From: an uncultured Lachnospiraceae bacterium
Lineage (GTDB): Bacteria; Bacillota; Clostridia; Lachnospirales; Lachnospiraceae
Assembly: GCA_945919075.1 (NCBI GenBank)
Contig: CAMEIX010000010.1
Location: 1-64,000 of the forward strand
Length of the DNA: 64,000 nucleotides
Direction: 5' to 3'
The position numbers and the translations under genes are program-made. This document shows, piece after piece, positions 1 to 64,000 of this stretch (position 1 is the first letter of the stretch; each line of letters opens with the position of its first letter). The notes under the pieces are model-generated. The model searched no databases. It worked only from the letters and a program-made list of their open reading frames with translations, and was not told the DNA's origin.

Positions 1-65
1 ATAAATAACTCACTGTAACTGAAGGATGAATTTACACACAAATTTGGACTTGACTCATATTTGCC

Positions 66-210
66 AAAAACGCTGAGTTTTTAGAGGTCTAAATCAGCGC
101 ATTTAGGAAAAAACAGAAAATACGCTGATATTTTAGCAATTAATGTAGGTAGGAATTTTGAAAATCCATAAATACGCTGAAAGAAAAGTGTAAAATATCA
201 GCGTTTTCAG
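66..210 (+). repeat. Dispersed 145-bp repeat, copy 1
   Basis: This stretch aligns without a gap to 40826-40970 (constant offset of 40760), at roughly 70 percent identity by hand count. Matches are concentrated in islands: CGCTGA at 71, CGCTGATATTTTA at 123, GTAGGTAGGA at 145, and TAAAATRTCAGCGTTTTC at 191. CGCTGA near 175 and TCAGCG near 198 can pair as a hairpin. It contains no ORF of note. It could be a non-autonomous mobile repeat or a structured RNA/regulatory element; the sequence does not decide. Confidence 0.65.
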
Positions 211-416
211 AGAAAAATGAATTTTGCACCTATTCTCCCCCAATGGGCATCAGCGCAAAATGATAAAATCTAAATAAATGCTCATTTGTTTGACAACTAC
301 CAGTTTATCTGACTATCGAAAAAGCTTCGCCATGAACCGGTGTAGTCTTTTCCGTCATTTTGACAGGTCAAAATTGAAATACTTAAAACCAACACATTAA
401 GTTAAGCGGGATAATG

Positions 417-451
417 AAAAAGGTACCTTCCTGTTATGGAGAGTACCTTTT
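417..451 (-). terminator. Intrinsic terminator after cvpA-like gene
   Basis: Read on the minus strand, AAAAGGTAC and GTACCTTTTT form a stem around a loop of about 17 nt and run into a T tract. It lies about 57 bp beyond the cvpA-like stop codon. Confidence 0.7.
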
Positions 452-507
452 AAACTTATATTCTAAAAATCTCAATTAGTTCCAGAACCATTTTCCCAAA
501 AGGAAGA

Positions 508-984
508 TTATTTTTTGAATACATTTCCAAGAAGTGTCTGGAGCAGGTTATGATCATACAAAACCCGAGTAAACTTATACTGTCCCGCACTTTCAATAAT
601 AATATCACCAAGAGTGCCCATTCGATCACTGAACGTGAATAAAATCCACACAATCAGAACCGTTTCCAGTACCCCAATCAGGGCACCCAGTAATTTATCT
701 GCGGAATGGATAACCGGCAGATGCGAAACAAGTTTGGCGGAGAAGAATACAATCCCCAATATTTTATGTGCAATGAGAAGAATCAGTAAAAGCAATACAG
801 CAACTATAATCTTAAAGATATCCTTCTGCATATAGTTGGTCAGAATGTTCCAGACCAGAATGGCGGCCACACACAAAAAAGCCAGTGAAATAAAAGAAAT
901 CAGTTCTTTTATCATTCCTCTGTGAATTCCTTCAGCCACCCGCCAGATAAGTAATACTGCAATAATAATCAATAACCAGTTCAT
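508..984 (-). CDS. CvpA family membrane protein
   Basis: A 158-residue, very hydrophobic protein with about four predicted membrane segments (roughly residues 3-20, 28-48, 57-77 and 100-120). The amphipathic helices and the LLGALIGVLETVLIVW stretch are typical of the CvpA (colicin V production) family. CvpA proteins are inner-membrane proteins linked to envelope homeostasis; the exact activity is not established. It is the last gene of a run LysM protein, DUF5711 protein, CvpA, starting 10 bp after the DUF5711 stop, so it is probably co-transcribed. Family assignment is by sequence character, not by a catalytic motif. Confidence 0.75.
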   Translation of the reverse strand: MNWLLIIIAVLLIWRVAEGIHRGMIKELISFISLAFLCVAAILVWNILTNYMQKDIFKIIVAVLLLLILLIAHKILGIVFFSAKLVSHLPVIHSADKLLGALIGVLETVLIVWILFTFSDRMGTLGDIIIESAGQYKFTRVLYDHNLLQTLLGNVFKK

Positions 985-994
985 ATTCTCTCCC

Positions 995-2203
995 CTACTT
1001 CAATTGGATTGTTTCCAATGAATCATCTGTAATTATAGTGTAACGGAATTTTGTCTGGGACGGCAACATCATTTTCACACTTTCCTTAAAGGCGCCATCG
1101 TATTTTAACCGGCCGTCCATGGTATAAATCAGGCAGTTCTCTTCATTATATATGATATAGTTGTCCCCGTAAAAGACGATATCGGTGTATTCCATATTAA
1201 AATCACGTTTTTTCACCAGATTACCGCTTTTGTTATAAATCTCCAGACAATATTTATTCTCTCCGCTTCGGTTTTCAAATACCAGTCCTACATAGTTTTC
1301 ATTATGAAATACGCTTCGTATGCGGGAAGCAAAGTAATACACGGAACCCAGTTCCGGCTTCTGACTACCATTATAGAACATCAGGCTTTCATCACCTACC
1401 GCAAAGGCTACGGAGTTGTTCATAAATTTCACATAGGGAATCACCGTATCCGTATAATCGTAACCGCCCACCAGATTATCGGTTTGGTTTTTTCCATATT
1501 CATCAAAATTATAAAAAGCAACTCTTGACTTGATTACGCCTTCATCCACATATATATAGGAAACCGCACACAGCAGTGCATCCGGTGATAAACACACGGA
1601 AGCCGGATAACCCGTATTTTTCATTGTGGTATGGAATTTAACAAGTTCATTACCCTTGGGGTCATAAATATTAATCCAGGTTGTCTGCGTATCTTCCAAC
1701 ACAACGGCAACAACACCGTTTGCCGCCACATTAATACTGCGGATGGGCAGGTTGGTGGTTACGGTGCCAAGCTGCTTTTCCTTGCTTTGGATATAAATGG
1801 TACGACCATTATAATCTGCAATTGCAGCAACCTCCCCGCACACAGAAACAATGGGATTCTGCATTTCGTAGGTCTGGTTCCAGATTACATTTCCTTCACC
1901 ATCCATACATCGGGCACCATCCTTGCTGAATTCCAGAATACTGTTTCCTATCGGAATACTCTCTGTCCCTGCTACTGTAATGTTATCCACATGACGTACT
2001 ACATCATAGTCGGTATATTTTTTGTTCCGGTATAAAATATAAATCATCAAAACCAGCGCCATGCAGACCACAATGACTAACAAGGCCCGGTATAAAAAAC
2101 TCAGACGATGCTTTCGGAGTTTCTCTTCAAAAGTTCCTTCATCCAAAGGCTTGACAAGTCTGAGTTTACTCTGCTTTATCTTTGATCTCTTTTTCTCATC
2201 CAT
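995..2203 (-). CDS. DUF5711 family membrane-anchored protein
   Basis: A 402-residue protein with a basic cytoplasmic N-terminus, one membrane anchor near residues 40-60, then a long extracytoplasmic part. That part consists of short beta-rich repeats (VWNQTYEMQNPIVSV, AAIADYNGRTIYI and similar), suggesting a beta-propeller as in DUF5711 proteins of Clostridia. Its function is not known. The frame is open further upstream into the LysM gene, but the ATG at 2203 is preceded by AAGGAAGAAGG at good spacing and begins a typical basic N-terminus, so I place the start there. It sits between a LysM protein and CvpA, suggesting an envelope role. Confidence 0.75.
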   Translation of the reverse strand: MDEKKRSKIKQSKLRLVKPLDEGTFEEKLRKHRLSFLYRALLVIVVCMALVLMIYILYRNKKYTDYDVVRHVDNITVAGTESIPIGNSILEFSKDGARCMDGEGNVIWNQTYEMQNPIVSVCGEVAAIADYNGRTIYIQSKEKQLGTVTTNLPIRSINVAANGVVAVVLEDTQTTWINIYDPKGNELVKFHTTMKNTGYPASVCLSPDALLCAVSYIYVDEGVIKSRVAFYNFDEYGKNQTDNLVGGYDYTDTVIPYVKFMNNSVAFAVGDESLMFYNGSQKPELGSVYYFASRIRSVFHNENYVGLVFENRSGENKYCLEIYNKSGNLVKKRDFNMEYTDIVFYGDNYIIYNEENCLIYTMDGRLKYDGAFKESVKMMLPSQTKFRYTIITDDSLETIQLK

Positions 2204-2243
2204 GGTATTCCTTCTTCCTTTTCCATAGTATAACACAGAACGG

Positions 2244-3428
2244 TTAAGGAAGTAAAATGATTTGTCCTTCTTCAATGGAATCCGCATTCTTAATATTATT
2301 CAGCCTGCACACTTCCGGAACTTTTGAGATACCGCCATATCTGCTTAAACAGATTCCGTTTAAGGTCTCGCCTTTTTTCACGGTGTATGCTATCGGCTCC
2401 GCCACCTGTTCCGAAATTACCGGCTCGTTAACCGGCTCCTCTGCTGACTGTTCATTCGCGGTTGTACTTTCCTGCTCATTCCCTTGCGAGACATCTGTTT
2501 TTGCCGGTGTTCCTTCCAGATTCGGACCGGCTTGTGTTACATCCTCTGTAACAGCAGGGCCCTGTACGGGGATACTGATTATGGTGGCCTCTTTTTCAGC
2601 AACTGCATCTTTTTTAGATTGTGCTTCTTTATTTGCTTCACCGGGCTTGTCCGGCAGTTTTTTACTGGTCAGTTCTTCCATGAGATAGCCTGCTGTATTC
2701 TTTAATTTTGCAATTTTCTCAGGACTATTGACTGTAGTAACGCCTAAAATACACAAAGAAATAAACATGGCTGCCGCAGCCGTCTTTAGTCCGCTCATAT
2801 GTCGAATTGGCTTGTTTTGGGGTTGCTTAGATGCTGTTTCTTTTCCGGATGTTTCTTTTTTCTGACTTTCCTTTGTCTCCTCCGTCTGCGCTTTGAATAC
2901 CAAAGCATTCCGGTAAGACTCTGTATTCCAATCCCCTCTGGACGGTTTAACAGATACGGTACTGTTTTCTTCCGGCTCCTCCTTTGGAAATTCTTTTTCT
3001 TCTATATAAAGCATATAGTTTAACATGCTCTCATTTTTTTCATAGAAACAGGCATACCCATTTACTTCGATGCCCTTCCCCTGCGTCGCTACAAAAAGGC
3101 TGTCCGGCAGCTCTTCCTTCACCGTACACCACGCCAGGAATTCATATTCTTCAAAATGCTCCCTGCCCTTTTGTGCAATGGCCTCTTTGTCCGCCTGGGA
3201 AAGATAGGGCCCCCGTTTTTCCAGTCCATCAATATGGGCACCACCGTACAAAAAATAATACTTTTGTCCCCCTTCCGTTTCTTTTCTTCCATATAGAGCC
3301 AGACCCATGGCTCGTCCGTCACTCCTGCGGTTCCACTTTTTTATGTAAGAAATCACATAGTCTTCAATAAAAATCTTATGTGTTTTATCCGGCTTTCCCA
3401 TCTGTACAAGATTTTTTGGCAATTCCAT
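2244..3428 (-). CDS. LysM domain membrane-anchored protein
   Basis: A 394-residue protein. The first about 150 residues form a soluble domain of unknown function. A charged low-complexity stretch follows, then one membrane segment near residue 210-230 (AAAAMFISLCILGVTTV), a long Pro/Glu/Thr-rich spacer, and a C-terminal LysM motif (AYTVKKGETLNGICLSRYGG through GQIILLP). LysM binds peptidoglycan, so the C-terminus is expected outside and the N-terminal domain inside. The ATG at 3428 follows GTGGGG; an in-frame GTG four codons upstream is an alternative. It heads the LysM-DUF5711-CvpA run. The type II topology is inferred from the single membrane segment. Confidence 0.8.
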   Translation of the reverse strand: MELPKNLVQMGKPDKTHKIFIEDYVISYIKKWNRRSDGRAMGLALYGRKETEGGQKYYFLYGGAHIDGLEKRGPYLSQADKEAIAQKGREHFEEYEFLAWCTVKEELPDSLFVATQGKGIEVNGYACFYEKNESMLNYMLYIEEKEFPKEEPEENSTVSVKPSRGDWNTESYRNALVFKAQTEETKESQKKETSGKETASKQPQNKPIRHMSGLKTAAAAMFISLCILGVTTVNSPEKIAKLKNTAGYLMEELTSKKLPDKPGEANKEAQSKKDAVAEKEATIISIPVQGPAVTEDVTQAGPNLEGTPAKTDVSQGNEQESTTANEQSAEEPVNEPVISEQVAEPIAYTVKKGETLNGICLSRYGGISKVPEVCRLNNIKNADSIEEGQIILLP

Positions 3429-3521
3429 GATAGACCCCACTTTCTGTTTTTGCGGACAGTATACACCTTACGAAATGCGGAATTGCTCAAACTTTGTTTG
3501 CTATACGCAGATTCTTTCGAC

Positions 3522-3552
3522 AAAAAAGCCTTGGCAGATTTCCTGCCAAGGC
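3522..3552 (-). terminator. Intrinsic terminator after galM
   Basis: On the minus strand GCCTTGGCAG pairs perfectly with CTGCCAAGGC around a 5-nt loop and is followed by six T residues. It lies 18 bp beyond the galM stop. Confidence 0.9.
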
Positions 3553-3569
3553 CTGACTTTTGATGGGAT

Positions 3570-4616
3570 TTATTTTGTGCCGAATTCATATATGGTGGTA
3601 TAGTCATAAATACGATCCGGTCCGAAAATGACGGAAGGGAACTGGGGCTTGTTTGCAGAGTCCGGATAGAACTGGGTTTCAAAGCAAAGGCCGCTGCGCT
3701 TTCCATACATGACGCCTCCCTTTCCTTCCTCTGTACCGATAAAGTTACCCGCATAGAACTGTATACCGGGCATATTGGTGTAGGTTTTCATGATTCTGCC
3801 GCTTACGGGAGCTTCGGCATAGGCAACCAGCTTTACACTGCCATCATAACCGTCCACCACCCAGTTGTGGTCGTAGCCGCCGGTGAGTTTGAGCTGCTCA
3901 TAATCTGCGCTAATTCTTTCTCCCACTCTGCAAGGCTTTCTGAAATCCATGGGAGTGTCCTCCACGGACGCAATTTCACCGGTAGGAATACCACCCTTAA
4001 CCACAGGAGTAAAGAAAGAGGCATTCATGGAAACAATATGATCTTCGATGGTTCCCTTGCCCTGACCCTCCAGATTGAAATAGGAATGATTGGTCATATT
4101 AAATACTGTTTTCTTATCGCTTTCCATATGATAATGAATTTCAAAACGGTTCTCTTCGGTGAGACTGTAGGTGAGTATCACTTTACGATTGCCGGGCATA
4201 CCTAAATTACCGTCCTCATCCTGTAAGCTAAAACGTACGAAGTCCTCACCGGTCTGTGCATCCCACATTCTTTTGTGGTAACCAAAATCATGATGCGTAT
4301 GTAAATTATTCACACCGTCATTGACATCCAGATGATAAGTCTTTCCATCCATTTCAAACTTTGCATCACCGGTTCTGTTTGCACAGGGACCCACAGCCGC
4401 TCCAAAGAAGCTGCCATTTGCGAAATAACGGTCGGCACTGTCAAATCCCAGTACCACATCTTCGACTTTACCGTTTCGGTCCGGCACCTTGATCTCCACG
4501 ACATTGGCACCAAAATTCATAACCTTCACACTCATACCTTTGCTGTTGGAAAGAGTGTAGGCATAGATTACTTCCCCTTTTTCGGTATTTCCGAAATTCT
4601 CTTTTAAAATGCTCAT
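3570..4616 (-). CDS. galM: Aldose 1-epimerase (galactose mutarotase)
   Basis: A 348-residue protein of the GalM family, which interconverts the alpha and beta anomers of galactose or glucose ahead of galactokinase. Visible signatures are the sugar-binding NRTGDA near residue 80, NNLHT near 103, the NHSYFNL motif with catalytic acid His177, and FETQFYPD near 313 with the catalytic base Glu. Length is normal. It is alone between terminators, apart from galK and galT at 35-38 kb, but the same cell also has a GH2 beta-galactosidase at 21.6 kb, consistent with use of beta-galactosides. Confidence 0.93.
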   Translation of the reverse strand: MSILKENFGNTEKGEVIYAYTLSNSKGMSVKVMNFGANVVEIKVPDRNGKVEDVVLGFDSADRYFANGSFFGAAVGPCANRTGDAKFEMDGKTYHLDVNDGVNNLHTHHDFGYHKRMWDAQTGEDFVRFSLQDEDGNLGMPGNRKVILTYSLTEENRFEIHYHMESDKKTVFNMTNHSYFNLEGQGKGTIEDHIVSMNASFFTPVVKGGIPTGEIASVEDTPMDFRKPCRVGERISADYEQLKLTGGYDHNWVVDGYDGSVKLVAYAEAPVSGRIMKTYTNMPGIQFYAGNFIGTEEGKGGVMYGKRSGLCFETQFYPDSANKPQFPSVIFGPDRIYDYTTIYEFGTK

Positions 4617-4668
4617 TTCTTCTCCTTAACATGTCCCTGCCGGGGACAAACATAATAATTTTGCCGGA

Positions 4669-5265
4669 TTATAATTCGATTCTGCCTTCCAAAGCACGAA
4701 GCAATGTTACTTCGTCGATATATTCCAGATCCCCGCCGACGGGAACGCCGCTCGCAATGCGGGTCACCTTAACACCGGTGGGTTTGATTAATTTGCTGAT
4801 ATACATGGCGGTGGTTTCGCCTTCCAGGCTGGAATTGGTTGCAATGATTACTTCCTCCACATCCTTTTCCAATCTGGCAATCAGCTCCTTTAATTTTATG
4901 TCGGCAGGACCTACGCCAAGCATAGGGGAAATGGCACCGTGCAGCACATGATAGACCCCTTCATACTTACCGGTCTTTTCATAGGCCGCCAGATCCCTGC
5001 TGTTTTCCACCACCATAATCTGCGCATGATTTCTGCGCGCATTTGCACAGACGGGGCACACATCCTGATCCGTCAGTGTGTAACATTCCTTGCAGTAGCG
5101 TACATTTTCCTTCGCATCCACAATGGTCTGCGCCAGACGTTTTACTTTGGCCTCCGGCATGTTAATTAAGTGAAACGCCAGTCTCTGCGCACTCTTTCCG
5201 CCGATTCCCGGAAGAGCTGCCAGTTCTTCTATCAGTTTATTGATATGTCCGCTGTACATTTCCAT
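4669..5265 (-). CDS. recR: Recombination protein RecR
   Basis: A 198-residue RecR, the DNA-binding ring protein that works with RecF/RecO in loading RecA at gaps. The order is canonical: an N-terminal helix-hairpin-helix (LPGIGGKSAQRLAFHL), a Zn finger with Cys58, Cys61, Cys70 and Cys73, a Toprim domain beginning VVENSRDL, and a C-terminal helical end. Its ATG overlaps the ybaB stop as TAATG, so translation is probably coupled. The gene order dnaX-ybaB-recR is widespread in bacteria. Confidence 0.97.
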   Translation of the reverse strand: MEMYSGHINKLIEELAALPGIGGKSAQRLAFHLINMPEAKVKRLAQTIVDAKENVRYCKECYTLTDQDVCPVCANARRNHAQIMVVENSRDLAAYEKTGKYEGVYHVLHGAISPMLGVGPADIKLKELIARLEKDVEEVIIATNSSLEGETTAMYISKLIKPTGVKVTRIASGVPVGGDLEYIDEVTLLRALEGRIEL

Positions 5266-5612
5266 TAGAAAGGAAATCCTCCGCCGAATCCGCCTGTCAT
5301 TCTGCTCATCATGGCATTATTCTCGTCCTCTGCCTGACGAAGCGCCTCATTGGCAGCGGCAACGATTAAGTCCTGTAACATCTCGATATCTTCCGGATCC
5401 ACCACTTCTTCAGCCAGTTTTACGGATACAATTTCCTTCTTACCCGTCACGGTCACTTCTACCGCACCGCCGCCTGCCTTGGCAGTAAATTCCTTTGTTT
5501 CCAGTTCTTTCTGGCCCTCTTCCATCTGACGCTGCATTCTCTGTGCCTGCTTCATCAGATTGTTCATGTTGCCGGGCATTGCACCTCCGGGAAATCCTCC
5601 ACGTTTTGCCAT
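5265..5612 (-). CDS. YbaB/EbfC family nucleoid-associated protein
   Basis: A 115-residue protein with the YbaB/EbfC core: [19 protein letters not shown] helix, the [20 protein letters not shown] strand region, and a [18 protein letters not shown] helix. Gly-rich ends ([21 protein letters not shown]) flank the core. These small dimers bind DNA and are considered nucleoid-associated. It sits between dnaX and recR as in most bacteria, with 18 bp to dnaX and a stop/start overlap with recR. Confidence 0.95.
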
Positions 5613-5630
5613 TTCTATTCCTCCTGAAAT

Positions 5631-7211
5631 TTAATCTTCGATTTCAATATCCATATGAATCATTTTACTGATATCCGGGAAAGTATACTCAAATTCCTGT
5701 GTGGAACCCACACTCTGGAAAACGGTTTCCACCTCTTTCCCACAGAATTCAGAAATAATATTCTGTGCACTTTCACGGTTATTTTCATGTTGTAAAAAAT
5801 AATCGGATGCAGGACCGTCCATCAGAACAATCATCAGTTTGTTGTCCCCTCCCATGGAAAGTTTTGCACCCTTTAAGTACATTTTCATGGGATTTTCCGC
5901 ATTTCCTACTATGGTGGGCCAGTTAGCCACAACCTTCTTTATATCTTCCGGAATGGCTTTGGGCATTTCCGGTTTGCTCCTTTTTTGGGGTATTTCGCCT
6001 CCTGCGGCTGTACCGGCATATAGGTTCTCTAAGTTCATACCCTCGGGCAGAATCGCAGCATTTTCCACTTTTTCCTCCACCTGACGGATACGGTCAAGAA
6101 GAGCATCCTCCTTTGTCTCCATGGCGGGTCTGCAAAGTTTAATCAATGCCATTTCAATCAGAATACGCTTCTGACCCGCATATCGAATCTGACCCGACAG
6201 TTCCGAAAAAATACGGATGTACCTAAGAATGGTATCCATTTCCGCCATCGTTGCCTCTTCCTTGAGTCTGGCAAGATTTTCAGAAGATACGTCAATCACA
6301 TCCTCTATATCATCGGTAGCCTTGGCAAGCATCAGATTCCGCAGATACCAGGTAAAATCCCCTACAAACTGGGTCAGTTCCCTGCCCTGCATGACAATTT
6401 CTTCCAACAGGGTAATACACCCCAGCACATCCGCTTTTAATATAAACCGGAAAAGCCTGCTGAATACCTCGGTATCCACGGCCCCCAGCACGTTTAACAC
6501 CATATCGTAGGTAAGTTCTTCTCCGAGATGAAAGGCTATGCACTGATCCAAAAGACTCAGCCCGTCACGCATGGAACCATCCGCAGCCTTTGCCACATAG
6601 CGCAGTGCCCGGTCCTCAATGGCTACATTTTCCGCACTCATCAGTTCCCGCATACGGTCTGCAATGGTATCAATACTGATGCGCTTAAAATCATAACGCT
6701 GGCATCTGGACAAAATCGTTACCGGAAGCATGTGCACTTCCGTAGTCGCCAAAATAAAAATCACATACGATGGTGGTTCTTCTAACGTCTTCAGCAATGC
6801 ATTAAAGGCCCCCTTGGACAGCATATGCACTTCATCGATAATATAAACCTTATATTTGCCCTCCGCCGGGGAATAGGAAACCTCATCCACAATTTCACGG
6901 ATATTGTCCACACTGTTGTTACTTGCCGCATCAATTTCAATGACATTCATGCTGGCACCTGAAGCGATGGCCTTACAGGTGGGACAGGTTCCGCAGGGAC
7001 TTCCGTCGACCGGGTTTTCACAGTTTACGGAACGGGCAAATATCTTGGCAATAGTGGTTTTGCCGGTGCCCCGGGTCCCGGTAAATAAATAAGCATGTCC
7101 GATACGATTCGCCTTTATTTGGTTTTTCAATGTTTTTACAATATGCTCCTGCCCTTTTACATCTTCAAAAACAGCCGGCCGGAACTTTCTGTAAAGTGCT
7201 GTATAAGACAT
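5631..7211 (-). CDS. dnaX: DNA polymerase III subunit gamma/tau
   Basis: A 526-residue clamp-loader ATPase. Walker A GTRGTGKTT is at residues 45-53, the Zn-binding cysteines at 64, 73, 76 and 79, Walker B VYIIDEVHML at about 121-130, and the sensor region with SRCQRYDFKR near 168. Domain III and a shorter tau-like tail follow. It assembles with the delta subunits to load the beta clamp at the replication fork. A run of six A in the coding strand (5981-5986) lies near codon 409; see findings. It starts the dnaX-ybaB-recR operon. Confidence 0.97.
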   Translation of the reverse strand: MSYTALYRKFRPAVFEDVKGQEHIVKTLKNQIKANRIGHAYLFTGTRGTGKTTIAKIFARSVNCENPVDGSPCGTCPTCKAIASGASMNVIEIDAASNNSVDNIREIVDEVSYSPAEGKYKVYIIDEVHMLSKGAFNALLKTLEEPPSYVIFILATTEVHMLPVTILSRCQRYDFKRISIDTIADRMRELMSAENVAIEDRALRYVAKAADGSMRDGLSLLDQCIAFHLGEELTYDMVLNVLGAVDTEVFSRLFRFILKADVLGCITLLEEIVMQGRELTQFVGDFTWYLRNLMLAKATDDIEDVIDVSSENLARLKEEATMAEMDTILRYIRIFSELSGQIRYAGQKRILIEMALIKLCRPAMETKEDALLDRIRQVEEKVENAAILPEGMNLENLYAGTAAGGEIPQKRSKPEMPKAIPEDIKKVVANWPTIVGNAENPMKMYLKGAKLSMGGDNKLMIVLMDGPASDYFLQHENNRESAQNIISEFCGKEVETVFQSVGSTQEFEYTFPDISKMIHMDIEIED

Positions 7212-7218
7212 TCTATTC

Positions 7219-8298
7219 CTAATCGCCGAAGCAGATGCCCAGCAATTTTCCTTCCTTTACGATACTGGAATCCGGAGAAACCATCTTTAATTTACCTGCC
7301 ACTTCTTCCAAAGGCACTTTTACGATTTCTCTGTTACGGTAACCAACCATGAAGCCGTATTCTCCATCCAGAATCAGTTTTCCTGCTTCGGAACCGAGAC
7401 GGCTTGCAAATACACGGTCATAAGGGCAGGGACTGCCGCCACGCTGTACATGACCGGGAACCGTTACACGTACTTCTCTTCCGGTCTTTTCCTGAATCTG
7501 TGCTGCCACTTCATAGGAAACGGAAGGATAAGGACGATTGCGCAGCTTTTCTTTGTAAGCCTTCTTGGAAAGCTTGGCATCTTCCTTGGAAATAGCGCCT
7601 TCTGCAACCGCAATAATGGTAAAACGGCTGCCGTTCTTGCTGCGCTTTTCGATAGCATCCACTACTTTGTCAATGTCATAGGGAATTTCCGGCAGCAAAA
7701 TAATATCTGCACCGCCTGCCATGCCGGCATTTAACGTAAGCCAGCCCACTTTATGTCCCATAACTTCCACGATAAACACACGTCCGTGGGAAGCTGCAGT
7801 GGTATGAATGCAGTCAATGGCATTGGTTGCAATATCCACTGCACTCTGGAAACCAAAGGTCATGTCGGTTCCCCATAAGTCATTGTCTATGGTCTTGGGG
7901 AGGGTCACCACATTTAAGCCCTCTTCCCGAAGCAGATTGGCAGTCTTATGCGTACCGTTACCGCCCAGAATTACCAGACAATCCAGTTTCAGTTTCTTAT
8001 AGGTCTTTTTCATGGCATCCACTTTGTTGATTCCATTTTCATCAGGTTCATGAATCAGTTTAAAAGGAGTGCGTGAAGTACCTAAAATGGTGCCGCCAAC
8101 GGTCAGGATACCGGAAAAATCAGATCCGGTGAGCATACGGTAATTCCCGTAAATCAGTCCTCTGTAACCATCCAAAAATCCGTAAATTTCCACTTTTTCT
8201 CCGCTGTTTGTAAGTGTTTTAACCACTCCGCGCATTGCTGCATTCAAAGCCTGGCAGTCTCCGCCGCTTGTTAACATTCCGATTTTAATCATGTCCAC
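7219..8298 (-). CDS. pfkA: 6-phosphofructokinase, group III-like
   Basis: A 359-residue phosphofructokinase of the PfkA superfamily, which phosphorylates fructose 6-phosphate in glycolysis. The start motif GMLTSGGDCQALNA, the PKTIDND motif (catalytic Asp138, Asp140), VEVMGHKVGW and VPGHVQRGGSP are all present. The phosphoryl-donor site is unusual: GGNG at 112-115 puts Asn where E. coli PFK has the Mg-binding Asp103, keeps Gly where PPi enzymes have Asp104, and has Lys135 where E. coli has Gly124. Gly plus Lys is known in ATP-dependent group III enzymes, so ATP use is likely but not proven. Only 7 bp separate it from dnaX. Confidence 0.9.
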   Translation of the reverse strand: MDMIKIGMLTSGGDCQALNAAMRGVVKTLTNSGEKVEIYGFLDGYRGLIYGNYRMLTGSDFSGILTVGGTILGTSRTPFKLIHEPDENGINKVDAMKKTYKKLKLDCLVILGGNGTHKTANLLREEGLNVVTLPKTIDNDLWGTDMTFGFQSAVDIATNAIDCIHTTAASHGRVFIVEVMGHKVGWLTLNAGMAGGADIILLPEIPYDIDKVVDAIEKRSKNGSRFTIIAVAEGAISKEDAKLSKKAYKEKLRNRPYPSVSYEVAAQIQEKTGREVRVTVPGHVQRGGSPCPYDRVFASRLGSEAGKLILDGEYGFMVGYRNREIVKVPLEEVAGKLKMVSPDSSIVKEGKLLGICFGD

Positions 8299-8338
8299 AC
8301 CCTCCTGTATTCTTCTCCGATATGGTAATCTGTTTTAC

Positions 8339-8368
8339 AAAAACGGTTCCACTTTTATAGCAGAACCG
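8339..8368 (-). terminator. Terminator after tRNA-Ser
   Basis: On the minus strand CGGTTC and GAACCG form a short stem followed by TTTTTG. It lies about 25 bp beyond the tRNA 3' end. The stem is short, so confidence is moderate. Confidence 0.6.
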
Positions 8369-8393
8369 CCCTTTTTGGTCTTATTGACCCAAG

Positions 8394-8479
8394 CGGAGAC
8401 GGCGGGATTCGAACCCGCGTGCCCCGGAGGGCTAACGCATTTCGAGTGCGCCCCGTTATGACCGCTTCGATACGTCTCC
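8394..8479 (-). tRNA. tRNA-Ser (CGA anticodon)
   Basis: An 86-nt class II tRNA with acceptor GGAGACG/CGTCTCC, discriminator G, T arm GCGGGTTCGAATCCCGC, and a long variable arm (CCCTCCGGGG region). The anticodon loop CTCGAAA gives CGA, reading UCG. CCA is not encoded. It stands alone between the GH16 gene and pfkA. Confidence 0.95.
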
Positions 8480-8521
8480 GAACATGTAACATTATACCAT
8501 ACTTTTGGAAAATGGCAAACA

Positions 8522-8562
8522 AAAAAGAGTGCAGCCCTAAATCCGGGCCACACTCCTTTTTT
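8522..8562 (-). terminator. Intrinsic terminator after GH16 gene
   Basis: On the minus strand GAGTGTGGCCC pairs with GGGCTGCACTC (11 pairs, two of them G-U), with a T6 tract on the 3' side. It follows the GH16 stop by about 30 bp. Confidence 0.85.
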
Positions 8563-8590
8563 GGGGATAAAATGTATCGATAAAAAGAGA

Positions 8591-10021
8591 TTACTCAATT
8601 TCCTCCACGCGGACATTCCGAATGTAAATGTCAGCGATGGAACCCTTGTTACCCATGTTGTACTCAAGTCTTCCGTTGGGATCGCTCTTTTCCGTCATCT
8701 CAAAATCAAAGGTGTAGGTTTCCCAATCGGTAGAAAGAGTCATTAAGGTATCCGGGAAATACCGGATCCAGCCGGCAGTGGGTGCGGATACACAGACAAT
8801 CATGTCTCTTTCTTCGGATGCATAAGCATCAAAGGTAATACGGTATTTCTTTCCTTTTATCATGGGAAGGTCAGGCTGTACAAGCTGAACGGAATAGTCC
8901 ACACTTCCTTCTGCTTCGGACTTGATAATCATCACGCCGTCTTTAATTTCAGCACTTCCTTCACCACCCTGTGCAAGAAGGAACTTCCAGTTTTCATCAT
9001 CGGTAAGATCTTCTGTCTCAGCAAAATCACCGTTGTAAATCAGGTTTCCGTCCTCTAAGGGTTCTCTGTAATTCACGGCAGGTTTGCTTACGTTCATATC
9101 GTAAGAAGGCTTCTGGTAAACCCTTACATAGTCAATCAAAAACTCTGCATTGTCAAAATCTGTGGTTTCATCGGGGTTGCCGGGCCAGTTACCACCTACT
9201 GCAAGATTCATCTGGATAAAGAAAGTCTGGTTAAAAGGTGCCGGATAGGGCTTTTCATCCTCTCCCGCAACCGCGGTGAACCAGTTGTTGCCTACCAGAA
9301 CTTCGTCACCATCAATATAAAAACGCATTTCGCCGGGTTCCCACTCCACACTGTACTCATGGAAATCTGATGCAAAATCCGTACCGGTGAGTACCTTCTT
9401 ACCCTGCTGCTCTGCATGGGGCTCGCCATAATGGAATGTGGAATATGCAGTATCCACCTGGTTGCCCAGAACTTCCATGATGTCAATTTCGCCGCATTTC
9501 GGCCACTGACCGTAGAAACTCTCATCGGTGGGCATCATCCAGATTGCCGGCCATAAGCCCTGACCTACGGGAACTTTGGCACTTACCACTACCTTGCCAT
9601 ACATAAAATCTTTTTTATTCTGTGTTTTAATCTTGCCGGAGGTGTAATAATCTGCTCCGTCCTTCTTGGTCTTAATTGCCTTCAGTACCATTTTACCGTC
9701 TCTTACAAAAACGTTATCTGTACTTTCGGTATATTCCTGCAGTTCATTATTAGTCCAGCCGGGTTCGTGAGGATCGTAGCTCCAGATGCTTTCATCCATT
9801 ACTTCCCCGTCAAACTCATCGTTCCATAATAAAGTATAACCTTCATACTCCGGAATAACTTCTTCCTTTGTTTCCTCGGTTTCCGGTACCTGTGCATCGG
9901 TACTTTCCTTAACTTCTGTGGATACTTCTGTGTTATCTGCGGGCTTCTCTCCACCGCAGCCCACAAACATTGCCGCTGCCAAAATAACTGCACTGACTTT
10001 TGCCACTCTCCGTTTTCTCAT
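8591..10021 (-). CDS. GH16 endo-beta-glucanase lipoprotein with C-terminal CBM
   Basis: A 476-residue lipoprotein with a signal peptide ending in the lipobox FVGC at about residue 20, so it is anchored outside the membrane. An acidic linker leads to a glycoside hydrolase family 16 domain (about 60-310) with the laminarinase-type catalytic motif GEIDIMEV near residue 175, whose two Glu are nucleophile and acid/base. Residues from about 330 form a CBM4/9-like beta-sandwich beginning NLIYNGDF. Probable substrates are beta-1,3 or mixed-linkage glucans; specificity cannot be read from sequence. The ATG at 10021 has a GGAGGG box; an upstream in-frame TTG is rejected. An AraC regulator is divergent. 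Confidence 0.92.
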   Translation of the reverse strand: MRKRRVAKVSAVILAAAMFVGCGGEKPADNTEVSTEVKESTDAQVPETEETKEEVIPEYEGYTLLWNDEFDGEVMDESIWSYDPHEPGWTNNELQEYTESTDNVFVRDGKMVLKAIKTKKDGADYYTSGKIKTQNKKDFMYGKVVVSAKVPVGQGLWPAIWMMPTDESFYGQWPKCGEIDIMEVLGNQVDTAYSTFHYGEPHAEQQGKKVLTGTDFASDFHEYSVEWEPGEMRFYIDGDEVLVGNNWFTAVAGEDEKPYPAPFNQTFFIQMNLAVGGNWPGNPDETTDFDNAEFLIDYVRVYQKPSYDMNVSKPAVNYREPLEDGNLIYNGDFAETEDLTDDENWKFLLAQGGEGSAEIKDGVMIIKSEAEGSVDYSVQLVQPDLPMIKGKKYRITFDAYASEERDMIVCVSAPTAGWIRYFPDTLMTLSTDWETYTFDFEMTEKSDPNGRLEYNMGNKGSIADIYIRNVRVEEIE

Positions 10022-10218
10022 CTTCTCACCCTCCAAAACGTAATTGCTACACTTACCTAATAAGCTGATTGTGCCATGGAGCGCAAAATAAATATATCGT
10101 TTTTATTTCTCTTTTTTCGTTTTCGTGATATAATAAGATAACCGTTTTGTTTCAAAAAATACATTTCGGGAAATGAAATAATCGCAAAGATTTGTGCCTG
10201 CAAAGAAAGGAGCATTCC

Positions 10219-10974
10219 ATGAGTGATGTAAAAAAAGAATTGTTTTACAAAGAATTTGTCCAGCGCGAAGACATCCTGTTTCGTGCGCCCTATCATAATG
10301 AACAGGAATTCTTCTTTGCCATCAAAGCGGGGGATACCGCCAAGGTAAGGGAACTTTGCAAGGAAAGTCTTCTGTCGAAAACAGGTTTTGGCACACTTTC
10401 CAAAAATCCGTTGCAAAATATCAAATATCACTTTACGGTTACCACTGCCATGGTGGCACGCTATTGCATTGAGGGCGGCATGGAAATGGCAGAAGCCTAC
10501 AGTCTGAGTGACTTTTATATTCTGAAAGCAGATGAAATGCGGACAGCCATGGAAATTTCCGACCTCCATCCCATCATGTGCATGGATTATACAAAACGCA
10601 TGAAAAATCTACGCAAAAACAAAGTCTGCTCCCTACATATTGCAAACTGCTTAGATTATATCTATGATCATCTGCACACCCGCATTACTGTACAGGAATT
10701 GGCGGACAATCTGAACCTGAACCCCTCTTACCTGTCCCGTCTTTTCAAGAAAGAAGTGGGCACGTCCATAAGCGACTACATCCTCTCCAAAAAGATTGAA
10801 ACCGCTCAGAACATGCTCATCTATTCCACCTATTCGCCGGCACAGATTGCAACCACACTGGCCTTTCCCAGTCAAAGTTATTTCACGGAAGTATTTCATA
10901 AACGCTGCGGGCTAACACCGGTCAAATACCGTATGGCACATTTCCGCAATATAAATATGGGTGGCGAAGTCTGA
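10219..10974 (+). CDS. AraC family transcriptional regulator
   Basis: A 251-residue regulator. The C-terminal 100 residues carry two HTH motifs of the AraC/XylS type (ITVQELADNLNLNPSYLSRL and the region ending SQSYFTEVFHKRCGLTPVKYR). The N-terminal part is helical without a cupin signature, as in Firmicute regulators of sugar genes. It is divergent from the GH16 gene across a 197-bp spacer, so it probably controls that gene and perhaps itself. The ATG at 10219 follows AAAGGAG. A -10-like TATAAT lies at 10129-10134, and a short palindrome ATTTCGGGAAAT lies near 10164 in the shared spacer. Confidence 0.9.
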   Translation: MSDVKKELFYKEFVQREDILFRAPYHNEQEFFFAIKAGDTAKVRELCKESLLSKTGFGTLSKNPLQNIKYHFTVTTAMVARYCIEGGMEMAEAYSLSDFYILKADEMRTAMEISDLHPIMCMDYTKRMKNLRKNKVCSLHIANCLDYIYDHLHTRITVQELADNLNLNPSYLSRLFKKEVGTSISDYILSKKIETAQNMLIYSTYSPAQIATTLAFPSQSYFTEVFHKRCGLTPVKYRMAHFRNINMGGEV

Positions 10975-10989
10975 ACCGACTTCCCACCC
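10959..10989. terminator. Likely bidirectional terminator, araC-type/rrf2
   Basis: GGGTGGCGAAGTC and GACTTCCCACCC pair across the AraC stop codon, between two convergent genes. The T tract on the plus side is short (TTTT), so strength is uncertain. Confidence 0.5.
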
Positions 10990-10994
10990 ATTTT

Positions 10995-11417
10995 CTACTC
11001 CGGAATTTTCACATTCCCATTCAGTAAATCCTCAATTGTTACGGATTCCAGATAATCGTTAACGACTTTCTTGAGCCCCTTCCACATGGGAAGTGTTTTA
11101 CAGATTTCTGCCCTTTGGCAAATCTCCGCCTCCGGAGCAAGACAGGCAACCGGGGAGAGGTCGCCTTCGGTAAGACGTAAAATCATGCCTACAGTATAGT
11201 CCTTCGCCGGCCGGTTCAGGCGGTATCCGCCACCCTTACCGTGTACCCCTTCCACCATATTATTTTTAGAAAGAAGTGTCATAATGCTTTCCAGATATTT
11301 TTTGGAGATTCCTTCCTTCTTTGTAATATCCTTTAAGGGAACAAATTCCTCTGTTCCTCTCTCAGCCAGATCAATTAAAACACGGAGTGCATAACGCCCC
11401 CTGGTTGAAACCATCAT
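10995..11417 (-). CDS. Rrf2 family regulator (IscR/CymR-like)
   Basis: A 140-residue winged-helix regulator: STRGRYALRVLIDLA start, recognition helix SKKYLESIMTLL, and wing GGGYRLNRP. Cys92, Cys100 and Cys106 occupy the region where IscR binds its [2Fe-2S] cluster, although spacing (CX7CX5C) differs slightly from E. coli IscR. It follows cysK by about 30 bp in the same operon. In Bacillus, CymR uses CysK as corepressor, so the pairing fits control of sulfur metabolism. A shared palindrome at its own operon, iscS-iscU and a transporter operon is the probable target. Whether it senses Fe-S, cysteine via CysK, or both cannot be read from sequence. Confidence 0.9.
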   Translation of the reverse strand: MMVSTRGRYALRVLIDLAERGTEEFVPLKDITKKEGISKKYLESIMTLLSKNNMVEGVHGKGGGYRLNRPAKDYTVGMILRLTEGDLSPVACLAPEAEICQRAEICKTLPMWKGLKKVVNDYLESVTIEDLLNGNVKIPE

Positions 11418-11448
11418 ACTCCCACCAAAACCTTTCTGTTAAAATCCT

Positions 11449-12381
11449 CTATTCTGCAAAAAGTGCCGTAGACAAATAACGGTCTCCGGTATCGGGAAGA
11501 AGCACAACGATGGTCTTCCCTTCATTCTCAGGACGTTTTGCAAGTTCGATTGCAGTCCAAAGTGCTGCGCCGGAAGAAATACCCACAAGCACGCCCTCCT
11601 TGTGTCCTAACAGTCTGCCTGTCGCAAAAGCATCTTCATTTTCCACGGTAACAATTTCATCATAAATGGTGGTATCCAGAACATCCGGAACGAATCCGGC
11701 ACCGATACCCTGAATCTTATGTGCCCCCGGTGTTCCTTTGGAAAGCACGGGAGAACCTGCAGGTTCCACTGCCACCACCTTCACGGAGGCTTTCTTCTCT
11801 TTCAGATATTTTCCGGTTCCGGTTACGGTTCCGCCGGTACCGACACCTGCCACAAAAATATCCACCTCGCCATCAGTGTCTTCCCAGATTTCAGGACCGG
11901 TGGTCTCATAATGTGCCTTGGGATTAGCGGGGTTCACAAACTGACCTGCAATAAACCCTCCGGGAATTTCTGCTGCCAGTTCCTCTGCCTTGGCAATCGC
12001 GCCTTTCATCCCCTTTGCACCCTCGGTAAGAACCAGTTCCGCACCGTATGCTTTCATAAGCTGTCTTCGCTCAACGGACATGGTATCCGGCATTACAATG
12101 ATAATCCGATACCCCCTCGCTGCCGCCACTGCCGCAAGGCCGATACCGGTATTACCGGATGTAGGCTCAATAATGACAGAATCTTTAGTAAGCTTTCCGC
12201 TTTGCTCTGCATCATCCAGAATTGCCTTTGCTACTCTGTCCTTAACACTCCCTGCTGGATTGAAATACTCCAGTTTTGCCAGAATCTTTGCTTTTAATCC
12301 ATATTCTTTTTCCAAATGGGTAAGTTCCAGCAAAGGGGTTTTTCCAATCAGTTCATCTGCTGCTTTATAAATCTTTGCCAT
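11449..12381 (-). CDS. cysK: Cysteine synthase (O-acetylserine sulfhydrylase)
   Basis: A 310-residue PLP enzyme making cysteine from O-acetylserine and sulfide. It shows IGKTPLLEL, the PLP lysine Lys47 in NPAGSVKDR, the substrate loop TSGNTGIG near residue 73, and the phosphate loop GTGGTVTG near 180. The second in-frame ATG (12381) lies 8 nt after AGGAGG and is preferred over the ATG at 12387, which is too close to the box. It leads a two-gene operon with the Rrf2 regulator, under a promoter whose -35 is covered by the shared palindrome. Confidence 0.96.
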
Positions 12382-12434
12382 TTTCATATCCTCCTCTTAT
12401 TCTGTTTCGCTACGCCAACAAATTTGTTATTCTT

Positions 12435-12467
12435 GTTATACTCCCTTTTACCTACTATGTCAATAGG
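12435..12467 (-). promoter_or_regulatory. cysK promoter with Rrf2-type operator
   Basis: On the minus strand TTGACA (12458-12463) and TATAAC (12435-12440) are 17 bp apart. The palindrome CCTACTATGTCAATAGG (12451-12467, plus-strand spelling) covers the -35. The same 17 bp occur at 51363 and 53095 over other -35 boxes. Binding there would block RNA polymerase. That the factor is the operon's own Rrf2 protein is inference. Confidence 0.8.
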
Positions 12468-12494
12468 TTAATAGAAATATTTTCCTATATCACG

Positions 12495-12526
12495 AAAAAG
12501 ACGGACACCTTTTTCAAGTGTCCGCC
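12495..12526 (-). terminator. Intrinsic terminator after surface protein gene
   Basis: On the minus strand GGCGGACAC pairs with GTGTCCGTC (one G-U) around a 9-nt loop and is followed by TTTTTC. It separates the surface protein gene from cysK. Confidence 0.85.
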
Positions 12527-12561
12527 TTTTCCTTTTATCTTTTCATTCCAAAACAATTTGC

Positions 12562-15500
12562 TTATTTTGTCCACCAGACTAACTGCTGAGCCTGAATCGG
12601 AAGATTAAAGGTTTTGGTTCCTGCATAATTACCAGCGCCGCGGATGGTAACTTTAGCGGTACCCTTTAAGACATTGTTGCTGTAACTTACAATTTCGTAA
12701 TCCTCCTGCTTTAAGGTATCTTTGCCGAGTACAACCTTCAAATCCGCTTTAGTCAAGACTACGGGATCCCCATTATAATACTTCTTGTTCACAATGGTAA
12801 TCTTTGCAGAAGCAATGCTGTACCCCTTTGCGTAGATACGGAATGTGGTTTCCTTAGTTCCCTCGTAATTTCCCTTACCGGTTACTTTAACCTTGATGAC
12901 GTCCCCAACGGCAGGTGTGGATTTAGCATCCATCTTATTGCCGTTGATATCATAATATTCATAAGTTGCCTCATAATCCTTGCCCTTTGCAAGTTTCTTG
13001 CCATCGACGTCGGTAAGGACAGGCGCGCTCATGTACTTTCCGGGAGCAGCATTGTACTGCATATCATTTGCCGTCATGGTCACCTGGGAAAGATCTGCTT
13101 TCTTTATTTTGAATTCCTGTGTCAGTGATTTGGAGAAATTCTTCTTTCCGGTAATGATGACCGTTGGTGTCTTTGTAGAATTCTCACTTATCACGGTATT
13201 ATTCTTGTAGGAAAGACTGTAATCCGTTCCTTCTTTCAGGGTCACCCCGTTGTACACAATCACAAGCTTCGGCTTCACACCACCCTTAACAAAGGCGTGG
13301 GTATCGGAGCCTGTCGCGAAACGGATGGTGAGTTTATCTTCCGGAATTTCATCAAGGGGAAGGGCCTTAATGGAGAAGGTTACCTTTTTGGTACCGGTGT
13401 ATTCCCCTTTACCGGTAATGATCATCTGTCCGTTTCCAACATTTACATTGTTTGCATAGCTTAAGGTGTAATGCACACCCGGTGTCAGTTCATTGCCTTT
13501 GGCATCTCTTACCACCGGTGTTGGAGTCAGTGCTCCACCATTATATTTCTGGGGTGCAATCTTATCCACTTTCATGGTGTTTGCGGAAATTCCCTTAATC
13601 TGGAATGTAGTGTAAATAGCTCCGGAATATTTTCCTTTGCCCCGGATAATAACCGGATAAATACCTATTTCCGTTGCACTTCTATTGTATTCCAGTTCAA
13701 AGTCCGTACCACATACCAAAGTTTCTTTGCCATACTTCACAACCGGTACTCCTGCTGCCTCTAAGTTTACTGCATTTCCATTATAAGTAAAGGCCGGAAT
13801 AGAAGCTGCTTTCGCCTTGTTCAGCACTCTGGTTTCGGTATTGTTTTTTTCATCCACGATGGTCTGGGTCGCATAGATTGTTCCGGTATAATTTCCGTTA
13901 CCGGTAATGCACACCTGATAAGAGCCTGTATCCTTGTAAGCGATTGCATCACTTTCCTGCGGGTAAGTTACAATAAAGTCTTTCTTTGCCGTAAGTTTCT
14001 TGGTTCCCCATACCACAACGGGAACCCCTTTTTGTACCCTGCCATTATATGCCAGTGCCGGCATGGCTACCTTTACGTCTGCATCACAGATGTTCTTAGG
14101 AGTAATCATAAAGGTCTTGGTTACCTTACCCGCATAATTACCCTTACCGGTAATAATGACGCTGGGTGCCTTTGCTTTCTCAGCATCCGTAGAGAGCATA
14201 TTGGCATTGGTATTATTCTTGTAAGCTACGGTATAATCCACACCGGGAACCAGCAGGGTATCCCCTACATAAACCTCAAATTCAGGCTTAATGGCTGATC
14301 CCGTGTAAGGAGTGGAAAGTTCCGCATCTTCCGCAAGCCCCTTCCATTTCAGCCACAATCCTTTTTCATTCTTCCAACGTGCATGAAGGGTCAGATTACC
14401 GGTTGTTCCTTTCGCGATTTCGGTAATCGGATTGCCGGTAAATTCCGCATTATCATACCAGCCCGCAAAAGTATAGCCGGCTCTTTCACCCGGTGCATTC
14501 AGGCTGATCTGACTCTCCACATTATAGGTTCCCGGATTGCCGCCGTTACCTGAACCACCATTTGTCATATAGGTAATGTAATACGTAATAACATTATACT
14601 TTGCCGTTACGATTTCATCTTTCGTTACATTAGAGTAGTTACCATCCCATCCGTTTGCAGTATAGCCCGGAATTTCCGGAATGGCAGGAGGAGTTGCACT
14701 CTGTCCTTCTTTAATTGTATCCTCACGGATTACCACATTATTGAAGCCAACAAAGGTAACCTTGTAGAAATTCTCACTCCACTTCGCATACAATGTCACG
14801 TCACCAGTGGAGCCTTTTTTGATTACGGTCACAGGATTGCCGCTTAGTTCTGCATTATCATACCAGCCAACAAAGGTGTATCCGGTTTTGCCGGTAGCAG
14901 CATTTAATGTGATATCCTCACTCTCAATAGTATAACTTCCCGGATTGCCGCCATTGTTTGCACCACCATTGAGTATATAAGAAATGGTGTAGGAATGAAG
15001 GGTATATTCTGCGGTAATCGTCTTATCACTCTGAATATTGGTATAGGAGTCCGACCATCCCTTAAAATCATATCCGGTAATAGCAGGAGCCTCCGGAGGA
15101 GTTGCATCTTTTCCTGCAAATACCTTTTCGGTCTTTAATACTTTACCGTCTCTTCCCTTAAAGGTAACCGTATACTCAACCGCTTTTTCTTCCCAGCATG
15201 CCCAGAAGGTCTTGTTTCCGGTAGAACCTTTTGCAATCGTTGTTACTTTTGCTCCGGTGCAGTCTTCATTTTCATACCAGCCGGTAAATACAAAGCCGGT
15301 TCTGGTGGGATCCTTTAAGGTAACACTATCCTCAATCGTGTAGGTGTCAGGATTACCTGTTGCATTGGTACCCCCATTCAGATTGTAAGTAATGGTGTAC
15401 TCTTTGGCAATCCACTTTGCATAGAAGGTCTTATTTCCTGTGCTCCCCTTAGGAATTGTGGTTACTGCCGTTCCGCTAAAGTTACTGCTTGTATACCAGC

Positions 15501-18500
15501 CTCCAAAATCATAGCCGGTTCTGGTTGCAGGTTTTAAGACAATTTCATCATCCTCCGGTGTGTAAGTTTGCGGATTACCTACCGCATTCTCACCATTATT
15601 CAGATTGTAAGTAATGGTATAAGTTTGTGCGGTCCATTTCGCATAGAAGGACTTATTACCGGTACTACCCTTAGTAATCTTGGTCACAGCATCTCCGCTA
15701 AAGGACGCATTATCATACCAGCCTCCAAAGTCATAGCCGGTCTTGGTGGGAATTTTCAGGGTAATATCTGCTGATTCTATGGTATAGAATGTGGTGGCTC
15801 CGGTCATGGAACCGCCATTTAATTCATAACTGATGGTATACTGTTTAGCTTTCCATTTTGCATAGAAAGTCTTGTTTCCGGTACTGCCTGCGTCAATCTG
15901 GGTTACCTTACTTCCGCTGAAGGAACTATTTGTATACCAGCCTTCAAAGTCATAGCCGGCTCTGGTGGGTTCATATAAGGTCACATCAACAGCTCCGGAA
16001 TAGCCGGTGGGGTTACTTGCATGATTGGTTCCGCCATTCAACTCATAGGTAATGGTATAGCTTTGTTCACTCCATTTTGCATAGAATTTTTTATTTCCTG
16101 TACTCCCCTTGGTAATCTTGGTCACAGCATCTCCGCTAAAGGACGCATTTTCATACCAGCCTCCAAAAACATATCCTGTCTTGGTAGGATTTTTCAGAGT
16201 AATATCCGCAGTTTCAATGGTATAACTTACGGGATTTCCCGGTTCGGTTCCACCATTTAACTCATAGGAGATGGTATAGTCTATCGCTTTCCAGCCTGCA
16301 TATAAAGTTTTATCCCCGGTGGAGCCCTGCGCAATTGTAGTCACCTTAGTTCCGGTGCAGGAGGAATTCTCATACCAGCCGGTAAATTCGTAACCGGTTC
16401 TGGTAGGGTCTTCCAATATAATATCCGAAGTCATGGTATTGGTATACGTTGTCGGATTGGAAGCACTGTTTGTTCCGCCATTTAAATTATAATTGATAAA
16501 ATAGGTGACCGGTGCATCCGGGTCTTCCACGAATTTTGCATGTATTGTTTTATTTCCATACCTGCCATAACCGAAGGACTCTACTACAGTGTTTGCACCA
16601 AAGCTGGAACTGGTATACCAGCCCTCAAAACGGTATCCGGATTTAACTGCCGGCTGTAATTCCACCAGAGTTTCCACATTGTAGGTATCCGGATTGGCAC
16701 TGTTATTGGTACCGTCATACAGATTATAGGTGATAGTATATGTTTTCGGGGTGAGTGTCAGAGCCACATCCTCGTTTTTCTGGACATTCTTGTAATTAGT
16801 TCCCCAGTTTCCCACATAATAGGCATTATAGCATTCAAGCTTCGGTGTGGTGGTGAGATTCGGCTTGCTTGCAGGAAGCGTTGCATCCTTTCCTGCTTCC
16901 ACCTGCTGGGTTTCCCAGGTAACCCATTCATGTTTGTAATTATAGAAACCAAACCGGACAACATATTTACCAGTTTCTGCACCGATGACCGTTACGGTAC
17001 ATTGCTTTTCAACCTTGTCGTTGTTCCAGTCATAAAAGGTTGCCGTAATGGTAGCGGTTCCCGCAGAAACACCGGTTACTTTTCCGGTGGAATCCACTGT
17101 TGCCACGGCATCATTATCAGAACGCCAACTGATATCGGACTTAGGGTTTGTAGGGTTACTGGATATGCTGATGCTCTCACTTCCGTCTACCAGCACCTCT
17201 ATGGATTCTGACATTACCAGTTCACTGGCAACCACAAAACGATACGACACAACATCACTGCTCACACCGCTGATGTTGGCCACTATCTTTACCGAGACAG
17301 TGGCATTTATGGTAATCGGAGCAGTATAGGTATTTTGTCCAAAAGGATCAGCTCCGTTGGTCGAATAATAAACGGTTGCAGCAGAATCCGCATTCAGAGT
17401 TACCGTTGTACCCTTGTCAAGGAGATAGGAACCGTTTCCCAAATCCTGATAACGACCGTTAATGGTTATGGTTGGTGCCGCCACATAGGACGGTTTGCCC
17501 GGATCGGTTCCACCGCCGCCACCGCCGCCAATGCCGGGGTCCGGCTCACCGTCACCATCAATTGAAAAGTCAAAAATATCCTCCGCGCTAACTGTCGTTT
17601 CATCCTGGGTAAATACATAGTAAAGCATAGTATGACCCTGTTCCGCATTGGTCAGTATCTTTTGGGCAACACCAAACACATAACCATTTGAGGTATTTAC
17701 GGAATACAGTTTTCGGGGATAGGTACCATCCAGATTCACACGATAGATACCGTCAGCCCTGTTATATACCAGATAGGAAACACCCGAATTGTCAACAAGC
17801 AAGAATAAACCGGACGCATTTGCACTTTTATGCCAGCCCGGATTTCCCCATATGTCCCAGTAGCCAAGAGAGCTTACCAGCACCTTACTAACGTTGCCGT
17901 TAGCATTTCCTTTTACCAGAGTACTCTTATTGGTAATGTAATAAAAATCACTGCCATCCATAACAATGGGAGCATCCACCAAAGACCAGAAATAATTATC
18001 ATAGGTCTTGTCCGTTGCACTGATATTTAACAAAAATCCGTTTTGGGTAATTTCCCAGTCAGAAGCATTGTGGCCCCTGCCTCCCAAATTGGTAGTCATA
18101 GGGTCGATTTCCCAGTAAGTATTATCTTCAAAAATAGAGTTATCACGGGCCTGTTTATAAATCTCATCACTGCAGAACATGAAAAAATGTCTGGATCGTC
18201 CCAGAAGGTCCGGAGTCGGATCATCCCAGGTTACATCCACATGGTAGTATTTGCCATTCAGTTTTACAATGTTCCATGCATGATTCAGAGTCTCACTGGT
18301 TACGATGTGACATTCGATTCCGGCCTTATTCAAAAGATACTTATATGCCAGCGCATAGCCCTGACATACTGCTTTTCCGTCCCTCAGGGCACCAAAAGCA
18401 GAAAAACGGTTCGTATTAGAACCGGTTGTATCATATTCCACCTGAATAGCCAGATAATCATGAAGGATAATGGCCTTTTGCATTTCCGTGTAAGAAGCAT

Positions 18501-19161
18501 CCTTATTAATCAATTCCATTGCACGGTTTACGCCCATATTAAATCCTACAGTATCCAAATCCTTGTAATACTGAATATTCGTATAAGTCTGAATATAGTT
18601 ATTGCTTACTGTATAACTAAAACCGGCCTCTGTATTGACAGTATACAAGTCCGGGTGCTCATTAATAACTCCGGCAAACAGCCCTTCTGCGCAGCTTACA
18701 GGAATATTATAGGATGAGATATCGATAGTGGAAACACCCCATAACATTTCATCATACATGTAGTTCTGGGCAGCTATAATCTGATCCATGGAAATAGGCG
18801 CTTCAATGGCACTCTCAATGGAATTTTCTCCATCTGTGCCTAAAATAGGCACGCTCAGTGCACCATCCTGCAATACCGATACTTTTTCAACGGTAAATAC
18901 CTGCTCGTTCTCGCCAGCCGCTACCATATCATCCCCGGTATCTTCCGTCTGATTATCCACATCTTCCGTCTCTTCCAAAACCGAATTGCCGTCAGACACA
19001 TCCGTTAAAATGTCACCTTCCTGATCCACAATTTCTACCAGGGCCGTATCATTTGTACCGGAGACAGACTCACTTGCCCACGCCGGCAATGCAATTTCCT
19101 GTGTCAACAGCACAACACTAAGGAGTGCAACTCCTATTCTTCTGCCTAATCTGTTCTTCAT
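12562..19161 (-). CDS. Giant secreted repeat protein with transglutaminase-like domain
   Basis: A 2199-residue secreted protein. The signal peptide (about 1-29) ends PAWA. A transglutaminase-like domain at about 130-320 keeps a Cys-His-Asp triad (AVCQGYA near 263, NHAWN near 293, VDVTWDD near 308). A Gly-rich hinge (about 540), a chitobiase C-terminal-like domain (557-643) and a BIG2 Ig domain (652-728) follow. From about 800 to 1605 come nine full InlB B-repeats of about 74 residues plus two short variants, each ending GWY...F/LYAKW-like. Seven repeats with GxDYxxxYxxN...GKGNYxGT end the protein. No LPXTG or other anchor is visible. Probable roles are adhesion or cell-surface protein processing. 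Confidence 0.88.
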   Translation of the reverse strand: MKNRLGRRIGVALLSVVLLTQEIALPAWASESVSGTNDTALVEIVDQEGDILTDVSDGNSVLEETEDVDNQTEDTGDDMVAAGENEQVFTVEKVSVLQDGALSVPILGTDGENSIESAIEAPISMDQIIAAQNYMYDEMLWGVSTIDISSYNIPVSCAEGLFAGVINEHPDLYTVNTEAGFSYTVSNNYIQTYTNIQYYKDLDTVGFNMGVNRAMELINKDASYTEMQKAIILHDYLAIQVEYDTTGSNTNRFSAFGALRDGKAVCQGYALAYKYLLNKAGIECHIVTSETLNHAWNIVKLNGKYYHVDVTWDDPTPDLLGRSRHFFMFCSDEIYKQARDNSIFEDNTYWEIDPMTTNLGGRGHNASDWEITQNGFLLNISATDKTYDNYFWSLVDAPIVMDGSDFYYITNKSTLVKGNANGNVSKVLVSSLGYWDIWGNPGWHKSANASGLFLLVDNSGVSYLVYNRADGIYRVNLDGTYPRKLYSVNTSNGYVFGVAQKILTNAEQGHTMLYYVFTQDETTVSAEDIFDFSIDGDGEPDPGIGGGGGGGTDPGKPSYVAAPTITINGRYQDLGNGSYLLDKGTTVTLNADSAATVYYSTNGADPFGQNTYTAPITINATVSVKIVANISGVSSDVVSYRFVVASELVMSESIEVLVDGSESISISSNPTNPKSDISWRSDNDAVATVDSTGKVTGVSAGTATITATFYDWNNDKVEKQCTVTVIGAETGKYVVRFGFYNYKHEWVTWETQQVEAGKDATLPASKPNLTTTPKLECYNAYYVGNWGTNYKNVQKNEDVALTLTPKTYTITYNLYDGTNNSANPDTYNVETLVELQPAVKSGYRFEGWYTSSSFGANTVVESFGYGRYGNKTIHAKFVEDPDAPVTYFINYNLNGGTNSASNPTTYTNTMTSDIILEDPTRTGYEFTGWYENSSCTGTKVTTIAQGSTGDKTLYAGWKAIDYTISYELNGGTEPGNPVSYTIETADITLKNPTKTGYVFGGWYENASFSGDAVTKITKGSTGNKKFYAKWSEQSYTITYELNGGTNHASNPTGYSGAVDVTLYEPTRAGYDFEGWYTNSSFSGSKVTQIDAGSTGNKTFYAKWKAKQYTISYELNGGSMTGATTFYTIESADITLKIPTKTGYDFGGWYDNASFSGDAVTKITKGSTGNKSFYAKWTAQTYTITYNLNNGENAVGNPQTYTPEDDEIVLKPATRTGYDFGGWYTSSNFSGTAVTTIPKGSTGNKTFYAKWIAKEYTITYNLNGGTNATGNPDTYTIEDSVTLKDPTRTGFVFTGWYENEDCTGAKVTTIAKGSTGNKTFWACWEEKAVEYTVTFKGRDGKVLKTEKVFAGKDATPPEAPAITGYDFKGWSDSYTNIQSDKTITAEYTLHSYTISYILNGGANNGGNPGSYTIESEDITLNAATGKTGYTFVGWYDNAELSGNPVTVIKKGSTGDVTLYAKWSENFYKVTFVGFNNVVIREDTIKEGQSATPPAIPEIPGYTANGWDGNYSNVTKDEIVTAKYNVITYYITYMTNGGSGNGGNPGTYNVESQISLNAPGERAGYTFAGWYDNAEFTGNPITEIAKGTTGNLTLHARWKNEKGLWLKWKGLAEDAELSTPYTGSAIKPEFEVYVGDTLLVPGVDYTVAYKNNTNANMLSTDAEKAKAPSVIITGKGNYAGKVTKTFMITPKNICDADVKVAMPALAYNGRVQKGVPVVVWGTKKLTAKKDFIVTYPQESDAIAYKDTGSYQVCITGNGNYTGTIYATQTIVDEKNNTETRVLNKAKAASIPAFTYNGNAVNLEAAGVPVVKYGKETLVCGTDFELEYNRSATEIGIYPVIIRGKGKYSGAIYTTFQIKGISANTMKVDKIAPQKYNGGALTPTPVVRDAKGNELTPGVHYTLSYANNVNVGNGQMIITGKGEYTGTKKVTFSIKALPLDEIPEDKLTIRFATGSDTHAFVKGGVKPKLVIVYNGVTLKEGTDYSLSYKNNTVISENSTKTPTVIITGKKNFSKSLTQEFKIKKADLSQVTMTANDMQYNAAPGKYMSAPVLTDVDGKKLAKGKDYEATYEYYDINGNKMDAKSTPAVGDVIKVKVTGKGNYEGTKETTFRIYAKGYSIASAKITIVNKKYYNGDPVVLTKADLKVVLGKDTLKQEDYEIVSYSNNVLKGTAKVTIRGAGNYAGTKTFNLPIQAQQLVWWTK
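14345..16750 (-). repeat. Tandem InlB B-repeat coding array (about 222-bp period)
   Basis: Within the surface protein gene, eleven tandem coding units are visible, nine of about 73-75 codons and two of about 62. Typical anchors are YTITYELNGGT at the start, GYxFxGWY in the middle and GSTGNKTFYAKW at the end. Adjacent units such as those near 15430-15640 and 15640-15850 are almost identical over long stretches, so unit number may vary between strains. Confidence 0.9.
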
Positions 19162-19419
19162 GGCATTTTCCCCCTAAACTTTTACACATCGTCCTACAAT
19201 GCTTTTCTACATGTAAGACATACCATTTTAATTGTACCATAATTTGGCAGCTTGTTCCATTCTCAATATCTCCCAAAAAGGAGGGGGATTTTTCGCCAAA
19301 TTGCCGAGAATCCTGTATTTTACGCAAGAAAGAATCTCGCTTGCGAGATTCTCGCGCCGAGCGCGGTCGCTTTTGCGACATGATTCCTATCGCGCGAGTG
19401 CGCATCCTTAGCGGAGCGT

Positions 19420-19463
19420 TTTTGTATAATAGGAAATTCAGAGGAATTTCCTATTATACAAAA
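19420..19463. repeat. 20-bp perfect inverted repeat (hairpin)
   Basis: TTTTGTATAATAGGAAATTC (19420-19439) is followed by AGAG and its exact complement (19444-19463). It can fold as a 20-bp stem with a 4-nt loop. It lies just beyond a normal terminator, so it is not needed for termination and may be a small mobile palindrome. Confidence 0.8.
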
Positions 19464-19466
19464 GAA

Positions 19467-19489
19467 GACCCCTTGATGTAAGGGGTCCC
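19467..19489 (-). terminator. Terminator after HTH/DUF2975 operon
   Basis: On the minus strand GACCCCTT-ACATC-AAGGGGTC forms an 8-bp stem followed by TTCTTTTG, a few bases beyond the HTH gene stop. Confidence 0.8.
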
Positions 19490-19496
19490 AGGGTAA

Positions 19497-19736
19497 CTAT
19501 TTCTCTTCTTCCGTTCCCGGCAGGCTCGGGTCATATTCCAAAATATCACCCGGCTGGCAGTTTAGAACTTCACAGATGGCTTCCAGTGTAGAAAAGCGAA
19601 TGGCGCTGACCTTTCCGGTCTTCAATTTAGAAAGATTCACATTGGAAACGCCCACCTTTTCCGACAACTCATTCAGGCTCATTTTCCGGTCCGCCATAAC
19701 ACGGTCCAGTCTCAATACGATTCTCGACATTTCCAC
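19497..19736 (-). CDS. Small XRE-type HTH regulator
   Basis: A 79-residue Cro/CI-type DNA-binding protein: VMADRKMSLNELSEKVGVSNVNLSKLKTGKV contains the HTH, followed by IRFSTLEAICEVLNCQPGDIL. This size and sequence match regulators found next to DUF2975 membrane proteins (YozG-like). It starts 5 bp after the DUF2975 stop, so the two form a unit. An inverted repeat around the operon promoter is a likely autoregulatory site. Confidence 0.9.
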   Translation of the reverse strand: MEMSRIVLRLDRVMADRKMSLNELSEKVGVSNVNLSKLKTGKVSAIRFSTLEAICEVLNCQPGDILEYDPSLPGTEEEK

Positions 19737-19741
19737 ACTCC

Positions 19742-20452
19742 TTATAATGTTTCATCCGATTCCTTTTGCAAAACGGCACCATATTTGAAAACATAGGCCA
19801 GTGCAAAAACCACCAGAACCACAACCAACATTCCCAAATCAATGCTAATACCGATGTTCGAATTTCTGCCTAAAAAGAAGGCAACCAGTGACGGGAAAAG
19901 GGAATTCACAAGCACCCAGGGAATCAGGGAGTAGGCAAATCGCTGTATCCGCAGAATCACATTGTCCTCAAAAGGAGAACGACAGTCGCGAAAGGCTTTG
20001 CAAAGCTTTCCGATAAAAAACAGAGTCGTTAAAACAATGGCCAGATAAAGGGTACCGCAAAGACAGGCATAAGCGACGCTTCTCAAGGTAACACCTGTAG
20101 TCGTCTGGGCACTCATATCCATCACGATGGTCTCCCCTTCCATGGTAACATCACTAAGCACATAAGTGGAATTATCCAGCTTAAGAGAACCGTTATCGGC
20201 GGACAGACTCTTTTTGATTTCCGGCAAAACCTCCTCTTCCACGTTACTTACTCCCAGACTGAATAAATTCAGCCCGACCTTGGCATTTCCACCAAACTCC
20301 ACGCTCACCAGCTCCCCGGGGAGTGCCAGGCATACCGTGGCACCGATCAGGGTTCCCACGATTCCGATGATAATAAAAACTTTGGCAATGGTGGTAAGGA
20401 TGCATCCGACCTTACCCATCTTATTGATTTTCAAAACAGCATTCTCTTTCAT
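19742..20452 (-). CDS. DUF2975 family membrane protein
   Basis: A 236-residue membrane protein with about four membrane segments (roughly 18-40, 125-150, 170-190 and 205-225) and an extracytoplasmic loop in residues 45-115. The pattern matches DUF2975, a family almost always paired with a small XRE regulator as here. No biochemical role is established; a membrane partner that modulates the regulator is an inference from the pairing. Confidence 0.8.
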   Translation of the reverse strand: MKENAVLKINKMGKVGCILTTIAKVFIIIGIVGTLIGATVCLALPGELVSVEFGGNAKVGLNLFSLGVSNVEEEVLPEIKKSLSADNGSLKLDNSTYVLSDVTMEGETIVMDMSAQTTTGVTLRSVAYACLCGTLYLAIVLTTLFFIGKLCKAFRDCRSPFEDNVILRIQRFAYSLIPWVLVNSLFPSLVAFFLGRNSNIGISIDLGMLVVVLVVFALAYVFKYGAVLQKESDETL

Positions 20453-20470
20453 AATGATCTCCTTAAAATA

Positions 20471-20556
20471 AAAAATTTAATGTTTATCGTTAAATTCACT
20501 ATAACACCCCATTTTATGCATGTCAATAGTTTTTTATCGAAAAACATTAAATTTTT
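20471..20556 (-). promoter_or_regulatory. Promoter bracketed by 19-bp inverted repeats (DUF2975 operon)
   Basis: TTGACA (complement of 20521-20526) and TATAGT (complement of 20498-20503) are 17 bp apart on the minus strand. A 19-bp arm at 20471-20489 and its near-perfect inverse at 20538-20556 (one mismatch) flank the promoter. The start and an upstream site would both be covered by a dimeric regulator, plausibly the operon's own HTH protein. Confidence 0.75.
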
Positions 20557-20571
20557 ATCTTTTCTATTAAT

Positions 20572-21564
20572 TTATAATACCCGGAACGGATTTTTCTCCT
20601 GATTTTGGGGTTCTACCTCATACATACATCCCAAAATGCTGTTTTTTACCATGTGATCCACCGCCTCAACGGTATAAAACGCAGTGTGGGGAGTCACAAT
20701 GACATTGGGAAAGGACTTTAAGACGGCAAGTTCCTCGTTATTCATGGGTTTTCCGATGTAATCATAATAATAAAGTCCAAACTCATCCTCAATCACGTCC
20801 AGACCTGCTGCCCCGATTTTTCCGCTCTTTAAAGCAGCAATCATGGCTTTGGAATCAATCAGATTCCCCCTTGCGGTATTGATGAGAATGACGCCATCCT
20901 TCATTTTGGAAAGTGCATTTTCGTTTATCATATGGAAGTTCTCATCCGTAGAAGGCATATGCAGGGAAATGATATCGCATTCCCGGTATAAGGTTTCCAA
21001 ATCCACATATTCCGCCATTTCCTTCACCGCATCCGAAGGATACAGGTCATAGGCAAGTAATTTGCAGCCAAATCCTTTTAAGTGTTCTAATACGGTACGG
21101 CCGATTTTACCGGTACCGATAATTCCCACGGTGCAATTTGATAATTCCACACCGATTTTTCCCGGCAGCGTAAAATCCTGAATAGCGGCACGTTCTAAGA
21201 TATGGACCACTTTTCTGCAACACATGAGCATCAGCATAATGGTATAATTAGCCACTCCTTTCGGAGGATAAGTCACATTGCAGACAGGCATCGAAAGGGC
21301 CTTCGCCGCCTTGCAGTCAATATGGTCAAAACCCACGGTACGGGTGGAAACCACCTTTATGCCGTCCTCTTTCCATGCTTTTAATATCTCTTCATCCACC
21401 GGGGTAGTCAGAACACTGACGGCATCATACCCCTTCACCAGATGCATATTATCGGACGTGGGCCGTTCCTTACAATAACTGTACTCCACGCCCAGTTTTT
21501 CACTCCACTCGTCAAAATATTTCTTTTCGTCAAACATTCTCAGACTATAGACAAAAAGTTTCAT
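20572..21564 (-). CDS. D-lactate dehydrogenase-type 2-hydroxyacid dehydrogenase
   Basis: A 330-residue NAD-dependent D-2-hydroxyacid dehydrogenase. Features are the NAD motif GIIGTGKIGR near residue 145, catalytic Arg in INTARGNLID, the acidic residue in the DVIEDE region, and catalytic His in TPHTAFYT. The sequence resembles D-lactate dehydrogenases (LdhA/VanH group), reducing pyruvate to D-lactate. No vanA or vanX lies nearby, so a role in vancomycin resistance is not supported. The ATG at 21564 follows GGAGGAAGG. Confidence 0.88.
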   Translation of the reverse strand: MKLFVYSLRMFDEKKYFDEWSEKLGVEYSYCKERPTSDNMHLVKGYDAVSVLTTPVDEEILKAWKEDGIKVVSTRTVGFDHIDCKAAKALSMPVCNVTYPPKGVANYTIMLMLMCCRKVVHILERAAIQDFTLPGKIGVELSNCTVGIIGTGKIGRTVLEHLKGFGCKLLAYDLYPSDAVKEMAEYVDLETLYRECDIISLHMPSTDENFHMINENALSKMKDGVILINTARGNLIDSKAMIAALKSGKIGAAGLDVIEDEFGLYYYDYIGKPMNNEELAVLKSFPNVIVTPHTAFYTVEAVDHMVKNSILGCMYEVEPQNQEKNPFRVL

Positions 21565-21599
21565 TCTTCCTTCCTCCAATGCGTAGTTCCATGCGCTTT

Positions 21600-24500
21600 C
21601 TATGCAAACCGGAAATACTTAAAGTCAAAATCACAGCCGGGCAGGAATAAAAATTCTACTTTTGTCTTACCTTCCATCCTGTCGATTGAGAAAGTTCTCT
21701 CCACATATTCCCCGCTTCCTTCAAACTCCACAATCTGGTTGTAACTTACACCGTTTTCCAAAAAGAATCGAATGTGAATCGTATTTTTAGCCAGCTTACT
21801 TCTGCCACAGATGATTACCCTAGAAGTACCTTCCTTTCCAAAGTCCATATCATCAAACTGCAGGGAAACATTGTTTCCGATGCCGGTAATCTCACAGTCC
21901 TCTCCGGAGTGCGCACCATTTTCCCCAAGTTTAATGGTAAAGGTATCGCCATACAGATTTTGGTACTCGGTAGCACAGAGTTTTTCGAAAGCCTTTACCG
22001 GTCTCTTAAAGGAAAATCCCTTAATAAAGTAACGCTGGTTGCAGGCTTTCAGGCACAGAGTCTGAATCCCCCTTATCCGACGCTTTAACTTATAGGTTTC
22101 CGGTTTATAAACATCCCAGGTGCTGGGTTTCTGGTAAACCACATCCGCTAGCATCTCACTGCCCTCTTCCCCGGGCACCCCTTCCCAAATTTGCAGATAA
22201 TGGGGGTCCCCACTCTGTGCAAAAATAGGCAGGGTAATCTCATCCGCACCAAAATCACCGAAATCGATATTATCATAAATAAGCAGGCTCTCTCCTTCCT
22301 GGGCGGTAGCGGCACTCTTCTCACTAAAAGTACCCACATCCCCAAAGGAACGGTTATACAGTGCACCTGCAATAAATCCGTAAGGATCCAAGTATGCCTG
22401 GCCGATTCCCGAAGCCTTAAATTCCAGGGCAGACATAATCCTGACTGTATCCGTTTTGTTTTTACCGGTAGCGCGCAGGCGAAATCTTCCGTCACCCTTA
22501 GCTTTTACCAGGCATTTTGCCGCCGCAAAGTCCCCTTCCTCCACGGGAAGCATTGCAATGTCAGCAAGATGGGAAACAATGCCGGCATCGTTGGTGGCGG
22601 TAAAACAAACTTCTCTGTCCGTTGCATTTTCCGGATAAATATAGGCTTTTACAATAATTTCCTTCTTATTTTCGTCAAACTCCTGACCGTCTTCGCTGAC
22701 CAGTTCAATCTTTCTTACCGGAACCAGACCGGCCTTTCCGGTCACAAGACCTAAGTCCTTATTTTCTTCGTTTCGGCCGCTCACCACATTTTGGCCGTTC
22801 TCTTCCTGACAACTGATGCCTTCCGGAACTTCACATTTCTTTGCAGTAAGGCTTAACACCGCCGCCTCCAAAGTATGACTGCCAAAGGCTTCCTTTACTT
22901 CGACCTTAATCTCGCCGGGAACATCCTTTGCAGCAATCATGGCAAGCAGTTTCCCGTTAAAAAGCTTTCTTACACAGCCCTTATAACTGTCATAATCGGT
23001 GCTGTCCCCGTTATCAAGTCCTACAAGCCGGCCTGCGCCGTTTACACAGACTTCCACATAATCCATGGCATTTTCCACCGGATAACCATCCCGGTCCACC
23101 GTAGAAATTTCCACGAAAATCATATCCAGACCATCCGCATTCATTTCCGTCTTATCTGCATTTAATACAATTTTTGCAGAATCCCCGAAAGAATGATGCA
23201 CATCCTCTGCAATAACACGGCCCTCTTCGTCATAGGCCAATGCTTTAATTTCACCCTTTTCATAAGGAACCGTAAAGGTGGGGAACATGTTCTCCCCCCT
23301 CGTATGGTCAATGGTAACCTTTCCCAGAGAACAGCCATTTACAAACACTTCCACCAGGGATGCATTGGAACAGACACGGATATCCACAAGCTGCCCTTCG
23401 TTAAAATCCCAGTACGGGAAAAGATGTACCATAGGAGCCTTTTTTACATCCGTCCACTCTGCCTGATACATATAAAAGGCATCTTTGGGAAATCCTGCCG
23501 TGTCAATCTGTCCGAAATAGGAATTCTTGGTTTTATAAGGAGTAGGTTCCCCGATATAATCATGTCCCGTCCACAAAAACTGTCCGGTGGCAAAATCCCG
23601 GTCCCGATCCACCGCAATACAATGCTCCACAGTCTTTGCTGCCCAGCTTGGACGACTGTTTCCGAGAGAAGAGCACTGCTCGTCCTCCTCTGTTAAAACC
23701 GGTTCCCCTGCCGGAAAATGATAAATACCGCGGCTCTGTACTATGGAGGAAGTTTCACTTCCGTAAATCACCCAGTCCGGATGTTTTTCGTGATGCTCGT
23801 CATAATGGTTGTCTGCATAGTTGTAACCGGCAACCTTCACAATATCCGCACAGTTCTGGGCACCCTGCCAGGGCATATAATTAGAGCCGATGGTAACCCG
23901 TGCATTTTCCTTCGGATCATGCACACGCACCGCATTCATCAGTCTTTTTGTCAGTTCCACACCCACCGCTTCATGGGTATCATGAATCTCGTTACCGATA
24001 CTCCACATGATAACGGATGCATGGTTACGGTCGCGGCGGATCCAGCTTGCCACATCCTTTTCTGCCCACTCGTCAAAAAATCGCGCATAATCATATTCTG
24101 TCTTGGGCTCCATCCACATATCAAAACCTTCGGAATCGATATACATCCCCATTTCATCGGCCAGTTCCATCAGCCCTTTGGCCGGCATATTATGACTGGT
24201 ACGGATGGCATTTACGCCCATGGCCTTCAAATTCTTTATTTTTCTTCTCATGGCCGCCTTATTAAAGGCTGCACCAAGAGCTCCAAGGTCGTGGTGCTCG
24301 CACACGCCATGAAGTTTCACAAATTTTCCGTTTACAAAAAATCCCTTCGTGGGGTCAAATACAAAGTCCCTAAAACCGATGGTTACTTCCTCACTGTCCC
24401 CGTTTGGCAGAATGACTTCCAACGTATACAGATTCGGATTTTCATGATCCCACAAAAGAGGCTTTTCCACCGGAATGCTTCCCTCCAGGAGAGGATGTCC

Positions 24501-25124
24501 GTTGTAGGCACAAAACCTGCCGGCACTACGAATCATGGTCTCTTTTATGACATCATTGTCATGTTTAAGCACAGCCTTAGCTTCAGGCAATGTGGTAAAG
24601 CCCTCCACCTCAGCCTCTATCTGCACCAGATAATCCTCGCCCTGTTTGCGGGAAACCACATAAATACCGTCCCTTGTCAGACATTCCCGTGAGGACACAA
24701 TAAAATATACATCTCGGAAAATACCGGCACCGGAATACCATCTGGAATTGGGTGCATGATGGTCCACCTGGACCAGAACAGTATTTTCTCCATCCGTAAG
24801 AAGGGCACTGATATCAAAGCCAAAGGAAGAATAGCCATATTTCCATTCACCCGCAAGTTCCCCGTTTACGTAAACCCTGGAGTCCATATAGACCCCTTCA
24901 AAATAGATTTCATATTTCTTGTCTGTCTCTTTCTTTAAGGCAAATGTCTTTTTATAAAATCCCGTAGATGTTTCATACAAATTTAAGGTATCCCAAATCA
25001 GGAAATCATGGGGAATATCCACCGGTTTATACTGTTCTTCATATTCGGCAAGCTGCTCCGGCTTTGTTCCGAAAGGGGTTTTTACAAATTCCCAATCCGC
25101 ATTAAAAAGTGTTTTCACGCTCAT
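21600..25124 (-). CDS. GH2 beta-galactosidase with DUF4982 and C-terminal domains
   Basis: A 1174-residue glycoside hydrolase family 2 enzyme without a signal peptide, so probably cytoplasmic. An N-terminal jelly roll (FEGVYMDSRVYVNGEL), an Ig-like domain and a TIM barrel are seen. The acid/base Glu lies in WSIGNEIHDT near residue 376 and the nucleophile Glu in YGSETSS near 455. A DUF4982 domain (SLVEVFVNGCSLGKV) and further beta-sandwich domains follow, the last of about 150 residues being carbohydrate-binding-like. Most relatives are beta-galactosidases; beta-glucuronidase or other activities cannot be excluded. galM, galT and galK in the same window fit galactose use. Confidence 0.88.
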   Translation of the reverse strand: MSVKTLFNADWEFVKTPFGTKPEQLAEYEEQYKPVDIPHDFLIWDTLNLYETSTGFYKKTFALKKETDKKYEIYFEGVYMDSRVYVNGELAGEWKYGYSSFGFDISALLTDGENTVLVQVDHHAPNSRWYSGAGIFRDVYFIVSSRECLTRDGIYVVSRKQGEDYLVQIEAEVEGFTTLPEAKAVLKHDNDVIKETMIRSAGRFCAYNGHPLLEGSIPVEKPLLWDHENPNLYTLEVILPNGDSEEVTIGFRDFVFDPTKGFFVNGKFVKLHGVCEHHDLGALGAAFNKAAMRRKIKNLKAMGVNAIRTSHNMPAKGLMELADEMGMYIDSEGFDMWMEPKTEYDYARFFDEWAEKDVASWIRRDRNHASVIMWSIGNEIHDTHEAVGVELTKRLMNAVRVHDPKENARVTIGSNYMPWQGAQNCADIVKVAGYNYADNHYDEHHEKHPDWVIYGSETSSIVQSRGIYHFPAGEPVLTEEDEQCSSLGNSRPSWAAKTVEHCIAVDRDRDFATGQFLWTGHDYIGEPTPYKTKNSYFGQIDTAGFPKDAFYMYQAEWTDVKKAPMVHLFPYWDFNEGQLVDIRVCSNASLVEVFVNGCSLGKVTIDHTRGENMFPTFTVPYEKGEIKALAYDEEGRVIAEDVHHSFGDSAKIVLNADKTEMNADGLDMIFVEISTVDRDGYPVENAMDYVEVCVNGAGRLVGLDNGDSTDYDSYKGCVRKLFNGKLLAMIAAKDVPGEIKVEVKEAFGSHTLEAAVLSLTAKKCEVPEGISCQEENGQNVVSGRNEENKDLGLVTGKAGLVPVRKIELVSEDGQEFDENKKEIIVKAYIYPENATDREVCFTATNDAGIVSHLADIAMLPVEEGDFAAAKCLVKAKGDGRFRLRATGKNKTDTVRIMSALEFKASGIGQAYLDPYGFIAGALYNRSFGDVGTFSEKSAATAQEGESLLIYDNIDFGDFGADEITLPIFAQSGDPHYLQIWEGVPGEEGSEMLADVVYQKPSTWDVYKPETYKLKRRIRGIQTLCLKACNQRYFIKGFSFKRPVKAFEKLCATEYQNLYGDTFTIKLGENGAHSGEDCEITGIGNNVSLQFDDMDFGKEGTSRVIICGRSKLAKNTIHIRFFLENGVSYNQIVEFEGSGEYVERTFSIDRMEGKTKVEFLFLPGCDFDFKYFRFA

Positions 25125-25170
25125 ATCTGCTCTCTCCTTACGATCATGCTTTAATTCATGGCCTATGCCA

Positions 25171-25713
25171 CTATTTTAAGTCCAAAACCGTACCGGCGCT
25201 ACCGCCTTTTTTGTACACTTTTTGTATTATTTTGTACATCAGAACACCATCCGCAATGCCCAGTATGATTCCACCTAAAATATCCGTCGGAAAATGCACA
25301 AAAAGATACATTCTGGAAAATGCGATTATAGCTGCTCCCACATAGGCAAGCACACCCCACCGTTTGTAATAGCAGAAAATAACCGTGGCAGCCGTAAACC
25401 CATTTAAGGTATGCCCGGAGGGAAAGGAATAATCCCAGGGAAGCTTAATTAACAGCTTTACGGTCGGATCCAGGGTGCACGGCCTTGCTCTCTGTACGAT
25501 ATTTTTTATTATCAGATTTCCCAACAAAAAAGAAAGTGCCATGGCTCCCATCATGGCAAGACCGCACTTTCTGGTTTTATTCGAAATCACAAGAATCAAA
25601 GAAATCGCAATCCACAGGATACCCCCTTCTCCCAGGGTAGTGAAAAAAAGCATAAGGGAATCGAGCACGGCATTATGCATCCCCTGAATTGCGTATAAAA
25701 TCTCAAATTCCAT
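25171..25713 (-). CDS. PAP2 family membrane phosphatase
   Basis: A 180-residue, roughly five-segment membrane protein with the three PAP2 phosphatase motifs: VQRARPC (motif 1), SFPSGHT (motif 2) and SRMYLFVHFPTD (motif 3 with His and Asp). Substrates in the family are lipid phosphates, such as undecaprenyl diphosphate or phosphatidic acid. The substrate cannot be told from sequence. Confidence 0.9.
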   Translation of the reverse strand: MEFEILYAIQGMHNAVLDSLMLFFTTLGEGGILWIAISLILVISNKTRKCGLAMMGAMALSFLLGNLIIKNIVQRARPCTLDPTVKLLIKLPWDYSFPSGHTLNGFTAATVIFCYYKRWGVLAYVGAAIIAFSRMYLFVHFPTDILGGIILGIADGVLMYKIIQKVYKKGGSAGTVLDLK

Positions 25714-25762
25714 AGCCTATCCTCTTGATTTTATTATTTACGTGTTACCGCATGGATGCAGA

Positions 25763-26413
25763 TTATTTCATCTTCTCCAGAAATTCCGCCACATTGGCGG
25801 CAATATCATTTTTAAACACGGCGGAACCTGCCACGATAACGTTAGCGCCTGCTTCCAAAACTACGGAAAGATTCTCCTTGTTAATTCCACCGTCCACCTG
25901 GATATCTATGTCCCTGCCGCTTTCATTCACCAGTTTACGGACCGCTTTCACTTTGCCGGTACAGGAATCGATGTAGGACTGTCCCCCGAAACCGGGCTCC
26001 ACGGTCATCACCAGAATCATATCCACCTTATCCAGATACGGAATCACCTCTTCCACCGGGGTGCCCGGCTTAATAGAGATACCTGCCTTCAGGCCTCTTG
26101 CATGAATCTGATCGATGACTTCTCCTGCTTTTTTTGTGGCTTCCAAATGAAAGGTAATGAAATCGGCGCCGCTGTCCGCGAAATCTTCAATATAGCGCTC
26201 CGGCTCCATTATCATCAGGTGCACATCAAATACCCTCTTCGTACATTTACGAATGGATTTGATGACCGGCATACCATAGGAAATAGACGGAACAAAAATC
26301 CCATCCATCACGTCAATATGGACGTACTGCGCTCCGGCTTCATCGATGGTCTTAAGCTGCTCCCCAAGAATGGCAAAGTCAGCAGACAAAATAGAAGGTG
26401 ATAAAATATTCAT
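25763..26413 (-). CDS. rpe: Ribulose-phosphate 3-epimerase
   Basis: A 216-residue TIM-barrel enzyme converting ribulose 5-phosphate and xylulose 5-phosphate in the pentose phosphate pathway. Hallmarks are SPSILSADFA at the N-terminus, HIDVMDGIFVPSIS, DVHLMI, VEPGFGGQ and VDGGI. Length is normal. Confidence 0.97.
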   Translation of the reverse strand: MNILSPSILSADFAILGEQLKTIDEAGAQYVHIDVMDGIFVPSISYGMPVIKSIRKCTKRVFDVHLMIMEPERYIEDFADSGADFITFHLEATKKAGEVIDQIHARGLKAGISIKPGTPVEEVIPYLDKVDMILVMTVEPGFGGQSYIDSCTGKVKAVRKLVNESGRDIDIQVDGGINKENLSVVLEAGANVIVAGSAVFKNDIAANVAEFLEKMK

Positions 26414-26452
26414 AATGTGTTCTCCTCGCCTAAAACTACATTCCTAAAAACA

Positions 26453-26947
26453 TTACTCTTTCCAAGAAAGACGGTGCAATTCGCCTTCCTTCTGCATGGA
26501 AGCAAATCCGTTTTGCCTGAGTGCTTCGTACAAAACGATAGCCACGGAATTTGACAGGTTTAAGGAGCGTATTTCCGGTAACATAGGAATCCGGATACAG
26601 GTTTCCTCATTGTCCACCAAAATTTCTTCCGGAATGCCCGCACTTTCCTTGCCGAACATAATAAAATCATCCGGTCCAAACTCCACTTCCGTATAGGAAC
26701 GTTTTGCCTTAGTGGTTGCCATCCAGATTTTTGCACCCGGATGCTTGTCCAGAAATTCCTTATAATTCATATACCTGGTTACATTAAGATGCTCCCAGTA
26801 ATCCATCCCCGCACGCTTTATGGACTTTTCATCCAGATGAAAGCCCAGGGGCTCGATTAAGTGCAGAGACGTACCTGTTGCCACACAGGTACGTCCGATA
26901 TTTCCGGTATTTGCGGGAATCTCCGGCTGATGTAAAACGATATGCAT
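26453..26947 (-). CDS. trmL: tRNA (cytidine(34)-2'-O)-methyltransferase
   Basis: A 164-residue SPOUT methyltransferase of the YibK/TrmL type that methylates the wobble ribose of tRNA-Leu. It starts MHIVLHQPEIPANTGNIGRT, has LHLIEPLGF, FGKESAGIPEEIL and the knot segment IRSLNLSNSVAIVLYEALRQ. The frame extends upstream into the aminotransferase gene, but family members start at the MHIVLHQPEI methionine (26947), preceded by a GTGAGG box. Confidence 0.95.
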   Translation of the reverse strand: MHIVLHQPEIPANTGNIGRTCVATGTSLHLIEPLGFHLDEKSIKRAGMDYWEHLNVTRYMNYKEFLDKHPGAKIWMATTKAKRSYTEVEFGPDDFIMFGKESAGIPEEILVDNEETCIRIPMLPEIRSLNLSNSVAIVLYEALRQNGFASMQKEGELHRLSWKE

Positions 26948-26990
26948 AACTGCCTCACATTTCCGGTCTGCGCCTTGTGCGCAAACGGGT

Positions 26991-28175
26991 CTATTTGTTT
27001 TTCTGCTCCTCGCGAAGCTTTGTAATAAATCTGGAAAGCCGCTCCATGGCAACCTTTAATTTCTCCAGGGAATACGCATAGGAAATTCGAAGGTATCCTT
27101 CACCGCTCTCCCCGAATGCATTTCCGGGTACTGCGGCAACCTTTTCCTCTTCCAAAAATCTGGCTGCAAATTCCTCACTGGTCATGCCGAACTCCTTGAT
27201 ACAGGGGAAGACATAGAACGCACCAAAGGGCTCGAAACATTCCAGTCCCATCTCCTTGAATGCATGCATCAGATAACGTCTTCTCTGATTATAAGCAGTG
27301 CGCATTTCCCTGATATCATCATCCCCGTGCTTTAATGCCTCGATACCGGCATACTGACCGGTAGTCGGTGCACACATGATGGCAAACTGGTGGATTTTGG
27401 TCATCTGCGCAATAATATTAGAAGGGCCGCAGGCATAGCCCATTCTCCATCCGGTCATGGCATAGGCTTTGGAAAATCCATTGATCAAAATGGTTCTCTC
27501 CTGCATGCCGGGAAGGCTCGCAATAGAAACATGCTTGTTTTTGTAAGTAAGCTCACTATAGATTTCATCTGACATGACATAAATGTCATGTTTTATAATA
27601 ACCTCTGCGATGGCTTCCAAATCCTCTTTTTCCATAATCGCACCGGTGGGATTATTGGGGAAAGGTAAAATCAAAAGCTTGGTCTTTTCGGTAATGGCAT
27701 CTTCCAGTTCCTTTGCAGTAAGGCGGAATTCATTTTCTGCCTTTAAGTTAATGATTACCGGCTTTGCCCCCGCCAAAATGGCACATGGCTCATAGGAAAC
27801 ATAACTGGGCTGGGGAATCAGAATCTCCTCACCCACTCCGGGATTAATCATGGCACGCATCCCGATATCAATGGCTTCGGAACCGCCCACGGTAATTAAC
27901 ACATCGGTTTTGGAACTATATTTAATCCCCTGTGTCCGGTAAAGATAATTGCAGATTTCCTCGCGAAGCTGCATCAGCCCTGCATTGGAAGTATATTTGG
28001 TATGTCCTTTTTCCAGGGAATAGATACCCTCATCACGAATATGCCAGGGCGTTGCGAAATCCGGTTCGCCCACACCGAGGGATATGGCATCCTTCATCTC
28101 ACTGACAATATCAAAGAATTTGCGGATGCCGGAGGGTTTTATTTCTACGACCTGGTCTGCTAACGGATTTCTCAT
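26991..28175 (-). CDS. Class I/II PLP aminotransferase
   Basis: A 394-residue fold type I aminotransferase. The PLP lysine is in NGFSKAYAMTGWRMGYA near residue 236, with FPNNPTGAI and SDEIYSEL upstream. It resembles the PatA/aromatic aminotransferase group; the amino acid used cannot be fixed. Its ATG overlaps the stop of an Lrp/AsnC regulator gene (ATGA), which itself overlaps an AIRS-like gene, so the three are translationally coupled and probably act together. Confidence 0.92.
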   Translation of the reverse strand: MRNPLADQVVEIKPSGIRKFFDIVSEMKDAISLGVGEPDFATPWHIRDEGIYSLEKGHTKYTSNAGLMQLREEICNYLYRTQGIKYSSKTDVLITVGGSEAIDIGMRAMINPGVGEEILIPQPSYVSYEPCAILAGAKPVIINLKAENEFRLTAKELEDAITEKTKLLILPFPNNPTGAIMEKEDLEAIAEVIIKHDIYVMSDEIYSELTYKNKHVSIASLPGMQERTILINGFSKAYAMTGWRMGYACGPSNIIAQMTKIHQFAIMCAPTTGQYAGIEALKHGDDDIREMRTAYNQRRRYLMHAFKEMGLECFEPFGAFYVFPCIKEFGMTSEEFAARFLEEEKVAAVPGNAFGESGEGYLRISYAYSLEKLKVAMERLSRFITKLREEQKNK

Positions 28176-28654
28176 GGTGTAATCAACTCTCTTTCATCCT
28201 CAATTTTGTTGGTTAAAATGGTTCCGTGGTCCTTGTATTTCTTAAGTACAAAGTGGGTAGCGGTGCTCAGTACGCCGTCCAAGGTGGATAACTTGTCGGA
28301 TACGAAACTGGAAACTTCGCGGAGGGACTTTCCTTCGATGGAAACCAAAAGATCATAGCCGCCGGAAATCAGGTACACGGACTGTACCTCTGCATATCGG
28401 TAAATACGTTCCGCCAGAGTATCGAATCCCTGCCCTCTCTGCGGGGTGATGCGGACTTCAATTAACGCATTTACCTTATCAATGCTGGTTTTTTCCCAGT
28501 CAATCATGGTATGATAACCACAAATAATGCCTTCCGCCTCCAATGCGGCCAGCTCGTTGATTACATCTATCTCTTCCACGCCCAGTATTACAGCCAGTTC
28601 TTTCAAATTCATGCGGCTGTTCTTCTCAATAATACGTAATAATTCTTCTCTCAT
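28172..28654 (-). CDS. Lrp/AsnC family regulator
   Basis: A 160-residue regulator with an N-terminal HTH (SRMNLKELAVILGVEEIDVINELAALEAEGII) and a C-terminal RAM ligand-binding domain (VNALIEVRITPQRG ... SVYLISGGYDLLVSIEGK). Lrp-like proteins sense amino acids. Position between an AIRS-like gene and an aminotransferase, with 4-bp overlaps on both sides, suggests it controls this operon in response to an amino acid. Confidence 0.9.
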   Translation of the reverse strand: MREELLRIIEKNSRMNLKELAVILGVEEIDVINELAALEAEGIICGYHTMIDWEKTSIDKVNALIEVRITPQRGQGFDTLAERIYRYAEVQSVYLISGGYDLLVSIEGKSLREVSSFVSDKLSTLDGVLSTATHFVLKKYKDHGTILTNKIEDERELITP

Positions 28655-29640
28655 ATCTGCTCTCCTTCATAAAATTTGGTGATTTCATCCGTTCCCGGAC
28701 GCTCCAGAAAACGTCTTTCCTCATCATTTATGACAACTCTGTCATTATTATCTTCGATCCGGCCGATTACAGCAGCCGGGATACCGGCTCGTCCCAAATC
28801 GCTTACCAGACGCTCTCCGTTTGCTGCCGTAAGAAGCAGGCTTCCCCCGGATAACATCTCATAAGGGTTGATGCCGAAATACTCACATACTTCAATACTT
28901 TCCTGTTTAATGGGGATTTTTTTCAAATCCACGCAAAGTCCAACACCGGCTTTCTCCGCAAGCTCCCACAAAGCAGCAAAAATCCCGCCTCCTGAGACAT
29001 CATGCATGGCACCTGCATTGGACTTAACCGCGGTGGCAGCCTCCGGCACAATGGATAAATATTTCTTAAAATCCGCCGCCTTTTCTATCATATGAAGCGG
29101 ATATCTTTTCGTCAGTTCTTCTTCATATCTTCCCGCAAGCAGTGCGGCACCTTCGATTCCGGCCCATTTGGTAAGTACAATGTCCTCACCCGCCGCCGCT
29201 TTTCTTTTATGCCTTTCCTCTTTCAGGTTTCCAATGGCACAAACCGTCACATAAGGCTCCTTAACCAGATTGGATACCTCGGTATGTCCGCCTGCAATCT
29301 GAATCTGCAAAAACTTTGCTGTCTCATCCGCCGCCTGCATGGTTTCTTTTAACAGGGACTCCTCCGCTTCTTCGGGAAGCAGAATCGTAAGCGTTACGGC
29401 TATGGGCTCTGCGCCCTCCACGGCAATACTGTTCACCGCCTTGATAATGGGAAACGCCACTTCCCCCGCCTTTTTCAGGAAAAAAGTCTGGACAGCCTGA
29501 GCCGTAAACGCTTCTTTCGACGCAAAAATGGCGCAGTCTGCCCCTACACCTGCGCCAAATCTTACATTCTCGTTTCCTGACTTTATCTGTCTTAGTACGG
29601 AGCGTTTCAAAACACTCTCCGGTAGTTTACCGATTTTCAT
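28651..29640 (-). CDS. AIR synthase (PurM/HypE-like) superfamily protein
   Basis: A 329-residue protein of the PurM/ThiL/HypE/SelD ATPase superfamily: GAGVGADCAIF near the N-terminus, a glycine-rich QIAGGHTEVS, and MHDVSGGGIFAALWELAEKAG in the second domain. It is not a purine PurM by context; HypE-like or ThiL-like names would also fit, but no hydrogenase genes are nearby, so function is open. The ATG at 29640 follows GAGG; an ATG six codons upstream (29658) is also possible. It starts the coupled AIRS-Lrp-aminotransferase unit. Confidence 0.8.
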   Translation of the reverse strand: MKIGKLPESVLKRSVLRQIKSGNENVRFGAGVGADCAIFASKEAFTAQAVQTFFLKKAGEVAFPIIKAVNSIAVEGAEPIAVTLTILLPEEAEESLLKETMQAADETAKFLQIQIAGGHTEVSNLVKEPYVTVCAIGNLKEERHKRKAAAGEDIVLTKWAGIEGAALLAGRYEEELTKRYPLHMIEKAADFKKYLSIVPEAATAVKSNAGAMHDVSGGGIFAALWELAEKAGVGLCVDLKKIPIKQESIEVCEYFGINPYEMLSGGSLLLTAANGERLVSDLGRAGIPAAVIGRIEDNNDRVVINDEERRFLERPGTDEITKFYEGEQI

Positions 29641-29699
29641 CCTGTTTTCCTCACTCATTCGGTGATCCTAAACCGCTTATCGGGCTAAATGTCAATCCT

Positions 29700-31154
29700 T
29701 TATTCTGCCGGCGGTGCGGTAAGCATTGCCGCAACATTTCGTACATGGTCAATGCTGCCGGTTCCGATTGCCGCCATAATCTCATTATAAGCATTGGGGT
29801 CGGAGGTGGAAATACCCACAACGGCACTCCGGGGAGAAACCTTGTAACTGCTGGAATTGACTTCCTCCCGGCTTACTTCCACACCGTTTTCTTTTACGAC
29901 CTTCCAAAGTCTGGCTTTATAGCCGACGTGAGCACCCGTTACACTCACATAACCCACAGGATAACCCGCGTCCGGATAAATATTTTCGTGATCGGGCTGA
30001 ATGGTCTGCAATACTTCACTTTCGTAAGTTACGGTACGGTTGCTGTCACGATATTCCACACCGTAGATATTAAACGTAATTTTCTTGTTCTGCGTATATC
30101 CCTCGATATAGATAGGATAATCCGTATTGTTCACAAATTTGAAATCTTTTCCCGCAGATTCTGCTATGGCTGCATCCGCGGAAGGGCTCACGTAAGTTAC
30201 AATCATGGAATGATTGTGTCTTTCCGTGACATCCAGTTCGGATAAAAGTACCGCATTATAAAGGGTCGTGGAAACCTGACAGATACCTCCTCCGAGGGAA
30301 TCCACCACTTTACCGTTTATATAAGAACCTGCCATGTAATAGCCGTTATTCTGAGTGAAAGGAGCCACGGTCTGATAGGTGGAAAATTCATCCCCGGGAT
30401 AAAGCAGGGTACCGTCAATTAAACGGCATCCGTTGGCCACATTGGCACTTCTGTTGGAACCGGAAGTAGAATAGGAAGTGGTATAGGTTCCCAAAAGGTC
30501 CTGCACCTTGGATAATTCTTCCTTGCTTCCTCTGGGCTTGGTAACTGCAATCTCTAAATTGATTTCTGCATTTTCCCTGTTCCAGTCATTTAGAAGAAAT
30601 TGGTAAATATTATCAGCGGAGACCGCAACATCTAAGCAGTAGCCGTCCTGCCCGTCCTCAATTACAAAATTACCGTCCTTCTTAGTCAGTGTATAATCAA
30701 CAGCATCCTGGTCGTACACGCTGCACTTCTCTTCCAGAACTGATGTAATGGCATTTTTATCAAAGGTCAGTTCTACCGGATAGACCTTATTTTCATACTG
30801 CAGGTCCATACATGCCTTGTAGCGTTTTACAATATTTCCCTGCTTTCCAAGGTTAAAGGCCTCCTCCAGAACTTCCGGATTGCTCCAGGCAAGTCCAAGG
30901 TCCTTTGCATATACCGCTACGCGGTTATCCTCTGCGCAAACCAGCGTAATATGACTCTCTTTCAGGGACTCCACATATTGTGTAACTGCCTGTTTTGCTT
31001 CCTCTTTTGTCATGCCTTCCAGGGAAATGTCCCCGGCAAAAATTCCCTTTTTGTAGGTATTGTCCTCTCGGGCTGCAGAAACCGTGCCCATGGAAAAGGA
31101 CAGGCAAAGAACCGCACACCAGAAAATCAGTACGGTTGTCAATACTTTTTTCAT
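29700..31154 (-). CDS. VanW family exported protein
   Basis: A 484-residue exported protein with a signal peptide (about 1-28). A YoaR-like putative peptidoglycan-binding region at about 40-220 is followed by the VanW domain, recognisable by DSLGGGICQVSTTLYNAVLL and ERHNHSMIVTYV. A beta-rich tail ends the protein. VanW proteins occur in vancomycin clusters but are far more common elsewhere in Clostridia and have no settled function; there is no van cluster here. Confidence 0.9.
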   Translation of the reverse strand: MKKVLTTVLIFWCAVLCLSFSMGTVSAAREDNTYKKGIFAGDISLEGMTKEEAKQAVTQYVESLKESHITLVCAEDNRVAVYAKDLGLAWSNPEVLEEAFNLGKQGNIVKRYKACMDLQYENKVYPVELTFDKNAITSVLEEKCSVYDQDAVDYTLTKKDGNFVIEDGQDGYCLDVAVSADNIYQFLLNDWNRENAEINLEIAVTKPRGSKEELSKVQDLLGTYTTSYSTSGSNRSANVANGCRLIDGTLLYPGDEFSTYQTVAPFTQNNGYYMAGSYINGKVVDSLGGGICQVSTTLYNAVLLSELDVTERHNHSMIVTYVSPSADAAIAESAGKDFKFVNNTDYPIYIEGYTQNKKITFNIYGVEYRDSNRTVTYESEVLQTIQPDHENIYPDAGYPVGYVSVTGAHVGYKARLWKVVKENGVEVSREEVNSSSYKVSPRSAVVGISTSDPNAYNEIMAAIGTGSIDHVRNVAAMLTAPPAE

Positions 31155-31199
31155 AAAAATTCCTCCAAGCCTGAACCCCCGTCCAAACTCAAAAAACTC

Positions 31200-31235
31200 C
31201 CCAAAAATCCCCTGTTTATTGTAATTGCAGGGATT
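31200..31235 (-). terminator. Probable terminator after small membrane protein
   Basis: On the minus strand ATCCCTG and CAGGGGAT can pair around a long A/T loop, followed by TTTT. It lies between the 33-residue ORF and the VanW gene. The loop is large, so confidence is modest. Confidence 0.5.
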
Positions 31236-31263
31236 TTATGCTACCATAAAAGTAGCTTCTATA

Positions 31264-31365
31264 CTATTGTCCTAACAACAAAGGCAAAACCATTGCAAGC
31301 ACCAAAAAGATAATAATAACGGTGGAAATTACTTTCTTTGATTTTCTACTGTAAATATTAAACAT
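31264..31365 (-). CDS. Small (33-residue) single-span membrane protein
   Basis: A short ORF starting at the ATG at 31365, preceded by AGGGGTGA. It encodes a basic N-terminus (MFNIYSRKSKKVIST), one hydrophobic helix (VIIIFLVLAMVLPLLL) and a two-residue tail. Its layout resembles very small Firmicute membrane proteins such as Prli42/DUF4044-like peptides, but similarity is too short to claim. It is divergent from the 210-residue gene at 31406 and upstream of VanW. Confidence 0.6.
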   Translation of the reverse strand: MFNIYSRKSKKVISTVIIIFLVLAMVLPLLLGQ

Positions 31366-31405
31366 AAATTCACCCCTATGCATTTCTACTGAAAGGATAT
31401 TATAT

Positions 31406-32038
31406 ATGAAAACCCTTTTTTTGTCCAGTTTAATCACATTTTGTGTGTTTCTTGCACTTCTGACCAAAAGGCATAAGCGCATTACCAAGGAACTCACACA
31501 AGAATTCTGGGACCGTGAAGCCAAAGCAAACAGTACCCGCAGGAAACCCCTAAACGACTTAAATTACATCCACATCCCTTTGGAAACCCTGCCAATCGGC
31601 GTTTCCTGCGAGGATGAGACCGTAAAAGAATGCCTGCGTATTTTAGAATCCCTCTCCACCCAGAAAATAGTTAATTTTACCGGCTATACCAATACCGACT
31701 TAAAACTGGCCTATGGTGCTCCCAATATTACACTGCTTACCGAATATGACGACAATTATACCCTGTTGGCCCGCACTCTGCAGAAATGGGCGGAGGCCTT
31801 ATATATCCGGGAATACAGGCAGGAGGCAAAGCAGGTTTTAGAGTTTGCCATTTCAACTGACACAGATGTCAGTCATACCTACTATCTGTTAGCGGACCTG
31901 TATGATGAAGAAGGGGATACACAGAAGAAAGCGGCTCTCATTGAGCGCGCAGAAAACCTGAAAAGTTCCCTCAAAGGCTCTATCGTCCGTACGTTGCAAG
32001 AATCCGGTCCGTATAGCGACTGGCTTCATTGCGGGTAA
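31406..32038 (+). CDS. Conserved-looking protein of unknown function
   Basis: I do not recognise this 210-residue protein. It has an N-terminal hydrophobic stretch (TLFLSSLITFCVFLALL) that could be a membrane anchor, then a soluble part. The C-terminal half has two or three helical hairpins (LQKWAEALYIREYRQEAKQV, THTYYLLADLYDEEGDTQKK-like) reminiscent of TPR repeats. AGGATATTATAT precedes the ATG. It is one of few plus-strand genes, and its 3' end overlaps that of the convergent exonuclease gene by about 59 bp. Confidence 0.75.
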   Translation: MKTLFLSSLITFCVFLALLTKRHKRITKELTQEFWDREAKANSTRRKPLNDLNYIHIPLETLPIGVSCEDETVKECLRILESLSTQKIVNFTGYTNTDLKLAYGAPNITLLTEYDDNYTLLARTLQKWAEALYIREYRQEAKQVLEFAISTDTDVSHTYYLLADLYDEEGDTQKKAALIERAENLKSSLKGSIVRTLQESGPYSDWLHCG

Positions 32039-32693
32039 GCTTTTCCACATCATAGTCTACATTTAATTTATGCCGGACAATCAATTTATATAACCTGTCT
32101 TTTTGCGCTTCGGTTATGGGAGCCTCCTTTTTCACCTTGTAAATCAGGTCCTTAGGCCGAAAAACAAGTTCTCCATCCTCCTTTTCGGAGAAATCTTCCC
32201 AAAGTTTCTCATAAAGTGCACTTGTGGCCCTTGCATCCTCCAATGCCCGGTGTGCCCTGTGCGGAATTTCATAGTACCGGCAGAGAAAACCCAGACTCCT
32301 GCTTTCTATCCCCGCCAGATACTTACGTGCGATAGGAAGGGTATCTAAACCCTTTCTCTCATACTTTCCTCCTGCATTCACCACAGCCCTTTTCATGAAG
32401 GAATAATCAAATAAAACTCCGTGTCCGAGAAGCGGCAGCTCTTCGGAAAAATTGAGAAAATCCGGAAGAACTTCCCCGATAGAAGGTGCATCCCTTAACA
32501 TATCGTCCGTAATGCCGGTAAGTTCCACAATGCGCTCGTCCAGCTTTCTTCCGGGATTTATTAATGTGGAAAAAGTTCCCACCACCTCCCGGTTTCGCAC
32601 CTTTACGGCACCAATTTCCGTAATCTTGTCCATTTTGGGGTTTAAGCCCGTGGTCTCTAAATCCAGGCACACATAATCCATCAGCTTATCCAT
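31980..32693 (-). CDS. DnaQ-type 3'-5' exonuclease
   Basis: A 237-residue DEDDh exonuclease: DLETTG (first Asp and Glu), GHGVLFDYSFM (second Asp), and HRALEDARAT (His and last Asp). The C-terminal about 60 residues are a basic helical extension. It resembles the exonuclease domain of PolC and stand-alone DnaQ-like proteins, so a role in DNA repair or proofreading is likely. It starts 3 bp after nth, suggesting co-transcription with that repair gene. A second in-frame ATG four codons in is possible. Confidence 0.88.
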   Translation of the reverse strand: MDKLMDYVCLDLETTGLNPKMDKITEIGAVKVRNREVVGTFSTLINPGRKLDERIVELTGITDDMLRDAPSIGEVLPDFLNFSEELPLLGHGVLFDYSFMKRAVVNAGGKYERKGLDTLPIARKYLAGIESRSLGFLCRYYEIPHRAHRALEDARATSALYEKLWEDFSEKEDGELVFRPKDLIYKVKKEAPITEAQKDRLYKLIVRHKLNVDYDVEKLTRNEASRYTDRILATYGR

Positions 32694-32696
32694 GCC

Positions 32697-33371
32697 TTAC
32701 CCGACCTTTCCGGAAGACTTCTTTTTCGCGGAAGCTTTCTGACGTTTCGCATAGTCCGGACAAAGTCCGCTTAAGAAACATTCCTCACATTTCGGCGTAG
32801 GTGCTTTACAGATTTCTCTGCCGAAAGTAATCAGATGCATATTGTACAAAATCCAGTGGTCCTTGGGCAGAACCTTCATCAGTTCAAACTCCGCCTTGAC
32901 CGGATCGTCGGATTTGGACAGTCCTAATTTCTTGGAAATTCTCTTCACATGCGTATCCACCACAATGCTGGGCTCCCCGTAAATATTACCGCGGATAACA
33001 TTGGCGGTCTTTCGTCCCACACCTGCTAATCCCGTCAGCTCTTCCAGAGAGGAAGGGACTGCACCGTCATATTTTTCCATCAGTTCCTTGCAGCAGGCTA
33101 TGATATTTTTCGCCTTGTTATGATAAAAGCCCGTGGAATGAATATCCTGCTCCAGTTCCTTTAGATCCGCATTCGCAAAAGCCTCCACGGACGGATATTT
33201 TTGGAACAGGTCCTTGGTTACGATATTGACTCTGGCATCCGTGCACTGTGCGCTGAGCATGGTGGCAATCAGTAACTGCCAGGCATTTTCATGATCCAGA
33301 GAGCAACGGGTGTCCGTTCCGTAATACGCATCCAGTGCATTTAATATTTCCATGGTATGTTTTGCAGCCAT
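32697..33371 (-). CDS. nth: Endonuclease III
   Basis: A 224-residue DNA glycosylase/AP lyase removing oxidised pyrimidines. The helix-hairpin-helix LAGVGRKTANVI contains catalytic Lys121, Asp139 is in VVDTHVKR, and the [4Fe-4S] cluster ligands are Cys188, Cys195, Cys198 and Cys204 (C-X6-C-X2-C-X5-C). Several starts are in frame; the ATG at 33371 lies 6 nt after GGGAGG and gives the usual N-terminus. Confidence 0.96.
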   Translation of the reverse strand: MAAKHTMEILNALDAYYGTDTRCSLDHENAWQLLIATMLSAQCTDARVNIVTKDLFQKYPSVEAFANADLKELEQDIHSTGFYHNKAKNIIACCKELMEKYDGAVPSSLEELTGLAGVGRKTANVIRGNIYGEPSIVVDTHVKRISKKLGLSKSDDPVKAEFELMKVLPKDHWILYNMHLITFGREICKAPTPKCEECFLSGLCPDYAKRQKASAKKKSSGKVG

Positions 33372-33404
33372 TTTCATCCTCCCAACCATCCTGCACAAAA
33401 TGCG

Positions 33405-35135
33405 TTACAGGTCATTTTCCAGAACCACCACCCTCGCATCGTAAGTAAGCGGGTTACGGTTCTCATAATCAAACAATACTATTTTCTTTTCTGACATCAT
33501 TGTCACTTCTTGTTCCCACACACTGTATCGGAATACTTCCATATGCGTCATATGGGCCAACTGCCTGCTGTCATAGGCACCAAGTGTGGGAAGAAGCTGT
33601 CTTTCTTCTGCCTCACGGCGGTATATCTGCGTGAATATCTGCCGGTACATAGTCTGATCCGGTGCAAAATCCGGCCGGCTTTTTAAATTTTCCCGGCTGT
33701 ACAGGTCATAAAGCAGAAGCTCCTTATAAACCTCTTTATGTGCCCCGTCCACTTGCTCCGCAAAGGATAAAAGCACCTGATAACGATAGATTCTGGCCGG
33801 AGTTTCCACAAAAAATCCCTTTTCTTCGTAGTAGTCTGCCAAGGCCTCATAAAGGGCAAAGGGGGACGGAAACTGCTTAAGCAGATAAGGCAGGGTGGCA
33901 CGAAACTGGTTGGAATTGTAATAAATTTCCACCATTTCCTCAATCTTTTTCAAACGTCGGATATCCTCATAGGAAATCCATTTGGTATAAAGCACTTCAT
34001 AAGGCGGATTTTCCAGATACACCAGTCCGTAATCCTTCGCCTTTTCATGCATATAAGAGCCCTTCAAGACCTTAAGGAACCCTAACTGCAACTGTTCCGG
34101 TCCCATGGCATAAACTTCATTAAAGGACTTTCCGAAACTTTCATAATCTTCATAAGGCAGCCCCGCAATCAGATCCAGATGCACATGAATGTTCTGTCCT
34201 TCCTTAATGCTGCTCACCACCTGTTTTAAGCGTGTAACATCCATGTTGCGGCGAATTTCCGCCAAAGTTTTCTCATTTGTGGACTGCACGCCGATTTCCA
34301 TCTGCACCAGACCGGGACGCAGCTTTCTCAAAATGGCAATTTCTTCCTCCCGGATGATATCCGCTGCAATTTCAAAGTGAAAATTAGTGACACCATTGTC
34401 ATGTTTTAATATATACTGCCAGATTGCCATGGCGTGTTCATGATTGCAGTTAAAAGTACGGTCAACAAATTTTACCTGTTTCACCTTTTTATCCAGGAAA
34501 AACTGCAGTTCTCTTTTTACTGTATCCGGATTCCTAAACCGCACAGATTTATCAATGGAAGACAGGCAGTAACTGCATCGAAACGGGCATCCCCGTTGGG
34601 ATTCATAATAGATAATGCGATTTTCAAAGGGCGCCATATCCTCATACAAAAAAGGAACCTTTTCCATGGAAAGCGCCTCTCTTTTCCCGGTAGGTCCCGT
34701 TTTTAACAAAAGTCCCGGAACTTCAGAAAGAACATCATCACTTTCCCCTCGCAGATAGTGCAAAAGCACCTCCTTAAAGGTTTCCTCGCCCTCTCCCACC
34801 ATAATCCCCGTAACCATGGGAAATTCACGCAGGATTTCGGCTCCGTCAAAGCTGACCTCCGGTCCCCCCAGCCAGATGGGCAGACCGGGCATGATTTTCG
34901 GGAGTTCTCTTAAAATTTCCCGAATCATGTTCCAATTCCAAATATAACAGGAAAACCCGATTGCATCCGGCTTCCTGCTATAAATATCTTCCAGGATAAA
35001 CTCTATGCGGTTGTTAATGGTATACTCCGCAATCTGAACATGGTCTTTTAGACTGCCCACATAACTTTTCAGACTGTAGAGTGCAGGATTTGAATGAATG
35101 TATTTTGCATTTAATGCGGTAAGTAAAAAGCGCAT
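33405..35135 (-). CDS. B12-binding radical SAM protein (DUF4080)
   Basis: A 576-residue protein with an N-terminal cobalamin-binding-like domain (residues 1-140; IGFSCYIWNWNMIREIL, LGGPEVSFDGAEIL), a radical SAM core with cluster motif CPFRCSYC near residue 182-189, and a C-terminal DUF4080-type region. Such proteins use SAM and a cobalamin to modify unknown substrates; the substrate is not known for this family. Confidence 0.9.
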   Translation of the reverse strand: MRFLLTALNAKYIHSNPALYSLKSYVGSLKDHVQIAEYTINNRIEFILEDIYSRKPDAIGFSCYIWNWNMIREILRELPKIMPGLPIWLGGPEVSFDGAEILREFPMVTGIMVGEGEETFKEVLLHYLRGESDDVLSEVPGLLLKTGPTGKREALSMEKVPFLYEDMAPFENRIIYYESQRGCPFRCSYCLSSIDKSVRFRNPDTVKRELQFFLDKKVKQVKFVDRTFNCNHEHAMAIWQYILKHDNGVTNFHFEIAADIIREEEIAILRKLRPGLVQMEIGVQSTNEKTLAEIRRNMDVTRLKQVVSSIKEGQNIHVHLDLIAGLPYEDYESFGKSFNEVYAMGPEQLQLGFLKVLKGSYMHEKAKDYGLVYLENPPYEVLYTKWISYEDIRRLKKIEEMVEIYYNSNQFRATLPYLLKQFPSPFALYEALADYYEEKGFFVETPARIYRYQVLLSFAEQVDGAHKEVYKELLLYDLYSRENLKSRPDFAPDQTMYRQIFTQIYRREAEERQLLPTLGAYDSRQLAHMTHMEVFRYSVWEQEVTMMSEKKIVLFDYENRNPLTYDARVVVLENDL

Positions 35136-35175
35136 GTCTCCACCTCGTTGCCATTATACCGCATTTTATCGGAAT

Positions 35176-36720
35176 TTACAAACAATTGATGAAGCGGATA
35201 AAGCCTTTCCTGCCTTCTTCGTTTCGCTTGTAGACCCCCGCATCCTCCAACACTTTCATGAATACCAGGCCAATCTCATCCTCCACAATTTTGTCAATAT
35301 TATCTTCCGTCACCTTCTCATACCGGGGAAGAAATTCTTCCACCCAGTCGGCATGGATGCCAAGCACCGGATCCCGGCGGATGTCCTTTCCGGTCAGAAT
35401 AGCTTCTTTTAAGTCTGCCATTTCGCCTTTCAGTCGGGCCGGCAGTACCGCAAGACCCATAACCTCAATAAGACCGATATTTTCCTTCTTGATATGATGC
35501 AGCCCGGCATGGGGATGGAAAACACCGAGGGGATGCTCTTTTGTCGTAATATTGTTGCGCAGTACCAGATCCATTTCGAAAAAGTCACCCCTTTTTCTTG
35601 CAATGGGAGTAATGGTATTATGCGGTTCCCCGTCCGTGACCGCAAAAATAAAGGCCTCTTCATCCGTATAGCCACGCCATTTATCCAAAATCACATCGGC
35701 CAGAGCGATAATTCTGTCCGGATCTTTTGCGCTTAACCGAATAACAGACATGGGCCATTTTACAATGCCTGCCTTCACATCCTCAAAGCCCTTTACGGTA
35801 AAAGTCTCCTCCACAGGAGCCTTTGCCATGGCAAATTCGTAATGCCCGCCCTGAAAATGGTCGTGACTTAATATGGAACCTCCCACAATGGGAAGGTCCG
35901 CATTGGAGCCTACAAAATAATGTGGAAACTGCTTTACAAAATCAAAGAGCTTGCAGAAGGTTGCGTGCTCAATCTTCATGGGTGTATGCTTGCTGTTAAA
36001 CACAATACAGTGCTCATTGTAGTACACATAGGGTGAATACTGGAATCCCCAGTCACTGTTGTTGATTTTTACCGGAATAATGCGGTGGTTCTGACGGGCC
36101 GGATGATTAACACGGCCTGCATATCCCTCATTTTCCATGCAAAGCAGACATTTGGGATATCCCGACTGTTTCGCATTCCTGGCAGCCGCGATGGCCTTCG
36201 GATCCTTCTCCGGTTTGGACAGATTAATGGTAATATCCAAATCCCCATAGGGTGTGGATGTGACCCACTTTTTGTCCTTTGCAATGCGGTATCTGCGGAT
36301 ATAATCGGTATCGCAGCTCATTTTATAATAAAAGTCCGTTGCTGCCTGGGGAGATTCTTCATAGAGCCCTCTGAATTTGCTTATCACGGTGCTGGGACGG
36401 GCCACCAGAATGCTCATAATTTTAGTATCAAACAAATCCCGGTAAACAATACTATCCTCCGTAAGCCCCTTTTCACAGGCATAATCCAACATGGAAGAAA
36501 GGATTTTCTCCAACCATTGTCCCTGTCCGTTATAGTAAGGACTATGCTCATCCTCCATGTTTATGACACAATTGTCATTATTCTCGTATTCTTCCGTAAA
36601 ACCCTCCAGACCAAATAATTCCAGAAGCCTGTTTGTGATATAAATTTTATCTTCTTTTTCTATCAGACCGGTGGCAAGACCGTAAAGAACCAATTCCCTG
36701 ACTGCATTCTCTATACTCAT
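35176..36720 (-). CDS. galT: UDP-glucose--hexose-1-phosphate uridylyltransferase, class II
   Basis: A 514-residue class II GalT, the Firmicute form, about 150 residues longer than E. coli GalT. It exchanges UMP between UDP-glucose and galactose 1-phosphate in the Leloir pathway. Motifs include LCMENEGYAGR, PIVGGSILSHDHFQGG (His-x-His catalytic region) and GVFHPHAGLHHIKKENIG. The ATG overlaps the galK stop (ATGA), with GGAGG about 12 nt upstream inside galK, so translation is coupled. Confidence 0.96.
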   Translation of the reverse strand: MSIENAVRELVLYGLATGLIEKEDKIYITNRLLELFGLEGFTEEYENNDNCVINMEDEHSPYYNGQGQWLEKILSSMLDYACEKGLTEDSIVYRDLFDTKIMSILVARPSTVISKFRGLYEESPQAATDFYYKMSCDTDYIRRYRIAKDKKWVTSTPYGDLDITINLSKPEKDPKAIAAARNAKQSGYPKCLLCMENEGYAGRVNHPARQNHRIIPVKINNSDWGFQYSPYVYYNEHCIVFNSKHTPMKIEHATFCKLFDFVKQFPHYFVGSNADLPIVGGSILSHDHFQGGHYEFAMAKAPVEETFTVKGFEDVKAGIVKWPMSVIRLSAKDPDRIIALADVILDKWRGYTDEEAFIFAVTDGEPHNTITPIARKRGDFFEMDLVLRNNITTKEHPLGVFHPHAGLHHIKKENIGLIEVMGLAVLPARLKGEMADLKEAILTGKDIRRDPVLGIHADWVEEFLPRYEKVTEDNIDKIVEDEIGLVFMKVLEDAGVYKRNEEGRKGFIRFINCL

Positions 36721-37886
36721 AATGTGACCGGTCCTCCTCCAATCTCCACAACATAGAAATCTGCTTTATAACCGATTCTCTCGAGATAATTTTTTCCAAC
36801 CTCTTCAATAAACCGGTCAATGGCTTCGTCCTTCACAATACTGACGGTACAGCCTCCAAAACCGGCACCTGTCATGCGGGAGCCGATTACGCCCTCCACT
36901 TTTCGTGCTTCCTCCACCAGAGTATCCAATTCCCGTCCGGTAACTTCGTAATCATCCCGTAGAGAATCATGGGATGCATTCATCAGTTGCCCAAAGCGCA
37001 GAATATCATTATTTTTAAGAGCCTCTACTGCTTTCACCGTGCGTTCATTTTCATAAACGGCATGTTTAGCACGTCTCTTACGAATATCACTTCCGATGGC
37101 ATCCTTGACTGCCTCAAATTCTTCGCCGGAAAGTTCCCCAAGAGTTTGGATATTTCTTACCTTTTGGATTTCTGCCAAAGCCTCTTCGCATTCCCTTCTG
37201 CGTTCATTATACTTGGAATCGCCGAGACCTCGCTTTTTGTTGGAGCAGGCAATGACAATCTTGGCACCCTTTAATGCTACAGGCGCATAGGTATAAGACA
37301 GGTCTGCCGTGTCCAGAAAGATTGCCATATTTTCTTTTCCCATGGCAATGGCAAACTGATCCATAATGCCACAGTTTACCCCATTAAAATGGTTTTCGGA
37401 ATACTGCCCGATTAATGCCAGATCCTGATTGCTTACGGAAAAATCAAAGAGTTCCCGTAAAATGTGCCCGGTCAGAACCTCCACGGATGCCGAAGAGGAA
37501 AGTCCAGAACCATTGGGAATGGTACCGTTTAGGAGAATATCCATTCCACAGTCCATTTCCATGCCTCTTTCCTTAAATGCCCACATAACGCCCTTCGGGT
37601 AATTGGTCCATCCGGCCTCCTTTCGGGGTGTCAAATCATCAATAGAAGATTCTATGATGCCGAGGGGTTCAAAATTCATGGAGAAGAAACGCAGTTTCCT
37701 GTCCTTTCTTTTTCTTGCCACGCCATAGGTTCCTATGGTCAGTGCACAGGGAAAAACATGCCCCCCGTTATAATCCGTATGTTCTCCGATCAGATTCACA
37801 CGACCCGGGGCGAAAAAGCAGGCTGCCCCCTCGTTATCCCCGAATACCTCTGCAAATTTTGCCAAAATTTTTTCTTTCATAAACAC
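36717..37886 (-). CDS. galK: Galactokinase
   Basis: A 389-residue GHMP kinase phosphorylating galactose at C1. It has the family signature GRVNLIGEHTDYNGGHVFP, the ATP loop LPNGSGLSSSAS-like (TIPNGSGLSSSASVEV), and GARMTGAGFGGC-like near the C-terminus (GSRMTGAGFGGCTVSIV). First gene of the galK-galT pair. No repressor or transporter lies alongside. Confidence 0.97.
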   Translation of the reverse strand: MFMKEKILAKFAEVFGDNEGAACFFAPGRVNLIGEHTDYNGGHVFPCALTIGTYGVARKRKDRKLRFFSMNFEPLGIIESSIDDLTPRKEAGWTNYPKGVMWAFKERGMEMDCGMDILLNGTIPNGSGLSSSASVEVLTGHILRELFDFSVSNQDLALIGQYSENHFNGVNCGIMDQFAIAMGKENMAIFLDTADLSYTYAPVALKGAKIVIACSNKKRGLGDSKYNERRRECEEALAEIQKVRNIQTLGELSGEEFEAVKDAIGSDIRKRRAKHAVYENERTVKAVEALKNNDILRFGQLMNASHDSLRDDYEVTGRELDTLVEEARKVEGVIGSRMTGAGFGGCTVSIVKDEAIDRFIEEVGKNYLERIGYKADFYVVEIGGGPVTL

Positions 37887-37914
37887 TCCAAATCACGCAT
37901 TGTATGTATTTTGG

Positions 37915-38139
37915 TTAGAATAATTTCTTGATAGAACCTGCCATATCGGAAAGCTTATCCATGCTTACTTTCCCTTTCACTCCGGTTACCACCTGATTTA
38001 CCACATCATCGGGAAGATCCACGCCGACAACAGATTCCACTGCTTTCACGGGATTCTTGGTAAACTGTGCCTTAAAATCAGGGTCCTTGGTTACCTTCTG
38101 TACAATTTCTTCAATTTTTGCTTTTACATCAAATGCCAT
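37915..38139 (-). CDS. NHLP-like small protein (nitrile-hydratase-leader type)
   Basis: A 74-residue protein with AGGAGG overlapping the capA stop codon. Helices AKIEEIVQKVTKD, then PDFKAQFTKNPVKAVESVVG and VDLPDDVVNQVVTGVKGK, resemble the NHLP leader family of RiPP precursors (DPxF...L..P..AL....G..LP). The C-terminal tail (about 20 residues, SMDKLSDMAGSIKKLF) is helical and lacks Cys, Ser/Thr-rich or Gly-Gly cleavage features. No modification enzyme is nearby. It may be a free-standing relative of the leader domain rather than a peptide precursor. Confidence 0.75.
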   Translation of the reverse strand: MAFDVKAKIEEIVQKVTKDPDFKAQFTKNPVKAVESVVGVDLPDDVVNQVVTGVKGKVSMDKLSDMAGSIKKLF

Positions 38140-38142
38140 TTT

Positions 38143-39291
38143 TTATTCCTCCTTAATATAATTGCCGCCTTCGTCAAATCTGGTACCAAAAGGCTTTGAA
38201 TACTCGTTAATTCTTTTCATAATCTGTACATAATCCTCTCCCACAGCCGGTGTAGGACAAAAATCGTTGTGGGTACTTACGCTGCTGACCTTACAGGGAA
38301 TGACCCTGGCATTGGTATCCTCTACTTTTACGCCATCCACAAACTTAAATTCCTGTTGAAAAATCATGGTGTCCTTATCCTTCGGACTTCTGTTTCCGCC
38401 AAAGCAGAAATTGGCAAGGCTGTACACAATAAATTTACCATTGTACTCTTCCACACCCTGCAAAACGTGTGGGTGGGAGCCAAGCACCAGATCTGCTCCC
38501 AAATCAATACACTTTCTGCCGAGAGTCATCTGATAAGCTTCCGGGTAATTTTCTTTTTCAATACCCCAGTGGCAGCATACAATGATTAAGTTCACATCCT
38601 GCTCTTTCAGGGAACTGATGCCCTCTTCCATATATTTTTCCACTGCGGAGCCCTGTTCCACTTCATTCAAAGCCACCACGCCGATGCGAATCCCCTTTGT
38701 CTCGTAAATGCCGGTAATATCGTCATACGCATACGTCAGATTTGCACTCTTAAAAGCCTCTACCGTATCCGTGATTCCCTGCTCCAGATAATCACGCTGG
38801 TGGTTATTGGCAAATCCTACCACTTCCACACACCCCTCTGTCAGGATGTTGATATAAGAAGGGTCGCCCTTCATGTTGTAGGTGGTCTGCCTTTTGTTAT
38901 CCGATGTGGTTAACACCCCTTCAAAGTTTACGATGGTCATATCATCATTTTCAAAAATATCCTTTACATTCTGAAGGAAATACTTATCCCCTTCTTCATC
39001 GTATTTCTGAATGAAAGAACTTCCATAATCCTGATCCTGATGATTCCCTAAGGTTACGTCTCCCGCTGCGGAAATAAGAATGGTTACCTCCACCGGCTCC
39101 GGAGGCAGCTCCTCTTTGGTTTCCGTTTCTTCTACAATTTCTTCCGTCTGTTCCGGCTCTTTACTGCTTTCCGATTCAATAGGCTCCCAGACCTGCACCG
39201 GAATTTCCGCGGTCGGGTCCGTACCGCACCCGGTAAGCCCAAGACAAAGCATCAGACAGATTGCCAGACCGGCTTTCACACATTTTCTCAT
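38143..39291 (-). CDS. CapA family lipoprotein (metallophosphoesterase-like)
   Basis: A 382-residue lipoprotein: signal peptide with lipobox LTGC near residue 21, then a Pro/Glu-rich linker and a PGA_cap/CapA domain. Visible metal-site motifs are AAGDVTLGNH, NFEGVLT, CCHWGIE and GSHPHVLQG. CapA is tied to poly-gamma-glutamate capsule in Bacillus, but this subfamily stands alone in many Clostridia and no capB/capC is present, so a capsule role is unsupported. The ATG at 39291 has AGGAG inside the coaW end; one nucleotide separates it from the coaW stop. Confidence 0.85.
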   Translation of the reverse strand: MRKCVKAGLAICLMLCLGLTGCGTDPTAEIPVQVWEPIESESSKEPEQTEEIVEETETKEELPPEPVEVTILISAAGDVTLGNHQDQDYGSSFIQKYDEEGDKYFLQNVKDIFENDDMTIVNFEGVLTTSDNKRQTTYNMKGDPSYINILTEGCVEVVGFANNHQRDYLEQGITDTVEAFKSANLTYAYDDITGIYETKGIRIGVVALNEVEQGSAVEKYMEEGISSLKEQDVNLIIVCCHWGIEKENYPEAYQMTLGRKCIDLGADLVLGSHPHVLQGVEEYNGKFIVYSLANFCFGGNRSPKDKDTMIFQQEFKFVDGVKVEDTNARVIPCKVSSVSTHNDFCPTPAVGEDYVQIMKRINEYSKPFGTRFDEGGNYIKEE

Positions 39292-39292
39292 A

Positions 39293-40126
39293 TTATTTAA
39301 TCTCCTGTGATTTGTTTGCGGTAAGAACCGCACCGATCACTGTTGCATAATCCGAATATCTGGGGATACTGATTTCCACGTCCCAAAGGCTCTTGAAGGC
39401 TTCGGTTATTTCCTGGCATTCCAGAAATTTGGTAAGACCGCCAATCAGAATATAGTCCTTGATCCCGGTACTTACCGACGCTAAAATTGCGGTTTGGCAG
39501 ATATTTTCCAGCACCATATGTACCACGCCTGCCGCCACATCCTCCGGTTTGCATCCGCTATCTGCCTTTCCAAAGTTGGAAGCGGTCACATCCAGATTTA
39601 ATCCGGGCAGTTTTTTCTTCGCCAGATCCCCAATTCTTAAATCGATTTTTGCCACATCTCCCTTTCTGGAAAGAGCCGCAATCTCATGAATATCATTGGT
39701 ATTAAGGAGCAGGGAGGAAAGACCGATAATGGTGCCTCCGCCAAGACCTACACCTCCTAAATGCTTCATTTCCTCTTCCGTAACCTTTACAAAAAAGCTA
39801 CCCGTTCCCATACTGACCACAATAACTTCTTTCTTATCTGTCAGATAATATCCGCCCGTTCCGGTTGCTTCAAATTCGTCTACCTTGTATGTGGGCTTTC
39901 CGTAAACCAGTTTATCCACTTCTTTGCTGCCCATGCCGGTAATATAAACCTCTGCCACATCAGCAAGATCCAGGCTGTTTTCATATAAATAACGGCCAAA
40001 AGCACCATAGAGGGATGCCACCTGGCTATCCGCACGGACGGACATGGGCTCCAACATTCTGTCCCCGTCAAATGCTACAATTTTGGTCGTACTGCTTCCG
40101 ATATCAATCCCAATCCGAATGTTCAT
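39293..40126 (-). CDS. coaW: Type II pantothenate kinase
   Basis: A 277-residue type II pantothenate kinase, first step of coenzyme A synthesis. The phosphate-1 motif GIDIGSSTTKIVAF is at the N-terminus, with MGTGSFF and LGGGTIIGL further on and IGGLTKF near the C-terminus. The frame is open upstream, but the ATG at 40126 begins the family core; a weak GAGA-type site precedes it. It leads a tight run coaW-capA-NHLP-like gene. Confidence 0.9.
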   Translation of the reverse strand: MNIRIGIDIGSSTTKIVAFDGDRMLEPMSVRADSQVASLYGAFGRYLYENSLDLADVAEVYITGMGSKEVDKLVYGKPTYKVDEFEATGTGGYYLTDKKEVIVVSMGTGSFFVKVTEEEMKHLGGVGLGGGTIIGLSSLLLNTNDIHEIAALSRKGDVAKIDLRIGDLAKKKLPGLNLDVTASNFGKADSGCKPEDVAAGVVHMVLENICQTAILASVSTGIKDYILIGGLTKFLECQEITEAFKSLWDVEISIPRYSDYATVIGAVLTANKSQEIK

Positions 40127-40344
40127 TCTCTGGTCATACCTTTCTGTATTTAGTATCCTTTGGTAATCCATTATTTTTGTCTGTTTTGGTAATCCATTTG
40201 TTTTAAAGTATAATATGGCGGTTTCCATGTCAAGTTAATACCATGATTATATCGGCAAAAAAGCATAAAAAGGAAAGTTCTTTTAGGAAATTTTCGTACT
40301 TTGTGAGGTTTTCTAAATTTTTTGAAAAAAGTTTTATATTTCTC

Positions 40345-40373
40345 TTGACAACAACACTTTCTTTCGTTAAAAT
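40345..40373 (+). promoter_or_regulatory. Promoter of the tRNA cluster
   Basis: TTGACA (40345-40350) and TAAAAT (40368-40373) are 17 bp apart, 31 bp before tRNA-Phe. No other gene starts here on this strand. Confidence 0.85.
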
Positions 40374-40403
40374 AACCAATGTTGTGACGCAAAGGTTTGA
40401 TAT

Positions 40404-40476
<73 letters not shown>

Positions 40477-40484
40477 CTTAATGT

Positions 40485-40555
40485 GCGGGTGTAGTTCAAT
40501 GGTAGAACACCAGCCTTCCAAGCTGGATACGTGGGTTCGATTCCCATCACCCGCT
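40485..40555 (+). tRNA. tRNA-Gly (UCC anticodon)
   Basis: A 71-nt tRNA: acceptor GCGGGTG/CACCCGC, discriminator T, short D arm (TAGTTCAATGGTAGAAC), anticodon loop CTTCCAA (TCC). It begins 8 nt after tRNA-Phe. Confidence 0.96.
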
Positions 40556-40627
40556 TTGTATGCAAAGCATACAGATACTATTAATTTCATACCTTCTACG
40601 GTTACAGGGTTTCCTGTACACCAATAT

Positions 40628-40699
<72 letters not shown>

Positions 40700-40703
40700 C
40701 TCA

Positions 40704-40739
40704 GAAAAAAAAGAGATATCGGCAGATATCTCTTTTTTT
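40704..40739 (+). terminator. Intrinsic terminator of the tRNA cluster
   Basis: AAAAAAAGAGATATC and GATATCTCTTTTTTT are perfect inverted arms around GGCA. The stem ends in T7. Confidence 0.92.
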
Positions 40740-40825
40740 GCGTCCAATCCTGGACTCGAAAGTTCGTTGAGATGCTGATTTTCGGCATCAGCCGGGGCAA
40801 ATCAGCGTTTTTATCTATCCCTATT

Positions 40826-40970
40826 AAAAGCGCTGACTTTTTAGCCATCAAATTAAGCGGATATTTAAGGAATGGATTAAAGCGCTGATATTTTAACCAT
40901 TTTCGTAGGTAGGATTTTAAAAGATGTTCAAAAACGCTGACAGGAAGGCCTAAAATGTCAGCGTTTTCTT
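40826..40970 (+). repeat. Dispersed 145-bp repeat, copy 2
   Basis: Gap-free match to 66-210 at about 70 percent identity. This copy can form a 12-bp hairpin: AAAACGCTGACA pairs with TGTCAGCGTTTT around a 13-nt loop. The second island is CGCTGATATTTTA at 40883 and the third is GTAGGTAGGA at 40905. No ORF is present. Confidence 0.65.
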
Positions 40971-41051
40971 TGGAAATATTAAATTACGCTGATATGCGAA
41001 TAACCACACCATTTTATCTGGCATAAGCAATGAGGTCGATGACACAATACT

Positions 41052-41124
41052 GAGGTCCCCGGACCTCGTGCGTTCTACGCTCCGCTCCGGTCGGCGCATA
41101 GCCGAGGCCCCCGGACCTCGTGCG
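41052..41124. repeat. Two G/C-rich palindromic repeats
   Basis: GAGGTCCCCGGACCTC followed by GTGCG (41052-41072) recurs with one change at 41104-41124. The first is a perfect 7+2+7 palindrome. The composition stands out against the A/T-rich flanks. It may be a small palindromic repeat family. Confidence 0.6.
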
Positions 41125-41175
41125 CCTTCTCCTGCAGTTGACCCTTGCTGTTCTCCTAACTATTCCCTACTTGTT

Positions 41176-41607
41176 TTATTCAGTTTCGTTTTCTTCCTCT
41201 AATAACTTTAATAATGCAGAAGGTTCACACACCTTAACGGAAGATTTTGTATAATCTTTTACATTTCTGGTTACTATACAATCCATTTCTGAACGAATTG
41301 CTGTTTCCACCATAATAGCATCTTCATAGTCGCCAATTTCAGAAGAAATTGCCTTTCGGCAGTCTAAAGAAGTAGTATCCAACAAATGAAACAAAGTAAA
41401 AAGTTTGCTCAAAATCTTTCGTGTTTCAGCATCGCTATGTGTCAAACGATGAGTCAGATAATATATATCTGTAACTGATTTTGCAGTAATATAACCCTCA
41501 AATTGCTTATTTGCAGAATATATAAAAAGCTTTTGTGCGGCTTCTGCAAACGGAGCACGAGACTGTAATGCATCGATGATAACACAGGTATCGACTAAAA
41601 CTCTCAT
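41176..41607 (-). CDS. PIN domain toxin (VapC-like)
   Basis: A 143-residue PIN-domain protein, a family of Mg-dependent ribonucleases. Acidic residues of the active site are visible: Asp6 and Asp12 in VLVDTCVIIDAL, and Glu/Asp in EIGDYEDAIMVETA with CIVTRN-VKDY after it. It overlaps the antitoxin gene by 4 bp (ATGA type). Target RNA is unknown. Confidence 0.9.
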   Translation of the reverse strand: MRVLVDTCVIIDALQSRAPFAEAAQKLFIYSANKQFEGYITAKSVTDIYYLTHRLTHSDAETRKILSKLFTLFHLLDTTSLDCRKAISSEIGDYEDAIMVETAIRSEMDCIVTRNVKDYTKSSVKVCEPSALLKLLEEENETE

Positions 41608-41819
41608 ATTGTATTCAACCTTTCTTCCCGTGCTTCTTCCAGAGTCATATCATTTGAAAGAACACCAAATAATGACTTAGCAACATCTACTCTGTCCTGA
41701 TATGGGTTAGATAATTTTGCAACAACTTTTCCGTTACGAGTAATATATATATCCTCTGTTTCTGCAAGCATAAGATATTTGCCAAGATTAAGTTTTAATT
41801 CGGTTGCGGTAATAGACAT
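41604..41819 (-). CDS. Antitoxin of the Phd/YefM type
   Basis: A 71-residue protein with the Phd/YefM-like DNA-binding start SITATELKLNLGKYLMLAE, then TEDIYITRNGKVVAKLSNP, and a charged C-terminal tail that would cap the toxin. The ATG at 41819 has a GGGGATGATG leader; an ATG nine codons upstream is less likely. It precedes and overlaps the PIN toxin gene, as is normal for such pairs. Confidence 0.88.
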   Translation of the reverse strand: MSITATELKLNLGKYLMLAETEDIYITRNGKVVAKLSNPYQDRVDVAKSLFGVLSNDMTLEEAREERLNTI

Positions 41820-41887
41820 ATCATCATCCCCTTTCTTGAAGAACAAATAATTATCATCTTAAAAAGAAAATCTCTCTTTTCAATTAT

Positions 41888-41932
41888 ATTATACGCAAAT
41901 CGAACGATTTTATCAACAAAATCGTTCGATTT
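41888..41932 (-). promoter_or_regulatory. Toxin-antitoxin promoter with paired palindromic operators
   Basis: On the minus strand TTGATA (complement of 41911-41916) and TATAAT (complement of 41888-41893) are 17 bp apart. Palindromic words AATCGTTCGATT and AATCGAACGATT lie in the spacer and just upstream of -35, together forming a 15-bp inverted repeat (41897-41911 and 41918-41932). Such sites are where antitoxins usually repress their own operon. Confidence 0.75.
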
Positions 41933-41994
41933 TTACAAGTTTTATATTTTTCAGATACAATTTCCCGGACATTTTTATCTTTAATTTTTCTGCT

Positions 41995-43224
41995 TCATTT
42001 TTGTCCGCCTTTTCCCTTATTTCCATGCCCCCGCTTTGGACTTTCACTGTTTGGATTGGTATAGGATATATCCAAAGCATTTGCCACTGCCTCGATAATT
42101 CCGTTACTGCTAAAGGTAGCCCCGCTGACGGCATCCACCTCGACCGACTGGTTGCTTATAATATCAGAAATGATACTACTCTTTGCACGATCAAAAAATT
42201 GTTTATCATCATTTGAGGAAACCACGGTTATAGCGGTGATTTGTCCACCCTCTACCGTAACCTCCACTGCAATATCGCCACGAAATCCCGAGCCGGTACC
42301 GGTATAAACGCCATCCTGATAATTGTTGCTATTGATTATATCGGAAAGAGAATCTGTATTTTCTGTTATAGTACCGGGACCTGATACCCCATCTTTATTT
42401 TCTGTCGGCAAAGAAAGTGTACTGACATAATAAATTCCTGCCATACCAAGAGCTACTGCTGTTCCCAAGACTACAGGAGGCAGTGCAGAAGTCACATTTT
42501 TCCTTGGACAGGCATCCACACAGCGATAGCAATTGATGCATTCTGAGGAGTTTACACGGTCTTCTTTGTATAAAGGAATGCCCATACTACACTTTCCGGT
42601 ACACATCCGGCATGCGCCACACTCATCCCCCGGCTTCTTAATCCGATGCAAACGAAAACGGGAAACCATGGCAAAAATTGCTCCCAGAGGGCATAAATAC
42701 CTGCAAAAGAACCTCTCAATCAAAAAACATCCAATGATAATCAGCAAAAGAAGTAGTCCACCCACACTAAATAAGGCTTTAAGGCTACTCCACCCACTTA
42801 GAGTGCTGTACATTCCGAAAACATTCCATGGGCTGTATGTACTGTCCATAGGAATGGCAAGTGTCCACGCAAAGATGACAATCAAAGCCAAAACAACGTA
42901 TTTCAGGTATTTTAAGATACAGTCCACTTTCTCGTTTACCCTGATTGGTTTTTTAATTATTTTAGAAGATATCCACCATAAAAGGTCTCCCATCGCGCCA
43001 AATGCACATAAATATCCACAAAAGAACCTTCCTAAAAGTATCGTAATCGGAAAGACTGCCAAAATTAACAGCCATTGATTTTGGTATGTAGAGACACCGA
43101 TCGCTGCTGTATACAGATTACGTATTGCCATAAATATGGAAATAAACATCCCCGGAAATAAAAGAAATGCCCCCAGCTGTATGATGTGCCGAATTATCTG
43201 CGTGATACTGATTTTCTTTTTCAT
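41995..43224 (-). CDS. NapH/NosR-like 4Fe-4S membrane protein with FMN-binding domain
   Basis: A 409-residue membrane protein. About five membrane segments carry the CGYLCAFGA and CRYLCPLGAIF motifs typical of NapH/NosR/RnfD-like proteins. A 2[4Fe-4S] ferredoxin region follows (CGACRMCTGKC and CINCYRCVDACP). After one more membrane helix, an FMN_bind domain at the C-terminus has the flavinylation motif DAVSGATFSS, whose Thr is normally modified by ApbE. It probably moves electrons across the membrane to an extracytoplasmic flavin. No ApbE or partner gene is in the window. The ATG at 43224 follows AGGAG. Confidence 0.9.
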   Translation of the reverse strand: MKKKISITQIIRHIIQLGAFLLFPGMFISIFMAIRNLYTAAIGVSTYQNQWLLILAVFPITILLGRFFCGYLCAFGAMGDLLWWISSKIIKKPIRVNEKVDCILKYLKYVVLALIVIFAWTLAIPMDSTYSPWNVFGMYSTLSGWSSLKALFSVGGLLLLLIIIGCFLIERFFCRYLCPLGAIFAMVSRFRLHRIKKPGDECGACRMCTGKCSMGIPLYKEDRVNSSECINCYRCVDACPRKNVTSALPPVVLGTAVALGMAGIYYVSTLSLPTENKDGVSGPGTITENTDSLSDIINSNNYQDGVYTGTGSGFRGDIAVEVTVEGGQITAITVVSSNDDKQFFDRAKSSIISDIISNQSVEVDAVSGATFSSNGIIEAVANALDISYTNPNSESPKRGHGNKGKGGQK

Positions 43225-43650
43225 TGTGATTCTCCTGTTACGCAAAATAATGTAATTTTATTATACATAAAAAACCTTAAATGAAATTAAAAAATTCTAA
43301 ATCACTTATGTAAATTAAAAGTGCGAATCATGACAGGCACGAAATGACTGGATTTTGGAGAAGTATTAGAACATCGACGGGAACCCGGGGCATAGGGGGC
43401 GAAAGAGGGTTTAACCCCCGCGGGGGAAGATATGTGCCCCGCGGAGCAGGGAATATGTCCAAATAGTGGAAGGCGCGGGGCATAGTTTTATAAAAAGGGA
43501 AAAAAGTTGACAAAGTAAACCATCATGTTATACTCACGTAATATAGTTTATTTTGTCAACTTTTCTTAATAGAAGATTTTTATACAGAATATCAAGAAAA
43601 ATCATATGCCGGAGCGGAACAAAGAAATGAATGAACAGGAGGGGAAATAA
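43225..43650. other. Intergenic region with G/C-rich patch and operator-like repeat
   Basis: No gene is supported. A/T-rich sequence gives way to a G/C-rich patch (about 43380-43495) with GGGGCATA at 43389 and again at 43485, and the palindrome CCCCCGCGGGGG near 43415. A promoter and inverted repeat for the alcohol dehydrogenase follow. Confidence 0.65.
43503..43565 (+). promoter_or_regulatory. Promoter of alcohol dehydrogenase with 19-bp inverted repeat
   Basis: TTGACA (43508-43513) and TATACT (43530-43535) are 16 bp apart. AAAAGTTGACAAAGTAAAC (43503-43521) and its inverse with one mismatch (43547-43565) flank the -10, so the -35 and the start region would both be held by a regulator. Confidence 0.7.
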
Positions 43651-44859
43651 ATGAATCCGATTAAGAAAGTCTATTGCAGAGTTTTTCAGACCATATTTCG
43701 TATTGCGCTTCCCATCATGCCCTATAGGGAACCTAAAATTATGGACAGTGTGGAAGACATCATTCCCTTGTTAAAGGAGAAACAATATACCAGTGTTCTT
43801 TTGGTTACCGATAAAGGAATCCGCGGACTGGGGCTTACAGGTCCTCTGGAAACCGCTCTTCATGAAAACGGCATTTCCTGCCATGTATACGATGAAACCG
43901 TTCCCAATCCCACCATTAACAATGTAGAAGCAGCAAGGGAACTTTATCTGAGAGAAAGCTGTCAGGCCATTATCGCTTTCGGCGGCGGTTCCTCCATGGA
44001 CTGTGCCAAGGTCTGTGGTGCAAGAGTCGTAAAACCGAAACAACCTGTCCCCAAAATGCGTGGTATCCTGAAAATACTACACAAGCTTCCGCTATTGATT
44101 GCCGTGCCTACTACCGCCGGAACCGGCAGTGAAACCACTCTGGCGGCCGTTATTACAGACGATAAATTACATCACAAATATCCCATCAATGATTTCAGTG
44201 TGATTCCGCATTATGCGGTATTAGACTACCGGACCACCTTAAATCTGCCCAGGCCCATCACCGCCACCACCGGCATGGATGCGCTGACCCACGCCGTAGA
44301 AGCCTATATTGGCCGTTCCACTACCGGATACACCAGAAAACGTGCCGTGGAAGCCGTTAAGTTGATTCATGAGAATTTAAAAAATGCCTATGATGACGGT
44401 CAAAATAAGGAAGCACGGAGCAATATGTTAAAGGCTGCTTTTGCGGCCGGCGTGGCATTTACCCAGTCCTATGTAGGGTATGTACATGCCATTGCCCATT
44501 CCCTGGGAGGCCAATACGGTACGCCTCACGGCCTTGCCAATGCGGTGATTCTTCCCATCGTCCTCCGCGAGTACGGCGACCATGCAGAGAAGAAGCTATC
44601 CCGCCTTGCAAGCAAGTCCGGTGTCATCACGGATACAGGCCTTTCCGACAAAGAAACCGCCCGAAAATTTATTGACTGGATTCAAGAAATGAACGATTCC
44701 ATGGAAATTCCGAGAAACATTTCGGACATTAAAGAAGAAGATATTCCAATCATGGCCGACCATGCGGACAAAGAGGGAAACCCGCTTTATCCGGTACCCG
44801 TATTGATGGACAAATACGACCTTGCAAAGTGGTACCCTCTCATACGAGCCAACAAATAA
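43651..44859 (+). CDS. Iron-containing alcohol dehydrogenase
   Basis: A 402-residue group III alcohol dehydrogenase. The NAD loop GGGSSMDCAKV is near residue 112, TTAGTGSETT near 159, and metal-binding His residues sit in the region HAIAHSLGGQYGTPHGLANA. It interconverts aldehydes/ketones and alcohols; in fermenters this family includes butanol, ethanol and 1,3-propanediol dehydrogenases. The ATG has AGGAGG upstream. It is one of few plus-strand genes and appears monocistronic. Confidence 0.92.
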   Translation: MNPIKKVYCRVFQTIFRIALPIMPYREPKIMDSVEDIIPLLKEKQYTSVLLVTDKGIRGLGLTGPLETALHENGISCHVYDETVPNPTINNVEAARELYLRESCQAIIAFGGGSSMDCAKVCGARVVKPKQPVPKMRGILKILHKLPLLIAVPTTAGTGSETTLAAVITDDKLHHKYPINDFSVIPHYAVLDYRTTLNLPRPITATTGMDALTHAVEAYIGRSTTGYTRKRAVEAVKLIHENLKNAYDDGQNKEARSNMLKAAFAAGVAFTQSYVGYVHAIAHSLGGQYGTPHGLANAVILPIVLREYGDHAEKKLSRLASKSGVITDTGLSDKETARKFIDWIQEMNDSMEIPRNISDIKEEDIPIMADHADKEGNPLYPVPVLMDKYDLAKWYPLIRANK

Positions 44860-44886
44860 CCGATGGTCCCTATCCGTGACGCGGGA

Positions 44887-45543
44887 CTAACGTTTATCCA
44901 CAGCTCTGGATATCCGCATTCCGACATTCTGGAAAATCTGGAACAGCAGAATGATTAAAAGCACCGTAATAATCATGATATCGGTCTGCCACCGATAATA
45001 GCCGTAGCGCACAGCAATGTCCCCTAGTCCGCCGCCGCCCACGGTTCCCGCCATTGCAGAGTATCCCAAAATGGTTCCTAACGCAATGGTGGCACCGGTT
45101 ACGATGGAAGTACGCGCCTCCACCAAAAGGACATGGAAAATAATATCAAAATCCGATGCGCCCATGGACTTAGCTGCCTCGATGACTCCCTTATCCACTT
45201 CCTTTAAGGAAGATTCCACAAGTCTCGCAATATAAGGAGCTGCGGAGATAACAAGCGGTACAATGGTAGCGGTGGAGCCGTAACTTCTTCCTACAATCAG
45301 TCTGGTAAACGGAATCAGAAGGATAAGCAGAATCAAAAAGGGAACACTCCGGATTACATTGGAAATCACATCCAGTATCCGGTAAACAAAAGGATTGGGG
45401 CGGATGCCGTCCTTATCCGTGACTGCTAAAACCACTCCCATGGGAAGTCCCAACAGATACCCTAAGAGCGTGGATGCCAGTGTCATATACAAGGTATCCC
45501 TGACTCCTTCCAAAAGCATATAAATAACCTGTCTATCCAACAT
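44887..45543 (-). CDS. metI: Methionine ABC transporter permease
   Basis: A 218-residue permease of the MetI type with five or so membrane spans, the EAA-like loop SLKEVDKGVIEAAKSMGAS and the segment GTILGYSAMAGTVGGGGLGDIA typical of D-methionine permeases. The ATG at 45543 gives proper spacing from AGGAGG; an ATG two codons upstream is too near. The gene start lies within the end of metN. Last gene of the sulfur amino acid operon. Confidence 0.95.
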   Translation of the reverse strand: MLDRQVIYMLLEGVRDTLYMTLASTLLGYLLGLPMGVVLAVTDKDGIRPNPFVYRILDVISNVIRSVPFLILLILLIPFTRLIVGRSYGSTATIVPLVISAAPYIARLVESSLKEVDKGVIEAAKSMGASDFDIIFHVLLVEARTSIVTGATIALGTILGYSAMAGTVGGGGLGDIAVRYGYYRWQTDIMIITVLLIILLFQIFQNVGMRISRAVDKR

Positions 45544-46561
45544 TTTCATCCACCTCCTGTAACTGGATTCCCCTTGCCTTCAGATATTCCTCCATATCAA
45601 TCTGCAGATGCTTATCCGCAGGAAGTCCCAAAATCATTTCCCCCACTGCGAAACCGCCTACATCCCTGGTATTGGCCTGTAAAATATTGACCGGTTTCTG
45701 AAAATGCATAATCATATTGGCAATCACCGGCTCAAACGCAGAATTTTTGCTGAAAGTAATACGGATTTTCTTCCCGATATCCATATCTTCCGGGCTGTTC
45801 AGACTTTTAATCACATTGGCATTCTCGCCGTAAATGAGCGTTCTTGCTGCATGGGATTTGGGATTTTGAAAGATTTCTTCCACTTCCCCGTTCTCTACCA
45901 GATTACCGCTTTCGATAATGGCTACCTTATTACAGATTTCCTGAACCACATTCATCTGGTGCGTAATGATTACCACCGTGATTTTAAGTTCCTCATTAAT
46001 CTGTTTTAACAGTTTCAGAATAGAATCCGTAGTCTGCGGATCCAGGGCACTGGTGGCTTCATCACAGAGCAAAATCTTGGGGGAGGATGCCAGAGCCCTG
46101 GCAATGGCCACCCTCTGCTTCTGTCCGCCCGAAAGTTGTGAAGGATAAGCCTTTGCCTTGGTTTCCAACCCTACAATCTTTAAAAGTTCTTCCGCCTTTT
46201 TATAAGCCTCCTTCTTCCCCACCTTTTTAAGACGCAAAGGAAAACAGACATTATCGATCACATTCTTCTGCATCAGGAGATTGAAGTGCTGGAATATCAT
46301 ACCGATTTCACTTCTCCGGACACGAAGCTCCCTGTCACTTAATAATCCCAGGTTCTGTCCGTCAATAATGACCTCCCCTTCCGTAGGCCTCTCCAAATAA
46401 TTCAGGCAGCGGACAAGGGTACTCTTTCCTGCGCCGGACATTCCGATAATACCATAAATGTCTGCTTCTTCGATGGAAAGATTAATATCGTTAAGCGCCG
46501 TTATTTCTTCCTCTTTCTGTCTAAACTTTTTACTTAAATGGTGGATTTCAATTAAAGCCAT
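45533..46561 (-). CDS. metN: Methionine ABC transporter ATP-binding protein
   Basis: A 342-residue ATPase: Walker A GMSGAGKST, signature [15 protein letters not shown], Walker B ILLCDEATSALD, and a C-terminal NIL/ACT-like domain (from about residue 255), which in E. coli MetN binds methionine and inhibits transport. It follows metQ by 8 bp and overlaps the metI start. Confidence 0.96.
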   Translation of the reverse strand: MALIEIHHLSKKFRQKEEEITALNDINLSIEEADIYGIIGMSGAGKSTLVRCLNYLERPTEGEVIIDGQNLGLLSDRELRVRRSEIGMIFQHFNLLMQKNVIDNVCFPLRLKKVGKKEAYKKAEELLKIVGLETKAKAYPSQLSGGQKQRVAIARALASSPKILLCDEATSALDPQTTDSILKLLKQINEELKITVVIITHQMNVVQEICNKVAIIESGNLVENGEVEEIFQNPKSHAARTLIYGENANVIKSLNSPEDMDIGKKIRITFSKNSAFEPVIANMIMHFQKPVNILQANTRDVGGFAVGEMILGLPADKHLQIDMEEYLKARGIQLQEVDENVG

Positions 46562-46569
46562 ACCTTCTC

Positions 46570-47385
46570 CTAGTTAAAGGGAACTACTGCCCCATCGTAT
46601 TTCTCATTGATAAACTTCTTGATTTCATCGGATTTTAAAACCTCTACCAGGGCTTTGATTTCTTCGTCATTTTCACGTCCTTCTTTGACACCGATAATAT
46701 TCACATAAGTTTTTGCTGCAGTGGAATCACTTGCCTCATAAGCAATGGAATCCTTGCCTACGGAGAGTCCTGCTGCCAATGCATAATTTCCGTTTAATAC
46801 CACATAAGCCACTTCGCTTCTTACTCTTGCCACCTGTGCTGCCTCTAATTCCTCCAGCTTCAGATTGTAAGGATTTTCCACAATGTCATTTACGGTAGCG
46901 GTAAGTCCTGCATTATCCTTTAATTTAATCAGACCATTGTCCTGTAACAGTAATAATGCTCTCGCTTCGTTGGTAGTATCATTGGGAATCGCAATGGTAT
47001 CGCCGTCTGCAATGTCGGATAAAGCATTCTTTTGTCCGGGATAAATACCAAAAGGTTCATAATGAATGCCTCCCGCGTTTACAATATGAGTACCCTGCTC
47101 CTCATTAAAAGAATCCACATAGGGAACATGTGCCATATAGTTTGCATCCAGCTCCCCGCTTTCCACAACGGTCATAGGAAGTACATAATCGTCGAATACC
47201 GTCACCTCCAGATTGATACCCTGCTTCTCCAAAATCGGCTTTGCCTGTTCCAGAATTTCTGCATGAGGAGTTGCACTTGCCGCAATCTTAATGGTCTTTT
47301 CATCCTTTGCATCTTTACCGCAGCCTGTTAAAGAAACAGCTGCCAAAACTCCTGTAAGTAATACGGTTAAAATTTTCTTTTTCAT
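46570..47385 (-). CDS. metQ: Methionine-binding lipoprotein (NlpA family)
   Basis: A 271-residue NlpA-family solute-binding lipoprotein with lipobox LTGC (Cys near residue 22) and the family start TIKIAASATPHAEIL. The segment YMAHVPYVDSFN and VYVVLNGNYA-like parts are typical of MetQ. It binds methionine outside the membrane for MetNI. It follows the SGNH hydrolase gene by 63 bp; that gap has a 14-bp palindrome GTATTAATTAATAC (47421-47434) but no SAM riboswitch or T-box. Confidence 0.93.
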   Translation of the reverse strand: MKKKILTVLLTGVLAAVSLTGCGKDAKDEKTIKIAASATPHAEILEQAKPILEKQGINLEVTVFDDYVLPMTVVESGELDANYMAHVPYVDSFNEEQGTHIVNAGGIHYEPFGIYPGQKNALSDIADGDTIAIPNDTTNEARALLLLQDNGLIKLKDNAGLTATVNDIVENPYNLKLEELEAAQVARVRSEVAYVVLNGNYALAAGLSVGKDSIAYEASDSTAAKTYVNIIGVKEGRENDEEIKALVEVLKSDEIKKFINEKYDGAVVPFN

Positions 47386-47448
47386 AATTCTTATCCTCTT
47401 TTCTTTTATTATTGTATTGTGTATTAATTAATACTTTTTTAAACTTCT

Positions 47449-48078
47449 CTAGGAAAGAATCCCGTTTCGGGATATCTTTTCAAAGATGGCTTCTGCTAAC
47501 GCTGCGTGTCCCTTTTCATCCATATGCTCATTGTCCCTCTCACTTGCTTTGGCATAATCGGATGCGGCAAGGAAATGCACGCCTTTTCTAAGGGCAACCT
47601 TTCGGTATTCTTTTTCCAGTTGTCCGGATATTTCTACGGATTTTGTACTAAACTCCGGGTCACATTCTTCCTTCCATACATCTTTCCCTAAATGGATGGG
47701 AGAAAGGATCAGTATTTTCTCTGCCAGTATTCGCTCCAGAAGCACATCCACACATTGTCCCAGGCCTTTCGCAATCTTAAATGCAGAATTGTTGTAATGG
47801 GACTTGCAATCATTGGTTCCCAGCATGAGAATTGCAGCATCCAGGGGACTATGGGACTCCAGAATAAGCGGCAACGTCCTAAGTCCGTTCCGGTCTTTCC
47901 GATAAATATCTTCAAAAATAGTGGTACGTCCGCACAGGCCTTCCTCAATCACATGAACCCTGTCTTTTAACCTCTCCTGTAAAATACTGGTCCACCGTAT
48001 TCCCCAGGGATAGCGGTTCTCTTCTCCCGGTACCAGTCCCCAGGTATTGGAGTCCCCATAGCAAAGTATATGCTGCAT
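47449..48078 (-). CDS. SGNH/GDSL hydrolase
   Basis: A 209-residue SGNH hydrolase: block I YGDSNTWG (catalytic Ser), block III MLGTNDCK, and the His block DNEHMDEKGHAAL at the C-terminus. No signal peptide, so probably cytoplasmic; an esterase or deacylase. It is flanked by transporter genes of the same operon, which suggests it frees a sulfur amino acid, for example from an O- or N-acyl form, but that is inference. Confidence 0.88.
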   Translation of the reverse strand: MQHILCYGDSNTWGLVPGEENRYPWGIRWTSILQERLKDRVHVIEEGLCGRTTIFEDIYRKDRNGLRTLPLILESHSPLDAAILMLGTNDCKSHYNNSAFKIAKGLGQCVDVLLERILAEKILILSPIHLGKDVWKEECDPEFSTKSVEISGQLEKEYRKVALRKGVHFLAASDYAKASERDNEHMDEKGHAALAEAIFEKISRNGILS

Positions 48079-48141
48079 ATTCTCACCTGCCTTTTCTTTA
48101 TTCTTTAACTTCTTTTACATTTGCGACACCGATGTCACTTT

Positions 48142-48987
48142 CTATTTTACAATTCCGCCTTCCACTACTAAGCTTTCTTCATAATCCAGACCATAGGTGT
48201 CCACTAACGTAGCTTCATAATCCTTGTGGAAAAAGTTTTCCTTGCCCAATTCTACAATTTCATCGTTTAACCATTTTAATAAGGTTTCATTGCCCTTTGT
48301 GACAGCAGGGGCGATAGTATCCTGACTTCCCAAGGAAGGAATACCTACGGTGTAACCGGGATTCTGCAGGGCAAAAGCAATGACTTCGGTATTATCGTTT
48401 GCCCAGGCTGCCGCATTACCGTTTTCCAGAGCATTCTTTGCGTTGGCATAGGAATCATATTTCTGTAATTTAATATCCGGATAGTTTTCAATTAAGTAGG
48501 TTTCTGCGGTGGTACCGGAGATGACAATGATTTCATCGTTTGCATCCCAGTTATCCAAAGAGGTAATGATCTTACTGTCCGGGGAAACAACTCCCAAAGC
48601 CACATTCATGTAAGGACTTGCAAAATCCACTTCCTCCGCTCTCTCCTTGGTTACGGTGAAGTTTGCCAGAATGATATCCACCTTACCGGTCTGCAGATAT
48701 TCGATTCGGTTTGCTGCTTCGGTGGATACGAAATTGACATCCACGCCTAAATCCTCCCCGATCCGGTTCGCGAAGTATACATCATATCCCTGGTATTCTC
48801 CATTTTCATCCACGTAACCAAAGGGATTTTTGTCGGAAAATACTCCAATGTTGATGGTTCCGCTCTTCTTGATTTCGTCCACGGTACGATAGCCTTTATT
48901 ACTATCGTTTCCTGCTTTACCGCAAGCTGTAAGGGACAGGGTAAGTGCCAAGGTTAATACAGTTCCTAATACTTTTCTGATTTTCAT
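48142..48987 (-). CDS. Amino acid ABC transporter binding lipoprotein, cyst(e)ine-type
   Basis: A 281-residue family 3 solute-binding lipoprotein (lipobox LTAC). GTINIGVFSDKNPFGYVDENG, the DLGVDVNFV... EYLQTGKVDIILANFTVT and EEVDFASPY segments are typical of polar amino acid binding proteins; the overall look is close to cysteine/cystine-binding members such as CjaA. Context (cysteine-rich leader, Rrf2-type operator, met genes) supports a sulfur amino acid. Confidence 0.88.
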   Translation of the reverse strand: MKIRKVLGTVLTLALTLSLTACGKAGNDSNKGYRTVDEIKKSGTINIGVFSDKNPFGYVDENGEYQGYDVYFANRIGEDLGVDVNFVSTEAANRIEYLQTGKVDIILANFTVTKERAEEVDFASPYMNVALGVVSPDSKIITSLDNWDANDEIIVISGTTAETYLIENYPDIKLQKYDSYANAKNALENGNAAAWANDNTEVIAFALQNPGYTVGIPSLGSQDTIAPAVTKGNETLLKWLNDEIVELGKENFFHKDYEATLVDTYGLDYEESLVVEGGIVK

Positions 48988-49007
48988 AATAATCTCCTTC
49001 CCGACAT

Positions 49008-49769
49008 TTAAGTCGTTACCAAACTTTTTCTTTTTTCATATTGAAATTTTTGTAAAAACTGCTTTGCTCTTTCCGTTTTCGGATGCTCAAAGAATTCCTC
49101 GGGGGATCCCTCTTCCAAAATCCTTCCGTCCTCCAAAAACAGAATTCTGTCCGCAACCGCTCTTGCGAACTGCATTTCATGGGTGACAATCAACATCGTG
49201 CGCCCCTGATTTGCAAGATTCAATATAACTTCCAGTACTTCATGAACCATCTCCGGGTCCAGAGCTGCCGTTACTTCATCAAACAACAGTACATCGGGGT
49301 GCATACAGAGTGCTCTGGCAATGGCTGCCCTCTGCTTCTGTCCTCCGGACAACTCTCTCGGGTAACTGTCCGCCTTCTGCTCCAGTCCCATTTTTTTCAG
49401 AAGTTCCTTCGCTTCCCTAACCACCTCTTTTTTGTCTCTTTTCTGTACAACGAGGGGGGCCAGAGTGATGTTTTCCAGAACGGTTTTATGAGGAAATAAT
49501 TCATAACTCTGAAAAACCATTCCTATTTTCTGTCTTAACCTGCTTAAATTCTTATCATAATCAATATTCTCTCCTTCAAAGATAATCCTTCCGGCCTGCA
49601 GCTTCTCTAACCCATTGATACAACGGAGCAATGTGCTTTTTCCACAGCCGCTGGTACCGACAACCACAATGACCTCGCCCCTTTTCACAGATAAGTTCAA
49701 ATCCTCAAGGACTGTCAGATCATGAAATTTTTTGGAAACGTGTTCCAGTTTTAGAATTTCCTCTGTCAT
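49008..49769 (-). CDS. Amino acid ABC transporter ATP-binding protein
   Basis: A 253-residue ATPase of the polar amino acid class: Walker [10 protein letters not shown], signature [15 protein letters not shown], Walker [13 protein letters not shown] and switch His in IVTHEMQF. It starts 4 bp after the second permease. Partner of the binding protein and the two permeases just upstream in the operon. Confidence 0.93.
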
Positions 49770-49773
49770 GGGT

Positions 49774-50445
49774 TTACCTCCATTTCTTTTCCAGATATCC
49801 GGCTAACCGACTGATAGGAAAGCAAGCGGCAAAATACATAAGCAGCACAAAGAGGTATACCCCGAAGGCTGCGTTCGGGCTGGCTGTCCGATTGGCTTCA
49901 ATAATCTGCTGTGCCACTTTTAACACTTCCACAACACCAATCATAACAATTAGGCTTGTTGTCTTAATCATTCGTGTAATCAGATTAATGGATAACGGAA
50001 TCAGCCTCCGTACCGTCTGTGGAAAAACAATGTAAAAATAAGTTTGTGCCTTGGTCATTCCAAGTGCATAAGCGCTTTCATACTGGTGTGCGGCAATGCC
50101 CTGTAGCGCCCCTCTTACCAGATCGCCCATCTCTGCCGTGCCCCACAGAGCAAATACAAAGATGGATGCCGCTTCTCCCGAAACATTTAATCCGAAGGCT
50201 CTGGTAGTTCCAAAGAATACCAGGAACAACAGGACTAACTGGGGCATGATGCGGATAAATTCCAAATAGAAACGAAGTATTAATGTAACCACCCTGTTCT
50301 TCACTGTCATGAAACTTCCCATCAGGATACCAAGCGGTATACTGATTAAAACTGCAATCAGGCTGATTTTCAGGGCCATCCCCAGTCCGCCAAGCAGTCT
50401 AATAAGATTTCTTCCCTTAAAAAGTACCTCAAGACCCAAATCCAT
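49774..50445 (-). CDS. Amino acid ABC transporter permease (second)
   Basis: A 223-residue permease of the HisM/GlnP class, about five membrane spans; EAA motif in [22 protein letters not shown]. Its start (ATG 50445, with AAAGGAGG upstream) is within the end of the first permease gene; an in-frame ATG at 50469 lacks a good ribosome site. Confidence 0.9.
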
Positions 50446-51088
50446 GACGTCCAAGCCTCCTTTCCACATAACTTCCCAAAAGAGAAACCGGAAGGAGTAT
50501 GATCAGGTAGAACACCACTAACAGAAATAAACTCTCTGCGGTTTTGGAATAAATCCCGATTAAATCCTTTGCCGTAAACATCAGATCCATCAAACTGATT
50601 GCACTGAATACGCTGGTCTCCTTTAACAGGAAGATGACGTTTGCCATAAATGCCGGAAAACTGAGTGCAAAAGCCTGTGGAAAAATGATGTATCGCATGG
50701 TCTGCAAACCGGAAAGCCCCAGGCTGCAGGCACTTTCAATCTGTACCTTTGCAATGGCTTCGAGTCCGCTTCGAAAGGCTTCTGCCATATAACTTCCTCC
50801 CAAAAATCCAAGTCCCACAGCTCCGCAGACAAAAGCATTCATCTTAAAGCCAATCTTCGGTAATCCGTAGTAGAAGAAAAATAACTGAATAATCAGGGGT
50901 GTGTTTCTGCTGATTTCTATGTACACGGCAACCGCTCCGGTTAAAAAAGGAACTTTGTAATACCTAATCAGCGAACATACAAGACCAATCAACACGGAAA
51001 GGAATATTCCGATGAATCCTACCTGCAGGGTTAATACCGCTGCATCCTTATAAAGTGGTAAAACTTTGTAGATAAAATCCGGATTCAT
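50429..51088 (-). CDS. Amino acid ABC transporter permease (first)
   Basis: A 219-residue permease of the same class with EAA motif ACSLGLSGLQTMRYIIFPQA. The frame is open back into the leader region, but the ATG at 51088 has AGGAGG at 7 nt and follows the attenuator terminator by 34 bp. It is the first structural gene after the leader peptide. Confidence 0.92.
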   Translation of the reverse strand: MNPDFIYKVLPLYKDAAVLTLQVGFIGIFLSVLIGLVCSLIRYYKVPFLTGAVAVYIEISRNTPLIIQLFFFYYGLPKIGFKMNAFVCGAVGLGFLGGSYMAEAFRSGLEAIAKVQIESACSLGLSGLQTMRYIIFPQAFALSFPAFMANVIFLLKETSVFSAISLMDLMFTAKDLIGIYSKTAESLFLLVVFYLIILLPVSLLGSYVERRLGRHGFGS

Positions 51089-51122
51089 CCTGTTTCCTCC
51101 TTTCCTTCCATTCATTTGGGGC

Positions 51123-51148
51123 AAAAAAATGCCCGGGAGTCCCGGGCA
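51123..51148 (-). terminator. Intrinsic terminator in the transporter leader (attenuator)
   Basis: On the minus strand TGCCCGGG-ACT-CCCGGGCA is a perfect 8-bp stem followed by seven T. It lies after the leader ORF and before the first permease of the same transcript. CGTCACTTGC (complement of 51146-51155) overlaps its base and can pair instead with GCAGGTGACG inside the leader ORF (complement of 51203-51212), 10 pairs with one G-U. Confidence 0.9.
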
Positions 51149-51182
51149 AGTGACGTTCTCTATCAATCAAAACGGTAAAGAA

Positions 51183-51278
51183 TTAAGCACAACAAAGTAT
51201 GCCGTCACCTGCACAGGACTTAAGCATTCGACAGCAACACATCATGGTATTTAACTCACTTACATGATTTCTTTTCAT
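51183..51278 (-). CDS. Cysteine-rich leader peptide (31 residues)
   Basis: A 31-codon ORF with AAAGGAG 8 nt before its ATG. After MKRNHVSELNTMM it has Cys14, Cys15 and Cys16 in a row, then Cys22, Cys29 and Cys30, six Cys codons in all. It is placed between a promoter at 51347-51375 and a strong terminator, upstream of a sulfur amino acid transporter operon. This is the arrangement of a leader peptide that senses Cys-tRNA by ribosome stalling. A small Cys-rich functional peptide is an alternative, but no modification gene is near. Confidence 0.75.
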   Translation of the reverse strand: MKRNHVSELNTMMCCCRMLKSCAGDGILCCA

Positions 51279-51346
51279 TGTACTTTCTCCTTTCTTCTTT
51301 CGCACATCATTTGCTACTTTGTGATGTGCTTCCTTTCGTTGTGGTT

Positions 51347-51379
51347 ATATTATACCTATTTACCTACTATGTCAATAGG
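51347..51379 (-). promoter_or_regulatory. Transporter operon promoter with Rrf2-type operator
   Basis: TTGACA on the minus strand (complement of 51370-51375) is inside the palindrome CCTACTATGTCAATAGG (51363-51379). A -10 is TAATAT at 17 bp spacing or TATAAT at 15 bp. It starts 16 bp after the iscU stop and there is no terminator between, so readthrough from iscS-iscU is also possible. Confidence 0.8.
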
Positions 51380-51394
51380 TTATTATAAAAAATT

Positions 51395-51838
51395 TTATTT
51401 TTCTTCTGAAACCTCTTCAATGTCCTTTACAGGAGGCTTTAGTCCCGGGATGACAATGTGATTTTTCTGAGCATAATCCCATAATGCTGCATGGATGGCT
51501 TCCTCTGCAAGCAGGGAACAGTGCACCTTTACCGGAGGCAGTCCGTCAAGAGCTTCCATTACTGCCTTATTCGTAATCTGAAGTGCTTCCTCCACCGTCT
51601 TTCCGATAATCAGTTCTGTTGCCATGCTGCTGGTAGCCACTGCGGCACCGCAACCGAAAGTCTTAAATTTTGCATCTTTTACTACATTGTCCTGAATATC
51701 CAGATAAATTCTCATAATATCGCCGCATTTTGCATTCCCCACGGTACCCACACCGGAGGCATTCTCGATTTCTCCCACATTTCTGGGATTATTAAAATGA
51801 TCCATTACTTTTTCACTGTATTCCAATACCTGACTCAT
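51395..51838 (-). CDS. iscU: Fe-S cluster scaffold IscU/NifU-like
   Basis: A 147-residue scaffold protein holding nascent Fe-S clusters. The three ligand Cys are at 38 (GNAKCGD), 63 (FGCGAA) and 107 (HCSLLAEE). A short C-terminal extension (about 20 residues) is charged. Its ATG overlaps the iscS stop by 4 bp. The iscS-iscU pair without hscAB or fdx is the usual Clostridial form. Confidence 0.96.
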   Translation of the reverse strand: MSQVLEYSEKVMDHFNNPRNVGEIENASGVGTVGNAKCGDIMRIYLDIQDNVVKDAKFKTFGCGAAVATSSMATELIIGKTVEEALQITNKAVMEALDGLPPVKVHCSLLAEEAIHAALWDYAQKNHIVIPGLKPPVKDIEEVSEEK

Positions 51839-53019
51839 TTTGACTGCTCCTTTACAAAATCTTCGTATAAGGGGGACATACTGCGAAGTCTCCCTACAAT
51901 GGTTTTCAGTTTCTCCACCGTATAATCAATCTCTTCCTTCGTGTTGTCCGCGGACAACGTAAGTCTTAAGGAACCATGTGCAATTTCATGGGGCAGCCCT
52001 ATGGCTAAAAGCACATGGGACGGGTCTAAGGAGCCGGAAGTGCATGCCGAACCGCTGGAAGCGCAGATTCCGTTCTGATCAAGCAAAAGTAAAAGAGATT
52101 CTCCTTCGACAAACCGGAAACTGAAGTTGGCATTACCGGGAAGCCTGTTTACCGCATGTCCATTTAATCTGGTATAAGGAATCTCCTTCAAAACTCTGCC
52201 GATTAAATAATCCCTAAGCTCTATTTCCTTTTCTATTCTCCCTGCAAAAGTCTCGTTTGCCCACTTTGTTGCCGCTCCAAATCCCACAATACCGGGGGTG
52301 TTATAGGTGCCCGCTCTTTTTCCTCTTTCCTGCGCGCCGCCATGGATGAAGGAACCAATCCTCACACCTTCTCTGACATAAAGAATCCCCACACCCTTGG
52401 GGCCGTTTATTTTATGAGCGCTGGCACTGAGCATATCTATGGAAAGTTCATTTAAGTCAATAGGTACATGCCCATAAGCCTGTACCGCATCGGTGTGGAA
52501 TAAAATTCCGTGCTCGTGAGCAATTTTCCCGATTTCCTGAATAGGCTCAATAGTCCCAATCTCATTATTGGCAAACATAATGGAAATCAAAATGGTATCT
52601 TCGCGAATTGCCTTCTTAAGTTCCTCCAAATCCACCAGCCCATTTTCATCCACATTTAAGTAAGTCACCTCGAACCCCAGCTTCTCCAGATATTCACAGG
52701 TATGAAGAATGGCGTGATGCTCAATCTTAGAGGTAATGATGTGCTTTCCTTTTTCTCTTTTTGCAAAGGCAGTAGCCTTAAGTGCCCAGTTATCGGACTC
52801 ACTTCCCCCTCCGGTAAAATAGATTTCCTTGGGTTTTGCTCCTAAGAAATCCGCAATCTCCCTTCTTGCCTCTTCTACCGCCTTCTGCCCCTCTCCGGCA
52901 AATCGATATACGCTGGAAGCATTTCCATAATATTCTTCAAAATACGGCTTCATGGTTTCCAAAATCTGGGGCTTAACAGCCGTTGTAGCCGCGTTATCTA
53001 AATAAATGATATTCTCCAT
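51835..53019 (-). CDS. iscS: Cysteine desulfurase
   Basis: A 394-residue PLP cysteine desulfurase of the NifS/IscS group. The PLP lysine is Lys203 in SAHKINGPKG, His101/His102 in KIEHHAIL stack on PLP, and the active Cys near residue 326 is in SSGSACTSGS. It gives sulfur from cysteine to IscU. Consumption of cysteine explains co-control with cysK and cysteine uptake. AAAGGAGG precedes the ATG. Confidence 0.96.
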   Translation of the reverse strand: MENIIYLDNAATTAVKPQILETMKPYFEEYYGNASSVYRFAGEGQKAVEEARREIADFLGAKPKEIYFTGGGSESDNWALKATAFAKREKGKHIITSKIEHHAILHTCEYLEKLGFEVTYLNVDENGLVDLEELKKAIREDTILISIMFANNEIGTIEPIQEIGKIAHEHGILFHTDAVQAYGHVPIDLNELSIDMLSASAHKINGPKGVGILYVREGVRIGSFIHGGAQERGKRAGTYNTPGIVGFGAATKWANETFAGRIEKEIELRDYLIGRVLKEIPYTRLNGHAVNRLPGNANFSFRFVEGESLLLLLDQNGICASSGSACTSGSLDPSHVLLAIGLPHEIAHGSLRLTLSADNTKEEIDYTVEKLKTIVGRLRSMSPLYEDFVKEQSK

Positions 53020-53377
53020 AGGTCCTCCTTTGTTGCGATATAGGTGTTTCCTTTTTTAATATTCCTCATCACACTCCTACATTATACCTATTTGCCTACT
53101 ATGTCAATAGGTTGATAGTATCAAATTATAAATGGAAAATGCTATTGCATTTCTAACCCCTTTGAGTATAATATGAGTTATCAATAATTCTATAAATCTG
53201 TTTTTTTCTATTATCTTGGTTATTATTCTTCGTGATAATCGCCAAATAAATCAACTGTTTCCATTTTTAATGAACTAAATTTAATTTTATAACTAATATG
53301 GCTTGTATTTTGCACATTGATAATTGAATAGAGGCTTTACACTATGATATAATACCACTTGAGAAGGTGGTGATGGT
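53020..53377. other. Intergenic region between iscS and a small plus-strand gene
   Basis: The left end holds the iscS promoter and operator. The rest is A/T-rich with no gene that I can support, ending with TATAAT-like sequence (about 53347) and the ribosome site of the 61-residue ORF. Confidence 0.7.
53079..53111 (-). promoter_or_regulatory. iscS-iscU promoter with Rrf2-type operator
   Basis: The palindrome CCTACTATGTCAATAGG (53095-53111) covers TTGACA (complement of 53102-53107). The -10 is TAATGT at 17 bp or TATAAT at 15 bp spacing. It is the third exact copy of the palindrome in the window. Confidence 0.8.
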
Positions 53378-53563
53378 ATGAAAGAGAGTGATGAAATATT
53401 GACACTTGAAGAACAAAAACAAATAATTATTGATAATTACATCAACCTGATGAGAATCAAAGCACACGAACAGGGCACAAATAAAGAATTGGAATACCAA
53501 ATAAAAATTACAAAAGTGAAACTTTCAACTTTTGGAATAGACATATCAGACTTAGAATATTAA
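53378..53563 (+). CDS. Small coiled-coil-like protein of unknown function
   Basis: A 61-residue highly charged, helical protein (LTLEEQKQIIIDNYINLMRI, KELEYQIKITKVKLSTFGI). It has a GGTGGTGATG leader, a -10-like TATAAT upstream and its own terminator 17 bp downstream, which argues that it is a real gene. I do not recognise the family; Spo0E-like phosphatases were considered, but the SQxLDxLI signature is absent. Confidence 0.65.
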   Translation: MKESDEILTLEEQKQIIIDNYINLMRIKAHEQGTNKELEYQIKITKVKLSTFGIDISDLEY

Positions 53564-53579
53564 CCATCAAAACGATAGA

Positions 53580-53625
53580 GGGTGTAAAGTCTTTATTGAG
53601 CAATCAATGACTTAACACCCTTTTT
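53580..53625 (+). terminator. Intrinsic terminator after small gene
   Basis: GGGTGTAAAGTC and GACTTAACACCC pair around a 17-nt loop and end with T5. Confidence 0.8.
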
Positions 53626-53636
53626 CCGCTTTTCAA

Positions 53637-54872
53637 TCACACCTTCCCGAACACTGCCGTAACGCCCATATATCCGTCCTTAATTTCCGCAAAAATTTCA
53701 CCGTTCATCTTGCGCATAAGTTCCCGGCAGATGTAAAGTCCCAGACCGCTGCCTTTTTCGTTTTCCGCATTTGTGCCTCGCCAGAAGCTTTCGAAAATAT
53801 GGGGCAAATCCGTATCCTCTAAACTACATCCACTGTTTTTTACGGTTACGAGAATACAGCCATCCTCCTCACAAATGCGGATTTCAATGCTCTTTCCGTC
53901 ACCGTATTTTATCGCATTTTCCATGACATTCTGAATCACTTCCACGCTTCGGTCAAGATCGCCGCTAATCAGACAGTCGACGAAACTTCCCACAGTGAAA
54001 TCCGTCTTTATGAGCAACAGCTTTTCCGCGTAATAAAGCCGGATTTTATTTATAAGCTCCGAAAGATAAAACTCACCGCTATTTACTTCAAGGCTTAGAA
54101 AATCCTCTCTTGAGGCGGTAACAATTTCCGAAACATAGTTTTCAATCTCATCCGCTTTCGCATTAATATTTTCCGCAATTTCCAGCTGTTTTTCGGGGCT
54201 TTCATAAAGTCCCTTTGACAGCGCCTTTGCGTACAGCTTTATGGCTGACAGCGGCGTTTTAATATCGTGGGATAAAGACAACAGAAGCATTTTCTTATCC
54301 CTTTGTAAACCTAATTCACGCTCCCTTTGCTGCTCCATATTTTCACGAAGCATATCCACGCCCCATAGAAATCGCCCGAAAAAGCGGTTTTTTGTTTCCT
54401 TCACGGGTGCGGTAAGATTGCCCTTTGAGAGTTCATAAGGAATGTCGGTAAGCTTTTCAAATGGCTTTAAGATTTGAAACCTTATGTACAGCATAACCCC
54501 GATAAGCATAACCGCTAAACTTAAGAGAATTGCATTCACGGTTAAAATCAGTTTTGTTCTGTCCGTACCACCCTGCACATTGTAATCAAAACGATACAGC
54601 TTACCGCCAATCTCACGAATCACATAATCGCTGTCAGAACCGTAAAAATCGTCCGTATCTGAAAAACCGGATACCCCCGTCACATACTCGCAGCTAACCA
54701 GATCGGGAATTTCAAGGTTATCCTTTTCCATTTCACGGACAAGTCGGCTGATCTCCACAAGATAGGGCCTTCCGCTTTCCTTATGATCCGTAAACAGTAT
54801 CCCATTTTCAATGATAAAGACTGCAATGATGACGGTAATCACAACCGCAAAAATTCTATTAAATGCTTTCAT
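53637..54872 (-). CDS. Sensor histidine kinase
   Basis: A 411-residue membrane kinase: membrane segment 9-27, an extracytoplasmic loop of about 80 residues, second segment about 108-130, HAMP, then HisKA with phospho-accepting His in SLSHDIKTPLSAIKLYAKAL near residue 200, N box NVMENAIKYGDG and G box GSGLGLYICREL. The gene follows the response regulator with a 14-bp overlap. It probably controls the ABC exporter next to it. Confidence 0.94.
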   Translation of the reverse strand: MKAFNRIFAVVITVIIAVFIIENGILFTDHKESGRPYLVEISRLVREMEKDNLEIPDLVSCEYVTGVSGFSDTDDFYGSDSDYVIREIGGKLYRFDYNVQGGTDRTKLILTVNAILLSLAVMLIGVMLYIRFQILKPFEKLTDIPYELSKGNLTAPVKETKNRFFGRFLWGVDMLRENMEQQRERELGLQRDKKMLLLSLSHDIKTPLSAIKLYAKALSKGLYESPEKQLEIAENINAKADEIENYVSEIVTASREDFLSLEVNSGEFYLSELINKIRLYYAEKLLLIKTDFTVGSFVDCLISGDLDRSVEVIQNVMENAIKYGDGKSIEIRICEEDGCILVTVKNSGCSLEDTDLPHIFESFWRGTNAENEKGSGLGLYICRELMRKMNGEIFAEIKDGYMGVTAVFGKV

Positions 54873-55527
54873 ATTTGTAGCCCACTCCCCATACTGTCTG
54901 AATTTTTAACGGATTTTTGGGGTCATCCTCAATTTTTTCACGCAGCCATTTGATATGAACGGTAAGGGTCTGATACTCCGAGGAACTGTCGCTGCCCCAA
55001 ACCTGGCTAAACAGGTATTCCTTGGTCATAGCCCTCCCCTTATTTTCTACAAGGAGTACCAAAAGTTCAAACTCCTTTGCAGTCATTTCCAGCTGCACAT
55101 CCTTTTTATACACTGTGCGGCTTAACTTGTTGATACGGATATCACCGCAGATAAGCTCGTCAACCCCATATCTGCGCTTGAAAATCCCACCGATTTTTGC
55201 AAGCATGATATCAATATCATAGGGCTTCTCGATGTAATCATCCGCACCCAGTAAAAGTCCGTTCAGCTTGTCCTCCTTTTCGGTTTTGGCACTGACGATC
55301 AGGATGGGCGTGTTGCTTTCCTCCCGGATTTTTCGGCAAATGGCAAAGCCGTTAGTATCGGGAAGCATTATATCAAGCACAATAAGCCTTGCGCCGTATT
55401 TTTCATACAGCGACAAGGCTTTTTCCCCTGTTGCGGCAACCGATACCGTATAATTTTCTGCACGGAGAAAATCACATAACAGATTCGCAAGTTCTCTATT
55501 ATCTTCTACGATTAAAATGTCGGTCAT
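54859..55527 (-). CDS. OmpR-family response regulator
   Basis: A 222-residue regulator with receiver domain (phospho-acceptor Asp52 in LIVLDIMLPD; Lys near 102 in VSAKTEKED) and a winged-helix DNA-binding domain (TAKEFELLVLLVENKGRAMT ... SSEYQTLTVHIKWLREKIED). First gene of the regulator-kinase pair, downstream of the exporter genes. Confidence 0.95.
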   Translation of the reverse strand: MTDILIVEDNRELANLLCDFLRAENYTVSVAATGEKALSLYEKYGARLIVLDIMLPDTNGFAICRKIREESNTPILIVSAKTEKEDKLNGLLLGADDYIEKPYDIDIMLAKIGGIFKRRYGVDELICGDIRINKLSRTVYKKDVQLEMTAKEFELLVLLVENKGRAMTKEYLFSQVWGSDSSSEYQTLTVHIKWLREKIEDDPKNPLKIQTVWGVGYKYESI

Positions 55528-55585
55528 AGCTTATCCTTTCTGCCCAGATGGACAAAACAAGCTGTGTCTATACGCATTTACGTAT

Positions 55586-56350
55586 TTACCAGCCCAACTC
55601 TAAAAGCCAGTTATTTAGCGCACGTTCCCGTTCCCGCATCTGCGAAGCATTTTCATACTTACCTAAACTATACTCGCCTTTGATGTTTCCATCAACTATA
55701 TACATCACTCTGGTACACTTTGCAGCAACTTTTACATCATGCGTTACTAACATAATCGTAGTCCCTTCGTGGTTGAGCTTTGTAAGCTCCTCCATCACCT
55801 CATCCGAGGAGGTTCTGTTAAGCGCGCCCGTGGGTTCATCGGCAAAAATCATTTTCGGGTTGTTTATCATACTGCGACATATGCAGGCACGCTGGAGCTG
55901 ACCTCCCGAAACCTCATTGATGTCGTTGTCGGCAATGTCGATAATTCCCAGTTTACGCATGAAATCCTGCCCTCGCAAAAGGATTTCCTTTCGGCTTTCG
56001 GTGTGCTTTTTTGATTGTACCGCAGGAAGAATAATATTATCAAGAACGGTAAGATTTTTTAACATATACATCTGCTGAAAAATAAATCCCATTTCATCCA
56101 GACGCAGGTCCGCAAGCTCTTTTTCACCCATTTTCGCCATATTCTTCCCGCCAAATAAAACCTCGCCTGCGGTAATGCCGTCCATACCGGAAACGGCATA
56201 CAAAAGGGTGGATTTGCCCGAACCCGAAGGACCCATAATGGCTACCATTTCGCCCTCGTCTACGGTGAAATTCACGTTTTTTAAGACGTTGTTCTGACGC
56301 TTGTTTACGATATAGGTTTTGCAAAGATCTTTTACTTCGAGAATATTCAT
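55586..56350 (-). CDS. ABC exporter ATP-binding protein
   Basis: A 254-residue MacB/LolD-type ATPase: Walker A GPSGSGKST, signature VSGGQLQRACICRSM, Walker B MIFADEPTGALN, switch His in LVTHDVKV. It pairs with the large FtsX-like permease immediately upstream in the transcript. Confidence 0.94.
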   Translation of the reverse strand: MNILEVKDLCKTYIVNKRQNNVLKNVNFTVDEGEMVAIMGPSGSGKSTLLYAVSGMDGITAGEVLFGGKNMAKMGEKELADLRLDEMGFIFQQMYMLKNLTVLDNIILPAVQSKKHTESRKEILLRGQDFMRKLGIIDIADNDINEVSGGQLQRACICRSMINNPKMIFADEPTGALNRTSSDEVMEELTKLNHEGTTIMLVTHDVKVAAKCTRVMYIVDGNIKGEYSLGKYENASQMRERERALNNWLLELGW

Positions 56351-56364
56351 AGTAGTTTCCTTTC

Positions 56365-58731
56365 TTATTCCATGTTGGCTGTATCGGAAGATTTGATTTT
56401 TCTTGTATAAAGTGAGGTTAAAAATGCGCTGACGGTTGTTGTCACAAGAACGATAACCGGCAGGATAAGATACATTTCCATCGGATTTACCACATAATCA
56501 ACCGCAAGTTCCATACCCATCATCTTAAAAACAGGGTCAATACAAAGGTGAGTTAAGGGCATTGCGAAAATTTCGCCGATAATTACCGCAATAAGTCCCA
56601 CGAATAAAAATCGTAATGCGTGGTAGGCATAGATTTTTCCGTTTCGTGTACCGATTGCTTTCATAAGTGCGATTTCGCCCTGTTCCTTTGCAATAAAGGA
56701 ACGCTCCATAAGCACAGTGATAAGTGCTACTAAAACAATGGTGAGGATTGCAACCATTGATTTTACTGCATTAAGGGTATCCGCAACACCTGTCATATTG
56801 TCTACAAATTCCGGACAAGTCTGTATTTTGTCAATTTTCGGGTATAACGCATAGATTCTTTCCACTCTTCGTCTGATTTCCTCATCATCAGGGTGATCAT
56901 CAAATATAACCTGCGTAAAGATACCACCATGTGCCTGAATATAATCTATCTTTTCGTCTGCATAAAATCTGATTCCGTCACCCATACTGTGCATGGACTG
57001 GAAAAAGGCTGTTATAATAAATTCCCTTTTTCCCTCTAAAGTTTCTATGGTTACCGTATCGCCGATATTCGCCTTAAGCTTGTCCGCTGACATTCTGGTT
57101 ATGGCAATTTCTCCGCAGTTTTGCGGCGCAGTGCCTTCCGTATATTCGTACATATCCATCGTTGTGCCAGTGCCCTGATATGCCGTAATTTTCGCATGGT
57201 TTTCACCGTGGAATACGGGAAACGAAAACATAATCTCCTGTACACAGTTTGCAGGCATATCGTTTTTCGCCAGAGTATTTTCCATTTCCGCCAGATACTC
57301 CTCTAACTTTTCACGACCATCCTTTGTCAGAAATTCGTTTATTTTACCGTTTATAATAATATCGCAATCCGCTATCCCAAAGGTGTAAATCAGCGTATCG
57401 CTTTTCAGCGTTGTAACCGAAGCAGAAAGGATAAGCATAAGGGACAGGCAGAGAAAGAAAGTCAGTGCGATAATGCCGAAACGCTTAGGACTGCTTACTA
57501 TGTCGTTAAGAGCAAGAAAAGAGGTTGCAGGAAGCTTTGATTTTCCAAGGCTCATTATGCTCTTCTTTCGGAAGCGTTCGCCTGTCTGTCCGTTTCGGAT
57601 GGCGTCTATAGGAGTCATTTTCTTTACCTTACCCGTGCAGCCATAGCAGAACAGAAGAATGACTGCAACAACAAGCACCGTACAGATAATGTTTATAAAA
57701 ATCGGATTTTGATTACCCATAATAATCGACTGTGAGGAAACGCTCATAAGCATTTCACCGAACGGGAAGCTAAACGCAAGACCTATAACTGAACCGCTTA
57801 TGGAAAGCGCTGCATATTTAACAAGATAAAGTCCGCGAATTTTCAGGTTGCTGATACCGATTGCCTTCATTACGCCGATTTCTCGGAATTCCTCGGATAA
57901 TGTAAAGGTAATAGTAAAACGGAGTACTACAAATGCAACTGCAATAAGCATAAAGCTTACCACAAGGAGAATACCTATTACAATCATATCGAAAATGTAT
58001 GTGAATTTCATATATGTCCTGTCCATCCCAATCTGACTGTTATCAATAACCGGCCTGATTTCAGAGAGCATTGTATACATGTCCGAGGTATTTAAGTAAA
58101 GCAATTCACAGCCGTAAAAAGCTTCGATTTCATCATTTGAGATGTACGCTTTAAAATCCTCGGCACTTATTATATAACGGGTCAGATTCATCGAATTTGA
58201 GCCGAAAATTGCGTCCTTGATACCTCCTGCTAACGTAAACTCACAGCGTACACTATCAATTTCAACAGTGATTTTATCGCCGATTTCAAGCCCGAGGTTT
58301 TTCACATCACGGGCAGTCAGATAAATCTCGCCTTTATTTACGTTTTCGAGGATGCTGCCGTCTTCAAGGAAATAATTCATAGCTATATCGCTCTGAAGCA
58401 TATTGGTACCGCCTGAAATGCCTATGCTTTCATCTTCAAAGGAAATCTGGTCAGACGACATACAAATAACTTTTTCCTTGTTATAGCTTTCAACTGACAA
58501 GGCGGAATTAATAATTCTGTCAATATCAGCACTGTTGGATTTATTCATAATTGCCGCCAGATAATCAGGCACATTCGCCATTTCAAAATAATTGTCCAGC
58601 GCCGTAGTAACGCTGATAATATTGTTCACACTTGAGGATACGAACATGGAAGCAAGTATGATAAATACAAGCAGAATTATGTTCATTGCCTTTTTTCGTT
58701 TCAGGTCTTTTTTTAGAATGTTGAGATACAT
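56365..58731 (-). CDS. FtsX-like ABC permease
   Basis: A 788-residue permease with an N-terminal membrane segment, a roughly 200-residue extracytoplasmic domain, three spans with an FtsX domain (about 250-380), a second large extracytoplasmic region and a second FtsX domain at the end. This two-FtsX form is common for exporters or peptide-sensing modules linked to two-component systems. The frame is open upstream, but the ATG at 58731 has GAAAGGGG and gives the standard start MYLNILKKDLKRKKAMN. BceB is not a good match in layout, so no substrate is assigned. Confidence 0.9.
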   Translation of the reverse strand: MYLNILKKDLKRKKAMNIILLVFIILASMFVSSSVNNIISVTTALDNYFEMANVPDYLAAIMNKSNSADIDRIINSALSVESYNKEKVICMSSDQISFEDESIGISGGTNMLQSDIAMNYFLEDGSILENVNKGEIYLTARDVKNLGLEIGDKITVEIDSVRCEFTLAGGIKDAIFGSNSMNLTRYIISAEDFKAYISNDEIEAFYGCELLYLNTSDMYTMLSEIRPVIDNSQIGMDRTYMKFTYIFDMIVIGILLVVSFMLIAVAFVVLRFTITFTLSEEFREIGVMKAIGISNLKIRGLYLVKYAALSISGSVIGLAFSFPFGEMLMSVSSQSIIMGNQNPIFINIICTVLVVAVILLFCYGCTGKVKKMTPIDAIRNGQTGERFRKKSIMSLGKSKLPATSFLALNDIVSSPKRFGIIALTFFLCLSLMLILSASVTTLKSDTLIYTFGIADCDIIINGKINEFLTKDGREKLEEYLAEMENTLAKNDMPANCVQEIMFSFPVFHGENHAKITAYQGTGTTMDMYEYTEGTAPQNCGEIAITRMSADKLKANIGDTVTIETLEGKREFIITAFFQSMHSMGDGIRFYADEKIDYIQAHGGIFTQVIFDDHPDDEEIRRRVERIYALYPKIDKIQTCPEFVDNMTGVADTLNAVKSMVAILTIVLVALITVLMERSFIAKEQGEIALMKAIGTRNGKIYAYHALRFLFVGLIAVIIGEIFAMPLTHLCIDPVFKMMGMELAVDYVVNPMEMYLILPVIVLVTTTVSAFLTSLYTRKIKSSDTANME

Positions 58732-58835
58732 TTTAATGCCCCTTTCTACGTTATGAGTGCATTGTATCAGAGAAATTATTAAATAATCCTTAAATCCGGA
58801 AATTAATTTTATTTTATAGATTTTCCGGATAAAAT

Positions 58836-58869
58836 GCAAAACAGGCGTATGCTTTTTCATACGCCTGTT
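58836..58869 (-). terminator. Terminator after HipA-like gene
   Basis: AACAGGCGTATG and CATACGCCTGTT are perfect 12-bp arms with a 6-nt loop. On the minus strand the stem is followed by TTTTGCATTTT. Confidence 0.8.
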
Positions 58870-58881
58870 GGAACATATTTT

Positions 58882-60084
58882 CTAATAACGCTCCGTTTTC
58901 CATATATCCTTTCCATTCTGGAAGGCACGTAACTTCATTCTCTTTCTTTCGTATAATTCTTTGATTTTGGGAATCCTTATATGACGTTCCAATAAGTCTT
59001 TCTCGTATATTGAAAAATCCATTTCTGCCAAATCAATATCAACTATTTTTCTATCCTTAACATAGCTTAATAATTTAATTTCCTTTTTTATAAATGAATG
59101 AGTTTCTATTTGGTCCAAATGAATTTGATCTAATTGCTCATAGGGAATATTGTAAAACATAGAATTCCCGGAGTCATAAATAGGAGCCATTCCTAATATT
59201 TCCAGTGAATCCGGATCTCTGACTACCGATATATTATTCATATGTCTGTCCGTATTTGACAGCAGATAATCTGTCATAATTTCATAATCCATAAACGCAT
59301 CAAATTCCTGTTCAGCTATTCCAAGTTCAATGCAAATTCTCTTCAAAGGATAGTACAATGACTCATTCTGCCTGATTTTTGTTGATTGTAATAATTCCCA
59401 AGCACTTATGATTTCTTTATTCTCTGAACAAAAATCATAAGACAGACACCCCAGACCTTCTATTCCTCCTTCTACTGTTAACACTGTTTCATAATAGGAA
59501 GTATAATTAGAAAATCCTTGTTTTTCATGTAAAGCGGTAGCAAACAGCTCATTTATACTTTGTTGGTAAGATTGTCCATAGTTTCCCTTTATCATATATC
59601 TTTGTCCGGACATATCTATACACCATTTTTTCTGCAATTCTCCTTGAGAGGCTGCACAATTGAATTTTGTCTGATGTCTCAAATCTATCGCATGTTCTTT
59701 GTTTAGCGTTATATCGCCAAAAGTATCAACAAAATCATTTGTAAAGAGATTAACATCTGCCCAGTTAAGACCTTCTCCGCGTGGCTGGATCCAATAACAG
59801 TCGGACAGACTAAGTGCCAGATTATCAACAAGCGCACTACTTGTTGAATCATAACCTAATCTTTGTAGTGCACTCTTTACGCCATTTCTCGTTTTTGGGA
59901 TTGCTCTATCTCTCCACCATTCATGAAATTTCATGGCGTTCATTTTCCCGCCAATTGGGAAGTGGTCAATTGCGCTTTGATTGATTCGAAATGATCCTAA
60001 TTCACCACTATTTGAAATTTCCATAAGGCAAACAGGAATGTCTTTGTGCATTAGATAGTATTCTTCTGCTACTTTTTTTGCCAT
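58882..60084 (-). CDS. HipA-like kinase domain protein
   Basis: A 400-residue protein. The C-terminal about 250 residues show the HipA kinase fold: possible ATP Lys166 in YMIKGNYGQS, catalytic Asp279 and Asn284 in NTDRHMNN, and metal-binding Asp304 in PIYDSGNS. The N-terminal part (MKFHEWWRDRAIPKTRNG, SLSDCYWIQPRG) is not the usual HipA N-domain but is seen in Firmicute HipA-like proteins. HipA in E. coli phosphorylates a tRNA synthetase; the target here is unknown. It follows an XRE gene by 4 bp, giving a HipBA-like module. Confidence 0.85.
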   Translation of the reverse strand: MAKKVAEEYYLMHKDIPVCLMEISNSGELGSFRINQSAIDHFPIGGKMNAMKFHEWWRDRAIPKTRNGVKSALQRLGYDSTSSALVDNLALSLSDCYWIQPRGEGLNWADVNLFTNDFVDTFGDITLNKEHAIDLRHQTKFNCAASQGELQKKWCIDMSGQRYMIKGNYGQSYQQSINELFATALHEKQGFSNYTSYYETVLTVEGGIEGLGCLSYDFCSENKEIISAWELLQSTKIRQNESLYYPLKRICIELGIAEQEFDAFMDYEIMTDYLLSNTDRHMNNISVVRDPDSLEILGMAPIYDSGNSMFYNIPYEQLDQIHLDQIETHSFIKKEIKLLSYVKDRKIVDIDLAEMDFSIYEKDLLERHIRIPKIKELYERKRMKLRAFQNGKDIWKTERY

Positions 60085-60088
60085 ATAC

Positions 60089-60487
60089 TTAACCCCATAT
60101 AATATCTTCTTGCTTATCTAATCTACAGTCTCTGTCAAATTTTTCAATTAATTCATAATAAGTCTCAAATAAGTCTTTCGTGTAAAGAAAGAGGTTTTGT
60201 TCTTTTACCGTTTCTACACTTTCATTGACTTTTATCCTGGTTCCTCTTCTGTCAATTATAATATGATTATCATTATCATAGTAAAATTTAGTTCCTTTTC
60301 CATCATCAATTACTTTTAATCTATTTGTATCTATAGGAAGTTGCTGTGCAATCAGTTTGATAATATAAGGAGCCGGCGTACTTTCTCCATATTCCCATCT
60401 TCTAAGCGTTCCTAACGGAATATCAAATCTTTTTGCAAATTCTTTTTGCGTTTCACCAGTGAGTTCCCGCATTTCTTTTATATTCAT
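60089..60487 (-). CDS. XRE-type antitoxin-like regulator
   Basis: A 132-residue protein with an XRE HTH at the start (MRELTGETQKEFAKRFDIPL, GTLRRWEYGESTPAPYI) and a C-terminal domain of unknown type (TKFYYDNDNHIIIDRRGTRI). It leads the HipA-like gene and is the likely repressor of the pair. Operator-like repeats lie just upstream. Composition is A/T-rich compared with core genes. Confidence 0.85.
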   Translation of the reverse strand: MNIKEMRELTGETQKEFAKRFDIPLGTLRRWEYGESTPAPYIIKLIAQQLPIDTNRLKVIDDGKGTKFYYDNDNHIIIDRRGTRIKVNESVETVKEQNLFLYTKDLFETYYELIEKFDRDCRLDKQEDIIWG

Positions 60488-60509
60488 ATTTTATCATCTC
60501 CATATCCAA

Positions 60510-60557
60510 ATTGGGTACTTCTATACTAAATATACCCAATATGAGTACTTTTGTCAA
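60510..60557 (-). promoter_or_regulatory. Promoter and operator-like repeats of the XRE-HipA module
   Basis: TTGACA (complement of 60552-60557) and TATATT (complement of 60529-60534) are 17 bp apart. Arms ATTGGGTA (60510-60517) and TACCCAAT (60533-60540) are inverted across the -10, and GGGTACTT/GAGTACTT words repeat nearby. These are probably bound by the XRE protein. Confidence 0.75.
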
Positions 60558-60620
60558 ATTATATTTATGCTCCTTTCATACGCCCGATATTTATTTAAGA
60601 TTCTCGCGTCATATATGAAT

Positions 60621-60636
60621 TGGAATTCTATTGACG
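60621..60636. repeat. Left 16-bp inverted repeat of the kinase/recombinase-tail operon
   Basis: TGGAATTCTATTGACG is an exact inverse copy of 62333-62348. It includes the stop codon of the recombinase-tail gene. See findings. Confidence 0.8.
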
Positions 60637-61410
60637 TGTGTTTACATATTCTCTATATCTTCTCAAAAAAGTAGAATTGCTAATTCCAAGCCTTCCGGCA
60701 GCCTCTGTGCTATTTATTTTCTTGGATTGATAATCCAAGAAAATTTCTTGTGCAGCAAGTTTATCAATCTTTATTTTTGTACGTCCCTTATAATTCCCAT
60801 TCTTGGCAGACTGTGCAATTCCAATACTTCTTTGGGAATCCAGGAACTTGCGTTCAGTGCTATACAATGCCATAAATAAATCATAATACTGCTTTCGATT
60901 TCTATCATCAATAATGAACGCCGGCGATATCACCTCATTGCCATAACAAATTGTTTCTAAAATCTTACGACAGATTACGGCACTACGATCCCCCAAATTA
61001 CTGATGGAATCTATCTCTATCGTTTTATCTTCCGGTCGCTTAACAAAGAGTTTATCTCCAGGATATTGTGTATGCGTTCTAATCAACCACTCCAACTGAT
61101 TTAGATATTGCATGTCACATTCTTTTAGCAACGTCCACAAATCCTCTCTATTTTTTGCCGGAGTTCTTTCGCTAATGAAAACCGGAATAACATTTTCTCT
61201 GATATAGGATTTCTTCTTAAGATCTAAATCCAGACCCGGTATTCCTTGGAAATCTTTTGTGTCTAAAAGACTAATTACACTGTAGTTAGGATTTATTTCA
61301 TATACAAAACTCTCATCTTCCCGTTCGGTATAATTTATATCTGCAACCTTATATGTAAGGTTATAATCATCTTTTAAACAAATATCTCCACGTGTTACTA
61401 TTTCTCTCAT
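60628..61410 (-). CDS. Fusion-like protein: HipS-like N-terminus and serine-recombinase tail with HTH
   Basis: A 260-residue protein. Residues about 176-260 match the end of a serine resolvase/invertase: helix E-like FMALYSTERKFLDSQRSIGI, linker AKNGNYKGR (202-210) and an HTH (STEAAGRLGISNSTFLRRYREY). The catalytic recombinase domain with its active Ser is absent. Residues 35-125 (YEINPNYSVISLL, FQGIPGLDLDL, IPVFISERTPAKNREDLW) recall the N-terminal subdomain of HipA or HipS, but this is my reading and needs a profile search. It starts 4 bp after a HipA-like kinase gene, with AGAGG upstream. It may be the DNA-binding antitoxin partner of that kinase. Confidence 0.75.
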   Translation of the reverse strand: MREIVTRGDICLKDDYNLTYKVADINYTEREDESFVYEINPNYSVISLLDTKDFQGIPGLDLDLKKKSYIRENVIPVFISERTPAKNREDLWTLLKECDMQYLNQLEWLIRTHTQYPGDKLFVKRPEDKTIEIDSISNLGDRSAVICRKILETICYGNEVISPAFIIDDRNRKQYYDLFMALYSTERKFLDSQRSIGIAQSAKNGNYKGRTKIKIDKLAAQEIFLDYQSKKINSTEAAGRLGISNSTFLRRYREYVNTRQ

Positions 61411-61414
61411 TTCA

Positions 61415-62281
61415 TTAACCTCTTAAACCTAATTTCTTAAATGAAGTTAGAAGAATTTTGTTATATCGAGCAGTCAACATATGCTTATAAAACGCTCTTT
61501 GGAACTCTGAAATCAATGGTGTCTCATCAATCAGCTTTTCAACTTTAGACATATCTAATTTCAACATTACGTATCGCAAAGCATCATTGCATTCTTCAAA
61601 TTGCAGACTATTAATTACTTCAAAATAAGAGCTCTTCTTTCCATTTAGCTTTACTTGTGATGTAGGAAACTGATAAATTCTCTTATCCGTTTCCTCTTCT
61701 GACTCCATAATCTCTTGCATCTCTACTTCATCTACTAAGTTAGGAAACAAACAAGAACCATTATCAAATACCGGAGCCAAAGAATACCTATTGTTTTCTT
61801 TTATAAAGCCCCAGTTCGCTCCATGACGGTCAAAATTGCCAAGCAACGCATCCATGATATAAATCCGCCAGAACATGGAAATTGTCTCCTGAACATTAGT
61901 AAGTTTCGAATTGTCATGCAACATTTGCATGATGTCTTCATAATCGTACTGATATGTTTCTTTATCCTGATCTAATGTACTCTCTCCAATATCATTAAAA
62001 GGAACAAACTGCTTATCCGGAACATTAAAATCCTTACAAGCAACTACTTCTTCACCTGCTCTGTATCCGAGGTATGTTTTATGCGCCTCTATCCCACATA
62101 TTTCAAAAATATGAGAACCAATAAATTCAGATATATGATTATTTCTCTTTCCAAAGGCAGTTTGTTTTTGGAATTTAATCATATAGTCCTCTCCATCAAT
62201 CGAAATTCCTTCTTTTCTTTCAGAGCCACCATAATATTTTCGATTGAGTTCATATTCCGAAAAATCTATTGCTGTAATCAT
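61415..62281 (-). CDS. Minimal HipA/HipT-like kinase
   Basis: A 288-residue protein corresponding to only the kinase core of HipA. Lys36 in YMIKFQK may bind ATP, catalytic Asp151 and Asn156 are in LLGNFDRHGANW, and Asp173 in APVFDNGSC corresponds to the DFG Asp. The N-terminal HipA subdomain is missing, as in HipT or CtkA-like kinases. The ATG at 62281 has GGGGAG upstream. It is the first gene of a two-gene unit with the recombinase-tail protein and is clearly A/T-rich, which suggests transfer. Confidence 0.85.
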   Translation of the reverse strand: MITAIDFSEYELNRKYYGGSERKEGISIDGEDYMIKFQKQTAFGKRNNHISEFIGSHIFEICGIEAHKTYLGYRAGEEVVACKDFNVPDKQFVPFNDIGESTLDQDKETYQYDYEDIMQMLHDNSKLTNVQETISMFWRIYIMDALLGNFDRHGANWGFIKENNRYSLAPVFDNGSCLFPNLVDEVEMQEIMESEEETDKRIYQFPTSQVKLNGKKSSYFEVINSLQFEECNDALRYVMLKLDMSKVEKLIDETPLISEFQRAFYKHMLTARYNKILLTSFKKLGLRG

Positions 62282-62309
62282 TCTATTCTCCCCATAATTA
62301 CTTATTTTT

Positions 62310-62338
62310 ATTATAGCTTTATTCCTTTTGTGCGTCAA
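62310..62338 (-). promoter_or_regulatory. Promoter of the kinase/recombinase-tail operon
   Basis: TTGACG (complement of 62333-62338) and TATAAT (complement of 62310-62315) are 17 bp apart. The -35 lies inside the right 16-bp inverted repeat, so a protein bound at that repeat would control transcription. Confidence 0.75.
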
Positions 62339-62348
62339 TAGAATTCCA
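62333..62348. repeat. Right 16-bp inverted repeat of the kinase/recombinase-tail operon
   Basis: CGTCAATAGAATTCCA is the exact inverse of 60621-60636. The two arms enclose 1.7 kb that contains only the two-gene operon. Confidence 0.8.
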
Positions 62349-62374
62349 TTTTATTTTTGATTCAATCACCATTT

Positions 62375-62410
62375 AAAAAGCTTAGTGAAACTATTTATCT
62401 CACTAAGCTC
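62375..62410 (-). terminator. Intrinsic terminator after M56 peptidase gene
   Basis: On the minus strand AGCTTAGTGA pairs with TCACTAAGCT around an 11-nt loop, followed by TTTTT. Confidence 0.85.
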
Positions 62411-62445
62411 AATAATAAATTCATTATTTTAATTCGAAATATTCC

Positions 62446-64000
62446 CTAATTTATAGCATTTACAGGCAGCGAGCAGGAATACTTGACTCCGGTTCCCTTT
62501 CCCCCAATTTCCACATTACATAAGTTCCTGTATTCATTGAAATGAATGATTGCATAGGCATAGGTACTATGATTCTCCGAAAAACAGTAAGTGGTTTCCA
62601 CCTCTTCGTCCGAGGCTTTTATAAATACCGCAGATGGATCCTCATGATTCATAACATCATAATAGTAAAATAAAGTCTCTCCATCAAAATCATATCCTCT
62701 GGGTGATACATAAAAGTCTCCAAAATCATATTGGATATCCGGTAAAGAACTTTTCCTCGCATACTTACTCTGATATTTTTTCGCTATATCCCACACACCT
62801 TTCGTGGTGATACACTCCGGTGCAAATTCTTCAAGAGAATCCAAAACCGCATTTAAATCCTTCGGATTTGCAATTTCATAAACTGTCTGCCAGGCTTCTT
62901 CCCCAATTCGATATTTTGTAGTTCGAAAGTCCTGCTCATAAGTGACAAAACCATCTACATAGAAATTCATTCGGAAAGGTTCCCCTTTATTGAATACAAA
63001 TACAGAAAAAAATTCTCCTTCCGGCACTGCTACATCATCCCCTAACTTTTTCCATGAAGTAGCAGAAAGTGCTTTATTCATTTTTCCTGCATCTTCTTCA
63101 CTGATTCTTAGTAAATTCGGTGCATAGTCTAAGGACATGGTAAGAATAGGGTCATGGGAAATGTCCTCAAAAGGGCGGGTAATCGGTTTCTTTTTACTGG
63201 TTGCAAAACAAAGGGCTACCAGAAGAAAAATGAGTAAGGAAACCATTGTAATGAAAAAGGTAGGCTTCTTATAGTGCAAAAGATTTTTCACTCTTGCCTT
63301 TACCCCATTTTCCCCAAAGGCAACCGGACAGGCAGCAATCCTTGCCCGTGACATGCTACAGGTAAGCAGGGCCTCACAATAATCCGCCCTTTCATTTTCC
63401 CCCTCTTTTCCCATTGCTTTTTCATCACAGGCATATTCCATATCCCGGCAAAAAAGAATATAGGCAATCAGACAAAGCGGTTGAAACCAGTAGATGGATA
63501 AAATCATGAATCCAAGCGGCTTCCAAAGATAATCCCTTCTCTTAAGATGCGCCATCTCATGCTTTAATACCCATTTCTTTGTATCCTCCGACAGGCTTGA
63601 GGGCAGGAATATTTTGGGGCGGATGATTCCTAAAATAAAGGGACTTACAATATCATCACATTCGTATATTCTTCCTTCCCGTCTCACAGCAGTTTTTACA
63701 CGGCGTTTTACCTGCATGTAAGTTACTATGGCATAAAGAAGCATGACCACAAGCCCTATGATCCAGACAATGATAGCCAGGTTCACATATCTGTGAACCG
63801 GATTTACACTTACGGTTGCTCGCGGAAGCTGGGATAATGCTGTGGATGGTTTCACACTTTCCATACCGGCAGGATTCTCCCACATCCTCCTCATTACGGT
63901 CTGTGTAGGAATCGGTTCTGACGTTGGAATGAAGCTTAGTACGCTGGCAACAGAAACCGGTACTATAAGCTTAACTGCCACTAATCCCCATAAAAGGCAG
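62446..64000 (-). CDS. BlaR1/MecR1-type M56 peptidase, 5' end beyond window
   Basis: At least 517 residues are visible; the frame stays open to the right edge (LLWGLVAVKLIVPVS reads as an internal part of the family's first membrane region), so the start is missing. Membrane spans surround the Zn-protease motif HEMAH near residue 140 of the visible part, with MEYACDEKAM after it. The C-terminal about 270 residues are an extracytoplasmic domain, not a penicillin-binding sensor. Relatives usually sit next to a BlaI-type repressor, probably outside the window. They sense envelope stress or beta-lactams by cleaving that repressor. Confidence 0.88.
   Translation of the reverse strand, partial: CLLWGLVAVKLIVPVSVASVLSFIPTSEPIPTQTVMRRMWENPAGMESVKPSTALSQLPRATVSVNPVHRYVNLAIIVWIIGLVVMLLYAIVTYMQVKRRVKTAVRREGRIYECDDIVSPFILGIIRPKIFLPSSLSEDTKKWVLKHEMAHLKRRDYLWKPLGFMILSIYWFQPLCLIAYILFCRDMEYACDEKAMGKEGENERADYCEALLTCSMSRARIAACPVAFGENGVKARVKNLLHYKKPTFFITMVSLLIFLLVALCFATSKKKPITRPFEDISHDPILTMSLDYAPNLLRISEEDAGKMNKALSATSWKKLGDDVAVPEGEFFSVFVFNKGEPFRMNFYVDGFVTYEQDFRTTKYRIGEEAWQTVYEIANPKDLNAVLDSLEEFAPECITTKGVWDIAKKYQSKYARKSSLPDIQYDFGDFYVSPRGYDFDGETLFYYYDVMNHEDPSAVFIKASDEEVETTYCFSENHSTYAYAIIHFNEYRNLCNVEIGGKGTGVKYSCSLPVNAIN

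Follow-up and report, generated by a model that had tools for sequence, protein, structure and literature searches.

The leader and the genes that follow it

The sequence analysed here, hereafter the window, is a 64,000-nucleotide (64 kb) stretch whose minus strand encodes an ABC importer of the polar amino acid class. Its genes are as follows.

50429 to 51088, minus strand: first permease gene, starting with the ATG at 51088; the HEQRo_perm_3TM domain scores above its cut-off, and the cystine permease model PRK15100 ranks third, below cut-off
49774 to 50469, minus strand: second permease gene; the top NCBIfam model is the cystine permease PRK15100, below its cut-off
49008 to 49769, minus strand: ATPase gene; the top NCBIfam model is the L-cystine ATPase TcyN, below its cut-off
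48142 to 48987, minus strand: substrate-binding protein gene; a lysine/arginine/ornithine-binding model comes first and a cystine-binding model second, both below cut-off

We infer that cystine is the substrate of this importer. Upstream of the leader locus lie nifU- and nifS-type genes and downstream of the importer a MetQ/MetN-like pair, so that the setting is one of sulfur metabolism. Between a promoter-like sequence and the first permease gene lie the following features, given with the evidence for each.

51347 to 51378, minus strand: predicted promoter, TTGACA (51375-51370), 17 nt and TAATAT (51352-51347), overlapping the operator-like sequence CTATTGACATAGTAGG at 51378-51363 (sequence and matching sites)
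51287 to 51293, minus strand: leader ribosome-binding site AAAGGAG, 8 nt 5' of the ATG (sequence)
51183 to 51278, minus strand: predicted leader ORF of 31 codons, MKRNHVSELNTMMCCCRMLKSCAGDGILCCA, with its ATG at 51278-51276 and stop codon at 51185-51183 (sequence and family members)
51231 to 51239, minus strand: putative regulatory Cys codons 14-16, TGT TGC TGT (sequence and Cys positions in relatives)
51197 to 51240, minus strand: predicted protector ('1:2') helix, here helix R, pairing 51240-51229 with 51207-51197 (predicted folds; the corresponding helix coevolves in relatives)
51203 to 51219, minus strand: predicted antiterminator 5' strand GTCCTGTGCAGGTGACG, inside the ORF (helix search, fold and covariation in relatives)
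51187 to 51202, minus strand: hairpin C, inside the antiterminator (predicted fold)
51156 to 51182, minus strand: hairpin D, inside the antiterminator (predicted fold)
51139 to 51155, minus strand: predicted antiterminator 3' strand CGTCACTTGCCCGGGAC, which includes the terminator 5' arm (helix search and predicted fold)
51123 to 51148, minus strand: intrinsic terminator TGCCCGGG-ACT-CCCGGGCA-T7 (sequence; terminator-like hairpins in relatives)

An earlier note on this DNA had described a 31-codon ORF with a good ribosome site and six Cys codons, three of them consecutive at positions 14-16, and the sequence bears this out, the Cys codons being 14, 15, 16, 22, 29 and 30. Among frames of 15-60 amino acids on both strands of the window, this ORF is, alternative starts aside, the only one with a CCC run. 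The last regulatory Cys codon is separated by 12 nt from the UCC of the antiterminator segment.

The terminator had been described as a perfect 8-bp G/C stem followed by T7; the eight pairs and the T7 stand, with the correction that seven pairs are G-C and one is U-A. A competing helix of 10 bp (51203-51212 with 51146-51155) likewise exists but is longer than stated, since 51219-51203, which a search returned as the terminator arm's best partner, pairs with 51155-51139 at 16 of 17 positions. When stalled and initiating ribosomes are masked, 17 of 18 positions are paired in the predicted fold. The antiterminator thus consumes the entire 5' arm of the terminator, and the weakness conceded earlier, that the competing helix takes only three of the eight terminator pairs, falls away. 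The score of the long helix was reached by none of 3000 dinucleotide shuffles of the segment, and by one of 426 minus-strand segments sampled, which had the identical score and which we take to be this very locus. Compared with shuffles, the fold of the 220-nt leader is better by 4.6 SD. In the fold predicted without a ribosome, helix R sequesters the Cys codons together with the 3' end of the antiterminator segment.

Distribution of related leaders

Searched as plain DNA, the window leader matched in one of 101 genus genomes, the window's own. The family was uncovered by way of permease loci, then a degenerate pattern and then a covariance model. The permease loci numbered 96, made up of 80 from named genomes plus those of a genus set (16 of 138 genomes, the window's own included), and in a minority of them a terminator and a recurring Cys leader, MCC(C)RML.SRA..MAG, were seen. 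The degenerate pattern matched in 17 of 397 family genomes, its reverse in 0 of 397. Such a leader is encoded at 15 of the 17 matches; the other two (L103 and L105) encode none, were judged to be chance hits and were dropped before modelling.

The covariance model was built from 27 relatives (alignment A2), with the window excluded. L066, aligned at first, was omitted from A2 and later failed the E<=0.01 threshold; hairpin C of the relatives could not be placed in register in A2 and was omitted from the model. The model recovers the window as a weak match (33.7 bits; E=2.7e-5 in the window, E=0.0013 genome-wide). At E<=0.01, matches occur in 47 of 397 family, 27 of 138 genus, 26 of 392 order and 5 of 398 phylum genomes, counts that each include the window's own genome, come from overlapping sets and, the filters being strict, lose weak matches. 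Some genomes have two to four copies. The 130 matches parsed for the analyses below comprise two batches of 91 and 36 plus three from one genome (G762), and some leaders are present more than once (L006/L176, L058/L221 and L166/L167).

At the more permissive E<=0.05, 25 of the 96 permease loci have a match, a figure that counts the window and a truncated match (L071); in several of the 25 the element precedes another gene of the locus. The other 71, some of which are short, have none at this threshold. Named carriers are Hungatella hathewayi DSM 13479, [Clostridium] citroniae WAL-17108 and Hominifimenecus microfluidus CLA-AA-H215, and in the first two species the element stands before metY-like genes. 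We use the label 'Lachnospiraceae-type' because one genus genome (G005) matches Lachnospiraceae bacterium GAM79 and because of the named hits among the permease loci.

Two further permease homologues, one in Ruminococcus sp. FMBCY1 (L046, MTKLVSYVKSSMCCCCMCTMCMC...) and one in another genome (L050, MTMKNVCCMLKKKN...), are preceded by Cys-rich leaders of different sequence. Neither leader matches the covariance model at E<=0.05, and they are perhaps independent Cys attenuators.

Conservation of the reading frame

Each of the 130 matches contains a candidate ORF of 20-49 residues, which starts with ATG in 128 of them and is preceded by a ribosome site of at least 4 bases in 117. At least two Cys residues are encoded in 128 of the 130, and CC or CxC in 113. 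Overall, 11.8% of the residues that follow the start in the 130 parsed leaders are Cys, with Cys most frequent at codons 14 and 15 (128 leaders). The gap between the last Cys codon and the UCC in the antiterminator segment was measured in 107 members and is 12 nt in 66. A terminator-like hairpin follows in 118 of 130 members, compared with 9 of 130 mononucleotide-shuffled regions. In 92 of the 130 leaders there is also a Cys among the final eight residues (codons 29-30 in the window), a possible second stall site close to the stop codon.

That a structured leader folds so much better than shuffles would suit a riboswitch or a protein-binding switch through which the frame merely happens to run. 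The regularity with which ATG, ribosome site and paired Cys codons recur argues against the ORF being incidental, as does the mostly fixed spacing from Cys codons to segment. Nor did the window leader or seven relatives match any Rfam 15 family at gathering scores, and we consider a switch of this sort highly improbable. An Rfam search of L118 gave no match up to E=1. The sRNA near-matches on the window leader (MicX, MicC and AgvB) lay far below their gathering scores and were dismissed.

Residues other than Cys recur as well, the motif RM..[ST]R being present in 86 of 128 leaders. TnaC senses tryptophan as a nascent arrest peptide, and this recurrence might indicate that the leader peptide, C-C-R-M-L-x-S-R-A, is similarly an arrest peptide, sensing a sulfur metabolite in the ribosome tunnel, with the Cys mattering only as residues. 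However, synonymous positions are fixed too in these 86 leaders: besides CGA in 84, the paired codons are CGG in 82 and TCC in 79, in a sample gathered, it should be said, by a model that rewards these letters. Furthermore, the segment sits in a covarying helix, and the window has KSCAG in place of SRA with the pairing kept. An arrest peptide is, in our view, very unlikely.

The CGA is the Arg codon that follows the Cys run (84 of 86 motif leaders), while other leader Arg codons vary; a slow CGA codon at this point may matter beyond pairing.

Covariation of the competing helices

The MAFFT alignment of the 27 relatives, made from sequence only, contains the antiterminator as two helices totalling 15 pairs, with 90.8% of cells paired. 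Its covariation score was reached by none of 500 shuffles, and the number of pairs changed on both sides by 14 of 500. In 89 distinct model-aligned rows, 77 cells were changed on both sides compared with 17.6 in shuffles, a figure reached by none of 500, in an alignment that, being fitted by the model, leans towards the structure.

An alignment-free assessment was made by swapping partners between members. Five of the 130 were skipped and the remaining 125 collapsed to 121 distinct members; the first-pass ORF parse was used, which misreads a few of them (e.g. L026, L122 and L215). The antiterminator gave z=6.7 and helix R z=5.0, control pairings giving 0.8 and -0.2. A local protector hairpin between the antiterminator segment and the region following it (hairpin P), plausible by eye, yielded z=-1.3 and was rejected. 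In the window itself the antiterminator scored 39, the swapped median being 18. For helix R the corresponding figures were 11 and 15 with the slices as used, its own value being low because its partner falls partly outside the slice.

The earlier note had proposed aligning related leaders as a check, and the outcome is favourable to it: Cys codons, spacing and terminator are kept and the competing helix shows compensatory changes.

Genes downstream in relatives

First downstream genes were picked by a simple ORF rule, which called a gene in 128 cases, and clusters were named from one or two representatives each, the permeases from the window's own. On this basis 106 of the 128 belong to a sulfur or amino-acid-uptake cluster. 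Cys/Met PLP enzymes of MetY and MetB/MetC type account for 57, binding proteins for 20 and permeases for 19; smaller clusters comprise 10 peptidase T-like, 7 MetN-like, 4 GST-C-like and 3 CysK genes, with 8 single others.

Among the genes preceded by the element are also one for a glycyl radical enzyme close to sulfopropanediol dehydratase, one for a putative cyclase, one for a LysR regulator and the ten of the peptidase T-like cluster (loci L144, L171, L180, L196, L198-L205 and L210). The genes in these contexts are candidates for undescribed roles in sulfur supply.

The shared operator-like sequence

The window's own genome has four zero-mismatch sites for the operator-like sequence CTATTGACANNGTAGG: at the leader (window 51363-51378), before the nifS-type gene (53110-53095), before a cysK-like gene (12466-12451) and before metY (L252; G000:C12:21476-21491). 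We used only these four because at up to two mismatches the pattern shows no enrichment in the own genome (14 matches versus 31 for the reversed pattern). Across the family, the sequence occurs at up to one mismatch upstream of 98 of 130 members, compared with 0 of 130 mononucleotide-shuffled upstream regions. This shared promoter element likely marks a sulfur or Fe-S regulon under one regulator, which we guess to be of Rrf2 type, CymR/IscR-like.

Behind the same operator, before metY, lies a second, shorter Cys-containing leader, MLHIFEKLVRNNYRFGRMCCPHC. Its hairpin, ACCGGTAAAATCCGG, has no U run and so offers no clear terminator; this leader is possibly a decayed or translational version of the attenuator.

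An operator-like site over the promoter could suffice for cysteine control, the operator alone regulating and the terminator, constitutive, simply setting expression or closing an upstream nifS-nifU transcript. The terminator, however, lies 3' of the leader's own promoter, and in relatives it sits within a competing-helix architecture with a covarying antiterminator. We give this reading scarcely any credence.

Proposed mechanism

The leader combines a predicted short ORF bearing a run of codons for the regulated amino acid (six Cys in 31 codons, with a ribosome-binding site), an intrinsic terminator before the first structural gene, a mutually exclusive antiterminator with covariation, and a protector helix involving the regulatory codons, seen in the predicted folds of the window and in the coevolution of its counterpart in relatives. 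It is very probably a ribosome-mediated transcription attenuator that reads the level of charged tRNA-Cys. The earlier note read the locus as an operon for sulfur amino acid transport attenuated by Cys-tRNA supply, and the comparative sequence evidence supports this. What we infer is that the leader is translated, that ribosomes stall in it, which way the response runs and how the OFF state is reached.

In the proposed sequence of events, transcription would start at the promoter overlapping the shared sulfur-gene operator and a ribosome would translate the leader. With ample Cys-tRNA the ribosome would pass codons 14-16; behind it the Cys codons would re-pair with the end of the antiterminator segment as helix R, the terminator would fold, and transcription would stop before the importer genes. 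With Cys-tRNA scarce, the ribosome would stall on codons 14-16 and prevent helix R from forming, leaving the segment, 12 nt downstream, free to pair with the 5' arm of the terminator. With that arm taken, RNA polymerase would read into the cystine-type ABC importer.

Folding with ribosomes masked

The switch was modelled by equilibrium folding with ViennaRNA of the window transcript from 51340, each ribosome being represented by a 29-nt mask with an assumed footprint reaching 17 nt to the 5' side and 11 nt to the 3' side of the A site. Without a ribosome the terminator has a probability of 0.96; with a stall at codon 14 the antiterminator reaches 0.67. Adding another ribosome, placed on the start codon, raises the latter to 0.87 for a stall at codon 14 and gives 0.76 for one at codon 16. 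If the ribosome at codon 16 is the only one, the terminator persists (antiterminator about 0.01-0.04) and the ribosome-binding site is paired with the hairpin region. A ribosome two or four codons before the stop gives the terminator, but one exactly at the stop codon gives the antiterminator (0.87).

The earlier note had suggested folding both states and had supposed that the antiterminator segment would be covered once a ribosome stood at the stop codon. The terminator without a ribosome and the antiterminator at a codon-14 stall agree with its model; the supposition about the stop codon fails, since the modelled footprint ends at 51202, adjoining the segment at 51203-51219, and the fold then predicted is antitermination. 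Such a result runs counter to the model, unless the ribosome is released fast or is a steric obstacle to the helix. Helix R (51240-51229 with 51207-51197) is the likelier OFF element, rather than cover by a ribosome at the stop codon.

The relatives were treated in the same way, leaving out L036 (misparsed), L211 (no convincing leader) and members with no recognisable terminator arm or helix. In 123 of them folded without a ribosome the antiterminator is already ahead (mean 0.52, against 0.36 for the terminator). It rises to 0.65 with an initiating ribosome alone and to 0.69 with a second ribosome stalled at the last Cys codon (25 up, 13 down), and is 0.68 when the stall is placed six codons earlier; with a ribosome at the stop codon it is 0.47 (stalled versus stop, 49 up and 11 down). 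Passing the Cys codons therefore lowers antitermination in these calculations, and masking the Cys codons adds little at equilibrium. With a single ribosome, at the last Cys codon versus the stop codon, 42 of 124 members go up and 21 down.

Accessibility of the segment in truncated transcripts of 121 members shifts modestly in the expected direction, from 0.36 without a ribosome to 0.41 when stalled (44 up, 13 down) and 0.52 when stalled with an initiating ribosome (82 up, 8 down). For the window, the two stalled calculations point in opposite directions (0.61 and 0.32, relative to 0.53). The direction of folding fits induction on cysteine shortage, although energetics alone are no proof, and across relatives these switch calculations support the attenuation model only moderately.

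At the last Cys codon of the window, the predicted flip to antitermination occurs only when an initiating ribosome is also present. The first Cys codon in the family is most often codon 14, about 13 codons past the start, which leaves just enough space for a second ribosome at the start codon. A bolder proposal, which we put forward as speculative and rather doubtful, is that the family is a regulon-wide Cys attenuator of Lachnospiraceae-type Clostridia doing the work of Cys T-boxes in other clostridia, and that it operates as a ribosome-queue switch. If the queue reading were true, the leader would sense cysteine shortage and initiation capacity jointly.

Relation to known systems

In the trp, his and leu attenuators of enterobacteria, regulatory codons are coupled to a logic of 1:2, 2:3 and 3:4 helices. 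The window leader shares both elements and differs in having Cys codons and in placing segment 2 inside the ORF, with the stop codon downstream of it. T-boxes act through direct tRNA binding; no covariance match to the T-box, which we take to be RF00230, was found on the window leader.

The nearest precedent found is the uORFC-8-2 motif of Rhodobacterales, which lies upstream of cysS and has tandem Cys codons, usually as codons 14 and 15, and a U run consistent with an intrinsic terminator; attenuation by charged tRNA-Cys has been proposed for it (PMC8632094). The uORF, its Cys codons 14-15 and the proposed tRNA-Cys attenuation are thus common to both. As described there, uORFC-8-2 is confined to cysS in Rhodobacterales and has two prominent stems, whereas the window family is found in Bacillota before several kinds of sulfur gene and has an antiterminator in which a segment of the ORF pairs with the terminator 5' arm (PMC8632094). 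In place of cysS in Rhodobacterales, the genes following the window family are transporter, metY-type, cysK and others in Bacillota; no cysS occurs among the named representatives of the downstream clusters.

Actinobacterial Cys leader peptides are short ORFs with Cys runs before cys operons; they differ from the window family in lacking a conserved terminator hairpin and in having the Cys runs near the stop codon (PMC1262725). Mycobacterial polycysteine ORFs (Canestrari 2020, as cited in PMC13236596) share the Cys runs before cys operons, but that source calls the M. smegmatis case translation attenuation. In Clostridium perfringens, a clostridial relative, a Cys-specific T-box lets cysteine availability control premature termination before cysteine genes (PMC2940859), as we propose here, though with no leader peptide. 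Histidine leader peptides before hisS and hisZ in bacilli likewise represent leader-peptide attenuation in Firmicutes where others use T-boxes; they concern histidine, bacilli and a different gene family (PMC2965389).

A description of this Cys leader family was not found in the literature searched, the scope of which excluded most subscription journals. We read the leader as belonging to a new family within a known type of control, ribosome-mediated attenuation by Cys supply, here apparently serving a whole sulfur regulon of Lachnospiraceae-type Clostridia. It adds a cysteine attenuator family with support from sequence, structure and covariation, and would allow a set of 20-49 amino-acid ORFs in these genomes to be named. 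Leader-peptide attenuation would here serve a regulon for which Clostridium perfringens uses Cys T-boxes, and in gut-type Clostridia the family would place amino acid or cystine-type uptake, methionine-cysteine interconversion by MetY- and MetB/MetC-type enzymes, CysK and uptake of the methionine type under a single signal.
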